From: Planctomycetota bacterium
Lineage (GTDB): Bacteria; Planctomycetota; MHYJ01; JACPRB01
Direction of reading: 5' to 3'
Length of the DNA: 49,172 bases
Assembly (NCBI GenBank): GCA_035574235.1
Contig: DATLZA010000019.1
Coordinates: 1 to 49,172, forward strand
Below are positions 1 through 49,172 of this stretch, in pieces (positions within the stretch are counted from its first letter, which is position 1; the number at the start of each line of letters is the position of its first letter). The notes beneath the pieces were generated by a model, which saw only the letters and a program-made list of their open reading frames with translations, was not told where the DNA came from and did not search any database. The position numbers and the translations under genes are program-made.

Positions 1-2742
1 CCGGCCCTGGCCCAGGAGAACGATCCCGACCGCCACAAGAGCGCCACCGCCGTCTTCCACGAGGGATATCGCGCCGAGACGGGCCCCAAGCCCAACCTCG
101 CCGTCGCCATCGCCAAGTACAAGAAGGCGGCGGAGAAGGCCAAGCAGGAGAAGAACGGCGAAATCGGGGCGCAGGCCCTGGTCCGCCTGGCCGGCTGCTA
201 CGAGAAACAGGACCCCGAGGGCATCGCGGAAGCCAAGGCCGCCTACGAAGACGTCGCTTCATCGTTCGGGGACGTCAAGCCTTGGGCGGACCTGGCGCGT
301 GAACGCGCTTCCTACAAGGGCGTGGATGTGTGGCTGCGCCGGCTGCATGCGGCCCTGGACCCCTGGCGGGTGTCCGCCGACCGGAGCCCGCTCTCGCCGC
401 TCCTGGTCGAGAAGAAGGCGGCCGCGTGGGAAAAGATCAAGGCGCTCGACACGGAGGCGGTCCCGGGCCTTCTCTGGGGCCTGGGCCATCCGGATGAAGT
501 CATCCGGACGTTCGCGGGCGAGTGCCTGGCCGAGGTCGTCGACGAGGCGGGCCTGACCGCGGTCATCGCCAAGCTCAACGACCCGGATCCGAACGCCCGC
601 GCCGGCGCTTCCTCCGCCTTCCAGAAGATCTTCCGCAAGTGGAACAACGCGCGGGATCTCGAACGCCGCGCCGGAGAGCTCGAGCGGGACCTCGAAATCC
701 CTCTTCAGGCCGACAGCCGCGCCTCCGCGCACCACGCCAAACTCCGCGAGGAGGCCTCCAAGCTCCGCAAGGCCGCCGAGGAGATCCGCCGGCACATTCC
801 CGCCGGCCTCGCCACGGCGGACATCCAGGGGGCGCTCGAGAAGATTATCGCCGACGAGAACGCCGACCCGCAGGCCCGGCGCGAAGCCGCCCAGGCGGCA
901 TCCTGGATCGGAAACATCTCCGGATCGCTCGTGGACGCCCTCCTCAAGGGAATCGAGAGCAAGGACCGCAACGTCCGCGAGGCCTGCGTCCGGGCCGCCG
1001 GAGCGGTCGACACCTCGGTCGGGGCGGACAAGCACCGGCTGGCCGACGCCCTGATCCGTGCGGTCCAGTACGAGCCGGCGCGCGACCCGAACCCCTCGGA
1101 GGCCGACTGGCCCAACGACGAAGCCGTCCGCCAGGCGGCCGCGGAGGCCCTCGAGCGCATCGGCCTGATCAAGTCCCTGCCGGCCCTCATCGAGGCGCTC
1201 GACGATAACGACGCCCGGGTGCGTCATGCCGCGTTCCGCGCCCTTCGCCGGATCACGGACCGGGACCTCGAGTACGAAAAGGACGACAAAGGCCTGCCCC
1301 GCACCTACGAGCCCGACAAGCCCCTCCAGGAGCGCCGCAAGGCGCAGGCCAAGTGGAAGGAATGGTGGGAGCAGACGGGCGGCGTGCCGGTTCTCGTGGA
1401 GCGGTTCTGGGCCTTCCAGGCGCAGTGGAAAGACGTCAACGCGGCGCGCCTGTTCGATCCGGAGACGTATCTGCGGGAGGTGGAGTCGCGCCTCTGGTCG
1501 GCGCTGGATCCCAAGGCGACCGAGGAGCGCGCCAAACGCGTCGTGGAAGACTTCCAGCGCCGCAAGGAGGTCTTCGTCCAGGACGCCGTCGATCTCGGGG
1601 CGGAGGCGCTGGACCGCCTGATCCCTTTCCTCGGCGGCAAGACGGAGCGCGACCCGGCCAAGCCGAGCGGCGCCGTTCGCGCCTTCGTGGCGCAGTCCTG
1701 CGCGCGGATCGTCGAAAAGCATTCGCCGCCCCAGGGCAACGACAAGCTGCGGGACAAGCTCATCCAGGGCGAAGACGGCGCCCAGAAGGCCGGCGCCGCG
1801 CTGGCCCTGGGATTTCTCCCGCGCACGCTCGCCCAGGCCGCCGACCGCCAGGCGCTTCAGGCTCAGGGGCTTTCCGCCACCGAACCCGAGGTGCGCGAGG
1901 CCGCCGCCTGGGCGCTCTCGAAGGTGGGGGAAGAGTCCGCCGCCGCGGATCTGACCCGGGTGGCCGTTTCCGACGCCGACCCGAACGTCCAGGCGGCCGC
2001 CCTGCGGGCGCTCTTCGCCCTGAAGCCTAAGAATCCGGACACGATCCAGGCGCTCGGCGCCATGGTGGCCGACGAGCCCGACGCGCCCGGCGGTCCGAGC
2101 AAGAAGGCGCGGGACAAGAACATCCGCGCGCTGGCCGTGGAGGCTCTCGGCGCGATCGCCGATCCCTCCGCCACGCCTTTCCTGTTGCGGGCGCGCCGCG
2201 ACGAGATGCGGGCCGTGCGGGAGGCCGCCACGGTCGCCCTCCGCAAGGTCCACCAGACCGATCCCAAGGTCGCTTCCGAGGAGTGCCTGAAAGCGCTCCG
2301 CGACGAACGGCGCAAGACCGACGACCGGATCGGCGCCGCGCTGGCCCTGGGCGACATGGCGGAGCCGGCGTACGCCAAAGCTCTCAGCGAGCGCCTGGTG
2401 GACCTTAATCCGCCGCGCGTCCTGCGGGATCCGGATCCGGGCGTTCGGATGGCCCTTTGCCGGGCGATCGGAGCGATGGGCGAGAAGGCCAAGCTCCGCA
2501 GCGTCGTGGAGCGCCTGATCCAGTCGATGGGCGACGAGAGCGGCCGCGAGACGCAGGATGTCCGCAACGCCGCCTATGAAGCGCTCAAAGAGGTGACCGG
2601 GATCAACCCGGACGCCGAAGGCAGCCCCGACGCGGCCAGGAAGTTCCGCGCCTCCGACGAGAAAACCAACCGCGCGGCGGCCGTGCGCGCGTGGGTGCAG
2701 TGGTTCGAGGCGGAAAAAGGCAACCTGCGGGACGCCGAATAG
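1..2742 (+). CDS. HEAT-repeat/TPR-like protein, N-terminus cut by window edge
   Basis: The frame is open from base 1 to the TAG at 2740-2742, giving 913 residues; the first ATG in this frame (322) is internal. The first residues read PALAQENDP, which looks like the end of a signal peptide (AxA-type cleavage), so the protein is probably exported and starts shortly before the window. Residues 1-110 are helical and TPR-like (KYKKAAEKAK, ALVRLAGCYEKQ). The rest is mainly HEAT/PBS-lyase-like repeats, with recurring patterns such as DPDPNARAGASSAFQKI, DDNDARVRHAAFRALRRI and DADPNVQAAALRALFALK, interrupted by a charged coiled-coil near residues 215-275. Such proteins are usually protein-binding scaffolds; no catalytic motif is visible. 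The next gene has its own promoter 30 bp downstream. The HEAT architecture is secure, the role unknown. Confidence 0.9.
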   Translation, partial: PALAQENDPDRHKSATAVFHEGYRAETGPKPNLAVAIAKYKKAAEKAKQEKNGEIGAQALVRLAGCYEKQDPEGIAEAKAAYEDVASSFGDVKPWADLARERASYKGVDVWLRRLHAALDPWRVSADRSPLSPLLVEKKAAAWEKIKALDTEAVPGLLWGLGHPDEVIRTFAGECLAEVVDEAGLTAVIAKLNDPDPNARAGASSAFQKIFRKWNNARDLERRAGELERDLEIPLQADSRASAHHAKLREEASKLRKAAEEIRRHIPAGLATADIQGALEKIIADENADPQARREAAQAASWIGNISGSLVDALLKGIESKDRNVREACVRAAGAVDTSVGADKHRLADALIRAVQYEPARDPNPSEADWPNDEAVRQAAAEALERIGLIKSLPALIEALDDNDARVRHAAFRALRRITDRDLEYEKDDKGLPRTYEPDKPLQERRKAQAKWKEWWEQTGGVPVLVERFWAFQAQWKDVNAARLFDPETYLREVESRLWSALDPKATEERAKRVVEDFQRRKEVFVQDAVDLGAEALDRLIPFLGGKTERDPAKPSGAVRAFVAQSCARIVEKHSPPQGNDKLRDKLIQGEDGAQKAGAALALGFLPRTLAQAADRQALQAQGLSATEPEVREAAAWALSKVGEESAAADLTRVAVSDADPNVQAAALRALFALKPKNPDTIQALGAMVADEPDAPGGPSKKARDKNIRALAVEALGAIADPSATPFLLRARRDEMRAVREAATVALRKVHQTDPKVASEECLKALRDERRKTDDRIGAALALGDMAEPAYAKALSERLVDLNPPRVLRDPDPGVRMALCRAIGAMGEKAKLRSVVERLIQSMGDESGRETQDVRNAAYEALKEVTGINPDAEGSPDAARKFRASDEKTNRAAAVRAWVQWFEAEKGNLRDAE

Positions 2743-2771
2743 CCGCCCCGGAACGGCGCTCCGGCGGGGGC

Positions 2772-2800
2772 TTGAAAACGGCCGCCGGAAGGGGGATAAT
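2772..2800 (+). promoter_or_regulatory. Sigma-70-type promoter of the HNH gene
   Basis: TTGAAA (2772-2777), a 17-nt spacer and GATAAT (2795-2800) form a near-consensus housekeeping promoter between the HEAT gene and the HNH gene. The predicted transcript would start near 2806-2808, only about 10 nt before the ATG at 2817, so the GGTGGA at 2805-2810 is only partly inside the mRNA. Confidence 0.7.
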
Positions 2801-2816
2801 TCGCGGTGGATCCCCT

Positions 2817-3470
2817 ATGGACGACAACGGCAGTGCAGGCCCCCCAGCGGCCTCCGACCATCCCCTCTCCTCGAGCGTTCTGGTGCTCAACCGGAACTAC
2901 GCCGCGATCCGCGTGGTGTCCGCCCGGCGGGCGTTCATCCTGGTGTACAAGAATTTTGCCGAGGTCATCGACGCTCACGCCGACGAGTTCGACGCCTTCG
3001 ACTTCTCCGGCTGGATCCTGCACTCCCGCGTGCATGAAGAGAGCCCGGCGGCGTTCGACCGGTTCGTGCGGACCCCGCGGGCCGCGATCCTGGTCCCGCG
3101 GGTCATCCGCCTGGTCGGCTACGACAAGATTCCCAAGCGGGAGGTGAAGTTCAGCCGGCGCAATATCCTCGCGCGGGACGAGCACCGCTGTCAGTACTGC
3201 GGCAAGCGGTTCCCCGCCTCGCAGCTTTCGATCGATCACGTGGTCCCCAAATCGCGGGGCGGGAAGTCCACCTGGACGAACGTGGTGGCCGCCTGCAACC
3301 CGTGCAATACCCTGAAGGGAGGTCGGATGCCGTGGGAAGCCTCCATGAAGCTCCGCAAGGCCCCCACGGTTCCCAAGAAAAACCCCGTCCTCATCGACAA
3401 GGTACGCTCTCAGGAATACGGTCTGTGGAGGCATTTCCTGGGCGACGGGGAGCTGGCGCTGGACGCGTGA
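2817..3470 (+). CDS. HNH endonuclease-like protein
   Basis: A 217-aa protein of the bacterial HNH family with an N-terminal PUA-like extension. Residues 20-110 (VLVLNRNYAAIRVVSARRAF onward) form the usual beta-rich domain that precedes the nuclease in this family. The HNH module follows: a zinc-ribbon CQYC (C125, C128), the active IDH (D140, H141), VPKSRGG, N155 and CNPCN (C160, C163, N164). All HNH metal and zinc ligands appear present, so it should be active, but the family is widespread and its substrate is not established. ATG 2817 is chosen because it lies just behind a good promoter; the frame is open further upstream but would overlap the previous gene. The next gene starts on a GTG overlapping this stop codon (GTGA). 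Confidence 0.88.
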   Translation: MDDNGSAGPPAASDHPLSSSVLVLNRNYAAIRVVSARRAFILVYKNFAEVIDAHADEFDAFDFSGWILHSRVHEESPAAFDRFVRTPRAAILVPRVIRLVGYDKIPKREVKFSRRNILARDEHRCQYCGKRFPASQLSIDHVVPKSRGGKSTWTNVVAACNPCNTLKGGRMPWEASMKLRKAPTVPKKNPVLIDKVRSQEYGLWRHFLGDGELALDA

Positions 3471-3643
3471 AGCGGCGGCTCCTTCTGGCCGCGGGGCCGG
3501 CGGCCTGTCTCGGAGGCTGTACGGCGCTGGGTCAGACCCTGGGAGCGGTGGGCCAGATTGTCGACCTGGCGATCGCCCTGGCCCTGGCGGCGGCGCCGTT
3601 CGCCCTCAGCTACTATCTCTGGCGGCGGTCTCAGGACGACTGA
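3467..3643 (+). CDS. Small lipoprotein-like membrane peptide
   Basis: A 58-aa ORF whose GTG start overlaps the TGA of the HNH gene (GTGA), arguing for coupled translation. The N-terminus has a basic KRR, a hydrophobic stretch LLLAAGPAA and a lipobox ending in Cys (CLGGC), so a signal-peptidase II lipoprotein is likely. A second hydrophobic segment (residues 30-50, IVDLAIALALAAAPFALSYY) could cross a membrane and is followed by a basic tail WRRSQDD. No family is recognised. The signal structure and exact coupling make it more credible than a chance ORF. Its functional link to the HNH protein is unknown. Confidence 0.6.
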   Translation: MKRRLLLAAGPAACLGGCTALGQTLGAVGQIVDLAIALALAAAPFALSYYLWRRSQDD

Positions 3644-3659
3644 ATCTTCAGAACCGTCC

Positions 3660-3688
3660 TGGACCCGCCGGCGGTCGATCCGTAATAT
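3660..3688 (+). promoter_or_regulatory. Possible promoter of the PIN cassette
   Basis: TGGACC (3660-3665), 17 nt, TAATAT (3683-3688), each 4/6 to consensus, then 12 nt to the ATG at 3701. No Shine-Dalgarno sequence is visible. This is a weak match, supported mainly by its position in the only gap before the cassette. Confidence 0.35.
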
Positions 3689-3700
3689 GGACTTTCAGCG

Positions 3701-4480
3701 ATGAGCCTGTTGGACGTCGAGTATCCCCTGGTTCTTACCCCACGAACGATCGCCGGTTTGAACGGCCGCCTTGAACCGAGCGGACGGGAAACCCTCCTTG
3801 CCTTGACGCGCGAAGCCATTGCGAAGTGCTTTGTCCCCTTTGCCCGGTTCCGAGGACGGGACAGTTCTCAAGCTCTGCAGCGGGCCATCGAGATGTACTC
3901 TCCCTACCGAATCCTTCTCTTGCGGATGCTATTGAAGATTTTCGGACCCCAAGGCCTGAACGAGGTCTGCAGGCGCCTCCAGGATTATGTAGGGTCCCTT
4001 CAGTCTCAGGATTGGACCCGCATCGGGGCCGATTCGCGCCGGGTCCGCGCTTTGTTCGGGTCCTATTTTAAAACCGTGTCGCGGTTCCTGGCAGACTGGC
4101 GGAGAATAAGCGCTTGGCCCGACACAAGTCCGGCCTTCATCCGCCTCGTGGATAGTCTCTGGGTAGGATCGACGGCGCTCGACTTCTGCCTCACCGCACT
4201 CGTCTTGGCCGTTGAGGGCGAAATCGCTCTTCAAAAGTCTTCGCTCCGAGCTCTCATGGAAAGAGCGCGTTGGGCCGTACGACAGGTTTCCAAGGACATC
4301 GAAGCTCTGTGTCGCCGGCCCTCCCGGTTGGATGAGTATTTCTATCAGATTCTTCTCGAGCAGGGGCTGGTTCTGCCTTTCAGCGGCGCCGAGGATACCG
4401 GCAAACTCTCGGAGGATTTTGAACCCATTGCCGTTCGCGGCGAGCCTGTTTCTCGAACCCTCCTGCGCGATCGTCGATAA
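3701..4480 (+). CDS. Unknown 259-aa protein coupled to a PIN-domain RNase
   Basis: No family is recognised. The protein is predicted mostly alpha-helical, begins LDVEYPLVLTP, and contains amphipathic stretches around residues 60-90 (YSPYRILLLRMLLKIFG) and 150-175 (WVGSTALDFCLTALVLAVEG). It has no signal peptide and no clear DNA-binding motif. Its stop codon TAA overlaps the ATG of the PIN gene by one base (TAATG), so the two are translated together. Base composition is visibly less GC-rich than the flanking genes (many TT and AT-containing codons), as is the PIN gene, suggesting a separately acquired cassette. By position it could be an unusual large antitoxin or partner of the PIN toxin, but that is inference only. 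Confidence 0.8.
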   Translation: MSLLDVEYPLVLTPRTIAGLNGRLEPSGRETLLALTREAIAKCFVPFARFRGRDSSQALQRAIEMYSPYRILLLRMLLKIFGPQGLNEVCRRLQDYVGSLQSQDWTRIGADSRRVRALFGSYFKTVSRFLADWRRISAWPDTSPAFIRLVDSLWVGSTALDFCLTALVLAVEGEIALQKSSLRALMERARWAVRQVSKDIEALCRRPSRLDEYFYQILLEQGLVLPFSGAEDTGKLSEDFEPIAVRGEPVSRTLLRDRR

Positions 4481-4950
4481 TGGGCGCCTTCTTTCTGGAT
4501 TCAAGTGCCTGCGTGAAGCGCTATGTCTTGGAAGCCGGAACGGAGCAAGTTCGCTCCCTTTTTCAAGATGAGGATCATGATCTTTTTTTGTGCCGGCTCG
4601 CCGGACCCGAAATCGTCAGCGCATTGACGCGTCGTCGCCGGGAGAAGGATCTCGACGAGAACGCCTATACCATCGCGCTCGAGGCTTTCCATCGCCATCT
4701 TCAAAATGACCTCATCGTCATCGAGGTAACGAAAGGCGTTCTGTCGCTCGCCATGGACATGGCCCGCCGGTATGCGATTCGCGGCGCCGATGCGGTTCAC
4801 TTGGCGGCCGCCTGTGAGGTGCGCAAGATACGAGAACAGCTGGGGCTTTCGACGCTGGTCTTCGTGTGCTCCGATGAAACGCTCAACAGGGCCGCGCAAC
4901 AGGAGGGTTTCGAGCTTCTGAATCCTGAAGGGGCGGAACCCCTCCGTTGA
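4480..4950 (+). CDS. PIN-domain ribonuclease (VapC-like toxin)
   Basis: A 156-aa single PIN domain. All four acidic active-site positions are present: D7 in FFLDSSACVKRY, E44 in GPEIVSAL, D104 in GADAVHLAAA and D132 in FVCSDETL. These coordinate Mg or Mn and cut RNA in the VapC family. The DSSA-VKRY and DAVHLA signatures fit the branch often annotated as type II toxin VapC. No small AbrB/RHH antitoxin is adjacent; instead the gene is coupled by a one-base overlap to an upstream 259-aa protein. It ends 7 bp from the convergent hisIE stop codon. Family assignment is strong; toxin activity is inferred. Confidence 0.9.
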   Translation: MGAFFLDSSACVKRYVLEAGTEQVRSLFQDEDHDLFLCRLAGPEIVSALTRRRREKDLDENAYTIALEAFHRHLQNDLIVIEVTKGVLSLAMDMARRYAIRGADAVHLAAACEVRKIREQLGLSTLVFVCSDETLNRAAQQEGFELLNPEGAEPLR

Positions 4951-4957
4951 ACACGGA

Positions 4958-5533
4958 TCAAGGTTTCCTCGCTCTCCTCCGCTCCAGCACCCTCTCCACC
5001 CGCTCGAACGGCACCCCCGAGGCGAACAGCAGCAGGAGATAGAAGTACAGGAGATCCGCCGCCTCCTCCGCAATCCGGTCCTTGCGCCGGCCGCGGGAGG
5101 CCATCAGAAGCTCGCACGCCTCCTCCAGAAGCTTCGCCCGAAGCTTGGCGGGATCCGCCAGGAGCGCGTTCGTGTAGGAGTCTTTCCGGGGCTTCCTCCG
5201 GCGGTCCTCGAACACGCGCCAGAGCTCGTCCAGGATGCCCCGCGCCCGCCAGGGCTTGCGCGCGAAGCACGTGGGGGTCCCCCGGTGACAGGCCGGCCCC
5301 TCCTGGATCACGCGGGCCAGAATCGTGTCCCGGTCGCAATCGTAGTGGAGGCTCACCACCTTCTGGACGTGCCCGGACTCCTCGCCCTTCTTCCAGAGGC
5401 GCCGGCGCGACCGGCTCCAGTAGTGCATGTAGCCCGTCCGCCGCGTCCGGCGCAGCGCCTCCGCGTCGGCATAGGCCAGCATGAGGACGTCGTTCGTCCG
5501 CACGTCCTGGGCGATGACGGGAATGAGCTTCAT
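4958..5533 (-). CDS. hisI: Bifunctional phosphoribosyl-AMP cyclohydrolase / phosphoribosyl-ATP pyrophosphatase
   Basis: A 191-aa HisIE fusion performing steps 2 and 3 of histidine synthesis. The HisI half (1-105) has the metal ligands HYDCDRD (D65, C66, D67, D69) and [10 protein letters not shown] (C82, H83, C89). The HisE half (115-191) has the acidic KLLEEACEL and [12 protein letters not shown] helices of the MazG-like fold that bind Mg. The ATG overlaps the hisF stop by four bases (ATGA), which fixes the start. It is the last gene of the operon and ends 7 bp from the convergent PIN gene, with no obvious terminator between them. Confidence 0.95.
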
Positions 5534-6282
5534 CGAAGAAGAAGTCCTTTCCGCCGAAGAAAATCCTTCACCGCCGCAACCGTCGTCGTTCCGTAGTGAA
5601 AGATGGACGCCGCCAGCGCCGCGTCCGCCTTCCCCCGGGTCAGGACGTCGTAGATGTGCTCCGCCGAACCGCATCCTCCCGAGGCGATGACCGGAACCGG
5701 AACCGCTTCCGCCACGGCCGCCGTGACCTCGACATCGTACCCCGCGGTCGTGCCGTCCGCGTCGATGCTGGTCAGGAGAATCTCCCCCGCGCCCAAATCC
5801 GCCGCCCGGCGCGCCCACGCCACGGTGTCCAGCCCCGCCGGACGCGACCCGGCATGCGTATACACCCGGTGCCCCCCGGCCTCCCGACGCGTGTCGATCG
5901 CCACGACCACGCACTGGGAGCCGAAATCGCGCGCCGCCCGCCGGATAAGATCCGGATCCTGAACCGCGGCCGTGTTGATCGAAACCTTGTCCGCTCCGGC
6001 GCGCAGCGTCTCCTTGACGTCCTCGTAGGATCGGATGCCGCCGCCGATCGTGAGCGGGATGAAGAGACGCTCCGCCGTCCGGCGCGCGGTCTCCAGGATC
6101 GTGCGCCGCGCCTCCACCGTGGCGCCGATGTCCAGGAAGACGACCTCGTCGGCTCCCTCGCGCTCGTACCGCTCCGCCAGCTCCGCGGGGTCCCCCACGT
6201 CCGCGAGATTCTGAAAACGGACGCCCTTGACGACGCGCCCCCCTCGGACGTCCAGACACGGAATGATCCGTTTGGTCAGCAT
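5530..6282 (-). CDS. hisF: Imidazole glycerol phosphate synthase, cyclase subunit
   Basis: A 250-aa TIM barrel that, with HisH, converts PRFAR and ammonia to IGP and AICAR. The two catalytic aspartates are visible: D11 in IPCLDV and D130 in [10 protein letters not shown]. Phosphate-binding turns TIGGGIRS and VIASGGCGS are intact, and the length is normal. The ATG overlaps the hisB stop by one base (TGATG), and its own stop overlaps hisIE by four. Like other operon members it depends on coupled translation from hisG. Confidence 0.97.
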
Positions 6283-6827
6283 CAGCGCTTCCAGCGGACC
6301 TTGCCTTTCGTCGAACGGAGCTCCGCCGCCGGCCGGGTGGCCTGATGAAGCGCCATCCCCAGCGCCTTGAAGGCGGCCTCATTGACGTGGTGGAAATTCC
6401 TCCCCCGATGGACCAGGACATGCAGCGTCAGCCGCGCCTCCATCGCGAAGCTCCGCAGAAAGTGCTCCAACATCTCGTCGGGAAGCGGCGCCTCGCAGAA
6501 GGGCCGGTCCACCAGATCCACCGCCACCGTCACGAGCGCGTCGTCCATCGGCACCGTGGCGCAGCCGACCCGTTCCACCGGGCGGCCCGCCAGGGCCTCC
6601 CGCAGCGCCTTCCCCATCGTGATCGCCACGTCTTCGATCACGTGGTGGCCGAAGTCCCCGGACGCCCGGATCTCGAGGGCGAACTTGCCGAACCGGGCCA
6701 CGGACTCCAGCATGTGCCGCAGCCAGCGGTCCGGCACGTCCAGGCGGTACCGGCACGGGCCGTCCAGACCGATCCGGACGGCGATATCGGTTTCCCGGGT
6801 CTTGCGGGCGACGCGTCGGGTTCTCAT
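6282..6827 (-). CDS. hisB: Imidazoleglycerol-phosphate dehydratase (divergent)
   Basis: A 181-aa monofunctional HisB. The paired Mn-binding motifs are present: HHVIED at 61-66 and HHVNE at 146-150, with VPMDDAL at 93-99 and an N-terminal RKTRETDI. It is shorter than the usual ~195 aa and some normally conserved stretches are changed: the usual FFDHML is RWLRHML, and the usual D-HH spacing before the first His pair is shortened ([10 protein letters not shown]). There is no histidinol-phosphatase domain, so that step must be encoded elsewhere. The start overlaps hisA by four bases (ATGA). Confidence 0.93.
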
Positions 6828-7567
6828 CGGGCCACGGCCTTCGCCTGGACGAAATCGATCCGGTTCGAGTAGAGCGCCGAGCCGATGACCAGCCCGTAGG
6901 CGCCCAGGCTCTTGAAACGGGCGACCTCCTCGAGCGTGGTCACACCCCCGGAGAAAATCACGGGCTTCGGGGAGGCCTCGAGGACGGCTTTGACGGGATC
7001 CCACTGGACCCCCTGACCCTTCCCCTCGACGGCCACGTTCGTGTAGAGGAAGGCGGCAATGGGGAGGTCTCCCGCCTGCCGCAGAAAATCGACCACGTCC
7101 ACGCCCGCCTTCTCCTGCCAGCCGCCGACGACGATCTCCCGGCCGACCGCGTCCACCGCCACGACGATCCGCTCCGGATACGCCTCCGCGGCGCCGACCA
7201 GCCAGTTCCAGTCCTTGATCGCGCGGGTTCCCACGACGACCCGGTCGATCGAGGCGCCCGTGTCCCCCAGCTCCGCCTCCAGAAGCAGCCGGAGCGTCGC
7301 CGCGTCCCGCACGCCGCCGCCCCACTGGAGCCGCGCTTTGTGGCGGGCGACCTTCGGGAGAATCGACAGCAGCGCCAGATGATTCGGCATCCCCTCCCCG
7401 AGCGCCGCATTCAAGTCCACCACGTGGAGCCACTCCGCCCCGGCGGAAAGCCATCGGTCCGCCACGATCGCGGGCGTCCCGTAGACCTTCTCCTCCCGCC
7501 GGTGCTGGGCGGCCTCGAGCTTGACGACGTTCCCGTTCATGAGGTCCATCGCGGGGAAGATGATCAT
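6824..7567 (-). CDS. hisA: ProFAR isomerase
   Basis: A 247-aa TIM-barrel isomerase that opens the ribose ring of ProFAR (Amadori rearrangement). D8 in FPAMDL and D139 in VVAVDAVG match the two catalytic aspartates of the family. The phosphate loops QWGGGVRD and IFSGGVTT are present. The usual T-D-I-x-R-D-G loop reads YTNVAVEGKG, so it is a somewhat divergent HisA. ATG 7567 overlaps the hisH stop by four bases; MIIFPA is the canonical family N-terminus, which supports this start. Confidence 0.95.
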   Translation of the reverse strand: MIIFPAMDLMNGNVVKLEAAQHRREEKVYGTPAIVADRWLSAGAEWLHVVDLNAALGEGMPNHLALLSILPKVARHKARLQWGGGVRDAATLRLLLEAELGDTGASIDRVVVGTRAIKDWNWLVGAAEAYPERIVVAVDAVGREIVVGGWQEKAGVDVVDFLRQAGDLPIAAFLYTNVAVEGKGQGVQWDPVKAVLEASPKPVIFSGGVTTLEEVARFKSLGAYGLVIGSALYSNRIDFVQAKAVAR

Positions 7568-8166
7568 GCGCGTTCTCCGGCGAAACGCACGAAGCGATCG
7601 ATGAGTTCCAGGCCCGCCCGGCTCGACTTCTCCGGATGGAATTGTACCGCCCAGACGTTCGCCCGCGCCGCCGCCGCGGCGAACCGGCCGCCGTAGTCGG
7701 CCGTGGCCACGCACGGTTCCGAACACTCCGACGGGGCGTACGAGTGGACGAAATAGAAGGCCGCGCCGGCCGGCGTTCCCTCGAAGGGACCCGTTCCGCG
7801 ATGATCGACCGTGTTCCATCCGATGTGCGGCAGTCGCGCATGACGCAGGCGCCGCACCCGCCCGGGAAAGAATCCGAGCCCTTCCCCTTCGCCCTCCTCG
7901 CTCGACTCGTACAGGATCTGCATGCCGATGCAGACGGCGAAGGCCGGCAGGCCTTCCTCGAGCCGCGCGCGAAGCTCCGCCCGGAACGGCGCGACCTGGG
8001 CGGCCACTTTGCCGAAGGCGCCCACCCCGGGCAGGAGAAGAACGCGGGCCTTGAGAATGCGATCGGGATCGGTCTCCACCGAGACCGAGGCGCCGGCCCG
8101 CTCGAAGGCCTTCTTCAGGCTGTGGATGTTCCCCACGCCGTAGTCCAGAAGCGTCACCGGGAGCAT
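7564..8166 (-). CDS. hisH: Imidazole glycerol phosphate synthase, glutaminase subunit
   Basis: A 200-aa class I glutamine amidotransferase. The nucleophile is C79 in FAVCIGMQ, with H177 and E179 in QFHPEKS completing the triad, and the oxyanion strand LLPGVGAFG at 45-52. It supplies ammonia to HisF. The start is set at ATG 8166, giving the family N-terminus VTLLDYGVGN; an in-frame ATG at 8178 is possible. Either overlaps the end of hisC, by 13 or 25 bases. Confidence 0.95.
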   Translation of the reverse strand: MLPVTLLDYGVGNIHSLKKAFERAGASVSVETDPDRILKARVLLLPGVGAFGKVAAQVAPFRAELRARLEEGLPAFAVCIGMQILYESSEEGEGEGLGFFPGRVRRLRHARLPHIGWNTVDHRGTGPFEGTPAGAAFYFVHSYAPSECSEPCVATADYGGRFAAAAARANVWAVQFHPEKSSRAGLELIDRFVRFAGERA

Positions 8167-9218
8167 GAGACCTTCCATTCCGCCAGGGCCGCCACCAGCC
8201 GGTCCGTATGCTCCGGCCGGCCTACGGTCACCCGCAGATGATTCTCCAGTCCCTTGAAGTCGCCCATGTCGCGCGTGACGATCCCCCGCGCCCGCAGGAA
8301 CGCGCGGGCGGAGGCCGAGGGGGTCCCGAGATCCACGATCATGAAGTTCGCGTCCGTGGGCTCCGGGCGGAATCCCAGATCCCGCAGCCGTTCGGCCAGG
8401 CGCACGCGCTCCCGGCGCACCGTTTCCACGGTCTCCCTCATGAAGCTCTTGTCGGCCAGAGCCTCCAGCGCGATCGCCTCGCTCAGCGCCGAAAGCGTCA
8501 GCGGGGTCTTGGCGCAGTAGAGTTTCTCCATGAGCCGGCGGTTCGCCAGCCCGTAGCCCACGCGAAGCGCCGCCAGCCCGTGGCTCTTCGAAAACGTGCG
8601 GGACACCACGACGTTCTCGAACTCCCGCACCCGACGGGCGAAGTCCTGCCCGCAGAAGTCCGCGTACGCCTCGTCCAGAAGAACGATCCCCGGGGACCCC
8701 TCGATCAACCGCTCCAGGTCGTCGGCCGGCACGGCGTTCCCGGTCGGGTTGTTCGGCGAGGCCACGAAGACGATTTTCGCGCGGACCTGAAGCAGGGCGT
8801 CCACGTCGAGCGTCCAGCCGGGCCGCCGGAGAGGAACCTCGACCACCCGCGCCAGGTGGAGCTTCCCGAAGAACGAATACATCACGAAGCTCGGCGACGC
8901 GCACGCCACGACGTCCCCCGGGTTGACGAACGTCTTGCACAGGACGTCCAGGACCTCGTCCGACCCGTCCCCCACGAGAACCTCGTCGGGCGACAGGCCG
9001 TGCTCGCGCGCCAGAGCCGCCCGAAGCTCGTCCGAGAGGCACGTCGGATACTGGTTGAAGTCGATCGTCGCCGCCCGGCGCACGCCGCGGTCGATCGCGG
9101 GGTTGCGCCCGATCAGGTTCGTATTGGCGTCCAGGCGCAATACCCCCGGCTCGGGCCCCGGGTACGTCGGCGGCTGGGTCCCCGCCACGGACCGGCGCAG
9201 GAGGTGCTCAAGGTCCAA
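8154..9218 (-). CDS. hisC: Histidinol-phosphate aminotransferase
   Basis: A 354-aa fold-type I PLP enzyme, the transaminase preceding histidinol phosphate. Key motifs are the substrate-recognition NQYP (55-58), SPNNPTG (154-160), the PLP-interacting DEAYADF (182-188), the Schiff-base lysine K211 in SRTFSKSHGLAALRVGY, and an Arg-rich C-terminal segment binding the carboxylate (LRVTVGRPEHTD). Length is normal. It overlaps hisD upstream by 11 bases and hisH downstream. Confidence 0.95.
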   Translation of the reverse strand: MDLEHLLRRSVAGTQPPTYPGPEPGVLRLDANTNLIGRNPAIDRGVRRAATIDFNQYPTCLSDELRAALAREHGLSPDEVLVGDGSDEVLDVLCKTFVNPGDVVACASPSFVMYSFFGKLHLARVVEVPLRRPGWTLDVDALLQVRAKIVFVASPNNPTGNAVPADDLERLIEGSPGIVLLDEAYADFCGQDFARRVREFENVVVSRTFSKSHGLAALRVGYGLANRRLMEKLYCAKTPLTLSALSEAIALEALADKSFMRETVETVRRERVRLAERLRDLGFRPEPTDANFMIVDLGTPSASARAFLRARGIVTRDMGDFKGLENHLRVTVGRPEHTDRLVAALAEWKVSCSR

Positions 9219-10485
9219 GGCGCACCTCGATGGACCGGAGATGGGCCGTCAGGCCCTCGACCCGCGCCAGGGTCGTCGCCGTCGGGGCCACCTGTTCGAG
9301 GCCCTCGCGCGAGAGCATCTGGTACGAGATCGTCTTGAGGAAGCTGTTGGCGCTCAGGCCCCCGCGGCGGCAGGCTTCGCCGTACGTGGGGAGGATCGCG
9401 TTCGGACCCACTCCGTAGTCTCCGACCGCCACGGGGGAGTACTCGCCCAGAAAGACCGATCCCGCGCTGCGGATGCGCTTGAGGGCCTCGACCGGCCGGC
9501 GCGTGGAGATCGTCAGGTGCTCCGCCCCGAACGCGTTGGCGAAGGCCACCGCCTCGTCGAACGACGCGGCCACCAGAAGCGCTCCCTGGGACGTCATCGC
9601 CCGGCGGATGATCTCGGCGCGTTCCAGGACGCGGACCTGCTCCTCAAGCTCCCGCGCCACGGCCTCGGCCTGCTCGCGGGACGTCGTCACGAGCACGCAG
9701 CAGGCGTCCGGGGAGTGCTCCGCCTGACCCGCCAGTTCCGCCGCGATGAAGCGCGGCGACGTCGTTCCGTCGGAGAGAACCAGAAGCTCCGTCGGTCCCG
9801 CCAGGAAATCGATGGCCGTCTCCTCCTGGACGAGCTTCTTGGCGGCGGTGACGTAGGCGTTCCCGGGGCCCGCCAGGACTTCGCAGCGCGGCACCGTTTC
9901 CGTCCCGTACGCCATCGCGAAGATCGCCTGGGCGCCGCCGACCTTGAAAACGCGGGAGACGCCCGAGACGCGCGCCGCAAACAGGACCGCGTCCGGCAGG
10001 GTTCCCTCGCGCGTGGGCGGGGTGGAGAGCACGATCTCGCGGACGCCCGCGACCTGCGCCGGCGCGGCGGCCATGACGACGCTCGAGGGGTAGACCGCCA
10101 GCCCGCCCGGCACGTACAGCCCCGCGCGCTCGAAGGGAACCACGAGCTTGCCGAGCAGGACGCCCTTGAGGGGCTGGAACTCGAACGGCCGGGCCAGGTC
10201 CTGCTTGTGATAGCGCACGACGCTGTCGTACATCGACCGGACGGCGGCCTGGACGTTCTGCGGCAGCGCCCGCTCCGCGCGGGCCCATTCGTCGGGTCCC
10301 ACTTCGAGCCGCTCGAGATCGGGACCGTCGAACTTCCGCGTCAGCGCCCGGAGCGCCGCGTCCCCCTCCCGGCGGACCCGTTCGCGGATGGCCTCGACGC
10401 TTTCCCGGACGGCGCCTTCGATCGCGCCGCGGCGGGAGAGATACCGCCGGCGGATCTCCGGCGTCAGGGGAGAAACGGGAATCAC
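9208..10485 (-). CDS. hisD: Histidinol dehydrogenase
   Basis: A 425-aa zinc-dependent NAD enzyme oxidising histidinol to histidine in two steps, here second in the operon. Diagnostic segments are GLYVPGGLAVYPSSVVM, VGGAQAIFAMAYGT, AGPGNAYVTAAKKLV, DFLAGPTELLV, ELAGQAEHSPDA with zinc ligands Q and H, FGAEHLTI with the catalytic Glu-His pair, and the C-terminal GPNAILPTYGEAR-like region. Length and motif order are normal. It overlaps the hisG stop by four bases. Confidence 0.97.
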   Translation of the reverse strand: MIPVSPLTPEIRRRYLSRRGAIEGAVRESVEAIRERVRREGDAALRALTRKFDGPDLERLEVGPDEWARAERALPQNVQAAVRSMYDSVVRYHKQDLARPFEFQPLKGVLLGKLVVPFERAGLYVPGGLAVYPSSVVMAAAPAQVAGVREIVLSTPPTREGTLPDAVLFAARVSGVSRVFKVGGAQAIFAMAYGTETVPRCEVLAGPGNAYVTAAKKLVQEETAIDFLAGPTELLVLSDGTTSPRFIAAELAGQAEHSPDACCVLVTTSREQAEAVARELEEQVRVLERAEIIRRAMTSQGALLVAASFDEAVAFANAFGAEHLTISTRRPVEALKRIRSAGSVFLGEYSPVAVGDYGVGPNAILPTYGEACRRGGLSANSFLKTISYQMLSREGLEQVAPTATTLARVEGLTAHLRSIEVRLGP

Positions 10486-11342
10486 GGCACCATCCTCTCG
10501 ATGGGGAGGACGAGGATCCCGCTGGCCCCGGCCTTCTTCAGGCGCGGAACGAGGGAGGTGATCGCGTCCTCGTCCACCACCGCGTGGACCGCCACGGTCG
10601 AGCGGTCGGCGGTGTCGAGCACGGTGGGCGCCTTAAGGCCCGGGATGAGGCGCACGACCTCCTCGAGCCGCGCGCGCTCGACGTTGGCCATGAGGTAACG
10701 TTTCCGGAGGGCGTTCTCCACGCTGTCGAAGGCGTGCGCCAGGTCCTCCGCCTCCTGGCGGACGGTACCCTGGACGGAAGGACCGGCGATGAAGACCGCC
10801 CACGACTCCAGGATCACGTCCAGAAGCTTCAGGTGATTCTGTTTGAGGGTGGAGCCCGTCTGGGTGAGGTCCGTGATGAGATCGGCCACGCCGATCGAGG
10901 GCGCGATTTCCGTGGCCCCCGAGACGGGGACGATCGCCACCGTCTTGCGGAGCCGTTCGAAGTAGCGCCGCGTGAGGTTCGGAAACGCCGTCGCGACCCG
11001 CGCCCCCGGCGGAATCGCCTCCACGGACGAGAGGGCCGACGTATCGGGCGCGGCGACGACGAGCCGGCAATTCCCGTACTTGAGGTCGAGGAGCCGTTCC
11101 ACGCGACAGCCCGTTTCCTCCACGAGATCGAGCCCCGTGATTCCCACATCCGCGGCGCCCACTTCGACGAACTCCGGGATATCCTGGGCGCGCGCGAAGA
11201 GGACCTGGTAGCGGCCGCCGTTGACGGTGGCGATGAGGGTGCGGTCCGCCTGTCGGGGGACCCGCAGCCCCACGGCCCGGAGAAGCTCGATGGTCTCCTC
11301 CATGAGGCGGCCCTTGTTCGGGACGGCGATTTTCAGCGGCAT
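10482..11342 (-). CDS. hisG: ATP phosphoribosyltransferase, long form
   Basis: A 286-aa HisG, the committed and feedback-inhibited first step. It begins IAVPNKGRLMEETIELL and contains the PRPP-binding segment VADLITDLTQTGSTLKQNHL. The length and a separate C-terminal alpha/beta domain (about 210-286, TVLDTADRSTVAVHAVVDED) mark the long form, which carries its own ACT-like regulatory domain and needs no HisZ. It heads the operon. An AGGAA 10 nt before the ATG can serve as ribosome-binding site. About 75-95 nt of leader precede it; no histidine-rich leader peptide is visible. Confidence 0.96.
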   Translation of the reverse strand: MPLKIAVPNKGRLMEETIELLRAVGLRVPRQADRTLIATVNGGRYQVLFARAQDIPEFVEVGAADVGITGLDLVEETGCRVERLLDLKYGNCRLVVAAPDTSALSSVEAIPPGARVATAFPNLTRRYFERLRKTVAIVPVSGATEIAPSIGVADLITDLTQTGSTLKQNHLKLLDVILESWAVFIAGPSVQGTVRQEAEDLAHAFDSVENALRKRYLMANVERARLEEVVRLIPGLKAPTVLDTADRSTVAVHAVVDEDAITSLVPRLKKAGASGILVLPIERMVP

Positions 11343-11420
11343 GGGTGTCGTTCCTGCCCCCGCGGCCCGGAGGACGGGGAAGGCCTCGTCGTCCGTTTCT
11401 TCCCCGTGCGAGGCGCGGAA

Positions 11421-11426
11421 AATATA
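11421..11426 (-). promoter_or_regulatory. Possible -10 box of the his operon
   Basis: TATATT on the minus strand lies in the only upstream gap of hisG and back-to-back with the 5S promoter. The -35 17 nt upstream is poor (TTCCTC). The leader would contain a GGGGAAG/CTTCCCC inverted repeat (about 11377-11406) without a U-tract. Weak call. Confidence 0.3.
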
Positions 11427-11435
11427 TCAAAGCGC

Positions 11436-11464
11436 TTGACAGGGAGGAAGGGAAAACCTATATA
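11436..11464 (+). promoter_or_regulatory. Promoter of the 5S rRNA gene
   Basis: A perfect TTGACA (11436-11441), 17-nt spacer and TATATA (11459-11464). The predicted start, 7 nt on, is 11471, exactly where the 5S sequence begins. Confidence 0.85.
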
Positions 11465-11471
11465 TACTCCC

Positions 11472-11606
<135 letters not shown>

Positions 11607-11612
11607 ATCCGC

Positions 11613-13235
11613 CTATGGCCGCGCGAGGGGAGCTTCGTCCCGGTCGTCCGAGATTTCGGGAGGACCGGGACGCGTGGCCTCCGTGGGGGCCGGACGCGTC
11701 TCCGCGGGCTGAGTCGCTTCCGGCGGCGCCGGCGTAAGACCGGGAGCGGCCTGGATGGCCACGCCGCTCGTTTCGTCGAAGGCCGAGGGCCCCAGCGGCG
11801 CCGACGCCGGATGGCGCAGCGAAAGATACGAGAGCGTTCCGAGGGTGGCGAAAAGCGACAGAGGGAGCGTCAAGCCGAATCCGAACGTCACGCCCCGATA
11901 GAGCGCGAAGAGAACTCCGAATCCCGCCCACGCCTCCGCGACGGCGGCGCCGCCCTCCTGATCGGGGTCTCCGAACACGATTTCCGGAAGCTCCAGGGCC
12001 AGACGCGCCAGACCGAGGCAGACCGTCGCGATCACCCCGAAGGCGACCGTGACGATCAGCCAGTGCAGAACCACGCGGCCCCACTGGCGGCGCATATGAG
12101 TCCAGGCCGCCTGGACCGACCCCGCCAGTCCCCTTCCCTCCACGGCCGCCGCCGCGGGCACGTACATGGAGGCGATCTGGTACACGAACGCCCCGAGCAC
12201 GGCGACGAAGGCGAAAAACATGGGGACCAGGTAGACCGCCTTGAGCACCGCCGCGGCGGCGCCCGACGAATTCCTCACGAAGCGAAGAAGCCAGAGGACG
12301 CCCAGCGCCAGGCCCGAAGGCAGGAGAACCAGGACCGGATACAGGAACGCCGTCCGGAGCTGGCCCCGGGTGTATCCGAAGACCTCGCCGGCGGCGTATT
12401 CCCTTCCCTCGATCTGCCGCCGCGTGACGTAGGCCAGCGCGGTCAGCGCGAGCGCCACGCCGAAGATCACCACCCCCGCCGCCCCGACCGCCAGGGCCTG
12501 GGCGGCGCCCGGACGCGCGTCCCGGCCGAAGAAGAGAACGCCGCTCAACGCGGTCGCCACGGGCACCGCGAAAGCCGCCGAAAGCGCGAGCTTCCGCGGC
12601 TCGAAGGCGAACGATGCCGAGCGCAGAAGGTCCACGGGGGAGAAATATTTCCCCACCATGGGCTCCAGAACGGGCCGCGGGCGCGCCGGAGCTTTGGGCA
12701 CGGGCCGCGAGGGCTCGCGGGCCGGCGCGGGCTTTTCCGCGACCGGAAGGTCCGTGCTTTCGGGACCGGGGACCGGCGGAGGCGGCGGCTTGCTTCCCGC
12801 GGGCTCGGACGCGCGCGCCGGCGCTTCAGGGGGCTTCGGCACCGCCGTCGTGGAGGCCTTGCGTTCCGCCCGAACCGTCGCGCGGGCGGTGGTGGGCCGC
12901 GCCGCCTTGGCGGGCGCAGGGGCCGCGGCGTTTGCGGACGTCCGCGACGCCGGATGCGGGCGATCCGCCTTCGGAACGCTTCCCGTGGTGGAGCGCGCGG
13001 GATCCCCGCGGCCGGCCGCCGGGGCCGCCGTTTCCGAAGGCCGCCGCGCCGGCTCGTCCCGGAAGTACGGCATCAGCTCCGGAATCTCGTTGGCCGCCCT
13101 CCAGGGCTGCCCGAGCTTCTTGACGAGGTCCGTGGGACGGAGCTGGCCGCCCCGCACGAGGAGAAGCACGTCTTCGAGGCGGAGCACCTCGTTGTGTCCG
13201 GGCAGCCCCAGCATCCACTCCTTCTTGTCGGACAT
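11613..13235 (-). CDS. GYF-like domain plus proline-rich linker plus six-helix membrane protein
   Basis: A 540-aa protein. Residues 5-55 (WMLGLPGHNEVLRLEDVLLL, GGQLRPTDLV, W-RAANEIPEL) resemble the GYF_2 domain that often precedes membrane domains in bacteria. Residues 60-190 are a low-complexity Pro/Ala/Arg linker (PPPPPVPGP). After that come about six hydrophobic helices (for example LALSAAFAVPVATALSGVLF, LAVGAAGVVIFGVALALTAL, LYPVLVLLPSGLALGVLWLL) in a layout resembling DUF4013-type proteins, and a Pro/Thr/Glu-rich tail. ATG 13235 lies 5 bp after the kinase gene. No enzymatic motif is seen. The last gene of the gltX unit, it converges on the 5S gene. Confidence 0.85.
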   Translation of the reverse strand: MSDKKEWMLGLPGHNEVLRLEDVLLLVRGGQLRPTDLVKKLGQPWRAANEIPELMPYFRDEPARRPSETAAPAAGRGDPARSTTGSVPKADRPHPASRTSANAAAPAPAKAARPTTARATVRAERKASTTAVPKPPEAPARASEPAGSKPPPPPVPGPESTDLPVAEKPAPAREPSRPVPKAPARPRPVLEPMVGKYFSPVDLLRSASFAFEPRKLALSAAFAVPVATALSGVLFFGRDARPGAAQALAVGAAGVVIFGVALALTALAYVTRRQIEGREYAAGEVFGYTRGQLRTAFLYPVLVLLPSGLALGVLWLLRFVRNSSGAAAAVLKAVYLVPMFFAFVAVLGAFVYQIASMYVPAAAAVEGRGLAGSVQAAWTHMRRQWGRVVLHWLIVTVAFGVIATVCLGLARLALELPEIVFGDPDQEGGAAVAEAWAGFGVLFALYRGVTFGFGLTLPLSLFATLGTLSYLSLRHPASAPLGPSAFDETSGVAIQAAPGLTPAPPEATQPAETRPAPTEATRPGPPEISDDRDEAPLARP

Positions 13236-13240
13236 GGGCG

Positions 13241-14140
13241 TCAGACCGCGATCATTTCCAGAAGCGCGCGGGCCCGGGACTCGATCTCCTCCCGCGTCAC
13301 GCGCTGGATTCGCAGCGTCCCGAATTCCTCGACGGCGAACGAGCCCATGACCGAAGCATACACGAGCGCCCGCCGGAGCGACCGGGCTTCGTCGCCGGCC
13401 GCCGCCAGGTACCCGAGGAGCCCCCCGGCGAAGGAGTCCCCCGCCCCCGTCGGATCCACGACGCGCTTCGTGGGGTACGCGGGGATCGTAAAGTGGAAAT
13501 CGCGCGTTGCCAGCGTCGCTCCGTGTTCGCCGCGCTTGAGGATCACGGCGCGCACCCCGAGGTCCAGGAGGCGGGCCACCGCGGAGGCCCCGTTGTGCGC
13601 CTCGGCGAGCTGCTTGGCTTCGTCGAAGTTCACGCAGATCGCGCTCACCCGCGGCAGGAGATCCAGAAGCGCGCGGCGTTCCGAGGCGATATAGAAGTCC
13701 ATCGTGTCGAGCAGCACGAACCGCGGGGAGCGCAGCTGGTCGAGGACCGCGGCCTGCGTCCTCGGGCTGGAATTCCCGAGAAGGACGTAGGGCGTATCCG
13801 CGAAGGCGGCGGGGATACGGGGGCGGAAGGACTCGAAGACGTTGAGCTGAACGGAGAGCGTCTGCGCGCGGCTCATGTCCCCTTCGAAGCGGCCGTGCCA
13901 GCGGAACGTGCGCCCTTCGGCGATCTCGAGGCCGGCCAGGTCGATCTTCCGGACCTGAAGGGTTTCCAGATGCTCCCGCGGAAAATCCCGGCCCACGATG
14001 CCCACCAGACGCACCGGCGCGAAGCACGAGGCCGAAAGCGCGAAATGCGTGGCCGATCCGCCCAGCACCTCGGCGGCCCGGCCGTGCGGCGTCTCGATGG
14101 TGTCGAGCGCCACGCTCCCCACGACGAGAACGCTCGTCAT
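13241..14140 (-). CDS. PfkB-family sugar/nucleoside kinase
   Basis: A 299-aa ribokinase-fold enzyme. The N-terminal GSVALDTIETPHG and the C-terminal PfkB signature DPTGAGDSFAGG (229-240), with D235 as catalytic base, are clear, plus NFDEAKQLAE (171-180), a motif seen in PfkB kinases. The substrate cannot be read from sequence; ribokinase, adenosine kinase and ADP-heptose-type kinases share these motifs. ATG 14140 overlaps the gltX stop by four bases. Confidence 0.9.
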   Translation of the reverse strand: MTSVLVVGSVALDTIETPHGRAAEVLGGSATHFALSASCFAPVRLVGIVGRDFPREHLETLQVRKIDLAGLEIAEGRTFRWHGRFEGDMSRAQTLSVQLNVFESFRPRIPAAFADTPYVLLGNSSPRTQAAVLDQLRSPRFVLLDTMDFYIASERRALLDLLPRVSAICVNFDEAKQLAEAHNGASAVARLLDLGVRAVILKRGEHGATLATRDFHFTIPAYPTKRVVDPTGAGDSFAGGLLGYLAAAGDEARSLRRALVYASVMGSFAVEEFGTLRIQRVTREEIESRARALLEMIAV

Positions 14141-15462
14141 AGCATCCTGAGCGCCGCGTCGATCCGCTCCAGGACGCGCCGCCGTCCCAGGACGCTCAGG
14201 GTCTCGTGCATGGGCGGGCTCGCTTCGCCGCCGGTCAGGGCCACCCGCAGCGGCTGGGCCACCTGCCCCAGCTTGACCCCGCGCGCTTCCGCCATCGACC
14301 GGAGCAGTCCCTCGACGGCCTCCTTGCCGAACGCGTCCATCGCGGAAAGCCGGGCGCGCAGCTCCTCCAAAAGGGCCTTGGCGCCGTCGGTTCGAAGCCA
14401 TTTGCCGACGGCCTTGGGGTCGTAGTCGATCCGCTCACTGAAGACGAAGCGCGTGAGCGGCACGATCTCGTCCAGCCGCTTGAGGCGTTCCTGCTGCTGT
14501 CGGACCGCCTCGCGGAGCGTGTCCGCCGGAACGCCGGACAGATCGTACGCCGCCGCCAGGTACGGCCGGCACAGCTCCACCAGCCGGTCGAGCGGGGACT
14601 TCCGGATGTAGTGCCCGTTCATCCACTGGAGCTTGTCCACCAGAAAACGGGCCGGGGTCTTATTGACCCGGTCGAGGGTGAAAAGACGGATCATCTCGTC
14701 GAGCGTCATGAGCTCGAGGTCGTTCCCCGGCGACCAGCCGAGAAGCGCGAGGAAATTGAGGATCGCCTCGGGAAGATAGCCGAGCCGCCGGCATTCCTCC
14801 ACCGTGACGGGAAGCCCGATCGCGCGATATTTGTCGATCTCGCGCTTGGACAGTTTTCCGCCCTGCGGGTCCAGGATGAGCGGCATGTGCCCGAACTCGG
14901 GAGGCGTCCACCCGAAGGCCCGGTACAGGGAAATCTGCTTGGGCGTGTTCGGAACGTGCTCGTCTCCCCGGAGGACCCGGGTGATCTTCATGTCGTGGTC
15001 GTCCACCACGACCGCGAAGTTGTACGTGGGGAATCCGTTCGACCGGACGATCACGAGATCCGGATCCGCGGACGTGTCGAAGGCCAGCGTGCCGTGGATG
15101 AGATCGTTCCAGGCGATCCGCTCGCGGTCGATGCGGAAGTAGAGCGCCCGGCCCTTGTCGGGATCCTCCTTCCAGTACGCCCGGCCCGATTTCTCGAGCT
15201 GCGCCGCGCACTCCCGGTACCGGTCGAGACGCAGGCTCTGATAATACGGCCCTTCGTCCCACGCCAGGCCGCACCAGGAGAGCCCGTCGCGGATCGTCTG
15301 CAGCGACTCCTCCCGGTTGCGCTGCTGGTCGGTATCCTCGATCCGCAGAACGAAGACGCCCTTCTCGTGCCGGGCGTGGAGGAAGTTGTAGAGCGCCGTC
15401 CGGAGGCCTCCGATATGGAGGTCCCCCGTGGGACTCGGAGCGAAGCGGGTGCGCACGGTCAT
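14137..15462 (-). CDS. gltX: Glutamyl-tRNA synthetase
   Basis: A 441-aa class I aminoacyl-tRNA synthetase. RFAPSPTGDLHIGGLRTAL carries the HIGH-like motif at 16-19, RIEDTDQQRN follows, and KLSKR (203-207) is the KMSKS loop. It is shorter than the usual 470-490 aa because the zinc-binding SWIM-like cysteines after the active-site strand are missing (KSGRAYWKEDPDKGRALYFR). It charges tRNA-Glu, and perhaps tRNA-Gln if a transamidase is present. It has its own -10 just upstream and starts the gltX-kinase-GYF unit. Confidence 0.95.
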   Translation of the reverse strand: MTVRTRFAPSPTGDLHIGGLRTALYNFLHARHEKGVFVLRIEDTDQQRNREESLQTIRDGLSWCGLAWDEGPYYQSLRLDRYRECAAQLEKSGRAYWKEDPDKGRALYFRIDRERIAWNDLIHGTLAFDTSADPDLVIVRSNGFPTYNFAVVVDDHDMKITRVLRGDEHVPNTPKQISLYRAFGWTPPEFGHMPLILDPQGGKLSKREIDKYRAIGLPVTVEECRRLGYLPEAILNFLALLGWSPGNDLELMTLDEMIRLFTLDRVNKTPARFLVDKLQWMNGHYIRKSPLDRLVELCRPYLAAAYDLSGVPADTLREAVRQQQERLKRLDEIVPLTRFVFSERIDYDPKAVGKWLRTDGAKALLEELRARLSAMDAFGKEAVEGLLRSMAEARGVKLGQVAQPLRVALTGGEASPPMHETLSVLGRRRVLERIDAALRML

Positions 15463-15472
15463 AAGGCCTGGG

Positions 15473-15478
15473 ATTCTA
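15473..15478 (-). promoter_or_regulatory. -10 box of the gltX unit (leaderless)
   Basis: TAGAAT (5/6) ends 10 nt before the gltX ATG; the -35 (TTTCCC at 17 nt) is weak. The predicted start lies about 3-4 nt before the ATG and no Shine-Dalgarno sequence is present. Confidence 0.5.
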
Positions 15479-15519
15479 CTTCACCTTTGCGCGCCGGGAA
15501 AGGGTTTGCGGACTTCCCC

Positions 15520-17490
15520 CTACCGCGGCGATTTTAAGCCTCCCGGATCCACGCCCAGCGCCCGCAGGCGCTCCAGCAGCGGACGCGCCCGTTCGGGACG
15601 GCCCAGCGCCCGGTAGGCCAGCGCCAGCGGATGGAGGATCTCCGGAAGGTCGTGCGTCTCCGCGTCGAGCGCGAGAATCGATTCGTAGAGCTCCGCCGCG
15701 GGTCCATATTCCCCCCGGGAGAATTTCCAGTCCGCCAGCATCATCCGCGCCCGAAGCAGGAGAACGAAGAGACGGCGCTCGTACGGCTCCGGCTTCGTGC
15801 GGGGGCCCTCCGGGGTCTCGTGCACCTGCTGTCCCCGGGCGCGGCGATACCGGGCCCGAACCTCTTCCGGCGAGAGAGGAAACTCCCAGAGGCGGGGATC
15901 GATGTCCGCCTCCTCCCCCCGGACGAGCCGATAGAGAGGCCCGGCCGGAACCAGGCGCCAGCCGCTCTCGAGCATCTCGGCCGGCGGGGGAACTTCGAAA
16001 TAAATCGGCCGACCGGACTCCGCCTGCGCCCGGGCGAACGCCGCCGCCGCCACGAGGTTCCGCGGGGCCTTCGGAAACCGGCGTCGGAAACCCGCATAGT
16101 CCGGCTCCCGCAGCCGGCGATCCGAGGCGCGCAGCCGCGCATCGTACCAGCCGGGCCCGCTGCACGCGGCGTTTCCCAGATGGGCCATCCGGGCGAGCGT
16201 GACGTCCGGCCGCGCCCCCCGGACGACCTGAAGATAATGCGTGGTCGAGGAACTGTCATCGGATCCCAGGATAAGAATGGCCTCCGGAGCCAGGCGCTCG
16301 AGATGGATCCTTCCGAAAATCTCGGCCAGGTCGTACCCGCGCTGATTGACGTCCCGATAATTGGCCGCCAGGGACCAGGCCAGCCCGGCCACGGCGGCCG
16401 CGGCGACCGCCCCGCGGCCGAGGCGCGCGGCCGCCTCGCGCAGCCCCACGGCCACCGCCAGCCAGAGCGGCATCCAGGCCGCCACATACCAGAAATCCTG
16501 CTGCCCTTCCCGAACGAAAAGCGTCGTGACGATCACGAAGGGCACCGTCCAGAGGGCGATGCCCGCCAGAAAGCGCGGGCGGGTCCGCGCCAGCCACACC
16601 GCCCCGACGGTCAGGAGGACGAGCGAAACCCCCAGAAACTCTTCCCAAAAATACTGCGAAAGCGCCGCCCAGCGCGACGGGTCGTAGGACAGGAACTCGC
16701 TTTTTCCCGTGAAGCGCCTTGCGGTCAGGTATCCGAGGACCTCTGCGAGATTTCGAGGCTCTCCGAACATGAGGCGCGCCGGTCCCCGCGCGAGGACCGC
16801 AAGCAGAAGCGACGGACCCAAGGCCGTCCCCGCGGCCAATCCCACGCGGCCCAGAAAGCCTTTCCATCCCAGGGCGCGCGCATGCCGCGCCGCGAACGCC
16901 GCCAGCGCCGGACCGGCCAGCGTGATCGAAGGATGAGCCTGCCAGGCCAGGCCGATCGCGACGGCCGCCGCCGTGAGGTCCCGCGGCTTCCGCCGCGCCT
17001 CGGCGAGAACGATTCTCCAGAGGAGGAACGCCGTGGCGGCGAAGAGGAGCGCGTAGACCTTCGCGTAGACGCCGGAGAACCAGAACGTGAATCCGGCGGC
17101 CGCCAGCGTTCCGACCGCCGCGCCGATCGCATCGGCCGGGCCCGGGTCGCCCTCGCCCGCCGCCCCGAGGACGGTACTCCGCGACCGGAGCGCGTCCCGC
17201 GCGGCCAGCCCCAGGAAAGCCGCCGCGAGCGCGGCGCAGAACGAGGAGAACAGGTGAACGGCCAGCGTGAAGTCCAGGAAGAAGAAGAGCCACGCCCACG
17301 CGCGCGCCAGAATCACATAGAGCGCGAACCCCGGCGGGTAGAGGACGCCCAGCTCCCTGGCCGCGCACAGGAAGAAGCCCGAGTCCTGCCAGAACACATG
17401 CGTCCCGACCGTCGAAAGGGAAAGTCCGAGCGATACGAGAAAGGGAATCCCGGGGGCCGCGAGCGCCCGCAGGCGCGCGGCGCCCGTCAT
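15520..17490 (-). CDS. DUF2723-family multi-pass membrane protein with C-terminal helical repeats
   Basis: A 656-aa protein. The N-terminus has the DUF2723 signature: the first helix then FWQDSGFFLCAARELGVLYPPGFALYVILA, followed by about ten hydrophobic segments. The family resembles protein O-mannosyltransferase-like glycosyltransferases (TMEM260), and the acidic WQDSG after TM1 occupies the position of the catalytic aspartate there. After residue 390 the protein is soluble, with a tail of TPR-like helices (ARMMLADWKFSRGEYGPAAELYESILAL, LALAYRALGRPERARPLLERLRAL). ATG 17490 overlaps the deaminase stop by four bases. A glycosyl transfer role is inferred from the family only. Confidence 0.85.
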   Translation of the reverse strand: MTGAARLRALAAPGIPFLVSLGLSLSTVGTHVFWQDSGFFLCAARELGVLYPPGFALYVILARAWAWLFFFLDFTLAVHLFSSFCAALAAAFLGLAARDALRSRSTVLGAAGEGDPGPADAIGAAVGTLAAAGFTFWFSGVYAKVYALLFAATAFLLWRIVLAEARRKPRDLTAAAVAIGLAWQAHPSITLAGPALAAFAARHARALGWKGFLGRVGLAAGTALGPSLLLAVLARGPARLMFGEPRNLAEVLGYLTARRFTGKSEFLSYDPSRWAALSQYFWEEFLGVSLVLLTVGAVWLARTRPRFLAGIALWTVPFVIVTTLFVREGQQDFWYVAAWMPLWLAVAVGLREAAARLGRGAVAAAAVAGLAWSLAANYRDVNQRGYDLAEIFGRIHLERLAPEAILILGSDDSSSTTHYLQVVRGARPDVTLARMAHLGNAACSGPGWYDARLRASDRRLREPDYAGFRRRFPKAPRNLVAAAAFARAQAESGRPIYFEVPPPAEMLESGWRLVPAGPLYRLVRGEEADIDPRLWEFPLSPEEVRARYRRARGQQVHETPEGPRTKPEPYERRLFVLLLRARMMLADWKFSRGEYGPAAELYESILALDAETHDLPEILHPLALAYRALGRPERARPLLERLRALGVDPGGLKSPR

Positions 17491-18473
17491 ACGCGCACCC
17501 CTTCCCACGCGGAACGCAGGCGCCGCGCCAGGCGCGCGCGGGCGGACCCGGGAAGAAACGCGGCCTCCGCCGCGGCCGCCGCGGCCCGCGACAGCTCCTC
17601 TTCGGTCCAGCCCGAGCGGAGCGCCCGGCCGTATTCGCCGCTCAGGCGGACGCCGCAGATCGAGGGATCATCCGTGTTGAGGCTCACCGAGAGCCCTTCC
17701 CGGACCATCCGCAGGCCCGGGTGGCGCTTCCAGGAGGGCGCCGCGCCCGTCTGGATTTCGCTCGTCAGGCAAAGCTCGAAGTGGACGCCGCGCGCGCGGG
17801 CCAGGGCCAGCGTTCGAGGGTCCTCCAGGACGCGCACCCCGTGGCCGATGCGGCGTGCGCCGAAGCGCTCGATCGCCTCCCGGACGTGGGCGGCGCCCCC
17901 CGCTTCGCCCGCGTGAAGAGTGACCGGCAGATCGAGCTTCCGGAAAAGCTCGCGGAACGGCTCCGCCGGACGCGCCTCGTCCCCGGCCAGGTCCAACCCG
18001 GAAAAGAGATCCGTTCCCCGAACCGCCCGCACGGTCGGCTCGTTCTCGCGCAGCGTGAAGTCCCGCCCGAACGTGGCGATGAACCGGATCTCGAGCCCGC
18101 TGCGGCGCGCCGCCGCCGCGATCCAGGCGGCCACGTCTTCGCCGGACACCCGGAGGCGCCGCGCGAAGTGGGCCGGACTGAACCGGAGCTCGAGATAGAC
18201 CACGCCGTCGCGCCGGGCGTCCTCGGCGGCCTCGAAGGCCACCCGCTCGATCCACTCGCGGGACGGGTAAAGGCCCCGAAAGAGCGCGAACTTCGAGAGG
18301 AAGCGCGCGAAGCCCGGCCGTTCCCCCCGCATCGAGGTTCGCCGCAGGAGTTCCCGTCGCGGGAGGTCGAGGCCGACGTCCCGGGCCAGTTCCACCAGGG
18401 TTTCCGGCCGGACGCTTCCCTCGAGGTGCCGGTGAAGTTCCGCCTTGGGAAGCGCGACGAAATCGGGGCTCAC
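17487..18473 (-). CDS. Adenosine deaminase-family amidohydrolase
   Basis: A 328-aa metal-dependent deaminase. Zinc ligands and catalytic residues are in place: HRH (H14, H16) in KAELHRHLEG, H187 and E190 in TLHAGE, H211 in IGHGVRV, and D268-D269 in SLNTDDP. The family includes adenosine, adenine and aminodeoxyfutalosine deaminases, and the sequence alone does not separate these. The GTG start at 18473 overlaps the thiolase stop (GTGA); the next ATG would remove the HxH motif, so the GTG start is required. Confidence 0.9.
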   Translation of the reverse strand: MSPDFVALPKAELHRHLEGSVRPETLVELARDVGLDLPRRELLRRTSMRGERPGFARFLSKFALFRGLYPSREWIERVAFEAAEDARRDGVVYLELRFSPAHFARRLRVSGEDVAAWIAAAARRSGLEIRFIATFGRDFTLRENEPTVRAVRGTDLFSGLDLAGDEARPAEPFRELFRKLDLPVTLHAGEAGGAAHVREAIERFGARRIGHGVRVLEDPRTLALARARGVHFELCLTSEIQTGAAPSWKRHPGLRMVREGLSVSLNTDDPSICGVRLSGEYGRALRSGWTEEELSRAAAAAAEAAFLPGSARARLARRLRSAWEGVRV

Positions 18474-19675
18474 GGCGCCTCGACGAGCATGGCGATCCCC
18501 TGCCCTCCTCCGATGCAGGCCGAGGCGACGCCCAGGCGGCGGCCGCGGCGCCGGAGCTCGTAAAGAAGGGTCAGGAGCAGCCGCGCGCCGGTGGCCCCCA
18601 GGGGATGCCCCAGGGCGATCGAGCCGCCGTTGACGTTCACGCGGGAACGGTCCAGCCCGAGTTCCTTTTCGACCGCCAGGTACTGGCCCGCGAAGGCCTC
18701 GTTGATCTCGAAAAGGTCCACCTCGTCGAGACGCCGTCCGGCGCGGCGCAGCGCCTCCCGGATCGACGGCGCCGGGCCGATCCCCATAATCTCGGGGGGC
18801 ACGCCCGAGACGGCGTACGACACGACCCGGCCGATCGGCCGGACGCCCGCTTCCCGGGCGCGCGACTCCGTGGTTACGACCAGACAGCACGCGCCGTCCA
18901 CAATGCCGCTGGCGTTTCCGGCGGTTACGGTGCCGTCCTTGCCGAAGGCGGGCGGAAGGGCCGCGAGCTTTTCGAGCGACGTGTCGGGTTTGAGGTGGTC
19001 GTCCGCCTCGACGAGAGCGGCCGTTCCCTTGCGCGTCACCGGAACGGGGGCGATTTCGGCCCTGAAGAGTCCTTCGCGGGAGGCGCGGACGCCTTCGCGG
19101 TGGCTGCGCAGCGCATATTCGTCCTGCGCGGCGCGCGAGATGCCGTATTGGCGCGCCAGCGCGTCGGACGTCTGCGCCATGAAGAGGCCGCAGAAGGGAT
19201 CGCGCAGAGCTTCGTAGAGCGAATCGACAAGCGCCAGGTCCCGGCCGAAGCGGACGGGCTCCCCGCGCAGGCCGCGCACGAGGTGAGGCGCCTGGCTCAT
19301 GTTTTCCATGCCGCCGGCCAGGACCCAGGAGGCGTCTCCCGCGCGGAGCAGCCGGGCGGCCTGCGCGACCGCTTCGATTCCGGATCCGCACAGGCGGTTG
19401 ACCGTCACCGCGCCCGCTTCGATCCTGAGGCCGGCCTTGAGCGCCACGTGGCGCGCGCCGTAGATCGCGTCCGGCCCCGTCTGCAGCGCGTTGCCGATCA
19501 CGCAATGGTCGAAAGCGGACGCGGGGACGCGGCTTTTCTCGATCGCGGCGCGGGCGGCATGGGCGGCCAGGTCCACCGCCGTGACGTCCCGAAAAGCGCC
19601 GAACCCGGGGGTGCCCGCATATTCCGCCCAGGGGGTCCGCGCCCCCTCCACGATGACGACGGGGTCCTCGGCCAT
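18470..19675 (-). CDS. Thiolase (acetyl-CoA acetyltransferase / 3-ketoacyl-CoA thiolase)
   Basis: A 401-aa thiolase. The nucleophilic C96 lies in NRLCGSG, and NEAFAGQ, GHPLGATGAR and the C-terminal CIGGGQG with the second catalytic Cys are all present. It cleaves or condenses acyl-CoA and acetyl-CoA. It lies with enoyl-CoA hydratase and 3-hydroxyacyl-CoA dehydrogenase genes, giving a short beta-oxidation or C4 module. It is 1 bp from the hydratase stop, so translation is probably coupled. A second thiolase (24613-25776) is a separate paralogue. Confidence 0.95.
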   Translation of the reverse strand: MAEDPVVIVEGARTPWAEYAGTPGFGAFRDVTAVDLAAHAARAAIEKSRVPASAFDHCVIGNALQTGPDAIYGARHVALKAGLRIEAGAVTVNRLCGSGIEAVAQAARLLRAGDASWVLAGGMENMSQAPHLVRGLRGEPVRFGRDLALVDSLYEALRDPFCGLFMAQTSDALARQYGISRAAQDEYALRSHREGVRASREGLFRAEIAPVPVTRKGTAALVEADDHLKPDTSLEKLAALPPAFGKDGTVTAGNASGIVDGACCLVVTTESRAREAGVRPIGRVVSYAVSGVPPEIMGIGPAPSIREALRRAGRRLDEVDLFEINEAFAGQYLAVEKELGLDRSRVNVNGGSIALGHPLGATGARLLLTLLYELRRRGRRLGVASACIGGGQGIAMLVEAP

Positions 19676-19676
19676 G

Positions 19677-20453
19677 TCAGCTCCCGGTGAACTTCGGAGG
19701 CCTCTTCTCCAGGAACGCGGAGACCCCTTCCCTCATGTCCCGCGTCTCGAAGCAGCGGGCGAAGAGATCGGCCTCCACCCGGAGGGCCTCCTCGAGGGGC
19801 AGCTCCATGCCGCGCCGGACGGCCTCGAGCGTCGCGCGCACGGCCAGGGGTCCGGCGGCCAGAACTTTCGCGAGCAGCGCGCGGGACTCCTCGAGGAGCT
19901 GTTCCCGCGGGACCACGCGGTGAACGAGACCCATCCGAAGCGCCTGGGCGGCTTCCACGGGTTCGCCCGTCAGGAGCATCTCCAGCGCGGGCCCGCGCCC
20001 GACGAGGCGCGGGAGCCGCTGCGATCCCCCGTAACCGCAGATGATTCCGAGCTTCACTTCCGGCTGGCCGAGGCGGGCCCCCTCGGCGGCCACGCGGAAG
20101 GTGCAGGCGAGCGCGATCTCGCAGCCGCCTCCGAGGGCGAAGCCGTTGATCGCGGCGACGACGGGTTTCCCGAGGTTTTCGATCAGGAGCGTGAGCGCCT
20201 GGCCCTTGAGGGCGTTGCGGCGGGCTCCGGCGGGATCGAGCCGGCCCAGCTCGCCGAGATCCGCTCCGGCGATGAAGGCGCGGTCCCCCGCTCCGGTCAG
20301 GATCGCGGCGCGGACGGAAGCTTCGTCGCGGCAGCGCTCGAAGGCCGCCCGGAGGGCGTCCAGGACCTCCTCGGTGAGCGCGTTGAGTTTCTCGGGCCGA
20401 TGGACGGTGATCGTGGCGATGCCGTCCCGTTCCTCGATCCGCACGACGCTCAT
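19677..20453 (-). CDS. Enoyl-CoA hydratase/crotonase-family protein
   Basis: A 258-aa crotonase fold. ITVHRPEKLNALTEEVLDAL, the oxyanion segments AFIAGADLGEL and NGFALGGGCEIALAC, and the acid in GQPEVKLGI are clear. The second conserved acidic position of true hydratases (usually G-A-G-G-T-Q-R after the first) is in CGYGGSQRLPRLVG. ATG 20453 gives MSVVRIEERDG, a normal N-terminus. With hbd and the thiolases it likely interconverts crotonyl-type and 3-hydroxyacyl-CoA. Confidence 0.94.
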   Translation of the reverse strand: MSVVRIEERDGIATITVHRPEKLNALTEEVLDALRAAFERCRDEASVRAAILTGAGDRAFIAGADLGELGRLDPAGARRNALKGQALTLLIENLGKPVVAAINGFALGGGCEIALACTFRVAAEGARLGQPEVKLGIICGYGGSQRLPRLVGRGPALEMLLTGEPVEAAQALRMGLVHRVVPREQLLEESRALLAKVLAAGPLAVRATLEAVRRGMELPLEEALRVEADLFARCFETRDMREGVSAFLEKRPPKFTGS

Positions 20454-20464
20454 CGAAACTCCGC

Positions 20465-21409
20465 TTACTTCACGGCCACGATCTTGATTTCCTTGACCCG
20501 GACGTCGTCCTTGAGGGGGCGGTCCGTGGTGCGGTCCACTTCCACGGCGGCGATTTTGCGGAGCGTCTCGAGGCCCGCTTCGGGCACCTTTCCGATCACG
20601 GTGTACTTTTTGTCGAAGGCGGGGAAGCGGGACAGGCAAACGAAGAACTGCGATCCGTGGAAGCCGGTCTTCAGGTGACCGGACATCGAGACCGTCCCGG
20701 CTCCGTGCTCGACGGTCTGTCCTTCCGCTTCCGAACGGACGGCGTATCCGGGACCGCCGAAGCCGTTTTCGTAGGGACAGCCGGTCTGCACCCAGGAGTC
20801 CTTGATCACGCGGTGGAACATGAGGTTGTTGTAGAAGCCGCGGCGGGCGAGCGAGACGAAGTTGGAAACGTTGAGGGGGGCCTCCTCGGGAAGAAGGTCG
20901 ATCTGAAAGGCGCCCATCGTGGTTTCGACGATGGCGGCCAGTCGGGCGGCATCGCCGGCCTGGGGGGCGACCTTGACCGTGAGGGGCGCGGAGCGCAGCT
21001 CTTTGTCGAGGCCTTTGTAGACGGCGGCGATCGTGAGATTTCCCGTCTTAAGCGTCGGCACCCGGAAGGCGGCGACGAGAGACTTCTTGGGCTGCAGCGT
21101 CAGGCGGGCGGGCGGCAGCCGTTCGGCCAAGTGGGGATCGGGCCGGGTCACCGCGTAGACGAACTGCCGCGTCTTGTCGGGCCCGACCTGGAAGGTGACG
21201 TCGAAGCTTACGGAGCGCTCGTCGAACGTGAGTTCGCCGACGTCCTGATCGCGGTCGCCGGAGTTCGTCAGGGTCACTTCCACCTGGACGTCTTCGCCGA
21301 GGACGCAGTCCGTCTTGTCGGCCCGTGCGGAGAGCGTGACGTCGGACTTCGGGGCTTCGGCCTGAACGAGCGCGGCCAGGGCGAACGCGAGGATGGCGGG
21401 CATGGTCAT
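20465..21409 (-). CDS. Secreted cyclophilin-type peptidyl-prolyl isomerase with N-terminal Ig-like domain (copy 1)
   Basis: 314 aa. A signal peptide (MTMPAILAFALAALVQAEA) is followed by an Ig-like beta domain (about 25-150, DVTLSARADKTDCVLGEDVQVEVTL), the layout of a BsuPI-like intracellular-inhibitor or CARDB-type domain. The cyclophilin domain follows from about 160: TMGAFQIDLLPEEAP, MFHRVIKDSWVQTG, SMSGH, GSQFFVCLSR and YTVIGKV. The FHR catalytic arginine is present. ATG 21409 overlaps the next upstream gene's stop by four bases. It acts in the periplasm or outside the cell. Confidence 0.9.
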   Translation of the reverse strand: MTMPAILAFALAALVQAEAPKSDVTLSARADKTDCVLGEDVQVEVTLTNSGDRDQDVGELTFDERSVSFDVTFQVGPDKTRQFVYAVTRPDPHLAERLPPARLTLQPKKSLVAAFRVPTLKTGNLTIAAVYKGLDKELRSAPLTVKVAPQAGDAARLAAIVETTMGAFQIDLLPEEAPLNVSNFVSLARRGFYNNLMFHRVIKDSWVQTGCPYENGFGGPGYAVRSEAEGQTVEHGAGTVSMSGHLKTGFHGSQFFVCLSRFPAFDKKYTVIGKVPEAGLETLRKIAAVEVDRTTDRPLKDDVRVKEIKIVAVK

Positions 21410-22341
21410 TCCTTTCCCTTCTTTCGTTCGGAAAGCGTCACTTTCTTGATGACGACGTCGGCTTCGGGCCGGTCCTGGTGATGGCTGCCGCAGCACCGGG
21501 TGGGCCCCGGGCGCGGGGCGACGGCCCCGCAGCCCTTGCAGGGACTGTGGTCGGTCTTGACCTTTTCGATCTCCTTGACCACGTCGGCCCCCTCGACGAC
21601 GCGCCCGAAGACGCTGTACTGGCCGTCGAGGTGGGGGGCCGGGGCGAAGCAGATGAAGAACTGCGAGGTCGCGCTGTGCGGGTCGTTCGTGCGCGCGGCG
21701 GAGACGGTGCCGAAGACGTGCTTGCGGTCGGAAAACTCCGCCTGGAGCGGGGTTTTAAGCTCGTTCTTGGGGTCGCGCGGCGCGCCGCCCTGCATCATGA
21801 ACCCGGGGATGATGCGGTGGAAGATCGACCCTTCGTAGAAGCCGCTCCGGGCCAGGCGGACGAAGTTGAGGACGTGGTTGGGGGCGACGTCCGGGAAGAA
21901 TTCGATCGCGATCGAGCCGTGGTTGGTCTCGATCGAGGCCACCCAGTCCCGCAGAACGAGGACGCGGAGTTCGTTGGAGACCTGATCGCCGAAGGACCAG
22001 CGCAGGCGGTACCAGCCTTCGCGGTCCTCCGGGACGGCGAAGGCGCCCGAGAGGTCCACGGTGCGGCCGAAAAATCCCCCGGGGTCGACGACGGGCGAGC
22101 GGCGGGTGATGCCGCGGGTGCGGCCGGTGGCCTTGACGATCCGGTCCTCGAAGTCGCGGATCTCGAAGCCCTCGAGGTAATCTTCCGGCTCGTCGAGGCG
22201 CGCTTCGGAGGACCCGACGTTTTCGATCGTGCAGCGCACGAGCATGGGTCGGCCGGGCCGCAGGATCTTCTCGGGAGCCTCGATCGTGAGCTTGACCTGG
22301 GCGGCCGAGGCCAGGACGGCGGCGGCGAGGAGGGCATTCAT
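21406..22341 (-). CDS. Secreted cyclophilin-type peptidyl-prolyl isomerase with Ig-like domain and Cys/His-rich insert (copy 2)
   Basis: 311 aa. A short hydrophobic leader (MNALLAAAVLASAAQ) is followed by an Ig-like domain (KLTIEAPEKILRPGRPMLV), then a cyclophilin domain with IFHRIIPGFMMQGG, SATSQFFICFAPAP and YSVFGRVV. It is a tandem paralogue of the downstream gene. Near the C-terminus there is a Cys/His-rich stretch, CKGCG then CCGSHH, about 15 residues apart, absent from copy 1 and suggestive of a metal site. ATG 22341 overlaps the hbd stop by four bases. Confidence 0.9.
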   Translation of the reverse strand: MNALLAAAVLASAAQVKLTIEAPEKILRPGRPMLVRCTIENVGSSEARLDEPEDYLEGFEIRDFEDRIVKATGRTRGITRRSPVVDPGGFFGRTVDLSGAFAVPEDREGWYRLRWSFGDQVSNELRVLVLRDWVASIETNHGSIAIEFFPDVAPNHVLNFVRLARSGFYEGSIFHRIIPGFMMQGGAPRDPKNELKTPLQAEFSDRKHVFGTVSAARTNDPHSATSQFFICFAPAPHLDGQYSVFGRVVEGADVVKEIEKVKTDHSPCKGCGAVAPRPGPTRCCGSHHQDRPEADVVIKKVTLSERKKGKE

Positions 22342-23195
22342 GGCTGGGCGTACTCGTAGAACCCGCGGCCGGCCTTCTTGCCGGTCTTCCCTTCGGCCAC
22401 CATGCGGCGCAGGAGCGGCGGCGCCTCGTAGCGGGGATCGTTGAACTCGCGGCGAAGGACGTCGAGGATCGCCAGCGTCGTATCCAGGCCCACGAAATCG
22501 AGGAGCTCCAGCGGTCCCATGGGCATGCCGCAGCCGAGCTTCATGGCGGTATCGATGTCGCGAGGAGTGGCGAGTCCCCGTTCGACGGCCCGCACGGCCT
22601 CGCCCAGGTAGGGCACGAGGAGGAGGTTGACGATGAAGCCGGCGGTGTCCCGGGCGGTGACGGTGACCTTGCCCAGGGATTCGACGAAGGATTTGGCGGC
22701 GAGGTAGACGTCTTCGCGGACGGCGTCGGGGCGGACGATTTCGACGAGCTTCATGAGGGGCACGGGGTTCATGAAGTGAAGGCCCAGGAACCGGTCCGCG
22801 CGGCGGGTGGCCGAGGCGATGCGGTGGATCGGGATGCTCGAGGTATTGGAGGCGAAGATCGCCTGGGGCTGGGCGAGGCGGTCGAGCTCGGCGAAGACGC
22901 GGCGCTTTTCGTCGAGGTTTTCGACGACAGCTTCGATGACGAGATCGCAGTCGCGGAGCTCGCCGAGGTCGGTCGTGCCGCGGATGCGGGCGAGGGTCTG
23001 ATCGCGCTCCTCGGGGGAGACTTTTCCGCGCCGAACGCCTTCGGCCAGGAAGGAGCGGATGCGGTCGAGGCCTTTCTCGAGCGGGCCGGCGGCGATTTCC
23101 CGGACGACGGTGGGGTAGCCTTTCTGGGCGCAGACCTGGGCTATGCCGGAGCCCATGAGGCCGCACCCGACGACGCCGACGGCGCGGATGTTCAT
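22338..23195 (-). CDS. hbd: 3-hydroxybutyryl-CoA / 3-hydroxyacyl-CoA dehydrogenase
   Basis: A 285-aa NAD-dependent enzyme. The Rossmann motif GVVGCGLMGSGIAQ is at 7-20, followed by ASNTSSIPI and the catalytic His region LHFMNPVPLMKLVEIV, then DTAGFIVN and the C-terminal helical domain with MPMGPLELLDFVGLD. It oxidises 3-hydroxyacyl-CoA reversibly. It is the first gene of the long minus-strand unit and has a promoter so close (start about 2 nt before the ATG) that its mRNA should be leaderless. Confidence 0.95.
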   Translation of the reverse strand: MNIRAVGVVGCGLMGSGIAQVCAQKGYPTVVREIAAGPLEKGLDRIRSFLAEGVRRGKVSPEERDQTLARIRGTTDLGELRDCDLVIEAVVENLDEKRRVFAELDRLAQPQAIFASNTSSIPIHRIASATRRADRFLGLHFMNPVPLMKLVEIVRPDAVREDVYLAAKSFVESLGKVTVTARDTAGFIVNLLLVPYLGEAVRAVERGLATPRDIDTAMKLGCGMPMGPLELLDFVGLDTTLAILDVLRREFNDPRYEAPPLLRRMVAEGKTGKKAGRGFYEYAQP

Positions 23196-23203
23196 AGGGG
23201 GAG

Positions 23204-23232
23204 ATGATACTTACGGCGGCCCGGGGCGTCCA
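23204..23232 (-). promoter_or_regulatory. Promoter of the hbd unit (leaderless)
   Basis: TGGACG (23227-23232), 17-nt spacer, TATCAT (23204-23209), with only 8 nt between the -10 and the ATG at 23195. No Shine-Dalgarno sequence precedes the ATG. Confidence 0.6.
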
Positions 23233-23254
23233 GAGCGAGGCGCGGCGGGCCGGC

Positions 23255-24001
23255 TTACCGGCGCTCAAGCCTCCAGCGTTCCAGGTCCAGCCGCAACGGC
23301 TTCCAGTAGATCCGATCCCGCTCGCGCTCCTTGTCCTCTTCCTTTCGGAAAAGAAGTTCGGTTTTTCGGGGGTCGTTCCGGAGGGCTGCACGGACCGCCG
23401 GCCGGATTCGGGCGGCCCGGCGAGCCTCCTCCGGGTAGCGCCGGGCGAGGAGGCGGAGCACCTCGAAGGAACGGCATTCCGCGAACCAGAAAGAGAGCCG
23501 GGCCGGATCCGCGCGCGCTCCGGCTCGGGCAATGTCCGCATCCACCAGTCTGCGGATCATCGGCCAGTCCTTGTCGCGCTGCGTTTTCTTGGCTCGGACA
23601 AGATCAGGCAGGGACAGGACGGCCACGGTTCCGACCCCGCGGATAGGGACCTCGACGCGCCGCTTCCAAAGTTCCGCGAACGGGGCGACCCCGCGCATGC
23701 GGCTCATGACGTCGATTCTCAAGCCGTGCAGGCTCGGCAGCCGACTTCGGAAATGGCAGGCGTGACCGCGGCGTAAAGCGCTTGCGGAGAGAGGGGGAAA
23801 ATAAATCGTTTCCGCTCTCAGGTCCGCCAACGCCTGTCGAAGCCGCCGCAGATTGACGGAGCTAACGGCGACGGCGAGATCGATGTCTCGGGTGAACTCG
23901 GCGGCTCCGTACAGAATGCACGCCTGTCCTCCCATCAGGAGCGCCCGAACCTTCCGACGCCGGAACGTAGAAAGGACTTTGCGGATCGGGTTCGGGGTCA
24001 C
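23255..24001 (-). CDS. Nucleotidyltransferase-superfamily protein (MNT/AbiEii-like)
   Basis: 248 aa. The N-terminal GGQACILYGAAEFTRDIDLAV (residues about 24-44) has the GG loop and the DxD metal pair of the polymerase-beta nucleotidyltransferase fold, as in MNT, AbiEii and DUF6036-type proteins. Next come LRIDVMSRMRGVAPFAELW and LSLPDLVRAKKTQRDKDWPMIRRLVD, which match the second half of this family. The C-terminus is charged and helical. Members act in toxin-antitoxin or drug-modifying systems, but the substrate is unknown. The first 140 nt overlap another reading frame on the same strand. ATG 24001 keeps the complete GG-DxD region. Confidence 0.85.
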   Translation of the reverse strand: MTPNPIRKVLSTFRRRKVRALLMGGQACILYGAAEFTRDIDLAVAVSSVNLRRLRQALADLRAETIYFPPLSASALRRGHACHFRSRLPSLHGLRIDVMSRMRGVAPFAELWKRRVEVPIRGVGTVAVLSLPDLVRAKKTQRDKDWPMIRRLVDADIARAGARADPARLSFWFAECRSFEVLRLLARRYPEEARRAARIRPAVRAALRNDPRKTELLFRKEEDKERERDRIYWKPLRLDLERWRLERR

Positions 24002-24182
24002 ATGTTCCTCCCAAGGCCAGGAAGTTCACCCAGAGCCGCTGGGATTCGGCGAACCGCTTCTGGGGACTCAGAAGGTACCACGCCACCGTGTCCGGGTCTC
24101 CCAGCGCCTGCGCCAGCCGGTCGTCGAGCGCCTTTCGGGGCATCGCCGGCATGAGGATACGCTCCTGAACGACCCTGTGCAA
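23862..24182 (-). CDS. Small protein overlapping the nucleotidyltransferase frame
   Basis: A 106-aa ORF in another frame on the same strand, overlapping the nucleotidyltransferase start by 140 nt. Its first 65 residues look like real protein (PRKALDDRLAQALGDP, WYLLSPQKRFAESQRLW, FLALGGTCDPEPDPQSPF), but the tail is Arg-rich and may be read-through of the downstream codons. The start could be any of three Met codons in the first 15 residues. It may be an antitoxin-like partner, or a slightly frameshifted gene. Uncertain. Confidence 0.5.
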   Translation of the reverse strand: MHRVVQERILMPAMPRKALDDRLAQALGDPDTVAWYLLSPQKRFAESQRLWVNFLALGGTCDPEPDPQSPFYVPASEGSGAPDGRTGVHSVRSRRVHPRHRSRRRR

Positions 24183-24200
24183 GGCCGGGGGCGCTCCTTT

Positions 24201-24554
24201 TCAACGCTCCTTCCGGTACGCCTTGAGAATGGGGAGGACTTTCTCGGCGACGGCGGCCCAGCGGGAGGCATCTTCCTTGACGGCCTGGGGATCCTGGGGA
24301 GTGACGGAGCCCGTCCAGCGGACCAGAAGGGCGTCCGCCCGGGGAGCGATGTCGCCCGGGACGATGCTCTTGGCGGCGGCGTCCTTGAAGATCTGCCCGG
24401 GACGGATGGGCTCCCGCCGGTCCTTGAGGAAAGCGACCAGCACGTCGCGAAGCCCGAGGGCGAAACGCCGGAGCGCGGCGGGATCGGCCTGCGGGAGGCC
24501 GGCGGCGATTTTCTCGAGGTCGGCGACGCGTTCCTGGAGCTTGTCGAAGTCCAT
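24201..24554 (-). CDS. Small helical protein of unknown function
   Basis: 117 aa, predicted as several amphipathic helices (MDFDKLQERVADLEKIAAGL, AALRRFALGLRDVLVAFLKD, AAVAEKVLPILKAYRKER). No signal peptide, no known motif. ATG 24554 is chosen because a TATCAT -10 lies 10 nt upstream. It follows the thiolase after an inverted repeat and so is its own unit. Confidence 0.7.
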   Translation of the reverse strand: MDFDKLQERVADLEKIAAGLPQADPAALRRFALGLRDVLVAFLKDRREPIRPGQIFKDAAAKSIVPGDIAPRADALLVRWTGSVTPQDPQAVKEDASRWAAVAEKVLPILKAYRKER

Positions 24555-24564
24555 ACCGGCGGGG

Positions 24565-24592
24565 ATGATAGCGGAAATTCCGGGGAGTGCAA
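24565..24592 (-). promoter_or_regulatory. Promoter of the 117-aa gene (leaderless)
   Basis: TTGCAC (24587-24592), 16 nt, TATCAT (24565-24570), 10 nt to the ATG. It is embedded in the inverted repeat that ends the thiolase gene. Confidence 0.45.
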
Positions 24593-24612
24593 GAAGTTGT
24601 CCTCCCGGAATT
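24576..24612 (-). terminator. Inverted repeat after the thiolase gene
   Basis: The minus strand just after the thiolase stop carries AATTCCGGGAG and, after 13-14 nt, CTCCCCGGAATT. These pair over 11 positions with one bulged C. A short T-run (TTTCC) follows. Terminator-like, and also overlapping the next promoter. Confidence 0.5.
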
Positions 24613-25776
24613 CTAGCGTTCGAACGCGACCGCCACGCCCAGGCCTCCCGAGGCGCAGAGCGCGGCGAGTCCCCGGCGGGCGCCGCGGCGGCGCATCTCA
24701 TGGAGGAGCGTGGTCACCAGACGCGCCCCCGTGGCGCCGATCGGGTGCCCCAGCGCAATCGCGCCGCCGTTGACGTTGAGGCGCGCGCGGTCGAAGCGGA
24801 GTTCCCGGTCGCAGGCCAGGACCTGCGCGGCGAAGGCTTCGTTGAGCTCCACGAGGTCGAAGGCGCCGAGCGGAAGGCCGGTCGCGCGCTCGAGATTCCG
24901 GATCGCCGGCACGGGCCCCAGGCCCATGTCCGCGGGGGCGACGCCGGCGGACGCCCAGCCCGTGATGCGCGCCAGCACGGGCAGGCCGAGCGACCGGGCG
25001 CGTTCGTCCGAAGCCACGACCAGCGCCGCCGCGCCGTCGGCGATCCCGCAGGAGTTGCCGGCGTGGACGGTACCTCCGGGCTTGAAGACGGGCGGAAGCT
25101 TCGCCAGGGATTCGACGGTTACGCCGTCGCGGGGCGTTTCGTCGCGTCGGAGGGGTTCACCTTCCCCCGGCACGGGGACGATTTCGTCGTCGAAGCGTCC
25201 TTCGCGGCGGGCGGCTTCGCAGCGGCGCTGGCTTTCGGCGGCGTAGGCGTCCTGTTCGTCTCGGGAGATTCGGCAGCGCTCGGCCAGGCGTTCGGCGGTT
25301 TCGCCCATGAGAAGGCCCGAGAGGGGGCAGAGAAAGCCGTCCCGGTACATGGCGTCAATCAGCTCCGCATGGCCGAGGCGGTAGCCCGTGCGGGCGCGAT
25401 CCAGGAGAAAGGGGACGCGGGACATGGATTCCATGCCGCCGGCGAGGAGAAGGTCGGCTTCTCCCAGGGCGATGGAGCGGGCGGCGAGGATGAGAGCCTG
25501 AAGGCTGGAGGCGCAGGCCTGGTTGACGGTGAAGGCGGGGATGCTTTCGGGAAGTCCGGCGCGGAGGGCGGCCTGGCGGGCGATGTTGGGGCCCACTCCG
25601 GCTTGGCGGGCGCAGCCGAAGAGGGCTTCCTGAAGGTCGGACGGGTGGACTCCGGCGTCCTGAAGGGCGGCCCGGGCCGCAAGGGCGGCGAGCTCAGCGG
25701 GATGGAGGGGCGCAAGATGGCCGAGAAAGCGGCCGAGAGGGGTGCGTCGAGCGGCGACGATGACGGCGGAGCGCAT
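24613..25776 (-). CDS. Thiolase (acetyl-CoA acetyltransferase), second copy
   Basis: 387 aa. The nucleophile C88 lies in NQACASS, with [17 protein letters not shown] and CASGGLG. It is clearly diverged from the thiolase at 18470-19675 (NRLCGSG, CIGGGQG), so it is not a recent duplicate. ATG 25776 ([17 protein letters not shown], a canonical thiolase N-terminus) is preferred to a GTG at 25785, which would sit on the -10 box. The gene is separate from the dehydrogenase-hydratase unit. Confidence 0.94.
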
Positions 25777-25783
25777 GAAGAGC

Positions 25784-25813
25784 ACTCTATCCGGGGTCTG
25801 GGGGGGAGTTCAA
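25784..25813 (-). promoter_or_regulatory. Promoter of the second thiolase (leaderless)
   Basis: TTGAAC (25808-25813), 18 nt, TAGAGT (25784-25789), then 7 nt to the ATG. Divergent to the pilin regulatory region. Moderate match. Confidence 0.45.
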
Positions 25814-25840
25814 CGGAGCGCCCCCAGGGTGGACGCAAAT

Positions 25841-25877
25841 TGTCAGCCGGACACAGACTGGTGACACTTTTTGTCAC
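25841..25877 (+). promoter_or_regulatory. TGTC inverted repeats, candidate enhancer-binding sites
   Basis: Two inverted repeats lie about 85-120 bp upstream of the sigma-54 core promoter: TGTC-N5-GACA (25841-25853) and GTGACA-N5-TGTCAC (25861-25877). TGTC elements are known PilR-binding sequences in Pseudomonas. The spacing suits a sigma-54 activator. No PilR or PilS gene lies in the window. Confidence 0.55.
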
Positions 25878-25961
25878 TTTGGGGGGCATCGACCGATGAT
25901 GCATACACAATGGGCCAATCCTGTGATCCTCAAGAACTTGCGCGCGCCTGCCGATTCTTAA

Positions 25962-25977
25962 TGGCACGTCGTTTGCT
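25962..25977 (+). promoter_or_regulatory. Sigma-54 (-24/-12) promoter of the pilin gene
   Basis: TGGCACGTCGTTTGCT is a complete match to the sigma-54 consensus TGGCACRNNNNTTGCW, with GG-N10-GC spacing. It lies 118 bp upstream of the pilin ATG, so the transcript would start near 25988 with about 108 nt of leader. The rest of the 319-bp gap holds the TGTC repeats and the 5' leader. Confidence 0.85.
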
Positions 25978-26014
25978 CAGCTTAAGCCCGAGTGGGACTT
26001 CGTGATCGGCAGCG

Positions 26015-26024
26015 AAAGGAGGTG
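26015..26024 (+). other. Perfect anti-Shine-Dalgarno match in pilin leader
   Basis: AAAGGAGGTG lies 72 nt upstream of the pilin ATG and matches the 16S 3' end over 9-10 bases. A GTG at 26026 opens a 26-codon ORF ending at 26106, inside the pilin. The spacing (3 nt) is short. The pilin itself has an ordinary AGGAGA at 26083-26088. A leader peptide is possible but unproved. Confidence 0.3.
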
Positions 26025-26095
26025 GGTGGGGCGACTCAACTCAACTCGAAGGTTACCGGCAAGATTCGTGGGATTCCATTTTAGGAGATTGCAGC

Positions 26096-26839
26096 ATGAG
26101 ACGTAGAGAAGGTTTTACGCTGATCGAGCTGATGATCGTGATTGCGATCATCGCGATCATCGCGGCGATTGCGATCCCGGGGCTTCTGCAGAGCCAGCGG
26201 GCGGCCAACGAGCGCAACGCTTCGGCGTCGCTCAAGACGCTGGCCACCGCCGAGATCGACTTCCGGTCCAATGACCGGGATGGCAACCGCATCAACGACT
26301 TTTGGACGTATGACGTGGCGGGCCTCTTCGTTCTTGAAACGAGCGGTGATGACGGTGCAACTTTCAGTCCGATGATCAAAATGATCGATCCGTCAATCGC
26401 GGGCGCGGATGCCATGAACGAAGCCGACGTCACGGCTGATCCTGGAGCTTTGGCCCCGTGGGTGTATCGACGTCAAACTGCCAATATTCCTACTCGGGGA
26501 CCGAAGTCCGGGTATTGGTATTACGCCTTGGTGTCTGACGCAAGCGAAGGAAGCCTGGAGGCATACAAGGGTTCGACGGATGGAACCACTGCGAACGTGC
26601 ACCATCCTTCCAAGTTCGGCTTCGGTTGTTTTCCGGATAGCTTCGGTTCTGGCCGGAGCTTGTTCATGATTAACGAGTCGGCCACGGTGATCAAGTTCCC
26701 CCTGAACCGGACGGTAAGGCCGAATCCGGCGTCTTTCCCTCCGGGTGCCCGTCCGATCAATACTGGGTCCGGACATCCTTCGAGCTGGGATAACTGGCCG
26801 AGCGATACGGACATCAAGCTGGCGAGCAAACTCGACTAA
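26096..26839 (+). CDS. Type IV pilin / pseudopilin-like protein, copy 1
   Basis: 247 aa. A short basic leader (MRRREG) precedes the type III signal: G6/F7, then FTLIELMIVIAIIAIIAAIAIPGLL, so PilD-like peptidase cleaves after G6; E11 is the conserved Glu5 of the mature pilin. The rest is a soluble domain without the classic C-terminal disulphide loop: RSNDRDGNRINDFWTYDVAGL, GYWYYALVSDASEG and a tail DNWPSDTDIKLASKLD. SD AGGAGA lies 7 nt before ATG. A sigma-54 promoter and terminator flank it. GC content appears lower than in neighbours. It may be a major pilin or a type II pseudopilin; no secretion or pilus assembly genes are in the window. Confidence 0.9.
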   Translation: MRRREGFTLIELMIVIAIIAIIAAIAIPGLLQSQRAANERNASASLKTLATAEIDFRSNDRDGNRINDFWTYDVAGLFVLETSGDDGATFSPMIKMIDPSIAGADAMNEADVTADPGALAPWVYRRQTANIPTRGPKSGYWYYALVSDASEGSLEAYKGSTDGTTANVHHPSKFGFGCFPDSFGSGRSLFMINESATVIKFPLNRTVRPNPASFPPGARPINTGSGHPSSWDNWPSDTDIKLASKLD

Positions 26840-26856
26840 GCGGAGAGTTCGCCATG

Positions 26857-26897
26857 GGCCCCCCGGCTCGTCCCGACGGGCCGGGGGGCCTTCCCTT
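26857..26897 (+). terminator. Strong hairpin between the two pilin genes
   Basis: GGCCCCCCGGC (26857-26867) pairs with GCCGGGGGGCC (26880-26890), with an inner CGTC/GACG, followed by TTCCCTT. The stem is very stable but the U-tract is weak, so it may attenuate rather than stop transcription. Confidence 0.65.
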
Positions 26898-26925
26898 ACA
26901 ATCTCAGGAGGCGCCGGAGGAAGGG

Positions 26926-27660
26926 ATGAGGGTTCGGAGCGCGATCCGGGCGTTCACGCTCATCGAGCTCATGATCGTGATCGTCATCATCGCGATCCTC
27001 GCGGCCATCTCCATCCCCGCGCTCCTGGCCACGCAGCGCAGCGGCCACGAACAAAGCACGGCGGCCACCCTCCGAACCCTGGCCCCCGCCTCCATGGACT
27101 TCCGCACCAACGACCGCGACCAGAACCTCGTCAACGATTTCTGGACGAAGGACGTCGCGGGCCTCTACACGATCTACCCCGCATCCACGCCGAACTCTCC
27201 CATCAAGCTCATCGACCCCGCCGTGGCGGGCGCGGACGCCACGCCCGGCGGAGGAACCCCCTTTTCCACGCCCCGATACGCCGCTCTGGACATCACCGCG
27301 CTGGCGACCCGGTCCCACAAATCGGGCCACTGGTTCTTCGCCCTGGACAGCGACCTGAGCGGCGGCGCCGCCGTGGATTACCAGCAGCCCACCGACGACC
27401 AGCCCGCCAACCTGCACCACAACATGTCCGGCTATGCCTTCGGCGCCTATCCGGATTCCATTGGCTTCGGGAAGTATCTTTTCGTCATGAACGAGACCGC
27501 CGTCGTTTATCGGCGCGACCTCGTCGGGAACGTCCGGCCCACGGGCGCCGCTCCCCCGGGCTATCCCCTGGCCTCCGGCGCGGTCGGCGGATCCGCCTCC
27601 GACCCCAAGGACTGGCCCACCGAAGAAAACCTCCGGCGGTACTACAAGAAGATCGACTGA
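26926..27660 (+). CDS. Type IV pilin / pseudopilin-like protein, copy 2
   Basis: 244 aa, clearly paralogous to copy 1 (both share FTLIELMIVI, DFWTKDVAGL, PANLHHNMSGYAFGAYPDS versus ANVHHPSKFGFGCFPDS, and FVMNETAVVY). The residue before FTLIELM is A, not G, so prepilin cleavage would follow Ala 9 or be poorer. The soluble domain is similar in length. The start is ATG 26926 with GGAGGAAGGG upstream; the frame is open further but the hairpin lies in it. GC content is higher than copy 1, which suggests they diverged long ago or arrived separately. It is likely reached by read-through past the hairpin. Confidence 0.88.
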   Translation: MRVRSAIRAFTLIELMIVIVIIAILAAISIPALLATQRSGHEQSTAATLRTLAPASMDFRTNDRDQNLVNDFWTKDVAGLYTIYPASTPNSPIKLIDPAVAGADATPGGGTPFSTPRYAALDITALATRSHKSGHWFFALDSDLSGGAAVDYQQPTDDQPANLHHNMSGYAFGAYPDSIGFGKYLFVMNETAVVYRRDLVGNVRPTGAAPPGYPLASGAVGGSASDPKDWPTEENLRRYYKKID

Positions 27661-27676
27661 AGCCGCAGGCGTCCGA

Positions 27677-27702
27677 CGTCGCCGAACGCCGAAACGGCGA
27701 CG
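27677..27702 (+). terminator. Hairpin after pilin copy 2
   Basis: CGTCGCCG (27677-27684) pairs with CGGCGACG (27695-27702) across a 10-nt loop, 17 bp after the pilin stop. There is no U-tract, so it is at best a weak or Rho-assisted terminator. Confidence 0.35.
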
Positions 27703-27809
27703 CCCCCGCGGGACGCGTTCGCGAGGCGATCCAACTCCGCCGCCGCTCCGCAGACAAGCGTCGGATGTCCACGCTTGCCGGAGGCTTCTTCGGAGGATAT
27801 AAGAAAACC

Positions 27810-27986
27810 ATGAGACGCATCCCGCGCCCAAGGACGCTTTCCCCTCCCCCGCCGGTACCCGATCCCTACCGGGACCTGTGGCTCCGGCTCTCGCCCGGCG
27901 AGCGGCTGCGGCGCTCGTGGCGCCTCCGCTCCCGCATCCCCGACCTCCAGGCCGCTCATGACGCGAAGACTTTTCGGAAGCTTTGA
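27810..27986 (+). CDS. Small basic protein of unknown function
   Basis: 58 aa, start ATG 27810. It contains a PPPPVPDPYRDLWLRLSPGER stretch and ends with HDAKTFRKL, with a long basic helix (RLRRSWRLRSR) between. A GGAGG lies 13 nt upstream, which is rather far. The LSPxxRxxxSxRL pattern recurs in the small ORF beside the nucleotidyltransferase (23862-24182). No family is named. Likely real because of its own spacing and codon pattern, but short. Confidence 0.55.
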   Translation: MRRIPRPRTLSPPPPVPDPYRDLWLRLSPGERLRRSWRLRSRIPDLQAAHDAKTFRKL

Positions 27987-28068
27987 GCGCTTCGCGATGG
28001 AGCGCCTCCCGCGACGGCGCGAAACGTCCGGCGCCTGCTCCGCGCGCCTTGGCCGTCTGTTGCGCCCC

Positions 28069-28923
28069 CTACCGGCACAAAAGATCCGTGACGCATCGCG
28101 CCACGAGCCCCATGCCGTCCAGACGGCGCTCCTGGGCGGACCCCGCGTCCCACAGGCATTCCCGCACGACGACGTAGTGCGTCAGCGACGCCAGGTATCC
28201 TTCCAGGACCCGCTCCGGATCGCCCCGGTCGGCCCTTTCGCGCGTGGCCTGGTCGGCCGTCCGCGCCGCCTCCTCCAGATGCCGCGCCAGGTCCCGTTCG
28301 CAGAACGCCCGCGCCTCGGGAGACGGCGAACGGGGCGCGTCCGCCGCCCGCAGGTCCTCCGCGCGAAGCGCGTACTGCCGCGCCCTCAGGTCCCACGCCC
28401 CGCGCGCCTCGGCTCGGAGCTCCGGCAGGCGTGAAATCTCCTGCGCGGCCTCCGAAAGCCCGTCGAGCGCCCGCGCGTGCTCGGCCCGCGAGACGTACTC
28501 CCCGTACCAGGCGGCCGCGGTGAAGAGGACGAACCGCCGCAACGCGCCTGCCGCCGGCCCCTCGAGAGCCGTCCGGCAAAGCTCCGGACGCCGGCCGCGC
28601 TCCCGGAAGTTCCGCGCCAGGCGCGCCGCCGATTCGAGCCTGTACTCGATCGGGGACGGCTGAGAAAGGACCTCGATGTCCGCTCCGTCGCCGCGGCCGA
28701 GCAGCTCCGGCGAGGTTCCTTCCAGCTCCCGGAGTCGCGCGTAAATGCGGGCCCGGGCGAGGGACGCCTCCATGTCCCGCCGATCCGCGATCTCCGCGAG
28801 CGTCCGGCGCAGCTCCTCCCGGTCGTTCGGCACGGCCACGGGAGGCGGTTCCCCCGCCCCATGGCAGGCTGCCAGCCCGAGCATCAGAAGGATCCCCGCG
28901 CGGCGCCCCCGTCCCTTCACCAT
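28069..28923 (-). CDS. Lipoprotein of unknown function
   Basis: 284 aa. A signal peptide with lipobox (ILLMLGLAAC, C20) makes it a lipoprotein anchored to a membrane. After that it is almost entirely alpha-helical with many charged residues (EELRRTLAEIADRRDMEASLARARIYARL). It resembles a TPR-like or coiled-coil periplasmic protein; no catalytic motif is seen. It starts 7 bases inside the end of pcm and so is the last gene of the tilS-pcm unit. Confidence 0.85.
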   Translation of the reverse strand: MVKGRGRRAGILLMLGLAACHGAGEPPPVAVPNDREELRRTLAEIADRRDMEASLARARIYARLRELEGTSPELLGRGDGADIEVLSQPSPIEYRLESAARLARNFRERGRRPELCRTALEGPAAGALRRFVLFTAAAWYGEYVSRAEHARALDGLSEAAQEISRLPELRAEARGAWDLRARQYALRAEDLRAADAPRSPSPEARAFCERDLARHLEEAARTADQATRERADRGDPERVLEGYLASLTHYVVVRECLWDAGSAQERRLDGMGLVARCVTDLLCR

Positions 28924-29573
28924 CCCTCGCGCCCCACCAGCTTCACGAAAACGCACGCGCAAAGCTTCCGCCGCTCGACCCGGCCCCCTTCGCGCGTCAC
29001 GAGATAAAGGTCCTGCTCCTCGGGGCTCCCGATGGGAATCACCAGCCGTCCGCCCTCCCGGAGCTGCTCCACGAGCGCCACCGGGAGCGACGGCGCTCCG
29101 GCCGCGACCAGCACGCGGTCGAAGGGGGCCTCCTCCGGCCACCCGAGCGTCCCGTCGGCGACCCGCAGGCGCGCCTCCCGGAAGCCCGCGCGCTCGAGGT
29201 TCCTCCGGGCGAAGTCCGCCAGCTCCGGAATCCGCTCCACCGACCAGACGCGGGCGCCCAAAGCCAGGAGGATCGCCGTCTGGTACCCCGAACCGGCTCC
29301 GATTTCGAGCACTTTCTCGCCGCCCCGCAGGTCCAGCGCCTGCGTCATGAACGCGACCATGTACGGCTGCGAGATGGTCTGGCCGTAGCCGATTCCGACG
29401 GGGCGGTCCTCGTAGGCCCGGCCCTCCTCCCCCGGGGGAACGAAAAGATGCCGCGGCACGCGCCGAAAGGCCTCCAGCACCCGGGCGTCGCGGATGTCGC
29501 GCCCCGCGAGCTGGGACGCGACCATCGCGCGCCGGGCCTCCTCGAAGGGATCCTGGAACGAAGGAGCGTTCAC
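28917..29573 (-). CDS. pcm: Protein-L-isoaspartate O-methyltransferase
   Basis: 218 aa. The SAM-dependent enzyme repairs isoaspartyl residues. GQTISQP (64-70) is the family-specific substrate loop, and VLEIGAGSGYQTAIL (88-102) the SAM-binding motif I. Later motifs APFDRVLVAAGAP and LREGGRLVIPIG are present. The GTG start at 29573 overlaps the tilS stop by four bases (GTGA). A later start at the ATG for MVASQLAGRD would lose the overlap but still include all motifs. Confidence 0.95.
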   Translation of the reverse strand: MNAPSFQDPFEEARRAMVASQLAGRDIRDARVLEAFRRVPRHLFVPPGEEGRAYEDRPVGIGYGQTISQPYMVAFMTQALDLRGGEKVLEIGAGSGYQTAILLALGARVWSVERIPELADFARRNLERAGFREARLRVADGTLGWPEEAPFDRVLVAAGAPSLPVALVEQLREGGRLVIPIGSPEEQDLYLVTREGGRVERRKLCACVFVKLVGREGW

Positions 29574-31027
29574 GGCGCGGGCTCGGGCGCCTCGATGCGC
29601 TTGACCTTGAGCTTGAGGACGCGCTTGGTGGCGTCCGTAATCTTCACGTCGTCGCCGATGCGGTAGCCGACGACCCAGACGATGCGCGAGCCGTCCGTGA
29701 TCAGGGGCACCCGGTCGCGCAGCGCTTTGGGCACCTTGTTGTCGATGAAAAACTTCTTGAGCTTGGTCGATCCCTTGGAGCCCAGCGGAACGAACTGGTC
29801 GCCCCCCTTGCGCAAACGGACCATGAGCGGTCCCTGGAGCTTGTCGTAATCGACGATCTCCTCGGTGTAGTCCTTGTTCCGGATGTACTCCTTGAGGCCG
29901 ACGACCTTTCCCTCGAGAAGCTCGGTCTCGATCTGGAGATTGAGCTTCTTGATGACGGTCTTGCCCGGCACCTTGAGCTTGCGATGGGTGAACTTGAGGG
30001 GCGGCGGCGGCTCCTGGGGGCGGGCGATCCGAAGGATGTACCCCTCCCGCCGGGCCTCCAGCCCCCGGGGCAGGCGGATCGCCTTGTGGTAGGCCTGATC
30101 CCCGCACAGCGAAATGATTTCGAGGTAATGCTCGAAGTTGAGCTGCGGCATCCGTCCGAGCACGGTCTTGACCGCCCGGTCGATGATGAGCGTCTGGATG
30201 GCGGGCGGCAGTTTGTGGAACTCTTCCACGGAGAGGCAGACCTCCCCCTCGCCGGAGATCATTTTGGTGTTCTCATACACCTCGTTGGCGATCTCCCGCA
30301 GGAGCAGGTAGAACGATCCGGCGGTCTGCCCCAGCTTGACGAGCGCCATCTTGACGCGCGGGTTGAATTCGGCTTCGAGCATCGGGATGAGCTTGTGCCG
30401 GATCTTATTGCGCGTGATCGAGGTGTCGAAGTTCGAAAGATCCGTGCGGTACTCGATCTTCTTCTCCCGCAGATAAGCTTCGATTTCGTGCCGCTCGATT
30501 TCGATGAGCGGGCGCACCACGAAAAGATCGTGCTTACGGGAAATAACCCGGATGGGGGCCATGCCCTTGAGGCCCCGGAGGCCCGTGCCCCGCAGGATCC
30601 GGTGAAGAATGGTTTCCGCCTGGTCATCCAGATTGTGGGCCAGCGCGATCTTCTGAGCCCCCACCTGGAGAGCCACCTTCTGGAGGAACTCGTGGCGGAG
30701 CATCCGCCCGGCTTCCTCCTGGGACTTCTTCTCCCGCTTCTGGGCGGCCCGGACATCGAGCCGAGTCGCATGGAACGGAATCTTCAGCGTCTCGCAAAGG
30801 GCGCGGACGAAGGCCTCGTCCTCGTCGGAGGCCTTCCCCCGCAGGCCGTGGTTCACATGGGCGACGTGGAGCTTCCAGTTGAACTGCTGAAGGTCGTTGA
30901 GCTCCCGGAGGATATGGAGCATGGCGATGGAATCCGGCCCGCCGCTGACGGCGCAGAGGACGGTCTCGCCGGGGCGGATCAGGTCGTACCCCTGGATCGT
31001 CAGGAGGACTTTCTTGAGCAGATTCAC
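29570..31027 (-). CDS. tilS: tRNA(Ile)-lysidine synthetase
   Basis: 485 aa. The ATP-pyrophosphatase PP-loop SGGPDS (28-33) begins a strong N-terminal domain, with HVNHGLRGKASDEDEAFV and ALAHNLDDQAETILHRILRGTGLRGLKGM following. It adds lysine to C34 of tRNA-Ile(CAU) and is essential. The C-terminal domain is complete, ending with the RRGGDQ-like KGGDQFVPLGSKGSTKLKKFF (residues about 415-435), typical of TilS. The GTG start (31027) gives VNLLKKVL. Confidence 0.95.
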   Translation of the reverse strand: MNLLKKVLLTIQGYDLIRPGETVLCAVSGGPDSIAMLHILRELNDLQQFNWKLHVAHVNHGLRGKASDEDEAFVRALCETLKIPFHATRLDVRAAQKREKKSQEEAGRMLRHEFLQKVALQVGAQKIALAHNLDDQAETILHRILRGTGLRGLKGMAPIRVISRKHDLFVVRPLIEIERHEIEAYLREKKIEYRTDLSNFDTSITRNKIRHKLIPMLEAEFNPRVKMALVKLGQTAGSFYLLLREIANEVYENTKMISGEGEVCLSVEEFHKLPPAIQTLIIDRAVKTVLGRMPQLNFEHYLEIISLCGDQAYHKAIRLPRGLEARREGYILRIARPQEPPPPLKFTHRKLKVPGKTVIKKLNLQIETELLEGKVVGLKEYIRNKDYTEEIVDYDKLQGPLMVRLRKGGDQFVPLGSKGSTKLKKFFIDNKVPKALRDRVPLITDGSRIVWVVGYRIGDDVKITDATKRVLKLKVKRIEAPEPAP

Positions 31028-31074
31028 GGCATCGGTCTCCCGGGCCTCCCTCCTTATAACGCGCTCCGCCGTGA

Positions 31075-31470
31075 TTATAGACCCGGAGCGTCGGGGGGCA
31101 AGCCCGAATCGCCCGGGGGGCGGATCTTCGGGACCCGGCGGGGATCCAAGGGGGGCGGAGACGCCTCGGTGAGAAGCCGATGCAGGGCCCCCCGCATGCG
31201 GCGTACGAAGTTGAGAAGATCGATCCCGCCGTACTCGGCCGGATACTTTTCCAGCTTCTCCAGGGCCAGGCGGAACCGCGACCGTGCCCCGTTCCAGTTC
31301 CCGCGTTCGTAATGGTGGAGGGCCACGGCGCACAGGATCAGTCCCTGGAGGAAGTCCTTTTCCTCCCCGAAGCGCTCCAGCCAGAGCGATTCCCACGCGT
31401 CGTGGGCGGCGTAGTAGTCGCCTTCGTTGAACGCGCGGATGCCCTCTCGATACCGGGGGTCGTCCTTCAC
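31075..31470 (-). CDS. DUF309-family protein
   Basis: 131 aa, with the DUF309 pattern YREGIRAFNEGDYYAAHDAWESLWL then FLQGLILCAVALHHYERGNWNGA, and LEKYP. The family has a helical fold with a conserved HxxWE motif and unknown function. The GTG start at 31470 overlaps the upstream stop by four bases (GTGA). A proline-rich 20-residue tail follows. Confidence 0.9.
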   Translation of the reverse strand: MKDDPRYREGIRAFNEGDYYAAHDAWESLWLERFGEEKDFLQGLILCAVALHHYERGNWNGARSRFRLALEKLEKYPAEYGGIDLLNFVRRMRGALHRLLTEASPPPLDPRRVPKIRPPGDSGLPPDAPGL

Positions 31471-31955
31471 CGCGCCGGTTTCAGCACCGCGGCCGAGAAA
31501 ACCAGAAGCGCCGCTCCGATCAGGAGATTGGCGCCCACGAGGCGGACGGACCAGCGGTGGAGGCGGTCGAAGCGCGCCCGGGCGGGATCCCCTTCGCCCA
31601 GGGCGGCGAAGTTGGGGATCCGGGCCCGTTCCTGGGCGATCGCGGGGTGGACCCCCAGCGCATAGGTCACCAGAAGCAGCAGCATGAGCCCCACCAGGGC
31701 CAGACGAACGCCCTTTACCCACCCTTCTTCCGGCGATCGGAGTCCCAGGACGACCGAGGAGACCGCCAGGACCGCCGCGCAGGCCATCTCCACGTAGCCG
31801 AACGCCCGAAGGACGGACCCGAAGATTTCGCCGGCGACGGGTCGAGAGGGGGCGGTCTTGAAGACGACCGGGGCGGCGACCAGGGAGAGGGCAGCCAGCC
31901 CTCCGACCCAGAGAGCCAGAGCCAGGAAGTAGACCGCGTACCCCGCCCGGATCAT
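31467..31955 (-). CDS. DUF4149-like integral membrane protein
   Basis: 162 aa with four predicted transmembrane helices (residues 5-30, 55-75, 82-105, 140-160). The starting ALWVGGLAALSLVAAPVVFK is characteristic of the DUF4149/TMEM205 family. Function unknown. It overlaps the iscU-like stop by four bases (ATGA) and the DUF309 start by four. Confidence 0.85.
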   Translation of the reverse strand: MIRAGYAVYFLALALWVGGLAALSLVAAPVVFKTAPSRPVAGEIFGSVLRAFGYVEMACAAVLAVSSVVLGLRSPEEGWVKGVRLALVGLMLLLLVTYALGVHPAIAQERARIPNFAALGEGDPARARFDRLHRWSVRLVGANLLIGAALLVFSAAVLKPAR

Positions 31956-32326
31956 GCCGCCGGCTCCCCCCGCAAGGCCTCCCGGACCGCCTCTTCGGCC
32001 ACCACCGAGCAGATCACCTTGTGTTCCGGCAGGCCCCCCAGAAACGCCACCACGTCCGCGTTGCGGATCCGCCGGGCGTCCGCCACCGTCCGGCCCTTCA
32101 GGAGCTCGGTCAAGGCGGAGCTTGAGGCGATGGCCGCGGCGCAGCCGAATGTCTTGGCCCGGGCGTCGAGGATAATCCCTCCTTCGACCCGCAACGTAAG
32201 CTTGACCATATCCCCGCAGGCGGGGTTACGCACGAGAGACTGGTGGGTAGCCCCCGGAAGCTCCCCCGTATTGCGGGGGTTGAGGAAGTGGTCCATGACC
32301 GTGGCGTTGTAGTCCTCGAACGGCAT
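31952..32326 (-). CDS. iscU: IscU/NifU-N-type Fe-S scaffold
   Basis: 124 aa. The three scaffold cysteines and acidic neighbour are in place: C37 in NPACGD (D39), C62 in FGCAAAIASSS and C106 in HKVICSVVAEEA with H102. It assembles Fe-S clusters before handing them on. The protein stands alone without iscS, iscA or hscBA nearby. ATG 32326 is 4 bp after the DUF2203 stop, so the two are coupled. An LPxMK-like HscA recognition motif is not evident (LPEHK), which fits a NifU- or SUF-type scaffold. Confidence 0.92.
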   Translation of the reverse strand: MPFEDYNATVMDHFLNPRNTGELPGATHQSLVRNPACGDMVKLTLRVEGGIILDARAKTFGCAAAIASSSALTELLKGRTVADARRIRNADVVAFLGGLPEHKVICSVVAEEAVREALRGEPAA

Positions 32327-32329
32327 GGT

Positions 32330-32758
32330 TCAGCGGGCCAGCTCTTCGGCGGGAATGGGGTGTCGGCCCTGGAAGCCGTCTTCCAGGTGGTGGTAGTACT
32401 CCACCGCCCGCTCTCCCCGCTTCCAGCAGAGGAACACCAGCCTTCCGTCGATGACTCCGTAGAAATCGATCAGCCCGTGCTCGACGCTCTTGAGGACCAC
32501 CTCGAGCTCCCCAAGCTTGCGGACGGTGGCGTCGAAGTCTTTCTTGGCCTGCTCCAGCTCGGCCAGGTAGTGGGTGTACTCCCGATGGTCCGGGTTGGTC
32601 TCCGACTGGACTTCCTCCCCCCAAATCATTTCGAGGACGTCCGACTTGGCCTTGATCTTGCGGAGACGGTCCCGGATCTGATCCAGTTCGCCCAGAATCC
32701 GCTCGATCTGGGGAATGAGCGCCGTGGCTTCCCGGGCGCTGAAGACTCGAGGTCCCAT
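32330..32758 (-). CDS. DUF2203-family protein
   Basis: 142 aa, helical N-terminal half (VFSAREATALIPQIERILGELDQIRDRL) and a beta-rich end GLIDFYGVIDGRLVFLCWKRGERAVEYYHHLEDGFQGRHPI. This last segment is the DUF2203 signature. Function unknown. It heads the operon with a promoter 22 nt upstream. Confidence 0.9.
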   Translation of the reverse strand: MGPRVFSAREATALIPQIERILGELDQIRDRLRKIKAKSDVLEMIWGEEVQSETNPDHREYTHYLAELEQAKKDFDATVRKLGELEVVLKSVEHGLIDFYGVIDGRLVFLCWKRGERAVEYYHHLEDGFQGRHPIPAEELAR

Positions 32759-32779
32759 ATCTTTCCCGTCCCCGCCGGA

Positions 32780-32808
32780 AGTATAGCGGCCGGATGCTTG
32801 GATTTAAA
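32780..32808 (-). promoter_or_regulatory. Promoter of the DUF2203-iscU-tilS unit
   Basis: TTTAAA (32803-32808), 17 nt, TATACT (32780-32785). The predicted start is near 32773, leaving a 15-nt leader to ATG 32758. It directly follows the end of the structured RNA and overlaps its T-tail. Confidence 0.6.
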
Positions 32809-32860
32809 ATAAAAGGAGCCAGGCCACCGCTTCGAGGGGTAACCCTGTCAGGCGGCCTGG
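32804..32860 (-). terminator. Intrinsic terminator of the structured RNA
   Basis: Minus-strand stem CCAGGCCGCC (32851-32860) with GGTGGCCTGG (32819-32828), 10 bp with one G-U, an inner hairpin in the loop, then CTCC and TTTTATTTTAAAT. A good Rho-independent terminator. Confidence 0.8.
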
Positions 32861-33129
32861 CCCTGGAGAGAGGGGGAAACAGATTTTGGGCTTGAGAGGC
32901 CAAACATACGTGCTGAGCACTCAATCCTAGCTTGGCCTCGTCGTGCCCGAAGCTTTGGGTCCCCTGCCCACAGCCGGGCGAGCCCCATTTTCGGCGCCCC
33001 TAAGGGCACCTAAAGAGCATTCGACTTAAATCTGTCGGGGGAGGCGTTTTCCGCTTCCCCATGACTTCTCTTCCAAACTTTGCTTCCAGCTCCCTCTCCC
33101 CTTACACCCGCCTTTGGGGGTTCCTTCTA
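32809..33129 (-). ncRNA. Unassigned structured RNA, about 320 nt
   Basis: There is no protein gene here. The minus strand has a strong promoter (33136-33164), at least five long helices, and an intrinsic terminator. Pairings include an 8-bp helix joining 33028-33035 to 32879-32886, a 10-bp helix 32930-32939 with 32896-32905 capped by GTGC/GCAC (32910-32920), GGTGCCC-TTAG-GGGCGCC (32993-33010), and a GGGG..GCG/CGC..CCCC hairpin (33038-33060). I looked for and did not find RNase P (GAGGAAAGUCC), tmRNA (tRNA-like ends), SRP (GGAAGNAGCA) or 6S signatures. A 20-codon ORF (33000-33062) overlaps two hairpins. The pairing was worked by eye, without a folding program. Confidence 0.7.
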
Positions 33130-33135
33130 CCCCGA

Positions 33136-33164
33136 AGTATAGCCCCCTTCCAAAGAGCTGTCAA
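33136..33164 (-). promoter_or_regulatory. Promoter of the structured RNA
   Basis: TTGACA (33159-33164), 17 nt, TATACT (33136-33141); -35 fully consensus, -10 five of six. Start near 33129. A run of T just upstream of the -35 could be an UP element. Confidence 0.85.
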
Positions 33165-33315
33165 CTAAAAAACGCTCGAGCCCAAGGGCTTATTCCTCTG
33201 CCCCTTCCGGGCAACACATCATTTATACGACGCTCGCTCGTCTGCGTTTGGGCAAATCGCGTGCCCGGCAACGCGCGCGCACAGGCGGCCGCGTGATTGA
33301 TCAGTCATCCTAACA
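33165..33315 (-). terminator. Gap between rtcA and the RNA promoter, with weak hairpins
   Basis: 151 bp without a gene. The minus strand has TGCCC-GGAAG-GGGCA, then AGCC-CTTG-GGCT, then six T after 6 nt, which may end rtcA transcription. No open frame or tRNA is seen. Confidence 0.35.
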
Positions 33316-34353
33316 TCATGACCGAGAAGAGGCTCGAACGGGCTTTGTGCATTGAATCGTCGTCCCATGGATCTCGAAGAGTGGGCCCGTGAATTGCTCC
33401 GTCACCCATATATTGGTCCGCGTGTGCTCCGTCAGGCGGCTGGCGCGAAGCGATCCTCCGCAAAATGCAAGCCAAGGCACCAGCTGATCGGTCGCGTGTT
33501 CGTCCACCGCCGCTTCCGAGGCTATCTCTTGTGCCAAGGCCCGGGCCGCCTGGCGGCCGACCTCTTCCGCAGGCTTGCCCCGCTCCCCCAGCGCGCCGGC
33601 TCCAAGGCGCGCCTCTCCCTCAAAGCCCGCCACGGCCACGAGGACACTGCCGGAAGACCGTGTCGCCCCGTAAAGGACTTCGGTTTCCGTCCGCCCGCCC
33701 AGTCCGGCCAGCGCCTGCGCGGCCGCCTCCGCCTGCCGTTCCGACACCCTTCTTGAAGCCAACTCCTCCGAGGCGAAAGAGACGATCCGGATCTCGCGGA
33801 GCGCGCCCCGCTCGGTCAGGCTGAAGGGAAGCGGCGCAAGCGGTCCTTCCGCTTCGACCACGACTTCCCCCCCTCCCTTGGGGTAAAACCCGCGGCGGCG
33901 GATTTCGAAGCTCAGACGGCGGCTCCGTGCCGCCACGAGCTCCAACACCACCCGTTTCAGGAAGTCCGCGGGAGGACTCCAGGGGACGTCCGTGCCGCCG
34001 ATGATCTCGACGCGGCTCGGCCCCTCCGCCACCAGCAGGGCCGGAAGGAGCGTCTGAAGGAGCAGCGTAACCGATCCCGCAGTCCCGATATCCACCCGAA
34101 AGGAGCTTCCCCGGAGGGGCGCGGGGTGGAAGGTCACCGAGGGCGACCCCGGCACGGCCCCCTCGAACCGGACGGGGCCCAGGAAGCGAAGCGACTGGAG
34201 GACCTGGACGTGCTGAGGCTTGAGTCCCGGATTCGGCCGCCGGGCGCGGATGTTGTCCATGCGGAACGGCCGGCCCGTGACGAGGCTCCAGACGAGGGCC
34301 GTGCGCAGCATCTGGCCGCCCCCTTCGCCCCGGGACCCATCGAGGTTGACCAT
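33316..34353 (-). CDS. rtcA: RNA 3'-terminal phosphate cyclase
   Basis: 345 aa. It converts RNA 3'-phosphate to a 2',3'-cyclic end in an ATP-dependent reaction. Family motifs: DGSRGEGGGQMLRTAL at the N-terminus, RPNPGLKPQHVQVLQSL, the GTAGSVTLLLQTLLPAL segment, and the C-terminal LTEHTRTNIWVTEQF, where the histidine becomes AMP-linked. The protein sits alone without rtcB or an RtcR activator. ATG 34353 (MVNLDGSRGEGG) is the canonical N-terminus. It is divergent to mrp with only 30 bp between the two start codons. Confidence 0.93.
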   Translation of the reverse strand: MVNLDGSRGEGGGQMLRTALVWSLVTGRPFRMDNIRARRPNPGLKPQHVQVLQSLRFLGPVRFEGAVPGSPSVTFHPAPLRGSSFRVDIGTAGSVTLLLQTLLPALLVAEGPSRVEIIGGTDVPWSPPADFLKRVVLELVAARSRRLSFEIRRRGFYPKGGGEVVVEAEGPLAPLPFSLTERGALREIRIVSFASEELASRRVSERQAEAAAQALAGLGGRTETEVLYGATRSSGSVLVAVAGFEGEARLGAGALGERGKPAEEVGRQAARALAQEIASEAAVDEHATDQLVPWLAFCGGSLRASRLTEHTRTNIWVTEQFTGPLFEIHGTTIQCTKPVRASSRS

Positions 34354-34374
34354 CGCGATCCATTCTGATAGTCT
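34346..34374 (+). promoter_or_regulatory. Promoter of mrp (leaderless, extended -10)
   Basis: TTGACC (34346-34351), 17 nt, TAGTCT (34369-34374) preceded by TGA (extended -10 pattern TGnTAnnnT). Nine nt then separate it from the ATG. The -35 lies in the first codons of rtcA. Confidence 0.55.
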
Positions 34375-34383
34375 GCCCTCGTC

Positions 34384-35736
<1,353 letters not shown>

Positions 35737-35742
35737 GGGGGT

Positions 35743-38700
35743 CTACTTCGCGCGGTCGCGGCCGCCCGACGGGGACGCATACCCCATCTTGGTGAGGAGC
35801 TTGTAGCACTCGTCCAGCCGGCGCCGCACGCCGTCGCGCGCCTCCGTATCGACCACCTTGGGATGCTGGCGGTGCTGGGATTCCAGTTCCTGGTAGCGCT
35901 TCCTCGCCTGGACGACGTCGCGCGCGGCGAACAGGAGCTCCGCCAGTGCGTAGAGGCAGTTTCCGTTCTGCACCTGCGAGAACTCCGGGTGGTTCTCGAG
36001 GAGATAGGCGTAATACCCCCGGGCCTCGGCGAAGTTTTGAAGCGCTCCCGACACCTGCGCCAGGGCCCAGATCTTCTGGGGATCCTCGGGGTTGCTCTTG
36101 AGTTCCTCGCGAAGCTGGGCCGCTTTCTTCTCGTGGAGGGGATACGCCTCCTCGCTCCAGTAGGTCAGCCACTTCACGAGCGCGGTCCACCACTCCTCCT
36201 CCGCGCGCGTGTCGGGGTTGATGAAGCGGCGCGTCCCTTCGGCGCGCACGAGATCGGCGGACTTGCGGTCCTTGAGGAGGACATAGCACCGGTAGAGCTC
36301 GCCGTACACCTGCTCCGCCAGGATCCGCGCGAAATCCCGGCCGACCTCCCGGCGGATCATCATGGCGTCTCCGGCGCGGCGCGCCTCGTTGTACCGCTCG
36401 GCGGCGGTCCGCCAGTCGCCCACCGCCGCGGCGGCGGCGCCCAGGTGGAGGTTGCGCTCGAAGGAATCTTCGAGGCGGGTCAGTCGGGAAACCACGTCCT
36501 GATAGGACCGGCGGGCGGCCGCCACCTCCTCGCCCACCCGGGTCTGGATCTTCTGCCAGCGTTCCTCGCGCCGGGTCCGGTTGAGAAGCTCTCCCCCCTT
36601 CTCCCGGATCTTCTGGGCGTGCTCCTCGAGGCGCGCCTGGGCCTGCCGCACCGCGTCGGTCCGGCCGTAGCGGCCGCGCAGAAGGTCGATCTCGCGCCGG
36701 GCGGCGTTGAGTTCGTCGTTCTTCATGAAGATTTCCAGCCGCACCAGCCGTTTTTGGGCCTCGATCTCGTCCTCCTCCGCGGACTCGCCCCGCTCGATCC
36801 GCTCCTTGTACTCCGTGCAGAACTTCCGGACGGACTCCGAAACGACGAACAGCGGGTCCTTCATGGAGGTCAGGACCGACTCGATTTCCGCCAGGGCGTC
36901 TTCGTAGAGTCCGAACTCCATGCAGATCGCCGCGAGGTTGCACCGGTCGTTGGGATCGGCGTTCTGCTCCCGGTTGTATTTCCAATGCCGCTTGATGAAC
37001 TCGTAAAAGGCCGACCCCGTGAACTCGCTCCAGTAGTATTCGAACGTGCCCCCGCCTCCGGAGAGCCGGATCTTGAGGGACTTCTCGTCCGCGCTCTCGA
37101 TGGTGCCGCTGCCGGTGGCCGTCTGGAATTCGCTGCGGAAGCGGTGGGGATTGACTCCTCCGGCGACGCGCGCGTTGATCACGTTGATGAGGCTTTCCTT
37201 CAGGTGGGCGCACCGCTCCAGCTCCGACACCCGCCGGTCGAGGCGCTCGCGCAGATCCTCGATTCCGTGGGCGTCCCGGAGGGCCTTCATCCGCTGAAGC
37301 GCTCCCTTGAAGTCGAACCGCAGGACGAGCTCCCGGATCGCCCGCGCTTCCTGGGCGATGGCCGCCCGGGCGCGGGCGCGGGCCGCCTCCCGCGCGGCCT
37401 CCCGGGCCATCTCCTCCGCCCGGACGATCGCGGCGGCCTCCAGCTCCAGGGCCTCCTTCACCGGCCGGGCGAGCTGCGCCACCTCCGGGACGGAGTCCTG
37501 CAGGACGCCCTCCAGAAGCCGCAGCGCCGCCTCGAAGTTCTTCTCGCGCGCCAGCGCCCGGGCCTGCTCCTCCACCTGCCCCCAGGTGAAGCGCGCCTCC
37601 GCCACGAGCGCCTGGATTTCCCGCGCGGCCGCCTGGTCGTAGAGGACCGACCGGTACCGGTCCTTGGCGAAGTCGCACTCCAGCGCCGCCTTGCGCGCCT
37701 CCTCCTGGAAGGCGGCCAGGAGGTTCCACGCCTCCCCGTATTTCTTCTGATCCCGCAGCGCCTGAGCGCGGCGGACCGCGCTTTCGAATTCCGCGCGCTG
37801 CCGCTCCACGGCCTCCTTCCACCGCCGGATATGCTCAGTGCGCGCGCGCGCGCGGTCGGCCGCCGGCGTCCCCCGCGCCTCCTCCGAGCGGGCGAACGCC
37901 TCGTACTCCGCCGCCGTGCCCTCGATGAGGGAAAGATCCGGCCCGGCCGGACCGGCGGTCTCCACGGCCTGACGCCACTGCGCGACGTCCTGAGCCTCCA
38001 GGAGCTTGAACCGCTGCTCCGCCCGGACTTCGCGAAGGAGCCTCGCCAGCGCGTTCCGGTTCTCGGCGGCCTTTTTGGCGACCTCGGTCCCCGGGTACGC
38101 CTGGATCACACGCGCGTAGTCCTCCATGACCCGCTCGATCGAGCGCGGGTCGGAGCGGTCCATCTTCTTGAGCTCCGTCAGGACGACCACCTCGAGGGCC
38201 TGCTGCGCCTGGCGCGGATCGACCGCGGGCGTCGGAGGGGGAGGCGGCGGGGGCGCTTCCCGGAAGAAGGAGGCGCCCACGATCCCCCCCACGACCACCA
38301 CGATGAGAAGCCCCACGGCCGCTCCGAGCAGTTTCTTGTGGGTCACGAGCATCTGAATCGCCGTGGAACCCTCGCCCCGGGCGGCCGCCTCGGCTCCCGC
38401 CTGGCCGCGCTGAAAACGCTCCAGATCGGCCACGACCTCCGCCATCGTCTGATACCGCTTGTCCGGATCGCGCTCCATCATCCGCGTCACGATCCGGGCC
38501 AGTTCCTCCGGCACGTCCGGGTTGAAGTCGCGGACCGAAGGCGCATCCTCGCGCACCTTCTTATTGACGAGCTCCCGGACGCTCGGGGCCTGGAAGGGGG
38601 TCACCCCCGCCAGCATCCGGTAGGCGGTGGCTCCGAGGGAATAAATGTCGCTTCGGAAATCGGCGGGGCGCCCCAGCACTTGCTCCGGCGCGATGTAATG

Positions 38701-39528
38701 CGGCGTGCCGATGACGGAGGTCTCCTCCTCGGGACCGACTTTTTCGTTCAGGCCCCGGGCCAGCCCCATGTCCCCGATCTTGACCATCCCGGTCTCGGAG
38801 ATCATCAGGTTGTCGGGCTTCACGTCCCGGTGGATGATCCCCTTCTTGTGGGCGTAATCCAGGCCGCGGGCGGCGTCCAGGATCCAGCGGACCGTCTGGT
38901 CCACGGGAATGCGCCGCTGTTTATTGAGCACATCCTGGACGCTCCCGCCCGAGACGTACTCCATGGAGAAGTAGTAGACGTCGTTGTGCCGCTTGACGTC
39001 GTAGACCTGCACGACGTTGGGATGGTTGAGCTTCGCCGCGGCCCGCGCCTCGTGGATGAACAGCTCGACGAAGTCCTTGTCCTTCGTATGCTCCTCGGAA
39101 ATCACCTTGAGGGCCACGAGGCGCTGGAGATCGATTTGCTCGGCCTTGTAGACCGTTCCCATGCCGCCCCGCCCGAGCCGCTCGAGGATCCGGTAGCCGC
39201 CGATTCTCTGGCCGGCCAGGCTCGTGGTGGACGCCTCGTCGGACTGGAACGTGAAGAGCGTCTCCCCCACCTTGACGAGATCGCCGAAGGAAAGCTTGAC
39301 GGTATCCCGAATCCGGGCGCCGTTGAGGTAGGTCCCGTTGAGGCTCTCAAGATCGGTCAGGTAGTATCCGTCCTCGCGGGATTCGATCTTGCAGTGCATC
39401 CGCGAGGCCATCGTGTCCCGGAGCGGAAGGGCCGTCGAGGAGTCCCGGCCGAGCAGGACCGTGCCTTTGGAAGGGACGGGCACCGCCCTGCCCTTGTCGT
39501 GGCCCTTCTCGACGATGAGTAACGGCAT
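35743..39528 (-). CDS. FHA-domain Ser/Thr protein kinase with very large extracytoplasmic region
   Basis: 1261 aa. Domains in order: FHA (25-95, LLGRDSSTALPLRD, SRMHCKI, ESLNGTYLNG), Hanks kinase (110-375), one transmembrane helix (about 400-422), then about 840 residues outside. The kinase is complete: glycine loop LGRGGMGTVY (118-127), K141, E160, HRDVKPDN (233-240), DMG at 253-255 in place of the usual DFG, and APE (280-282). The outer part has a proline run, long coiled coils rich in E, R and A, and a final TPR-like section (YAYLLENHPEF, YALAELLFAARDVVQARKRYQELES). It likely relays an envelope signal inward. ATG 39528 has a GGGAAGAGGGT SD. Last gene of the SurA-yggS unit, with a 105-bp gap before it. 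Confidence 0.95.
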   Translation of the reverse strand: MPLLIVEKGHDKGRAVPVPSKGTVLLGRDSSTALPLRDTMASRMHCKIESREDGYYLTDLESLNGTYLNGARIRDTVKLSFGDLVKVGETLFTFQSDEASTTSLAGQRIGGYRILERLGRGGMGTVYKAEQIDLQRLVALKVISEEHTKDKDFVELFIHEARAAAKLNHPNVVQVYDVKRHNDVYYFSMEYVSGGSVQDVLNKQRRIPVDQTVRWILDAARGLDYAHKKGIIHRDVKPDNLMISETGMVKIGDMGLARGLNEKVGPEEETSVIGTPHYIAPEQVLGRPADFRSDIYSLGATAYRMLAGVTPFQAPSVRELVNKKVREDAPSVRDFNPDVPEELARIVTRMMERDPDKRYQTMAEVVADLERFQRGQAGAEAAARGEGSTAIQMLVTHKKLLGAAVGLLIVVVVGGIVGASFFREAPPPPPPPTPAVDPRQAQQALEVVVLTELKKMDRSDPRSIERVMEDYARVIQAYPGTEVAKKAAENRNALARLLREVRAEQRFKLLEAQDVAQWRQAVETAGPAGPDLSLIEGTAAEYEAFARSEEARGTPAADRARARTEHIRRWKEAVERQRAEFESAVRRAQALRDQKKYGEAWNLLAAFQEEARKAALECDFAKDRYRSVLYDQAAAREIQALVAEARFTWGQVEEQARALAREKNFEAALRLLEGVLQDSVPEVAQLARPVKEALELEAAAIVRAEEMAREAAREAARARARAAIAQEARAIRELVLRFDFKGALQRMKALRDAHGIEDLRERLDRRVSELERCAHLKESLINVINARVAGGVNPHRFRSEFQTATGSGTIESADEKSLKIRLSGGGGTFEYYWSEFTGSAFYEFIKRHWKYNREQNADPNDRCNLAAICMEFGLYEDALAEIESVLTSMKDPLFVVSESVRKFCTEYKERIERGESAEEDEIEAQKRLVRLEIFMKNDELNAARREIDLLRGRYGRTDAVRQAQARLEEHAQKIREKGGELLNRTRREERWQKIQTRVGEEVAAARRSYQDVVSRLTRLEDSFERNLHLGAAAAAVGDWRTAAERYNEARRAGDAMMIRREVGRDFARILAEQVYGELYRCYVLLKDRKSADLVRAEGTRRFINPDTRAEEEWWTALVKWLTYWSEEAYPLHEKKAAQLREELKSNPEDPQKIWALAQVSGALQNFAEARGYYAYLLENHPEFSQVQNGNCLYALAELLFAARDVVQARKRYQELESQHRQHPKVVDTEARDGVRRRLDECYKLLTKMGYASPSGGRDRAK

Positions 39529-39633
39529 ACCCTCTTCCCGTTCCGACGCGCCGGCTCGGCGGCGGAGCTCCCTCCGGAGATAGCCCGAAAGCCCCTGTTC
39601 GTATCGTCCGGCGCGGCTCGAACCCCCGGCTAA

Positions 39634-40281
39634 TTATACCCGAACGCCCTCGAAAACCGCGCTGCCGATCCGAACGCAGGTGGATCCCTCCTCGACGGCG
39701 GCCTCGAAATCCTCGGACATCCCCATCGAGAGCCCCGCGAGCCCTTCGCGCGCCGCCAGCTCGCGCAGCCGCCGGAAGCAGCCGCGGGCATCGCCCCCGC
39801 GGGGAGCCATCGTCATCAAGCCGAGCACCTCAAGACCCGCTCCGCGGGCCGCGGCGACCGCCGCGGGAACCTCCTCCGGGCGATAGCCTCCCTTCGTGGC
39901 TTCGCCCGAGACGTTCACCTGCACGTAGACCGGCCGCTTGGGCTCCGTCCGGGCCATGGCCTCCACGAGGGCCGGACGATCGAGCGAATGAATTATTTCC
40001 GCCCATTCGAGCGTCCTGCGCAGTTTGTTGGTCTGAATGTGGCCGATCATGTGTCTCCGGAACTGGCGCAGCGGCCCGACCCGGCGCAGGCCTTCGAGCG
40101 GACGGTGCTCTCCCACGTCGGTGACCCCCAGAGCGGCCAGCTCAGGAATAAGTTCCACGGGCGCCGATTTGGTTACCACCACCAGCGTCACGCCCGCCGG
40201 GTCGCGCCCCGCGCGACGGCAGGCCTCGGCGATCCGCCCGCGCACCTTCTCCAGGTTCTCCCGCAGCCGCGCCCGATCCAT
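39634..40281 (-). CDS. yggS: YggS/PLPBP-family PLP homeostasis protein
   Basis: 215 aa. The PLP lysine is K38 in LVVVTKSAP. HMIGHIQTNKLRR and VYVQVNVSGEATKGGYRPEEV, LEVLGLMTMAP and GLSMGMSEDFEAAVEEGSTCVRIGSAVFE complete the pattern. The family binds PLP without a known enzyme activity and balances vitamin B6 and amino acid metabolism. Length is slightly short but complete. It follows the 119-aa gene by 17 bp. Confidence 0.95.
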   Translation of the reverse strand: MDRARLRENLEKVRGRIAEACRRAGRDPAGVTLVVVTKSAPVELIPELAALGVTDVGEHRPLEGLRRVGPLRQFRRHMIGHIQTNKLRRTLEWAEIIHSLDRPALVEAMARTEPKRPVYVQVNVSGEATKGGYRPEEVPAAVAAARGAGLEVLGLMTMAPRGGDARGCFRRLRELAAREGLAGLSMGMSEDFEAAVEEGSTCVRIGSAVFEGVRV

Positions 40282-40298
40282 GCGCCGCCCCCGGGACC

Positions 40299-40658
40299 CT
40301 AGCCGTTCATCCCTCGAATCAGCCGCAGAACGTCCTCCGCCCGCAGCCGCGCCCCCGGCCGAAGCTCCCGAAAGAAGCGGCGACTGACGAAAACCTCTTC
40401 GGAAACGATCGCCACCGGCGCATCGCCCGCCCGGCGGAGCGCCTCCGAAAGAGCCGCGTCGAAGGACGCCGCGTCCCGGTAGGGAATCTCGACGGCCTCC
40501 ACGCCGGCTTCCCCCGCCAGGGCGGTCCAGTCCGGCGGTTCCGCCAGCGCCGCGAACGAGCCCTCGGCGATGAGGTCCGAGAGCGTCCAGGCCACGTCTC
40601 CCCGAACCGCCTCGCCGGCGGAAAGGCCCGGGGCCCGAACGAGCAGGATCTTCTTCAT
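40299..40658 (-). CDS. Conserved-looking small protein of unknown function
   Basis: 119 aa. It starts MKKILLVRAPGLSAGEAV, and contains AIVSEEVFVSRRFFRELRPGARLRAEDVLRLIRGM. No signal peptide, no metal motif. An alpha/beta pattern is likely. ATG 40658 overlaps the SurA-like stop by four bases. No family recognised. Confidence 0.7.
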   Translation of the reverse strand: MKKILLVRAPGLSAGEAVRGDVAWTLSDLIAEGSFAALAEPPDWTALAGEAGVEAVEIPYRDAASFDAALSEALRRAGDAPVAIVSEEVFVSRRFFRELRPGARLRAEDVLRLIRGMNG

Positions 40659-41749
40659 TCGGAGGCGAAAAGGTCCGGAGGCCACACGTACGCCTGTCGC
40701 ACCAGATGGTCGCGAAGCTTCCGGCGGTTCTCCTCCCGCTTCTGGTTCTCGAGGAAGCTCCGGATCCGGCCCTGCGCCTCGGCGAAGGTCTCCTCCCGCT
40801 GGTTGATGCGTTGCTCGAGCCGGAAGATGTTCAGCGTCGATCCGTCCTCCACGATGTCGCTCGTCTCTCCCACCTTCATCGTGTCGAAAAGGAGCCGCAC
40901 CGTGGCCGGCGAGAAAAACTTCGAGGCGTCCTCGCGCGACACGCCCCGCAGGATCACTTCGCCGCCCGCGCCCCGCCGGACATCCGAATAGAAATGCGCC
41001 ACGAGGTAAGGATCCGCCCCTTCCTGGAGCTTCCGCAGCACGGACTCAGCGAGGGCGCGCTTATATTCCTTCTCGCGCTCCGTGGAGAACTGGAAGGCCA
41101 CCCGCACCGCGCTGACGTTCTCGATCGCCTTGAACTGCTCGCGGTGGTTGTCGTAGTAGCGGCGAATTTCCTCCGGAGGCACGGAGTCGATCATGAGGCC
41201 GGGCGTCTTCTCGTCCGGGTTCGTGAACGACTTCTGGAGCAAATGCCGGTAGAGCTTGAAGACCAGGTACGTCCGCCGCCGCAGTTCCCGGTATTCGGTG
41301 CGGGTGATCCCCTGAAGGCGCAGCCATCGCTCGAAGTCGTCCTCGTCCCGGAAGTTCTTGCGTTCCCGGCGCAGATAATCCTCAAGCTCCTGCTCGCTCA
41401 CCTGGACGCCGTGCTGGCGGGCGGCCTGAAGGAAAAGTTTCTCTTCGGCCAGCTCGCGACGTTTCGACAGGCGAAGCTCCGGCGTAATCTCCCCTTTCAC
41501 GTTCCGGAGGCTGTCGTCCACGTCCTTCCAGGTGATGATCTCGTTGTTGATCCGCGCGGCGATGCCGTCGGCGAGCACGCCCGGCAGCGGGCCGTCGGCC
41601 CCGTTGGCGTCCTGCGGCCGGATCGCCGTCTCCGGCGGCGCGGGGCGGGTCGCCCGCGCGGGATCCGCCGGGCGTTCCGGACCGCCGCCCGAACACGCGC
41701 TCCAGGCGGCCAGGATCAGCGCGGGCGCGAAAACGCGCAGAAGGGGCAT
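40655..41749 (-). CDS. SurA/parvulin-like peptidyl-prolyl isomerase lipoprotein
   Basis: 364 aa. Lipobox WSAC at C19, then a disordered Pro/Ala-rich linker (about 25-65). The SurA N-terminal pattern follows: ADGIAARINNEIITWKDVDDSL, RRELAEEKLFLQAARQHGVQVSEQELEDYL, and EFRELRRRTYLVFKLY-type helices. A parvulin-like half (residues about 215-320, VRVAFQFSTEREKE, SREDASKFFSPATVRLLFDTMKVGETSDIVE) comes after. It probably assists folding of outer-membrane or periplasmic proteins. ATG 41749 is forced by the promoter directly upstream. Confidence 0.85.
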   Translation of the reverse strand: MPLLRVFAPALILAAWSACSGGGPERPADPARATRPAPPETAIRPQDANGADGPLPGVLADGIAARINNEIITWKDVDDSLRNVKGEITPELRLSKRRELAEEKLFLQAARQHGVQVSEQELEDYLRRERKNFRDEDDFERWLRLQGITRTEYRELRRRTYLVFKLYRHLLQKSFTNPDEKTPGLMIDSVPPEEIRRYYDNHREQFKAIENVSAVRVAFQFSTEREKEYKRALAESVLRKLQEGADPYLVAHFYSDVRRGAGGEVILRGVSREDASKFFSPATVRLLFDTMKVGETSDIVEDGSTLNIFRLEQRINQREETFAEAQGRIRSFLENQKREENRRKLRDHLVRQAYVWPPDLFASE

Positions 41750-41758
41750 GACGACCGC

Positions 41759-41788
41759 ATCATACGGACGCCTTCGCGGCGCTGTCAA
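41759..41788 (-). promoter_or_regulatory. Promoter of the SurA-yggS-kinase unit (leaderless)
   Basis: TTGACA (41783-41788), 18 nt, TATGAT (41759-41764), and 9 nt to the ATG. Start about 2 nt before it. Divergent to the Xer gene. Confidence 0.7.
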
Positions 41789-41829
41789 GAACGTCCCCGG
41801 AACGTGTCGATCTTTTCCGGGAAGGCGCG

Positions 41830-42654
41830 ATGCAGGACCGGATCGAGGAATTCCTCACGCATCTGGAGGTGGAGCGCGGATACAGCGCCCACACCCGGCA
41901 GGCGTACCGCCGCGATCTCTCGTTTTTCCGCGGGCCGCTCTCCCGCGAGGGGATCCGCGCCTATTTCGCCGCCCTCCGGACGTGCCGGACGCGCGCGTCG
42001 GGCCTGGCCCGCGCGGCCGCGAGCCTCCGCTCGTTCCTCCGTTTCCTGGGGCGGGAGGACCTCCTCTCGCACGTCCCGACGCCGAAGATTCCCCGCCTCC
42101 TCCCCAATCCTCTGTCCCGGGATCAGGTCGAGGCGCTCCTCGAAGCCCCGTCCTCGGGACCGCTGGCCGCCCGCGACCGGGCGCTCGCCGAGCTTCTCTA
42201 CGCCTGCGGCCTGCGCGCCTCGGAGGTGGCCGGCCTGAGACGATCGGACGCGCATCTGGACGCGGGCTACGTGCGCTGCCTGGGCAAGGGGTCCAAGGAA
42301 CGCGTGATTCCCCTCGGCCGGCCCGCCCGGGAGGCCCTCGCGGCGTACCTGGCGGAGGATCCCGAGGCGCCCCCGGACGCTCCCCTGTTCCGCAGTCTCC
42401 GGGGCGGACCCCTCGCGCGGGAAACCGTCTGGAGGATCGTCCGCAAGCTCGCGCGCCGGGGGGGAATCGACCGCCGCGCCTATCCCCACGCGGTGCGCCA
42501 CTCCTTCGCCACGCACCTCGTCGAGAACGGGGCCGACCTGCGCTACGTTCAGGAAATGCTCGGGCACGCGAAGATTTCGACGACTCAGATCTACACGCAG
42601 GTGGACCAGGCGCGCCTCAAGGCCGTCCACCGGCGCCATCATCCGCGCGCGTAG
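41830..42654 (+). CDS. Tyrosine recombinase XerC/XerD-like
   Basis: 274 aa. All catalytic residues are present: R129 (CGLRASEVAGL), K153 (LGKGSKERVI), H220 and R223 (HAVRHSFATHL), H246 (LGHAKIST) and Y255 (TQIYTQ). The N-terminal SAM-like domain covers 1-85. It probably resolves chromosome dimers at a dif site; C versus D cannot be told here and no dif site was identified. Length is slightly short. Nothing nearby suggests an integron or prophage. Its 3' end overlaps larE by 38 bp on the other strand. Confidence 0.92.
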   Translation: MQDRIEEFLTHLEVERGYSAHTRQAYRRDLSFFRGPLSREGIRAYFAALRTCRTRASGLARAAASLRSFLRFLGREDLLSHVPTPKIPRLLPNPLSRDQVEALLEAPSSGPLAARDRALAELLYACGLRASEVAGLRRSDAHLDAGYVRCLGKGSKERVIPLGRPAREALAAYLAEDPEAPPDAPLFRSLRGGPLARETVWRIVRKLARRGGIDRRAYPHAVRHSFATHLVENGADLRYVQEMLGHAKISTTQIYTQVDQARLKAVHRRHHPRA

Positions 42655-43459
42655 CCGCGGGAGGCACGACTCCTTCGTTGAGGCTTCCCGTCCGATACCC
42701 CTGAAGGTCGAGGGCGACGTATCGGAACCCCAGTTCCTTGAGCCGCCCGACCACCAGATCCCGCACGGGCGACCGCACGATCTCCTCGAAATCCCTCGGA
42801 TCGAGCTCCAGGCGCGCGATCGTGTCATGGTGACGCACGCGGAACTGGCGCAGCCCCAGACCCCGAAGGACGTCCTCGGCCTGCTCCACGACCCGGAGCT
42901 TCTCCGGCGTCACCTCGCTCCCGTACGGGATACGCGAAGAAAGGCAGGCCATGGAGGGCTTGTCCCACGTGGGAAGCCCGAGATCGCGGGAGAGCCGGCG
43001 GATCTCGAGCTTGGTCAGGCCGGCCTCGGCCAGAGGCGCCCGCACGCGGTGCAGGCGCGCCGCCCGCGCTCCGGGCCGGTGATCCGCGCGGTCGTCGGCG
43101 ATCTCCCCGTAGACGACGTACCGGCAGCCCTCCCGCTCCGCCAGGGGCGCCAGGCGGGTGAAAAGCTCGTCTTTGCAGAAGAAGCACCGGTCCGGAGCGT
43201 TGGCGCGGTAGCCCTCCCGGTCGAGCTCCTTCGTCTCGACGAAGATCTGTCGGGCGCCGATCAGCCGGGCCAGCCGCTCGGATTCGCGGCGCTCGGCCTC
43301 CGGAAAGGACTCGCTCAGCGCCGTGACCGCGACCGCGCGGTCCCCGAGGACGTCGCGCGCGACCTTGAGCAGGAAGGTGCTGTCCACGCCGCCCGAGAAG
43401 GCGACGAGAACGCTTCCCATGTCAGCCAGGGATTTCCGAAGGGATTCGAGCTTGTCCAT
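42617..43459 (-). CDS. larE: LarE-like ATP-dependent sacrificial sulfur transferase
   Basis: 280 aa. PP-loop SGGVDS (22-27) adenylates the substrate. RCFFCKDELF (C92, C95) and KPSMACLSSRIPYG with C172, at the position of the sacrificial Cys, make the three-Cys type that may instead carry a cluster. LarE makes the nickel-pincer cofactor of lactate racemase; other Lar genes are absent here. ATG 43459 overlaps the upstream ccsA gene by 38 bases. Confidence 0.9.
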   Translation of the reverse strand: MDKLESLRKSLADMGSVLVAFSGGVDSTFLLKVARDVLGDRAVAVTALSESFPEAERRESERLARLIGARQIFVETKELDREGYRANAPDRCFFCKDELFTRLAPLAEREGCRYVVYGEIADDRADHRPGARAARLHRVRAPLAEAGLTKLEIRRLSRDLGLPTWDKPSMACLSSRIPYGSEVTPEKLRVVEQAEDVLRGLGLRQFRVRHHDTIARLELDPRDFEEIVRSPVRDLVVGRLKELGFRYVALDLQGYRTGSLNEGVVPPAATRADDGAGGRP

Positions 43460-45209
43460 GCGCCCGGCGCCGAAGGTAAACGACGGCGCTCGTCAGAATG
43501 AGCGCGGCTTCGACGGCGAAGATGCCCAGAAGCGGCCCCCACGTGGCTCCGAGAACGTGGCCGTACGAATGAAGTCCCGTGCCGAAGAGAATGTTGACGC
43601 CCACGTACGAAAGCATGATGACGGCGAACCCCACGAGCGCCGCGTTGGCCAGAAGCAGGCCCTTCACCTTCCCCGTGAAGCGCGCGTGCAGCATGGCGAG
43701 ATACCAGAGAAGCGTGATGAGCGACCACACCTCCTTCTGATCCCACCCCCACCAGCGCCCCCACGCCTCCCCCGCCCACACCGCCCCCAGCGAAATGCCC
43801 CCGATGAGAAGCAACGTGGTGATCTGAAGAATCCGGTACAGGCACAGGTCGAGATGGCGGAGCGTCTCCTCCTTGTGCGGAGCGAAGAGCCACGTGAGGA
43901 TGTACGCGAAGCCCACCCCCGTGCAGAGCAGTCCGCATCCGTACGCCGCCATGATCGTCGGCACGTGGATCGTCATGAGCACTTCGTTCAGAAGGGCGGG
44001 CTGCTGCTGCGAGACGAAGGGCGAAAAGATCGTGATCTCCTCCGCCGCCACGACGCACAGCGTCGCGATCGTCGCCGCGCTGATCCCGAAGACGCGGGAT
44101 TTCATGATGAATTCCATCGCGGTTCCAATGAGGGCCAGAAGAAGCCCCATGGCGATCATCGACTCGTACATGTTCGCCAGCGGATAGCGCGCCGCGATCT
44201 GCCAGCGGAGCACGTATCCGTACACGTGAAGCGCGATGCCCGCCAGAAGCGCGGCGAGCCCCAGAGCCCGGAAGCGCGACGAGGAGAACGCGAAGGACAG
44301 AAGAAAGAAGAGCACCCCGGGTCCGTAGCCCCAGAGCCACGCCTTGGTGAAGGGGCGGAATGCATTATAGAAGAGCTCAACCTGGATCTTGTCCTCCGGA
44401 AGATACGACACCGGATTCAGGGTCTTCAGGGCGTCCCGCAGCTCCGCCGCCGCCCGGTTGAAGTCCGCCGCCTTCCCCTCGGCCAGATTCTTCTTGAGCG
44501 ATCCCCAGAGGTCCACGATCCGCTTGAGCTTCGCGCGGTCGAAGCGATCCATGACGTCCAGAAACGCCTTGATGTCCCCGGAAGGGTTCTGGCCGCGGAC
44601 GCGGTCGCCCTCTTCGAGATATCCCTCGAGATCCACGATGCTCGGCCAGCGGGATTTTTCGCCGTATGGGGTCGGGACGATCTGGAAACGGACCTCGTCG
44701 AAAATCGTGCGGACCACGCCCATCTGCTCGGCCAGATGCTGGACCGCGCGGTGGTACGGCCGGCGATCCTTGGCCTCCATGCGGGAGATCTCTTCGAGCT
44801 CCCGCTGAAGCTCGCCCGCCGACCGCGTCAGTTCCTCCGGCGAGAAGTACTGGCGCGAGCGGTCCTTGCCGTACTTTTCCCGCACCTCGGGAAACTGGAT
44901 TCGAATGAGCGGCTTCGACTTGTAGACTTCCGGCTGCGCGGCCATCCGGATCACGGACTCCACGGGATGCGCGCTCGGAAAGACCTCCACGAACGCTCCG
45001 TCCGGCCCCTTGAATCCGCGGAAGTTCTCCTTGCCGGTCAGTTCGTGCAGAAGCTCCCGGGCCTGCGTATCGAGCGGCTTGTGCCTTCCGCCGTCGAGTA
45101 CCGCCACCGAAGCCAGCGTGTCGAAGTCGAATCCCGGACTGGCCGGTTCGCGGCGGGAGCACGAAGCCAGGAGAGCCAGAAACGACAGGGCGGCGAGCGA
45201 CTTCCTCAT
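43422..45209 (-). CDS. ccsA: Cytochrome c biogenesis protein CcsA with periplasmic N-terminal extension
   Basis: 595 aa. The C-terminal half is the CcsA membrane domain of system II: about eight helices, with the tryptophan-rich haem-handling motif WGRWWGWDQKEVWSLITLLWYL (about 490) and surrounding histidines (HVPTIMAAYG, LHSYGHVLG). The first 270 residues are an unusual extracytoplasmic extension behind a lipobox-like start (LALLASC, C17): charged, helical, with no recognised fold. It works with ResB (46091-48013) to attach haem to apocytochrome c. Confidence 0.9.
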   Translation of the reverse strand: MRKSLAALSFLALLASCSRREPASPGFDFDTLASVAVLDGGRHKPLDTQARELLHELTGKENFRGFKGPDGAFVEVFPSAHPVESVIRMAAQPEVYKSKPLIRIQFPEVREKYGKDRSRQYFSPEELTRSAGELQRELEEISRMEAKDRRPYHRAVQHLAEQMGVVRTIFDEVRFQIVPTPYGEKSRWPSIVDLEGYLEEGDRVRGQNPSGDIKAFLDVMDRFDRAKLKRIVDLWGSLKKNLAEGKAADFNRAAAELRDALKTLNPVSYLPEDKIQVELFYNAFRPFTKAWLWGYGPGVLFFLLSFAFSSSRFRALGLAALLAGIALHVYGYVLRWQIAARYPLANMYESMIAMGLLLALIGTAMEFIMKSRVFGISAATIATLCVVAAEEITIFSPFVSQQQPALLNEVLMTIHVPTIMAAYGCGLLCTGVGFAYILTWLFAPHKEETLRHLDLCLYRILQITTLLLIGGISLGAVWAGEAWGRWWGWDQKEVWSLITLLWYLAMLHARFTGKVKGLLLANAALVGFAVIMLSYVGVNILFGTGLHSYGHVLGATWGPLLGIFAVEAALILTSAVVYLRRRAHGQARIPSEIPG

Positions 45210-45214
45210 AGCGG

Positions 45215-46078
45215 TTATCCTAACGGCCTTTCGGGGACGCGTTCAATCGTTTCCACGGCGAAGTCCTTCTCCTTCCGGACCACGTAGGCCATCGCGATCT
45301 CGGGATCGTGCTCGAACACGTTCACCCACCGTTCCGCCGCGATCCGTTCGAGAAGCCGCGCCTTGAGGGCCGCCACTTCCGCGGGATAGAGGTCATAGCC
45401 CATCACCCACGCGGGACGGACGTGCCGGGTCGTGGGCAGAAGGTCCGCCCAATAAATCGCCTTGCGACCGCCGCTTTCGAGTTCCACCACCTGGTGGTGC
45501 CCGCAGTGCCCGCCGCTCCGGCGGACACGCACGCCCGGCGCAAGTTCCTCCTCACCCCGAACGAAACGCACCCGGCCCTCCTCCCGCAGGGGCACGAAGT
45601 CCTCCTGCATATAACTTCCCCGCGTGCGCGGATTCGGGTCGAGCGCCTCCTCCCAGGTTCCTTCCTGGACGACGTACACGGCCTTCGGAAACGCCGGCAC
45701 GAAGGCCTCCCCCCGCCGGACCGTGGCTCCTCCGGCATGGTCGAAGTGGAGGTGCGAAAGAACCACGAAATCGATGTCCTCGGGCCCCACTCCCGCGGCG
45801 GCCAGGCTTTCCTCCAGGCGCGGCGGCTGCTCGACTCCATAAAGCTCCAGGAACTTCCCCGACCGCTTCGAGGCGCCGATGCCCGTGTCGACCAGAACGT
45901 TGACCCGTCCCGTCTTGACCAGAAGCGCCGTCAGGGAGAGCCGCACCCGGTTGCGATCGTCCGGTGGCAGGACCTTTTCCCAGAGGGGCTTCGGCACGAT
46001 TCCGAACATCGCGCCTCCGTCCAGGCGGAAGAACCCGTCGCTGATGGCGTGCAGCTCGAAGTCGCCGAGCTTGTGCAT
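45215..46078 (-). CDS. Metallo-beta-lactamase-fold hydrolase
   Basis: 287 aa. The metal site HLHFDH (H109, H111, D113, H114) is complete, with a further His in the GGHCGHHQVVE loop and a D in IYWADLLP. The N-terminal FFRLDGGAMFGIVPK and LVDTGIG fit the N-acyl homoserine lactonase / quorum-quenching branch, though that substrate is not shown. It sits between resB and ccsA with 5- and 12-bp gaps, so it is part of the cytochrome c operon. Confidence 0.88.
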   Translation of the reverse strand: MHKLGDFELHAISDGFFRLDGGAMFGIVPKPLWEKVLPPDDRNRVRLSLTALLVKTGRVNVLVDTGIGASKRSGKFLELYGVEQPPRLEESLAAAGVGPEDIDFVVLSHLHFDHAGGATVRRGEAFVPAFPKAVYVVQEGTWEEALDPNPRTRGSYMQEDFVPLREEGRVRFVRGEEELAPGVRVRRSGGHCGHHQVVELESGGRKAIYWADLLPTTRHVRPAWVMGYDLYPAEVAALKARLLERIAAERWVNVFEHDPEIAMAYVVRKEKDFAVETIERVPERPLG

Positions 46079-46090
46079 GCGTCCTCCCGC

Positions 46091-48013
46091 TCAGGCGGTC
46101 TGCGTCAGAAGCAGCACCGTCAGCCCCGCCGTGTTGAGAAGCCAGGAGCACGCCAGGAGCTGGCCCACCTGTCCCGCCCGTCCGGGCCGGGCCTGCACCG
46201 TGGGCCGCGCGCCCAGGTAGAAAAGATACCCGACCGCCGCCGCCAGCACCGCCGCCGCCGTCGCCGGCCCCGTCCAGGGCAGCCGGAACGCCCAGGCCAC
46301 CAGTCCCGCCCCCAGCGCCGCCCCTCCCGCCAGCATCGCCAGCGGCCGTGCCAGGGGTCGCGCCGGCCGAACGGCCGCCCATCCCTGCGCCTGCAGGATC
46401 ATGATCGCCAGCCCCAGGACGTCCAGGCCGAGCACCGCGCCCACAACGGCCAGCATCGGCCACTCCGCCATGCCCACGAGAAGGAACCCGGCGAGCGTTC
46501 CGGACGTGCCGAGCGCCAGGTACCCCAGCTGGGCCGCGCTCGAAAGCGGCGGGTCCGAGGCCCCCACCATGCCTTGCATCAGGCGCATGAGGAACCGGCG
46601 CAGATAGAACATGTAAATGGAACCGGAGATCGTGATGAGCACTCCCAGGTAGACGATCTTCTTGCCGGGGTCCCGCGATACCTGAAAAATGCTCACCCAG
46701 CGGCCGTCGGAATCGCGGCTGTACTGAGCCTGGTAGAAGACCACGCCCCGGTAGTCCAGAGGATCGTTCACCTTGACGGTTTCCTTGAAGGACACCCCCC
46801 CGCGCGCGTGGTCGATCACCTCGATGTCGCTCTCGAAGCTCTGGGCCTGGCTTGTGCCCGGATGGTCCACCTTCCGGAACGCCAGCAGGCGCACCTCCAG
46901 GCCGAAGGCGTCCCGCTGCTTGCCCGTAAACCGTAGCCGCACGCTGCGGTCCGGCAGCTCCAGCGTGCGGGGCTCGCGCCAGAACACCCATCCGCCGCGC
47001 TCCCCGGAAGAACCGCGCAAACGCACGTAGAGGGCCGGAAACTTGTCGGGATCGTCCTTCTGGATTTCCCGGGGCACCGGAACCTTCTCCGCGCGCGGGA
47101 GATACCGGTTCATCCGGAACTCCAGCCGCATCGGCATGAACGGGTACCGCACGAGCGTTCCCGGCGTATAGTCGCCGATCTCCGGGGACGCCCCCCGCCG
47201 GCTCATGAAGACGTACTTCCATCCGGACGGCAGGCGGACGAAGAACACCGCCGAGACCGCCACGCCGTCCTTGAATCGCTCGGTGAACTCGCGAAACTTC
47301 TCCTCGCTCATCTGCTGGAGGACGAGCATCTCGAGGCCGCCTACGCCCTCGCTGATCCCCTCCGTAATCCACTGGGTGCCGCTCGACTGGCCCTCGAAGA
47401 AATATTCGATCTCGGCCGCCGGCTGGCCGCCCTCGGGCACCTCTTCGAACGCCGGATACTTGGGCGGCTTGAATTCCGTGTGCGGGAGATACCGGTCGAT
47501 GAAGACGGTCAGATCCTCCTCGGCGATCCGCCAGACCTTGCGGGGCTCGGACGGCCGGTACAGGTTCTCCTCGATCGCGTGCTCGTACCGGCGGTCCCCG
47601 GACGTTTCCACCACGAGCGTCCGCACGTCCTCGAGCTCGAAGAACCGATCGGTCTCCCCCTCCCGGATCCGCATTTGCCCGTATTCTTTCCAGTTGTAGC
47701 TCATCCAGGAGCCGAGCATGATCGTGAAGACGCCCGCGTGCGTGCAGAGGAAGCCCCACATCCACACCTTGTAAGGCCGGCGCATGAGCGTGCAGGTCAC
47801 GAGGTTGACCACGAGCAGCCCCATGAGCACGTTGAACGCCGGCTGATAGACGTCCTTGCGGATGGCGCCGGTCGACTCGTCCAGGCCCCACTTGCTGCTG
47901 CCCACGAGCACGAGGAGCATGAGCACCAGCAGCGGCAGAAGCAGCCAGAGCGAGCCGAGGAACCGCGTGACGGGGTGGCGGGTCCAGTCCTTGGGCCGCG
48001 GAGAGGACGTCAT
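46091..48013 (-). CDS. resB: ResB/CcsB cytochrome c biogenesis protein
   Basis: 640 aa. Hydrophobic helices at 19-40, 60-80 and 85-105, then a large periplasmic domain (about 115-460), and more helices to the end. The layout and KVNDPLDYRGVVFYQAQYS near 445 match ResB; the extra C-terminal helices make it longer than Bacillus ResB. System II haem export needs this with CcsA. ATG 48013 lies 28 nt after a predicted start. Confidence 0.9.
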   Translation of the reverse strand: MTSSPRPKDWTRHPVTRFLGSLWLLLPLLVLMLLVLVGSSKWGLDESTGAIRKDVYQPAFNVLMGLLVVNLVTCTLMRRPYKVWMWGFLCTHAGVFTIMLGSWMSYNWKEYGQMRIREGETDRFFELEDVRTLVVETSGDRRYEHAIEENLYRPSEPRKVWRIAEEDLTVFIDRYLPHTEFKPPKYPAFEEVPEGGQPAAEIEYFFEGQSSGTQWITEGISEGVGGLEMLVLQQMSEEKFREFTERFKDGVAVSAVFFVRLPSGWKYVFMSRRGASPEIGDYTPGTLVRYPFMPMRLEFRMNRYLPRAEKVPVPREIQKDDPDKFPALYVRLRGSSGERGGWVFWREPRTLELPDRSVRLRFTGKQRDAFGLEVRLLAFRKVDHPGTSQAQSFESDIEVIDHARGGVSFKETVKVNDPLDYRGVVFYQAQYSRDSDGRWVSIFQVSRDPGKKIVYLGVLITISGSIYMFYLRRFLMRLMQGMVGASDPPLSSAAQLGYLALGTSGTLAGFLLVGMAEWPMLAVVGAVLGLDVLGLAIMILQAQGWAAVRPARPLARPLAMLAGGAALGAGLVAWAFRLPWTGPATAAAVLAAAVGYLFYLGARPTVQARPGRAGQVGQLLACSWLLNTAGLTVLLLTQTA

Positions 48014-48047
48014 GAATCTTTCGATGGAGAAGCGGACATCGGGGCTG

Positions 48048-48076
48048 AGCCTATCAAAGCGGGGACGGCTTGTCCA
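48048..48076 (-). promoter_or_regulatory. Promoter of the resB-ccsA-larE unit
   Basis: TGGACA (48071-48076), 17 nt, TAGGCT (48048-48053) with TGA before it (extended -10). Leader about 28 nt. The only sizable gap before resB. Confidence 0.5.
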
Positions 48077-48127
48077 CCGGGACCGGCCGTTCCTTTCTTC
48101 TCTTCGTTCCCGCCTTAAGTAATACGT

Positions 48128-49172
48128 CTAGGAACGATCGATGACAGGGCGGATTCGCGTGGACATCCCCGGCTGTTTCTTGATGAACGCGAGCCCGGCG
48201 ACTTCCGCGTTGAGCGCGCGCGATACGTGGACGACGCGCGCGGGCGAAACGAGGTCCGGCAGTCCCGGGCGCACGATCGCCACCTCGAGGTCCCGCCCCA
48301 GCGGGTTCAGGCGGGCATATCCGTAGAAGAAGTGCGAGGGGTGCACCGCGTGGGGCTGGTAGTGCCGGAGATCGATTCCTTCGAGCAGCCCGTATTCGAT
48401 CCGGATTCCGCCGTCCGCAAGGTCGAGCACCGTGGCGGTGCTGATCGGCAGCGGCTTGGAGAGAAACGGATCGCGGAGCCGGCAGGTGGTCGGCTTGCGT
48501 TCGCGCGGCCCCGCGCGCCGCTCCGAAAGGACGAAGGGAGCCCATCGAAGCCTCTTGCCCTGAAGCCCCACGCAGGCGCGCACCTTTTCCAGAAACACCT
48601 CGGGGCGCACCGGCAGGGACAGGACGTCGTTGGCCCCGCCCTGAAGCGCCTTGAACGCCGCGGGGCCGCGGGCGTCCTCGCCGACCGCCAGGATCGCGCA
48701 GAACTGGAGCATCGGCTCACGCCGGATCTCCGCCGCGGCGCGCGCCGCGTCCGCAAGGGCGACGACGACCACGTCGATCTTCCCCTTCGTCCCCTGCGGC
48801 AGGTTCCAGCCGCGCTGCTCCCGCGCACCATGCCCGGCGGTCAAAAGAGCGTTGACCAGCCGGAGCCGCGCCGCGTCGTCCGGAAGCGTCACGAGCACTT
48901 CCGCCCGGGGCGCGGCCGGCCAGTACACGGGCGCAGCAGCGGCGTCCTGGACGGGGTCCGGCCGGAAAGGGCGCGCCGGCGACCGCCCCCCGCGCGCGAG
49001 GTATTCCGCGGCCCGCGCCGCCTCCAGGAGTCGCGCCCGCGAAGCCACGGGGAACATCGCCCCCGGAAGGCTCCTCATCGCTTCGAGGGCCGCCCCTTCC
49101 GCGCGGGTCCCCGCAGGAAAGGCCGTCCGGCCGCGAACCTCGCGGGCCAGGAAATCCGAGTCGCGCAGATCC
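48128..49172 (-). CDS. Degenerate receiver plus PilZ-like protein, 5' end beyond window
   Basis: The frame is open to the window edge (348 codons), so an internal ATG at 49078 need not be the start. Residues about 95-210 (EVLVTLPDDAARL, KIDVVVVALAD, GGANDVLSLPVRPEVFLEKVRACVG) match a response-regulator receiver, but the phospho-acceptor Asp reads A and the conserved Lys in T-K-P is replaced (SLP). It is a pseudo-receiver. After that RRAGPR matches the PilZ RxxxR motif and DLADGG the D-x-S-x-x-G motif, with A for Ser. It may bind c-di-GMP or just the partner. It ends 114 bp before resB. Confidence 0.8.
   Translation of the reverse strand, partial: DLRDSDFLAREVRGRTAFPAGTRAEGAALEAMRSLPGAMFPVASRARLLEAARAAEYLARGGRSPARPFRPDPVQDAAAAPVYWPAAPRAEVLVTLPDDAARLRLVNALLTAGHGAREQRGWNLPQGTKGKIDVVVVALADAARAAAEIRREPMLQFCAILAVGEDARGPAAFKALQGGANDVLSLPVRPEVFLEKVRACVGLQGKRLRWAPFVLSERRAGPRERKPTTCRLRDPFLSKPLPISTATVLDLADGGIRIEYGLLEGIDLRHYQPHAVHPSHFFYGYARLNPLGRDLEVAIVRPGLPDLVSPARVVHVSRALNAEVAGLAFIKKQPGMSTRIRPVIDRS

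Follow-up and report, generated by a model that had tools for sequence, protein, structure and literature searches.

The 557-bp gap between a DUF2203 gene (start at 32758) and rtcA (stop at 33316) raises the question of whether it encodes a structured RNA and, if so, of what kind. The DNA analysed here, referred to as the window (49,172 nt), is contig C19 of the 4.06-Mb genome of a groundwater planctomycete (G000). In agreement with the preliminary description, which had reported a gap free of protein genes, no credible open reading frame was found. The sigma-70 promoter described on the minus strand was also recovered (Table 1), and shuffled versions of the gap region contained 0.2 promoter-like sites on average. 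We consider it quite probable that the locus is a real RNA gene.

Promoter, fold and terminator of the element

The predicted transcript runs from a +1 set by convention, 7 nt past the -10 hexamer, to a 3′ end most likely near 32806, which corrects the earlier boundary of 32809. A 39-nt block extending from upstream into the -35 region shows 92% conservation between G000 and its relative G001.

Table 1 Features of the element and its downstream genes, in window coordinates
Feature	Position	Strand	Basis or remark
Sigma-70 promoter TTGACA-17-TATACT	33136..33164	-	-35 at 33164-33159, 17-nt spacer, -10 at 33141-33136; 11/12 consensus matches; equivalents in G001, G002, G003
Predicted transcript, about 324 nt	32806..33129	-	Presumed +1 to U-run end
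GGGGAGAGGGA, 5′ strand of long-range pairing with CCCUCUCUCC	33091..33101	-	Minimum-energy fold
GGGGAAGCGGAA, candidate P1 5′ strand pairing with UUCUGUUUCCCC of the box	33049..33060	-	p 0.005 in G000
BoxA-like TGCTCTTTA	33011..33019	-	Also in G001 and G002, not G003; a lead only
Hairpin of variable stems around an asymmetric internal loop (GNAUNG side)	32896..32939	-	Just before the box
C-rich box UCUGUUUCCCCCUCUCUCC (19-mer)	32865..32883	-	Invariant in four genera
Terminator hairpin, arms GGGCCAGGCCGCC / GGUGGCCUGGCUCC, inner GGG/CCC tip	32815..32863	-	Arms conserved
U-run UUUUAUUUU	32806..32814	-	Sequence
Possible separate DUF2203 promoter TTTAAA-17-TATACT	32780..32808	-	Sequence scan
DUF2203 gene, conserved downstream neighbour	32330..32758	-	PF09969
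NifU/IscU-type scaffold gene	31952..32326	-	PF01592

The extensive pairing claimed for the segment was borne out by folding: the minus strand gave -157.6 kcal/mol (z -5.2), and none of 100 shuffles folded equally well. Without the terminator, the body still scored z -3.8, while only 1 of 100 window control segments of equal length reached z ≤ -2.9. In that sampling, the sole segment with z < -3 was 24551-24816 on the minus strand (z -3.83), the junction after a thiolase-like gene, which contains an inverted repeat around GAATTCCGGG.

Several individual helices were examined. The 10-bp stem capped by GUGC/GCAC is present in G000 as described. The long-range 8-bp pair, which passes through the C-rich tract, stood up in part, being significant in G000 (p 0.007) but not in the relatives G001, G002 and G003. 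A second candidate pairing, P1, would join GGGGAAGCGGAA to the box; in G000 it competes with a local hairpin of the minimum-energy fold, and it reached significance in none of G001, G002 and G003. Partners of the same kind occur on the phage contigs L141, L143 and L145. In G001, G002 and G003 the hairpin that immediately precedes the box has the same asymmetric-loop shape with other stems, and phage contig L142 has a related GGAUAG hairpin. The intrinsic terminator is real, with hairpin and U-run conserved in relatives. It was missed by a simple terminator scan, probably because the loop exceeds the size allowed there, and was confirmed by a further check.

Searches of the window and of the phage and G002 loci with Rfam 15, at gathering and permissive thresholds, returned only chance-level matches at the element, consistent with the earlier failure to match it to a known RNA. 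The best sub-threshold match, Scr3202 (RF02833), covers the box and terminator part and scored 18.0 bits in G000 and 16.9 bits in L141 against a cut-off of 52; with E-values of 5.2 and 3.8, respectively, it was dismissed as chance. A tRNA or tmRNA was rejected, given no tRNA-like fold or ARAGORN detection. Like 6S RNA, the element may be a structured RNA that stands on its own and is a few hundred nucleotides long; it differs in that none of the family's genomes has an RF00013 match here, while G002 has one elsewhere in its genome. The sole Rfam match in the window is a 5S rRNA gene at 11473-11592 (RF00001, 68.1 bits).

Chromosomal relatives and the conserved 3′ module

A DNA search revealed matching sequence in the four other genera of the family, and relatives sharing the same 20-mer are Planctomycetota metagenome-assembled genomes, mostly from groundwater. 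In G001, G002 and G003 the element lies upstream of DUF2203-nifU, as in G000, while the gene on its other side varies: rtcA in G000, a gene similar to the FHA-kinase gene of the window in G001, and, in both G002 and G003, a large gene in divergent orientation. All four loci carry TTGACA-(16-18)-TATAMT, with predicted transcripts of 324-441 nt, and the predicted fold of each body is unusually stable (z -2.9 to -3.8). A short open reading frame common to the four bodies was not found by eye, and attenuation by a leader peptide was rejected on this ground. The order DUF2203-nifU-DUF4149 (window 31075-32758, minus strand) is itself conserved in the family; in G000 it is followed by DUF309, tilS and pcm, of which tilS and pcm also occur in G002. 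A literature search on DUF2203 turned up almost nothing published and nothing informative.

Sequence conservation sits in the 3′ end and not in the body, which cannot be aligned between the pairs G000/G001 and G002/G003. The final 85 nt or so, comprising UCUGUUUCCCCCUCUCUCC, the hairpin with its fixed arms and the U-run, are nearly invariant across four genera, compared with 66-68% identity for DUF2203. Covariation among homologous gaps had been proposed as a check on the structure. Structure-preserving changes are present, namely in the stems of the hairpin before the box and as a compensatory replacement of G-C by A-U in the terminator stem of a second G000 copy, but their extent is modest; for the terminator the test is weak because the stem of the 3′ module barely varies.

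In all, 392 Planctomycetota genomes were searched with a covariance model built on the 3′ module; 11 candidates per genome were scored, so that weak copies may be missed. The search returned the same family, the second G000 copy, which sits just upstream of an MmgE/PrpD gene, a weak match in G005 (L010, G005:C427) and the G087 contig described below, with the remainder at chance level. In G005, an AT-rich genome of another family, the box and terminator directly precede a divergent nifU; its E-value of 4e-4 was computed for one genome, so with 392 genomes searched the copy is only suggestive. Apart from G005, the IscU genes inspected in other families of the class have no box upstream. The exact 19-mer was confined, among the 392 genomes, to this family and one G001-like contig (L093, G087:C126), appearing elsewhere only with two mismatches. 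That contig reads the same as the G001 DUF2203 locus, though its genome is placed in another family; it appears to be duplicate binning or contamination and was set aside. Some copies are degenerate and have no U-run; close to them is a serine recombinase gene (G003:C20, G004:C117) or an IS21 istB gene (G004:C184). Loci L184, L185 and L186 and most pattern matches with three mismatches were judged to be chance from their context.

Copies on phage contigs

The exact 19-mer was also detected on eight IMG/VR contigs (L141-L148), three of which carry the whole 3′ module. PHROG families confirm phage-type genes on five of them (L143-L147); the tested genes of L141 and L142 gave no PHROG match, and the viral nature of these two is thus taken from IMG/VR. 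Only L144 and L147 are clearly related, the similarity among the others being at most that of distant integrases. No convincing match was found in the named phages and plasmids searched, and 398 genomes of another phylum, sampled around the genome of L045, contained no box even when one mismatch was allowed. The preliminary proposal of a new or lineage-specific RNA is supported by the Rfam result and by homologous gaps that keep promoter, structure and terminator, although its presence on phage contigs means that the element is not confined to one lineage in the strict sense.

The eight copies appear to be of two kinds. On five contigs, an upstream GGGRRRCRGAA is able to pair with UUCUGUUUCCC, leaving CCUCUCUCC single-stranded before the terminator, and these copies look like complete short RNA genes. 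Tested against shuffles, this P1 pairing gave p ≤ 0.0025 in L141, L143 and L145, 0.05 in L148 and 0.14 in L142 (Fisher combined p ~1e-5 over the phage contigs). Promoters of their own are also present in L141 and L143. The L143 unit is complete at ~112 nt, and the gene that follows it is convergent, so that there the element would be free-standing and not a leader. CCUCUCUCC is mostly unpaired in the compact RNAs of L141 and L143, but the minimum-energy folds predicted for G000 and G001 show it as paired.

L144, L146 and L147, on which no significant P1 partner was found, are the three contigs that have a tyrosine integrase gene upstream of the box, with some 40 to 330 nt between the two; from this arrangement, we read these copies as 3′-end fragments at putative attachment sites. 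The sorting was made post hoc on eight contigs, and L142 and L144 are not clearly separated by p-value alone; a promoter-like site just upstream of the L144 box fits a fragment less well. At L147:13573-13964, near the end of the examined DNA, box and hairpin stand directly before an epimerase-like gene with a TTG start. The hairpin could hide the ribosome-binding site, and this segment may be host sequence bordering a prophage.

Candidate functions of the element

We consider the chances about even that the element represents a free-standing small RNA family, shared by a planctomycete family and unrelated phages, which acts in trans through its C-rich linker and whose 3′ end is also an integration target. 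In the proposed pathway, RNA polymerase would start at the consensus promoter and transcribe a structured body that differs in size between copies; in the compact forms, GGGRRRCRGAA would pair with UUCUGUUUCCC and so close this body. The invariant CCUCUCUCC would be left single-stranded, and transcription would stop at the conserved terminator hairpin. The exposed linker might then pair in trans with G-rich ribosome-binding sites resembling GGAGAGAGG, or bind a protein. Copies that look complete are present on phage contigs, and the 3′ end of the RNA seems to serve some integrases as an attachment site. Of this scheme, the promoter, the structure, the conserved 3′ module, the phage copies and the integrase neighbours are seen in the sequence, while transcription, action in trans, the kind of target and integration are inferred. 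Action in trans through CCUCUCUCC is favoured because the conserved part consists of box and terminator, because the compact phage forms leave CCUCUCUCC largely unpaired, and because C-rich stretches in single-stranded parts of RsaE-type RNAs can pair with Shine-Dalgarno sequences (PMC4409812).

The main rival of such a free-standing RNA is a 5′ leader of the DUF2203-nifU operon, in which the terminator would stop transcription unless a factor acting on the C-rich box or hairpin permits read-through. Like attenuators and riboswitch leaders, the element is a predicted structured RNA whose intrinsic terminator lies a short way ahead of a start codon, and DUF2203-nifU follows it, co-directionally, in four of four genera while the upstream genes change; this synteny within one family may however be plain inheritance. 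Proximity to start codons also speaks for a leader and counts against a free-standing RNA: only 7 nt separate the end of the U-run from the DUF2203 start codon in G002, and the second G000 copy, with its compensatory stem change, and the weak G005 copy also lie just before start codons. The lack of significant P1 pairing in G001-G003 and the slight covariation likewise count against a free-standing RNA. No separate DUF2203 promoter was seen in G002 or G003, and in G003 the operon would thus need read-through from upstream of the terminator. Against a leader, a possible separate promoter precedes DUF2203 in G000 and, by eye, in G001 (TTTAAA-17-TATATT); what is conserved is the terminator and box rather than an aptamer-like body, the opposite of most riboswitches; and the L143 unit is followed by a convergent gene, not a co-directional one. 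Taken together, we regard a leader as possible but unlikely.

Two further explanations are less probable. The 3′ module might be conserved chiefly as DNA, its box and hairpin being recognised for integration by integrases and other mobile elements, and its scattered copies would then be attachment-site remnants. The tyrosine integrases directly upstream of the L144, L146 and L147 boxes and the degenerate copies beside recombinase and istB genes, which lack a U-run, are as this would predict. It leaves the conserved promoters and structured bodies unexplained, however, and complete units occur on L141, L143 and L145 with no integrase in the DNA inspected; moreover, an attachment site in the 3′ end of a gene presupposes the gene. 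We think it quite unlikely as the main explanation. Least probable of all is an ordinary intergenic terminator together with a promoter of the next operon, with folding that reflects a GC-rich genome. Both parts are common between genes, and the body sequence is not conserved past close relatives, but such an arrangement would account poorly for the near-identity of ~85 nt across genera, for recurrence on unrelated phage contigs, and for four bodies whose z-scores are matched by 1% of window segments.

The free-standing RNA has partial counterparts among known systems. RsaE/RoxS and FsrA of Bacillota likewise have their own promoter, an intrinsic terminator and a C-rich stretch. They belong to other phyla; the element has no Rfam match, a single long conserved box adjoining a terminator that is itself conserved in sequence, a larger structured body in planctomycetes, and copies on phage contigs. 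In temperate phages, attP typically overlaps a tRNA gene at its 3′ end (PMC2884959), and the putative 3′-end fragments adjoining tyrosine integrase genes resemble this pattern. The element differs in being neither tRNA nor tmRNA, and its attachment use is putative, proposed from gene neighbourhood. If the free-standing reading is true, an RNA family absent from Rfam links a bacterial lineage and unrelated phages through a 19-nt box; box and terminator offer a simple handle for finding further members; and it becomes testable whether a single RNA combines regulation in trans with use as an integration gene.

A bolder version, which we think quite unlikely, is that the element belongs to a previously unrecognised housekeeping or regulatory RNA, highly expressed in several lineages of uncultivated bacteria. 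Phages would have copied it as a decoy or a substitute, and several integrases would use its gene for attachment, as is best known for the genes of tRNA and tmRNA.

The element promoter and the G000 16S promoter are alike in their consensus hexamers, which, with boxA-like sites in three bodies, hints at high expression but is no proof of it. The G000 16S gene (L188, G000:C143:35708-37230) has a long leader with a TTGACA-17-TATAAT promoter and a boxA-like GATCTTTGAAAAT; within about 250 nt after the gene lie CCTCTTGCCGTC and a T-run, which suggests that this 16S gene is not linked to a 23S gene.
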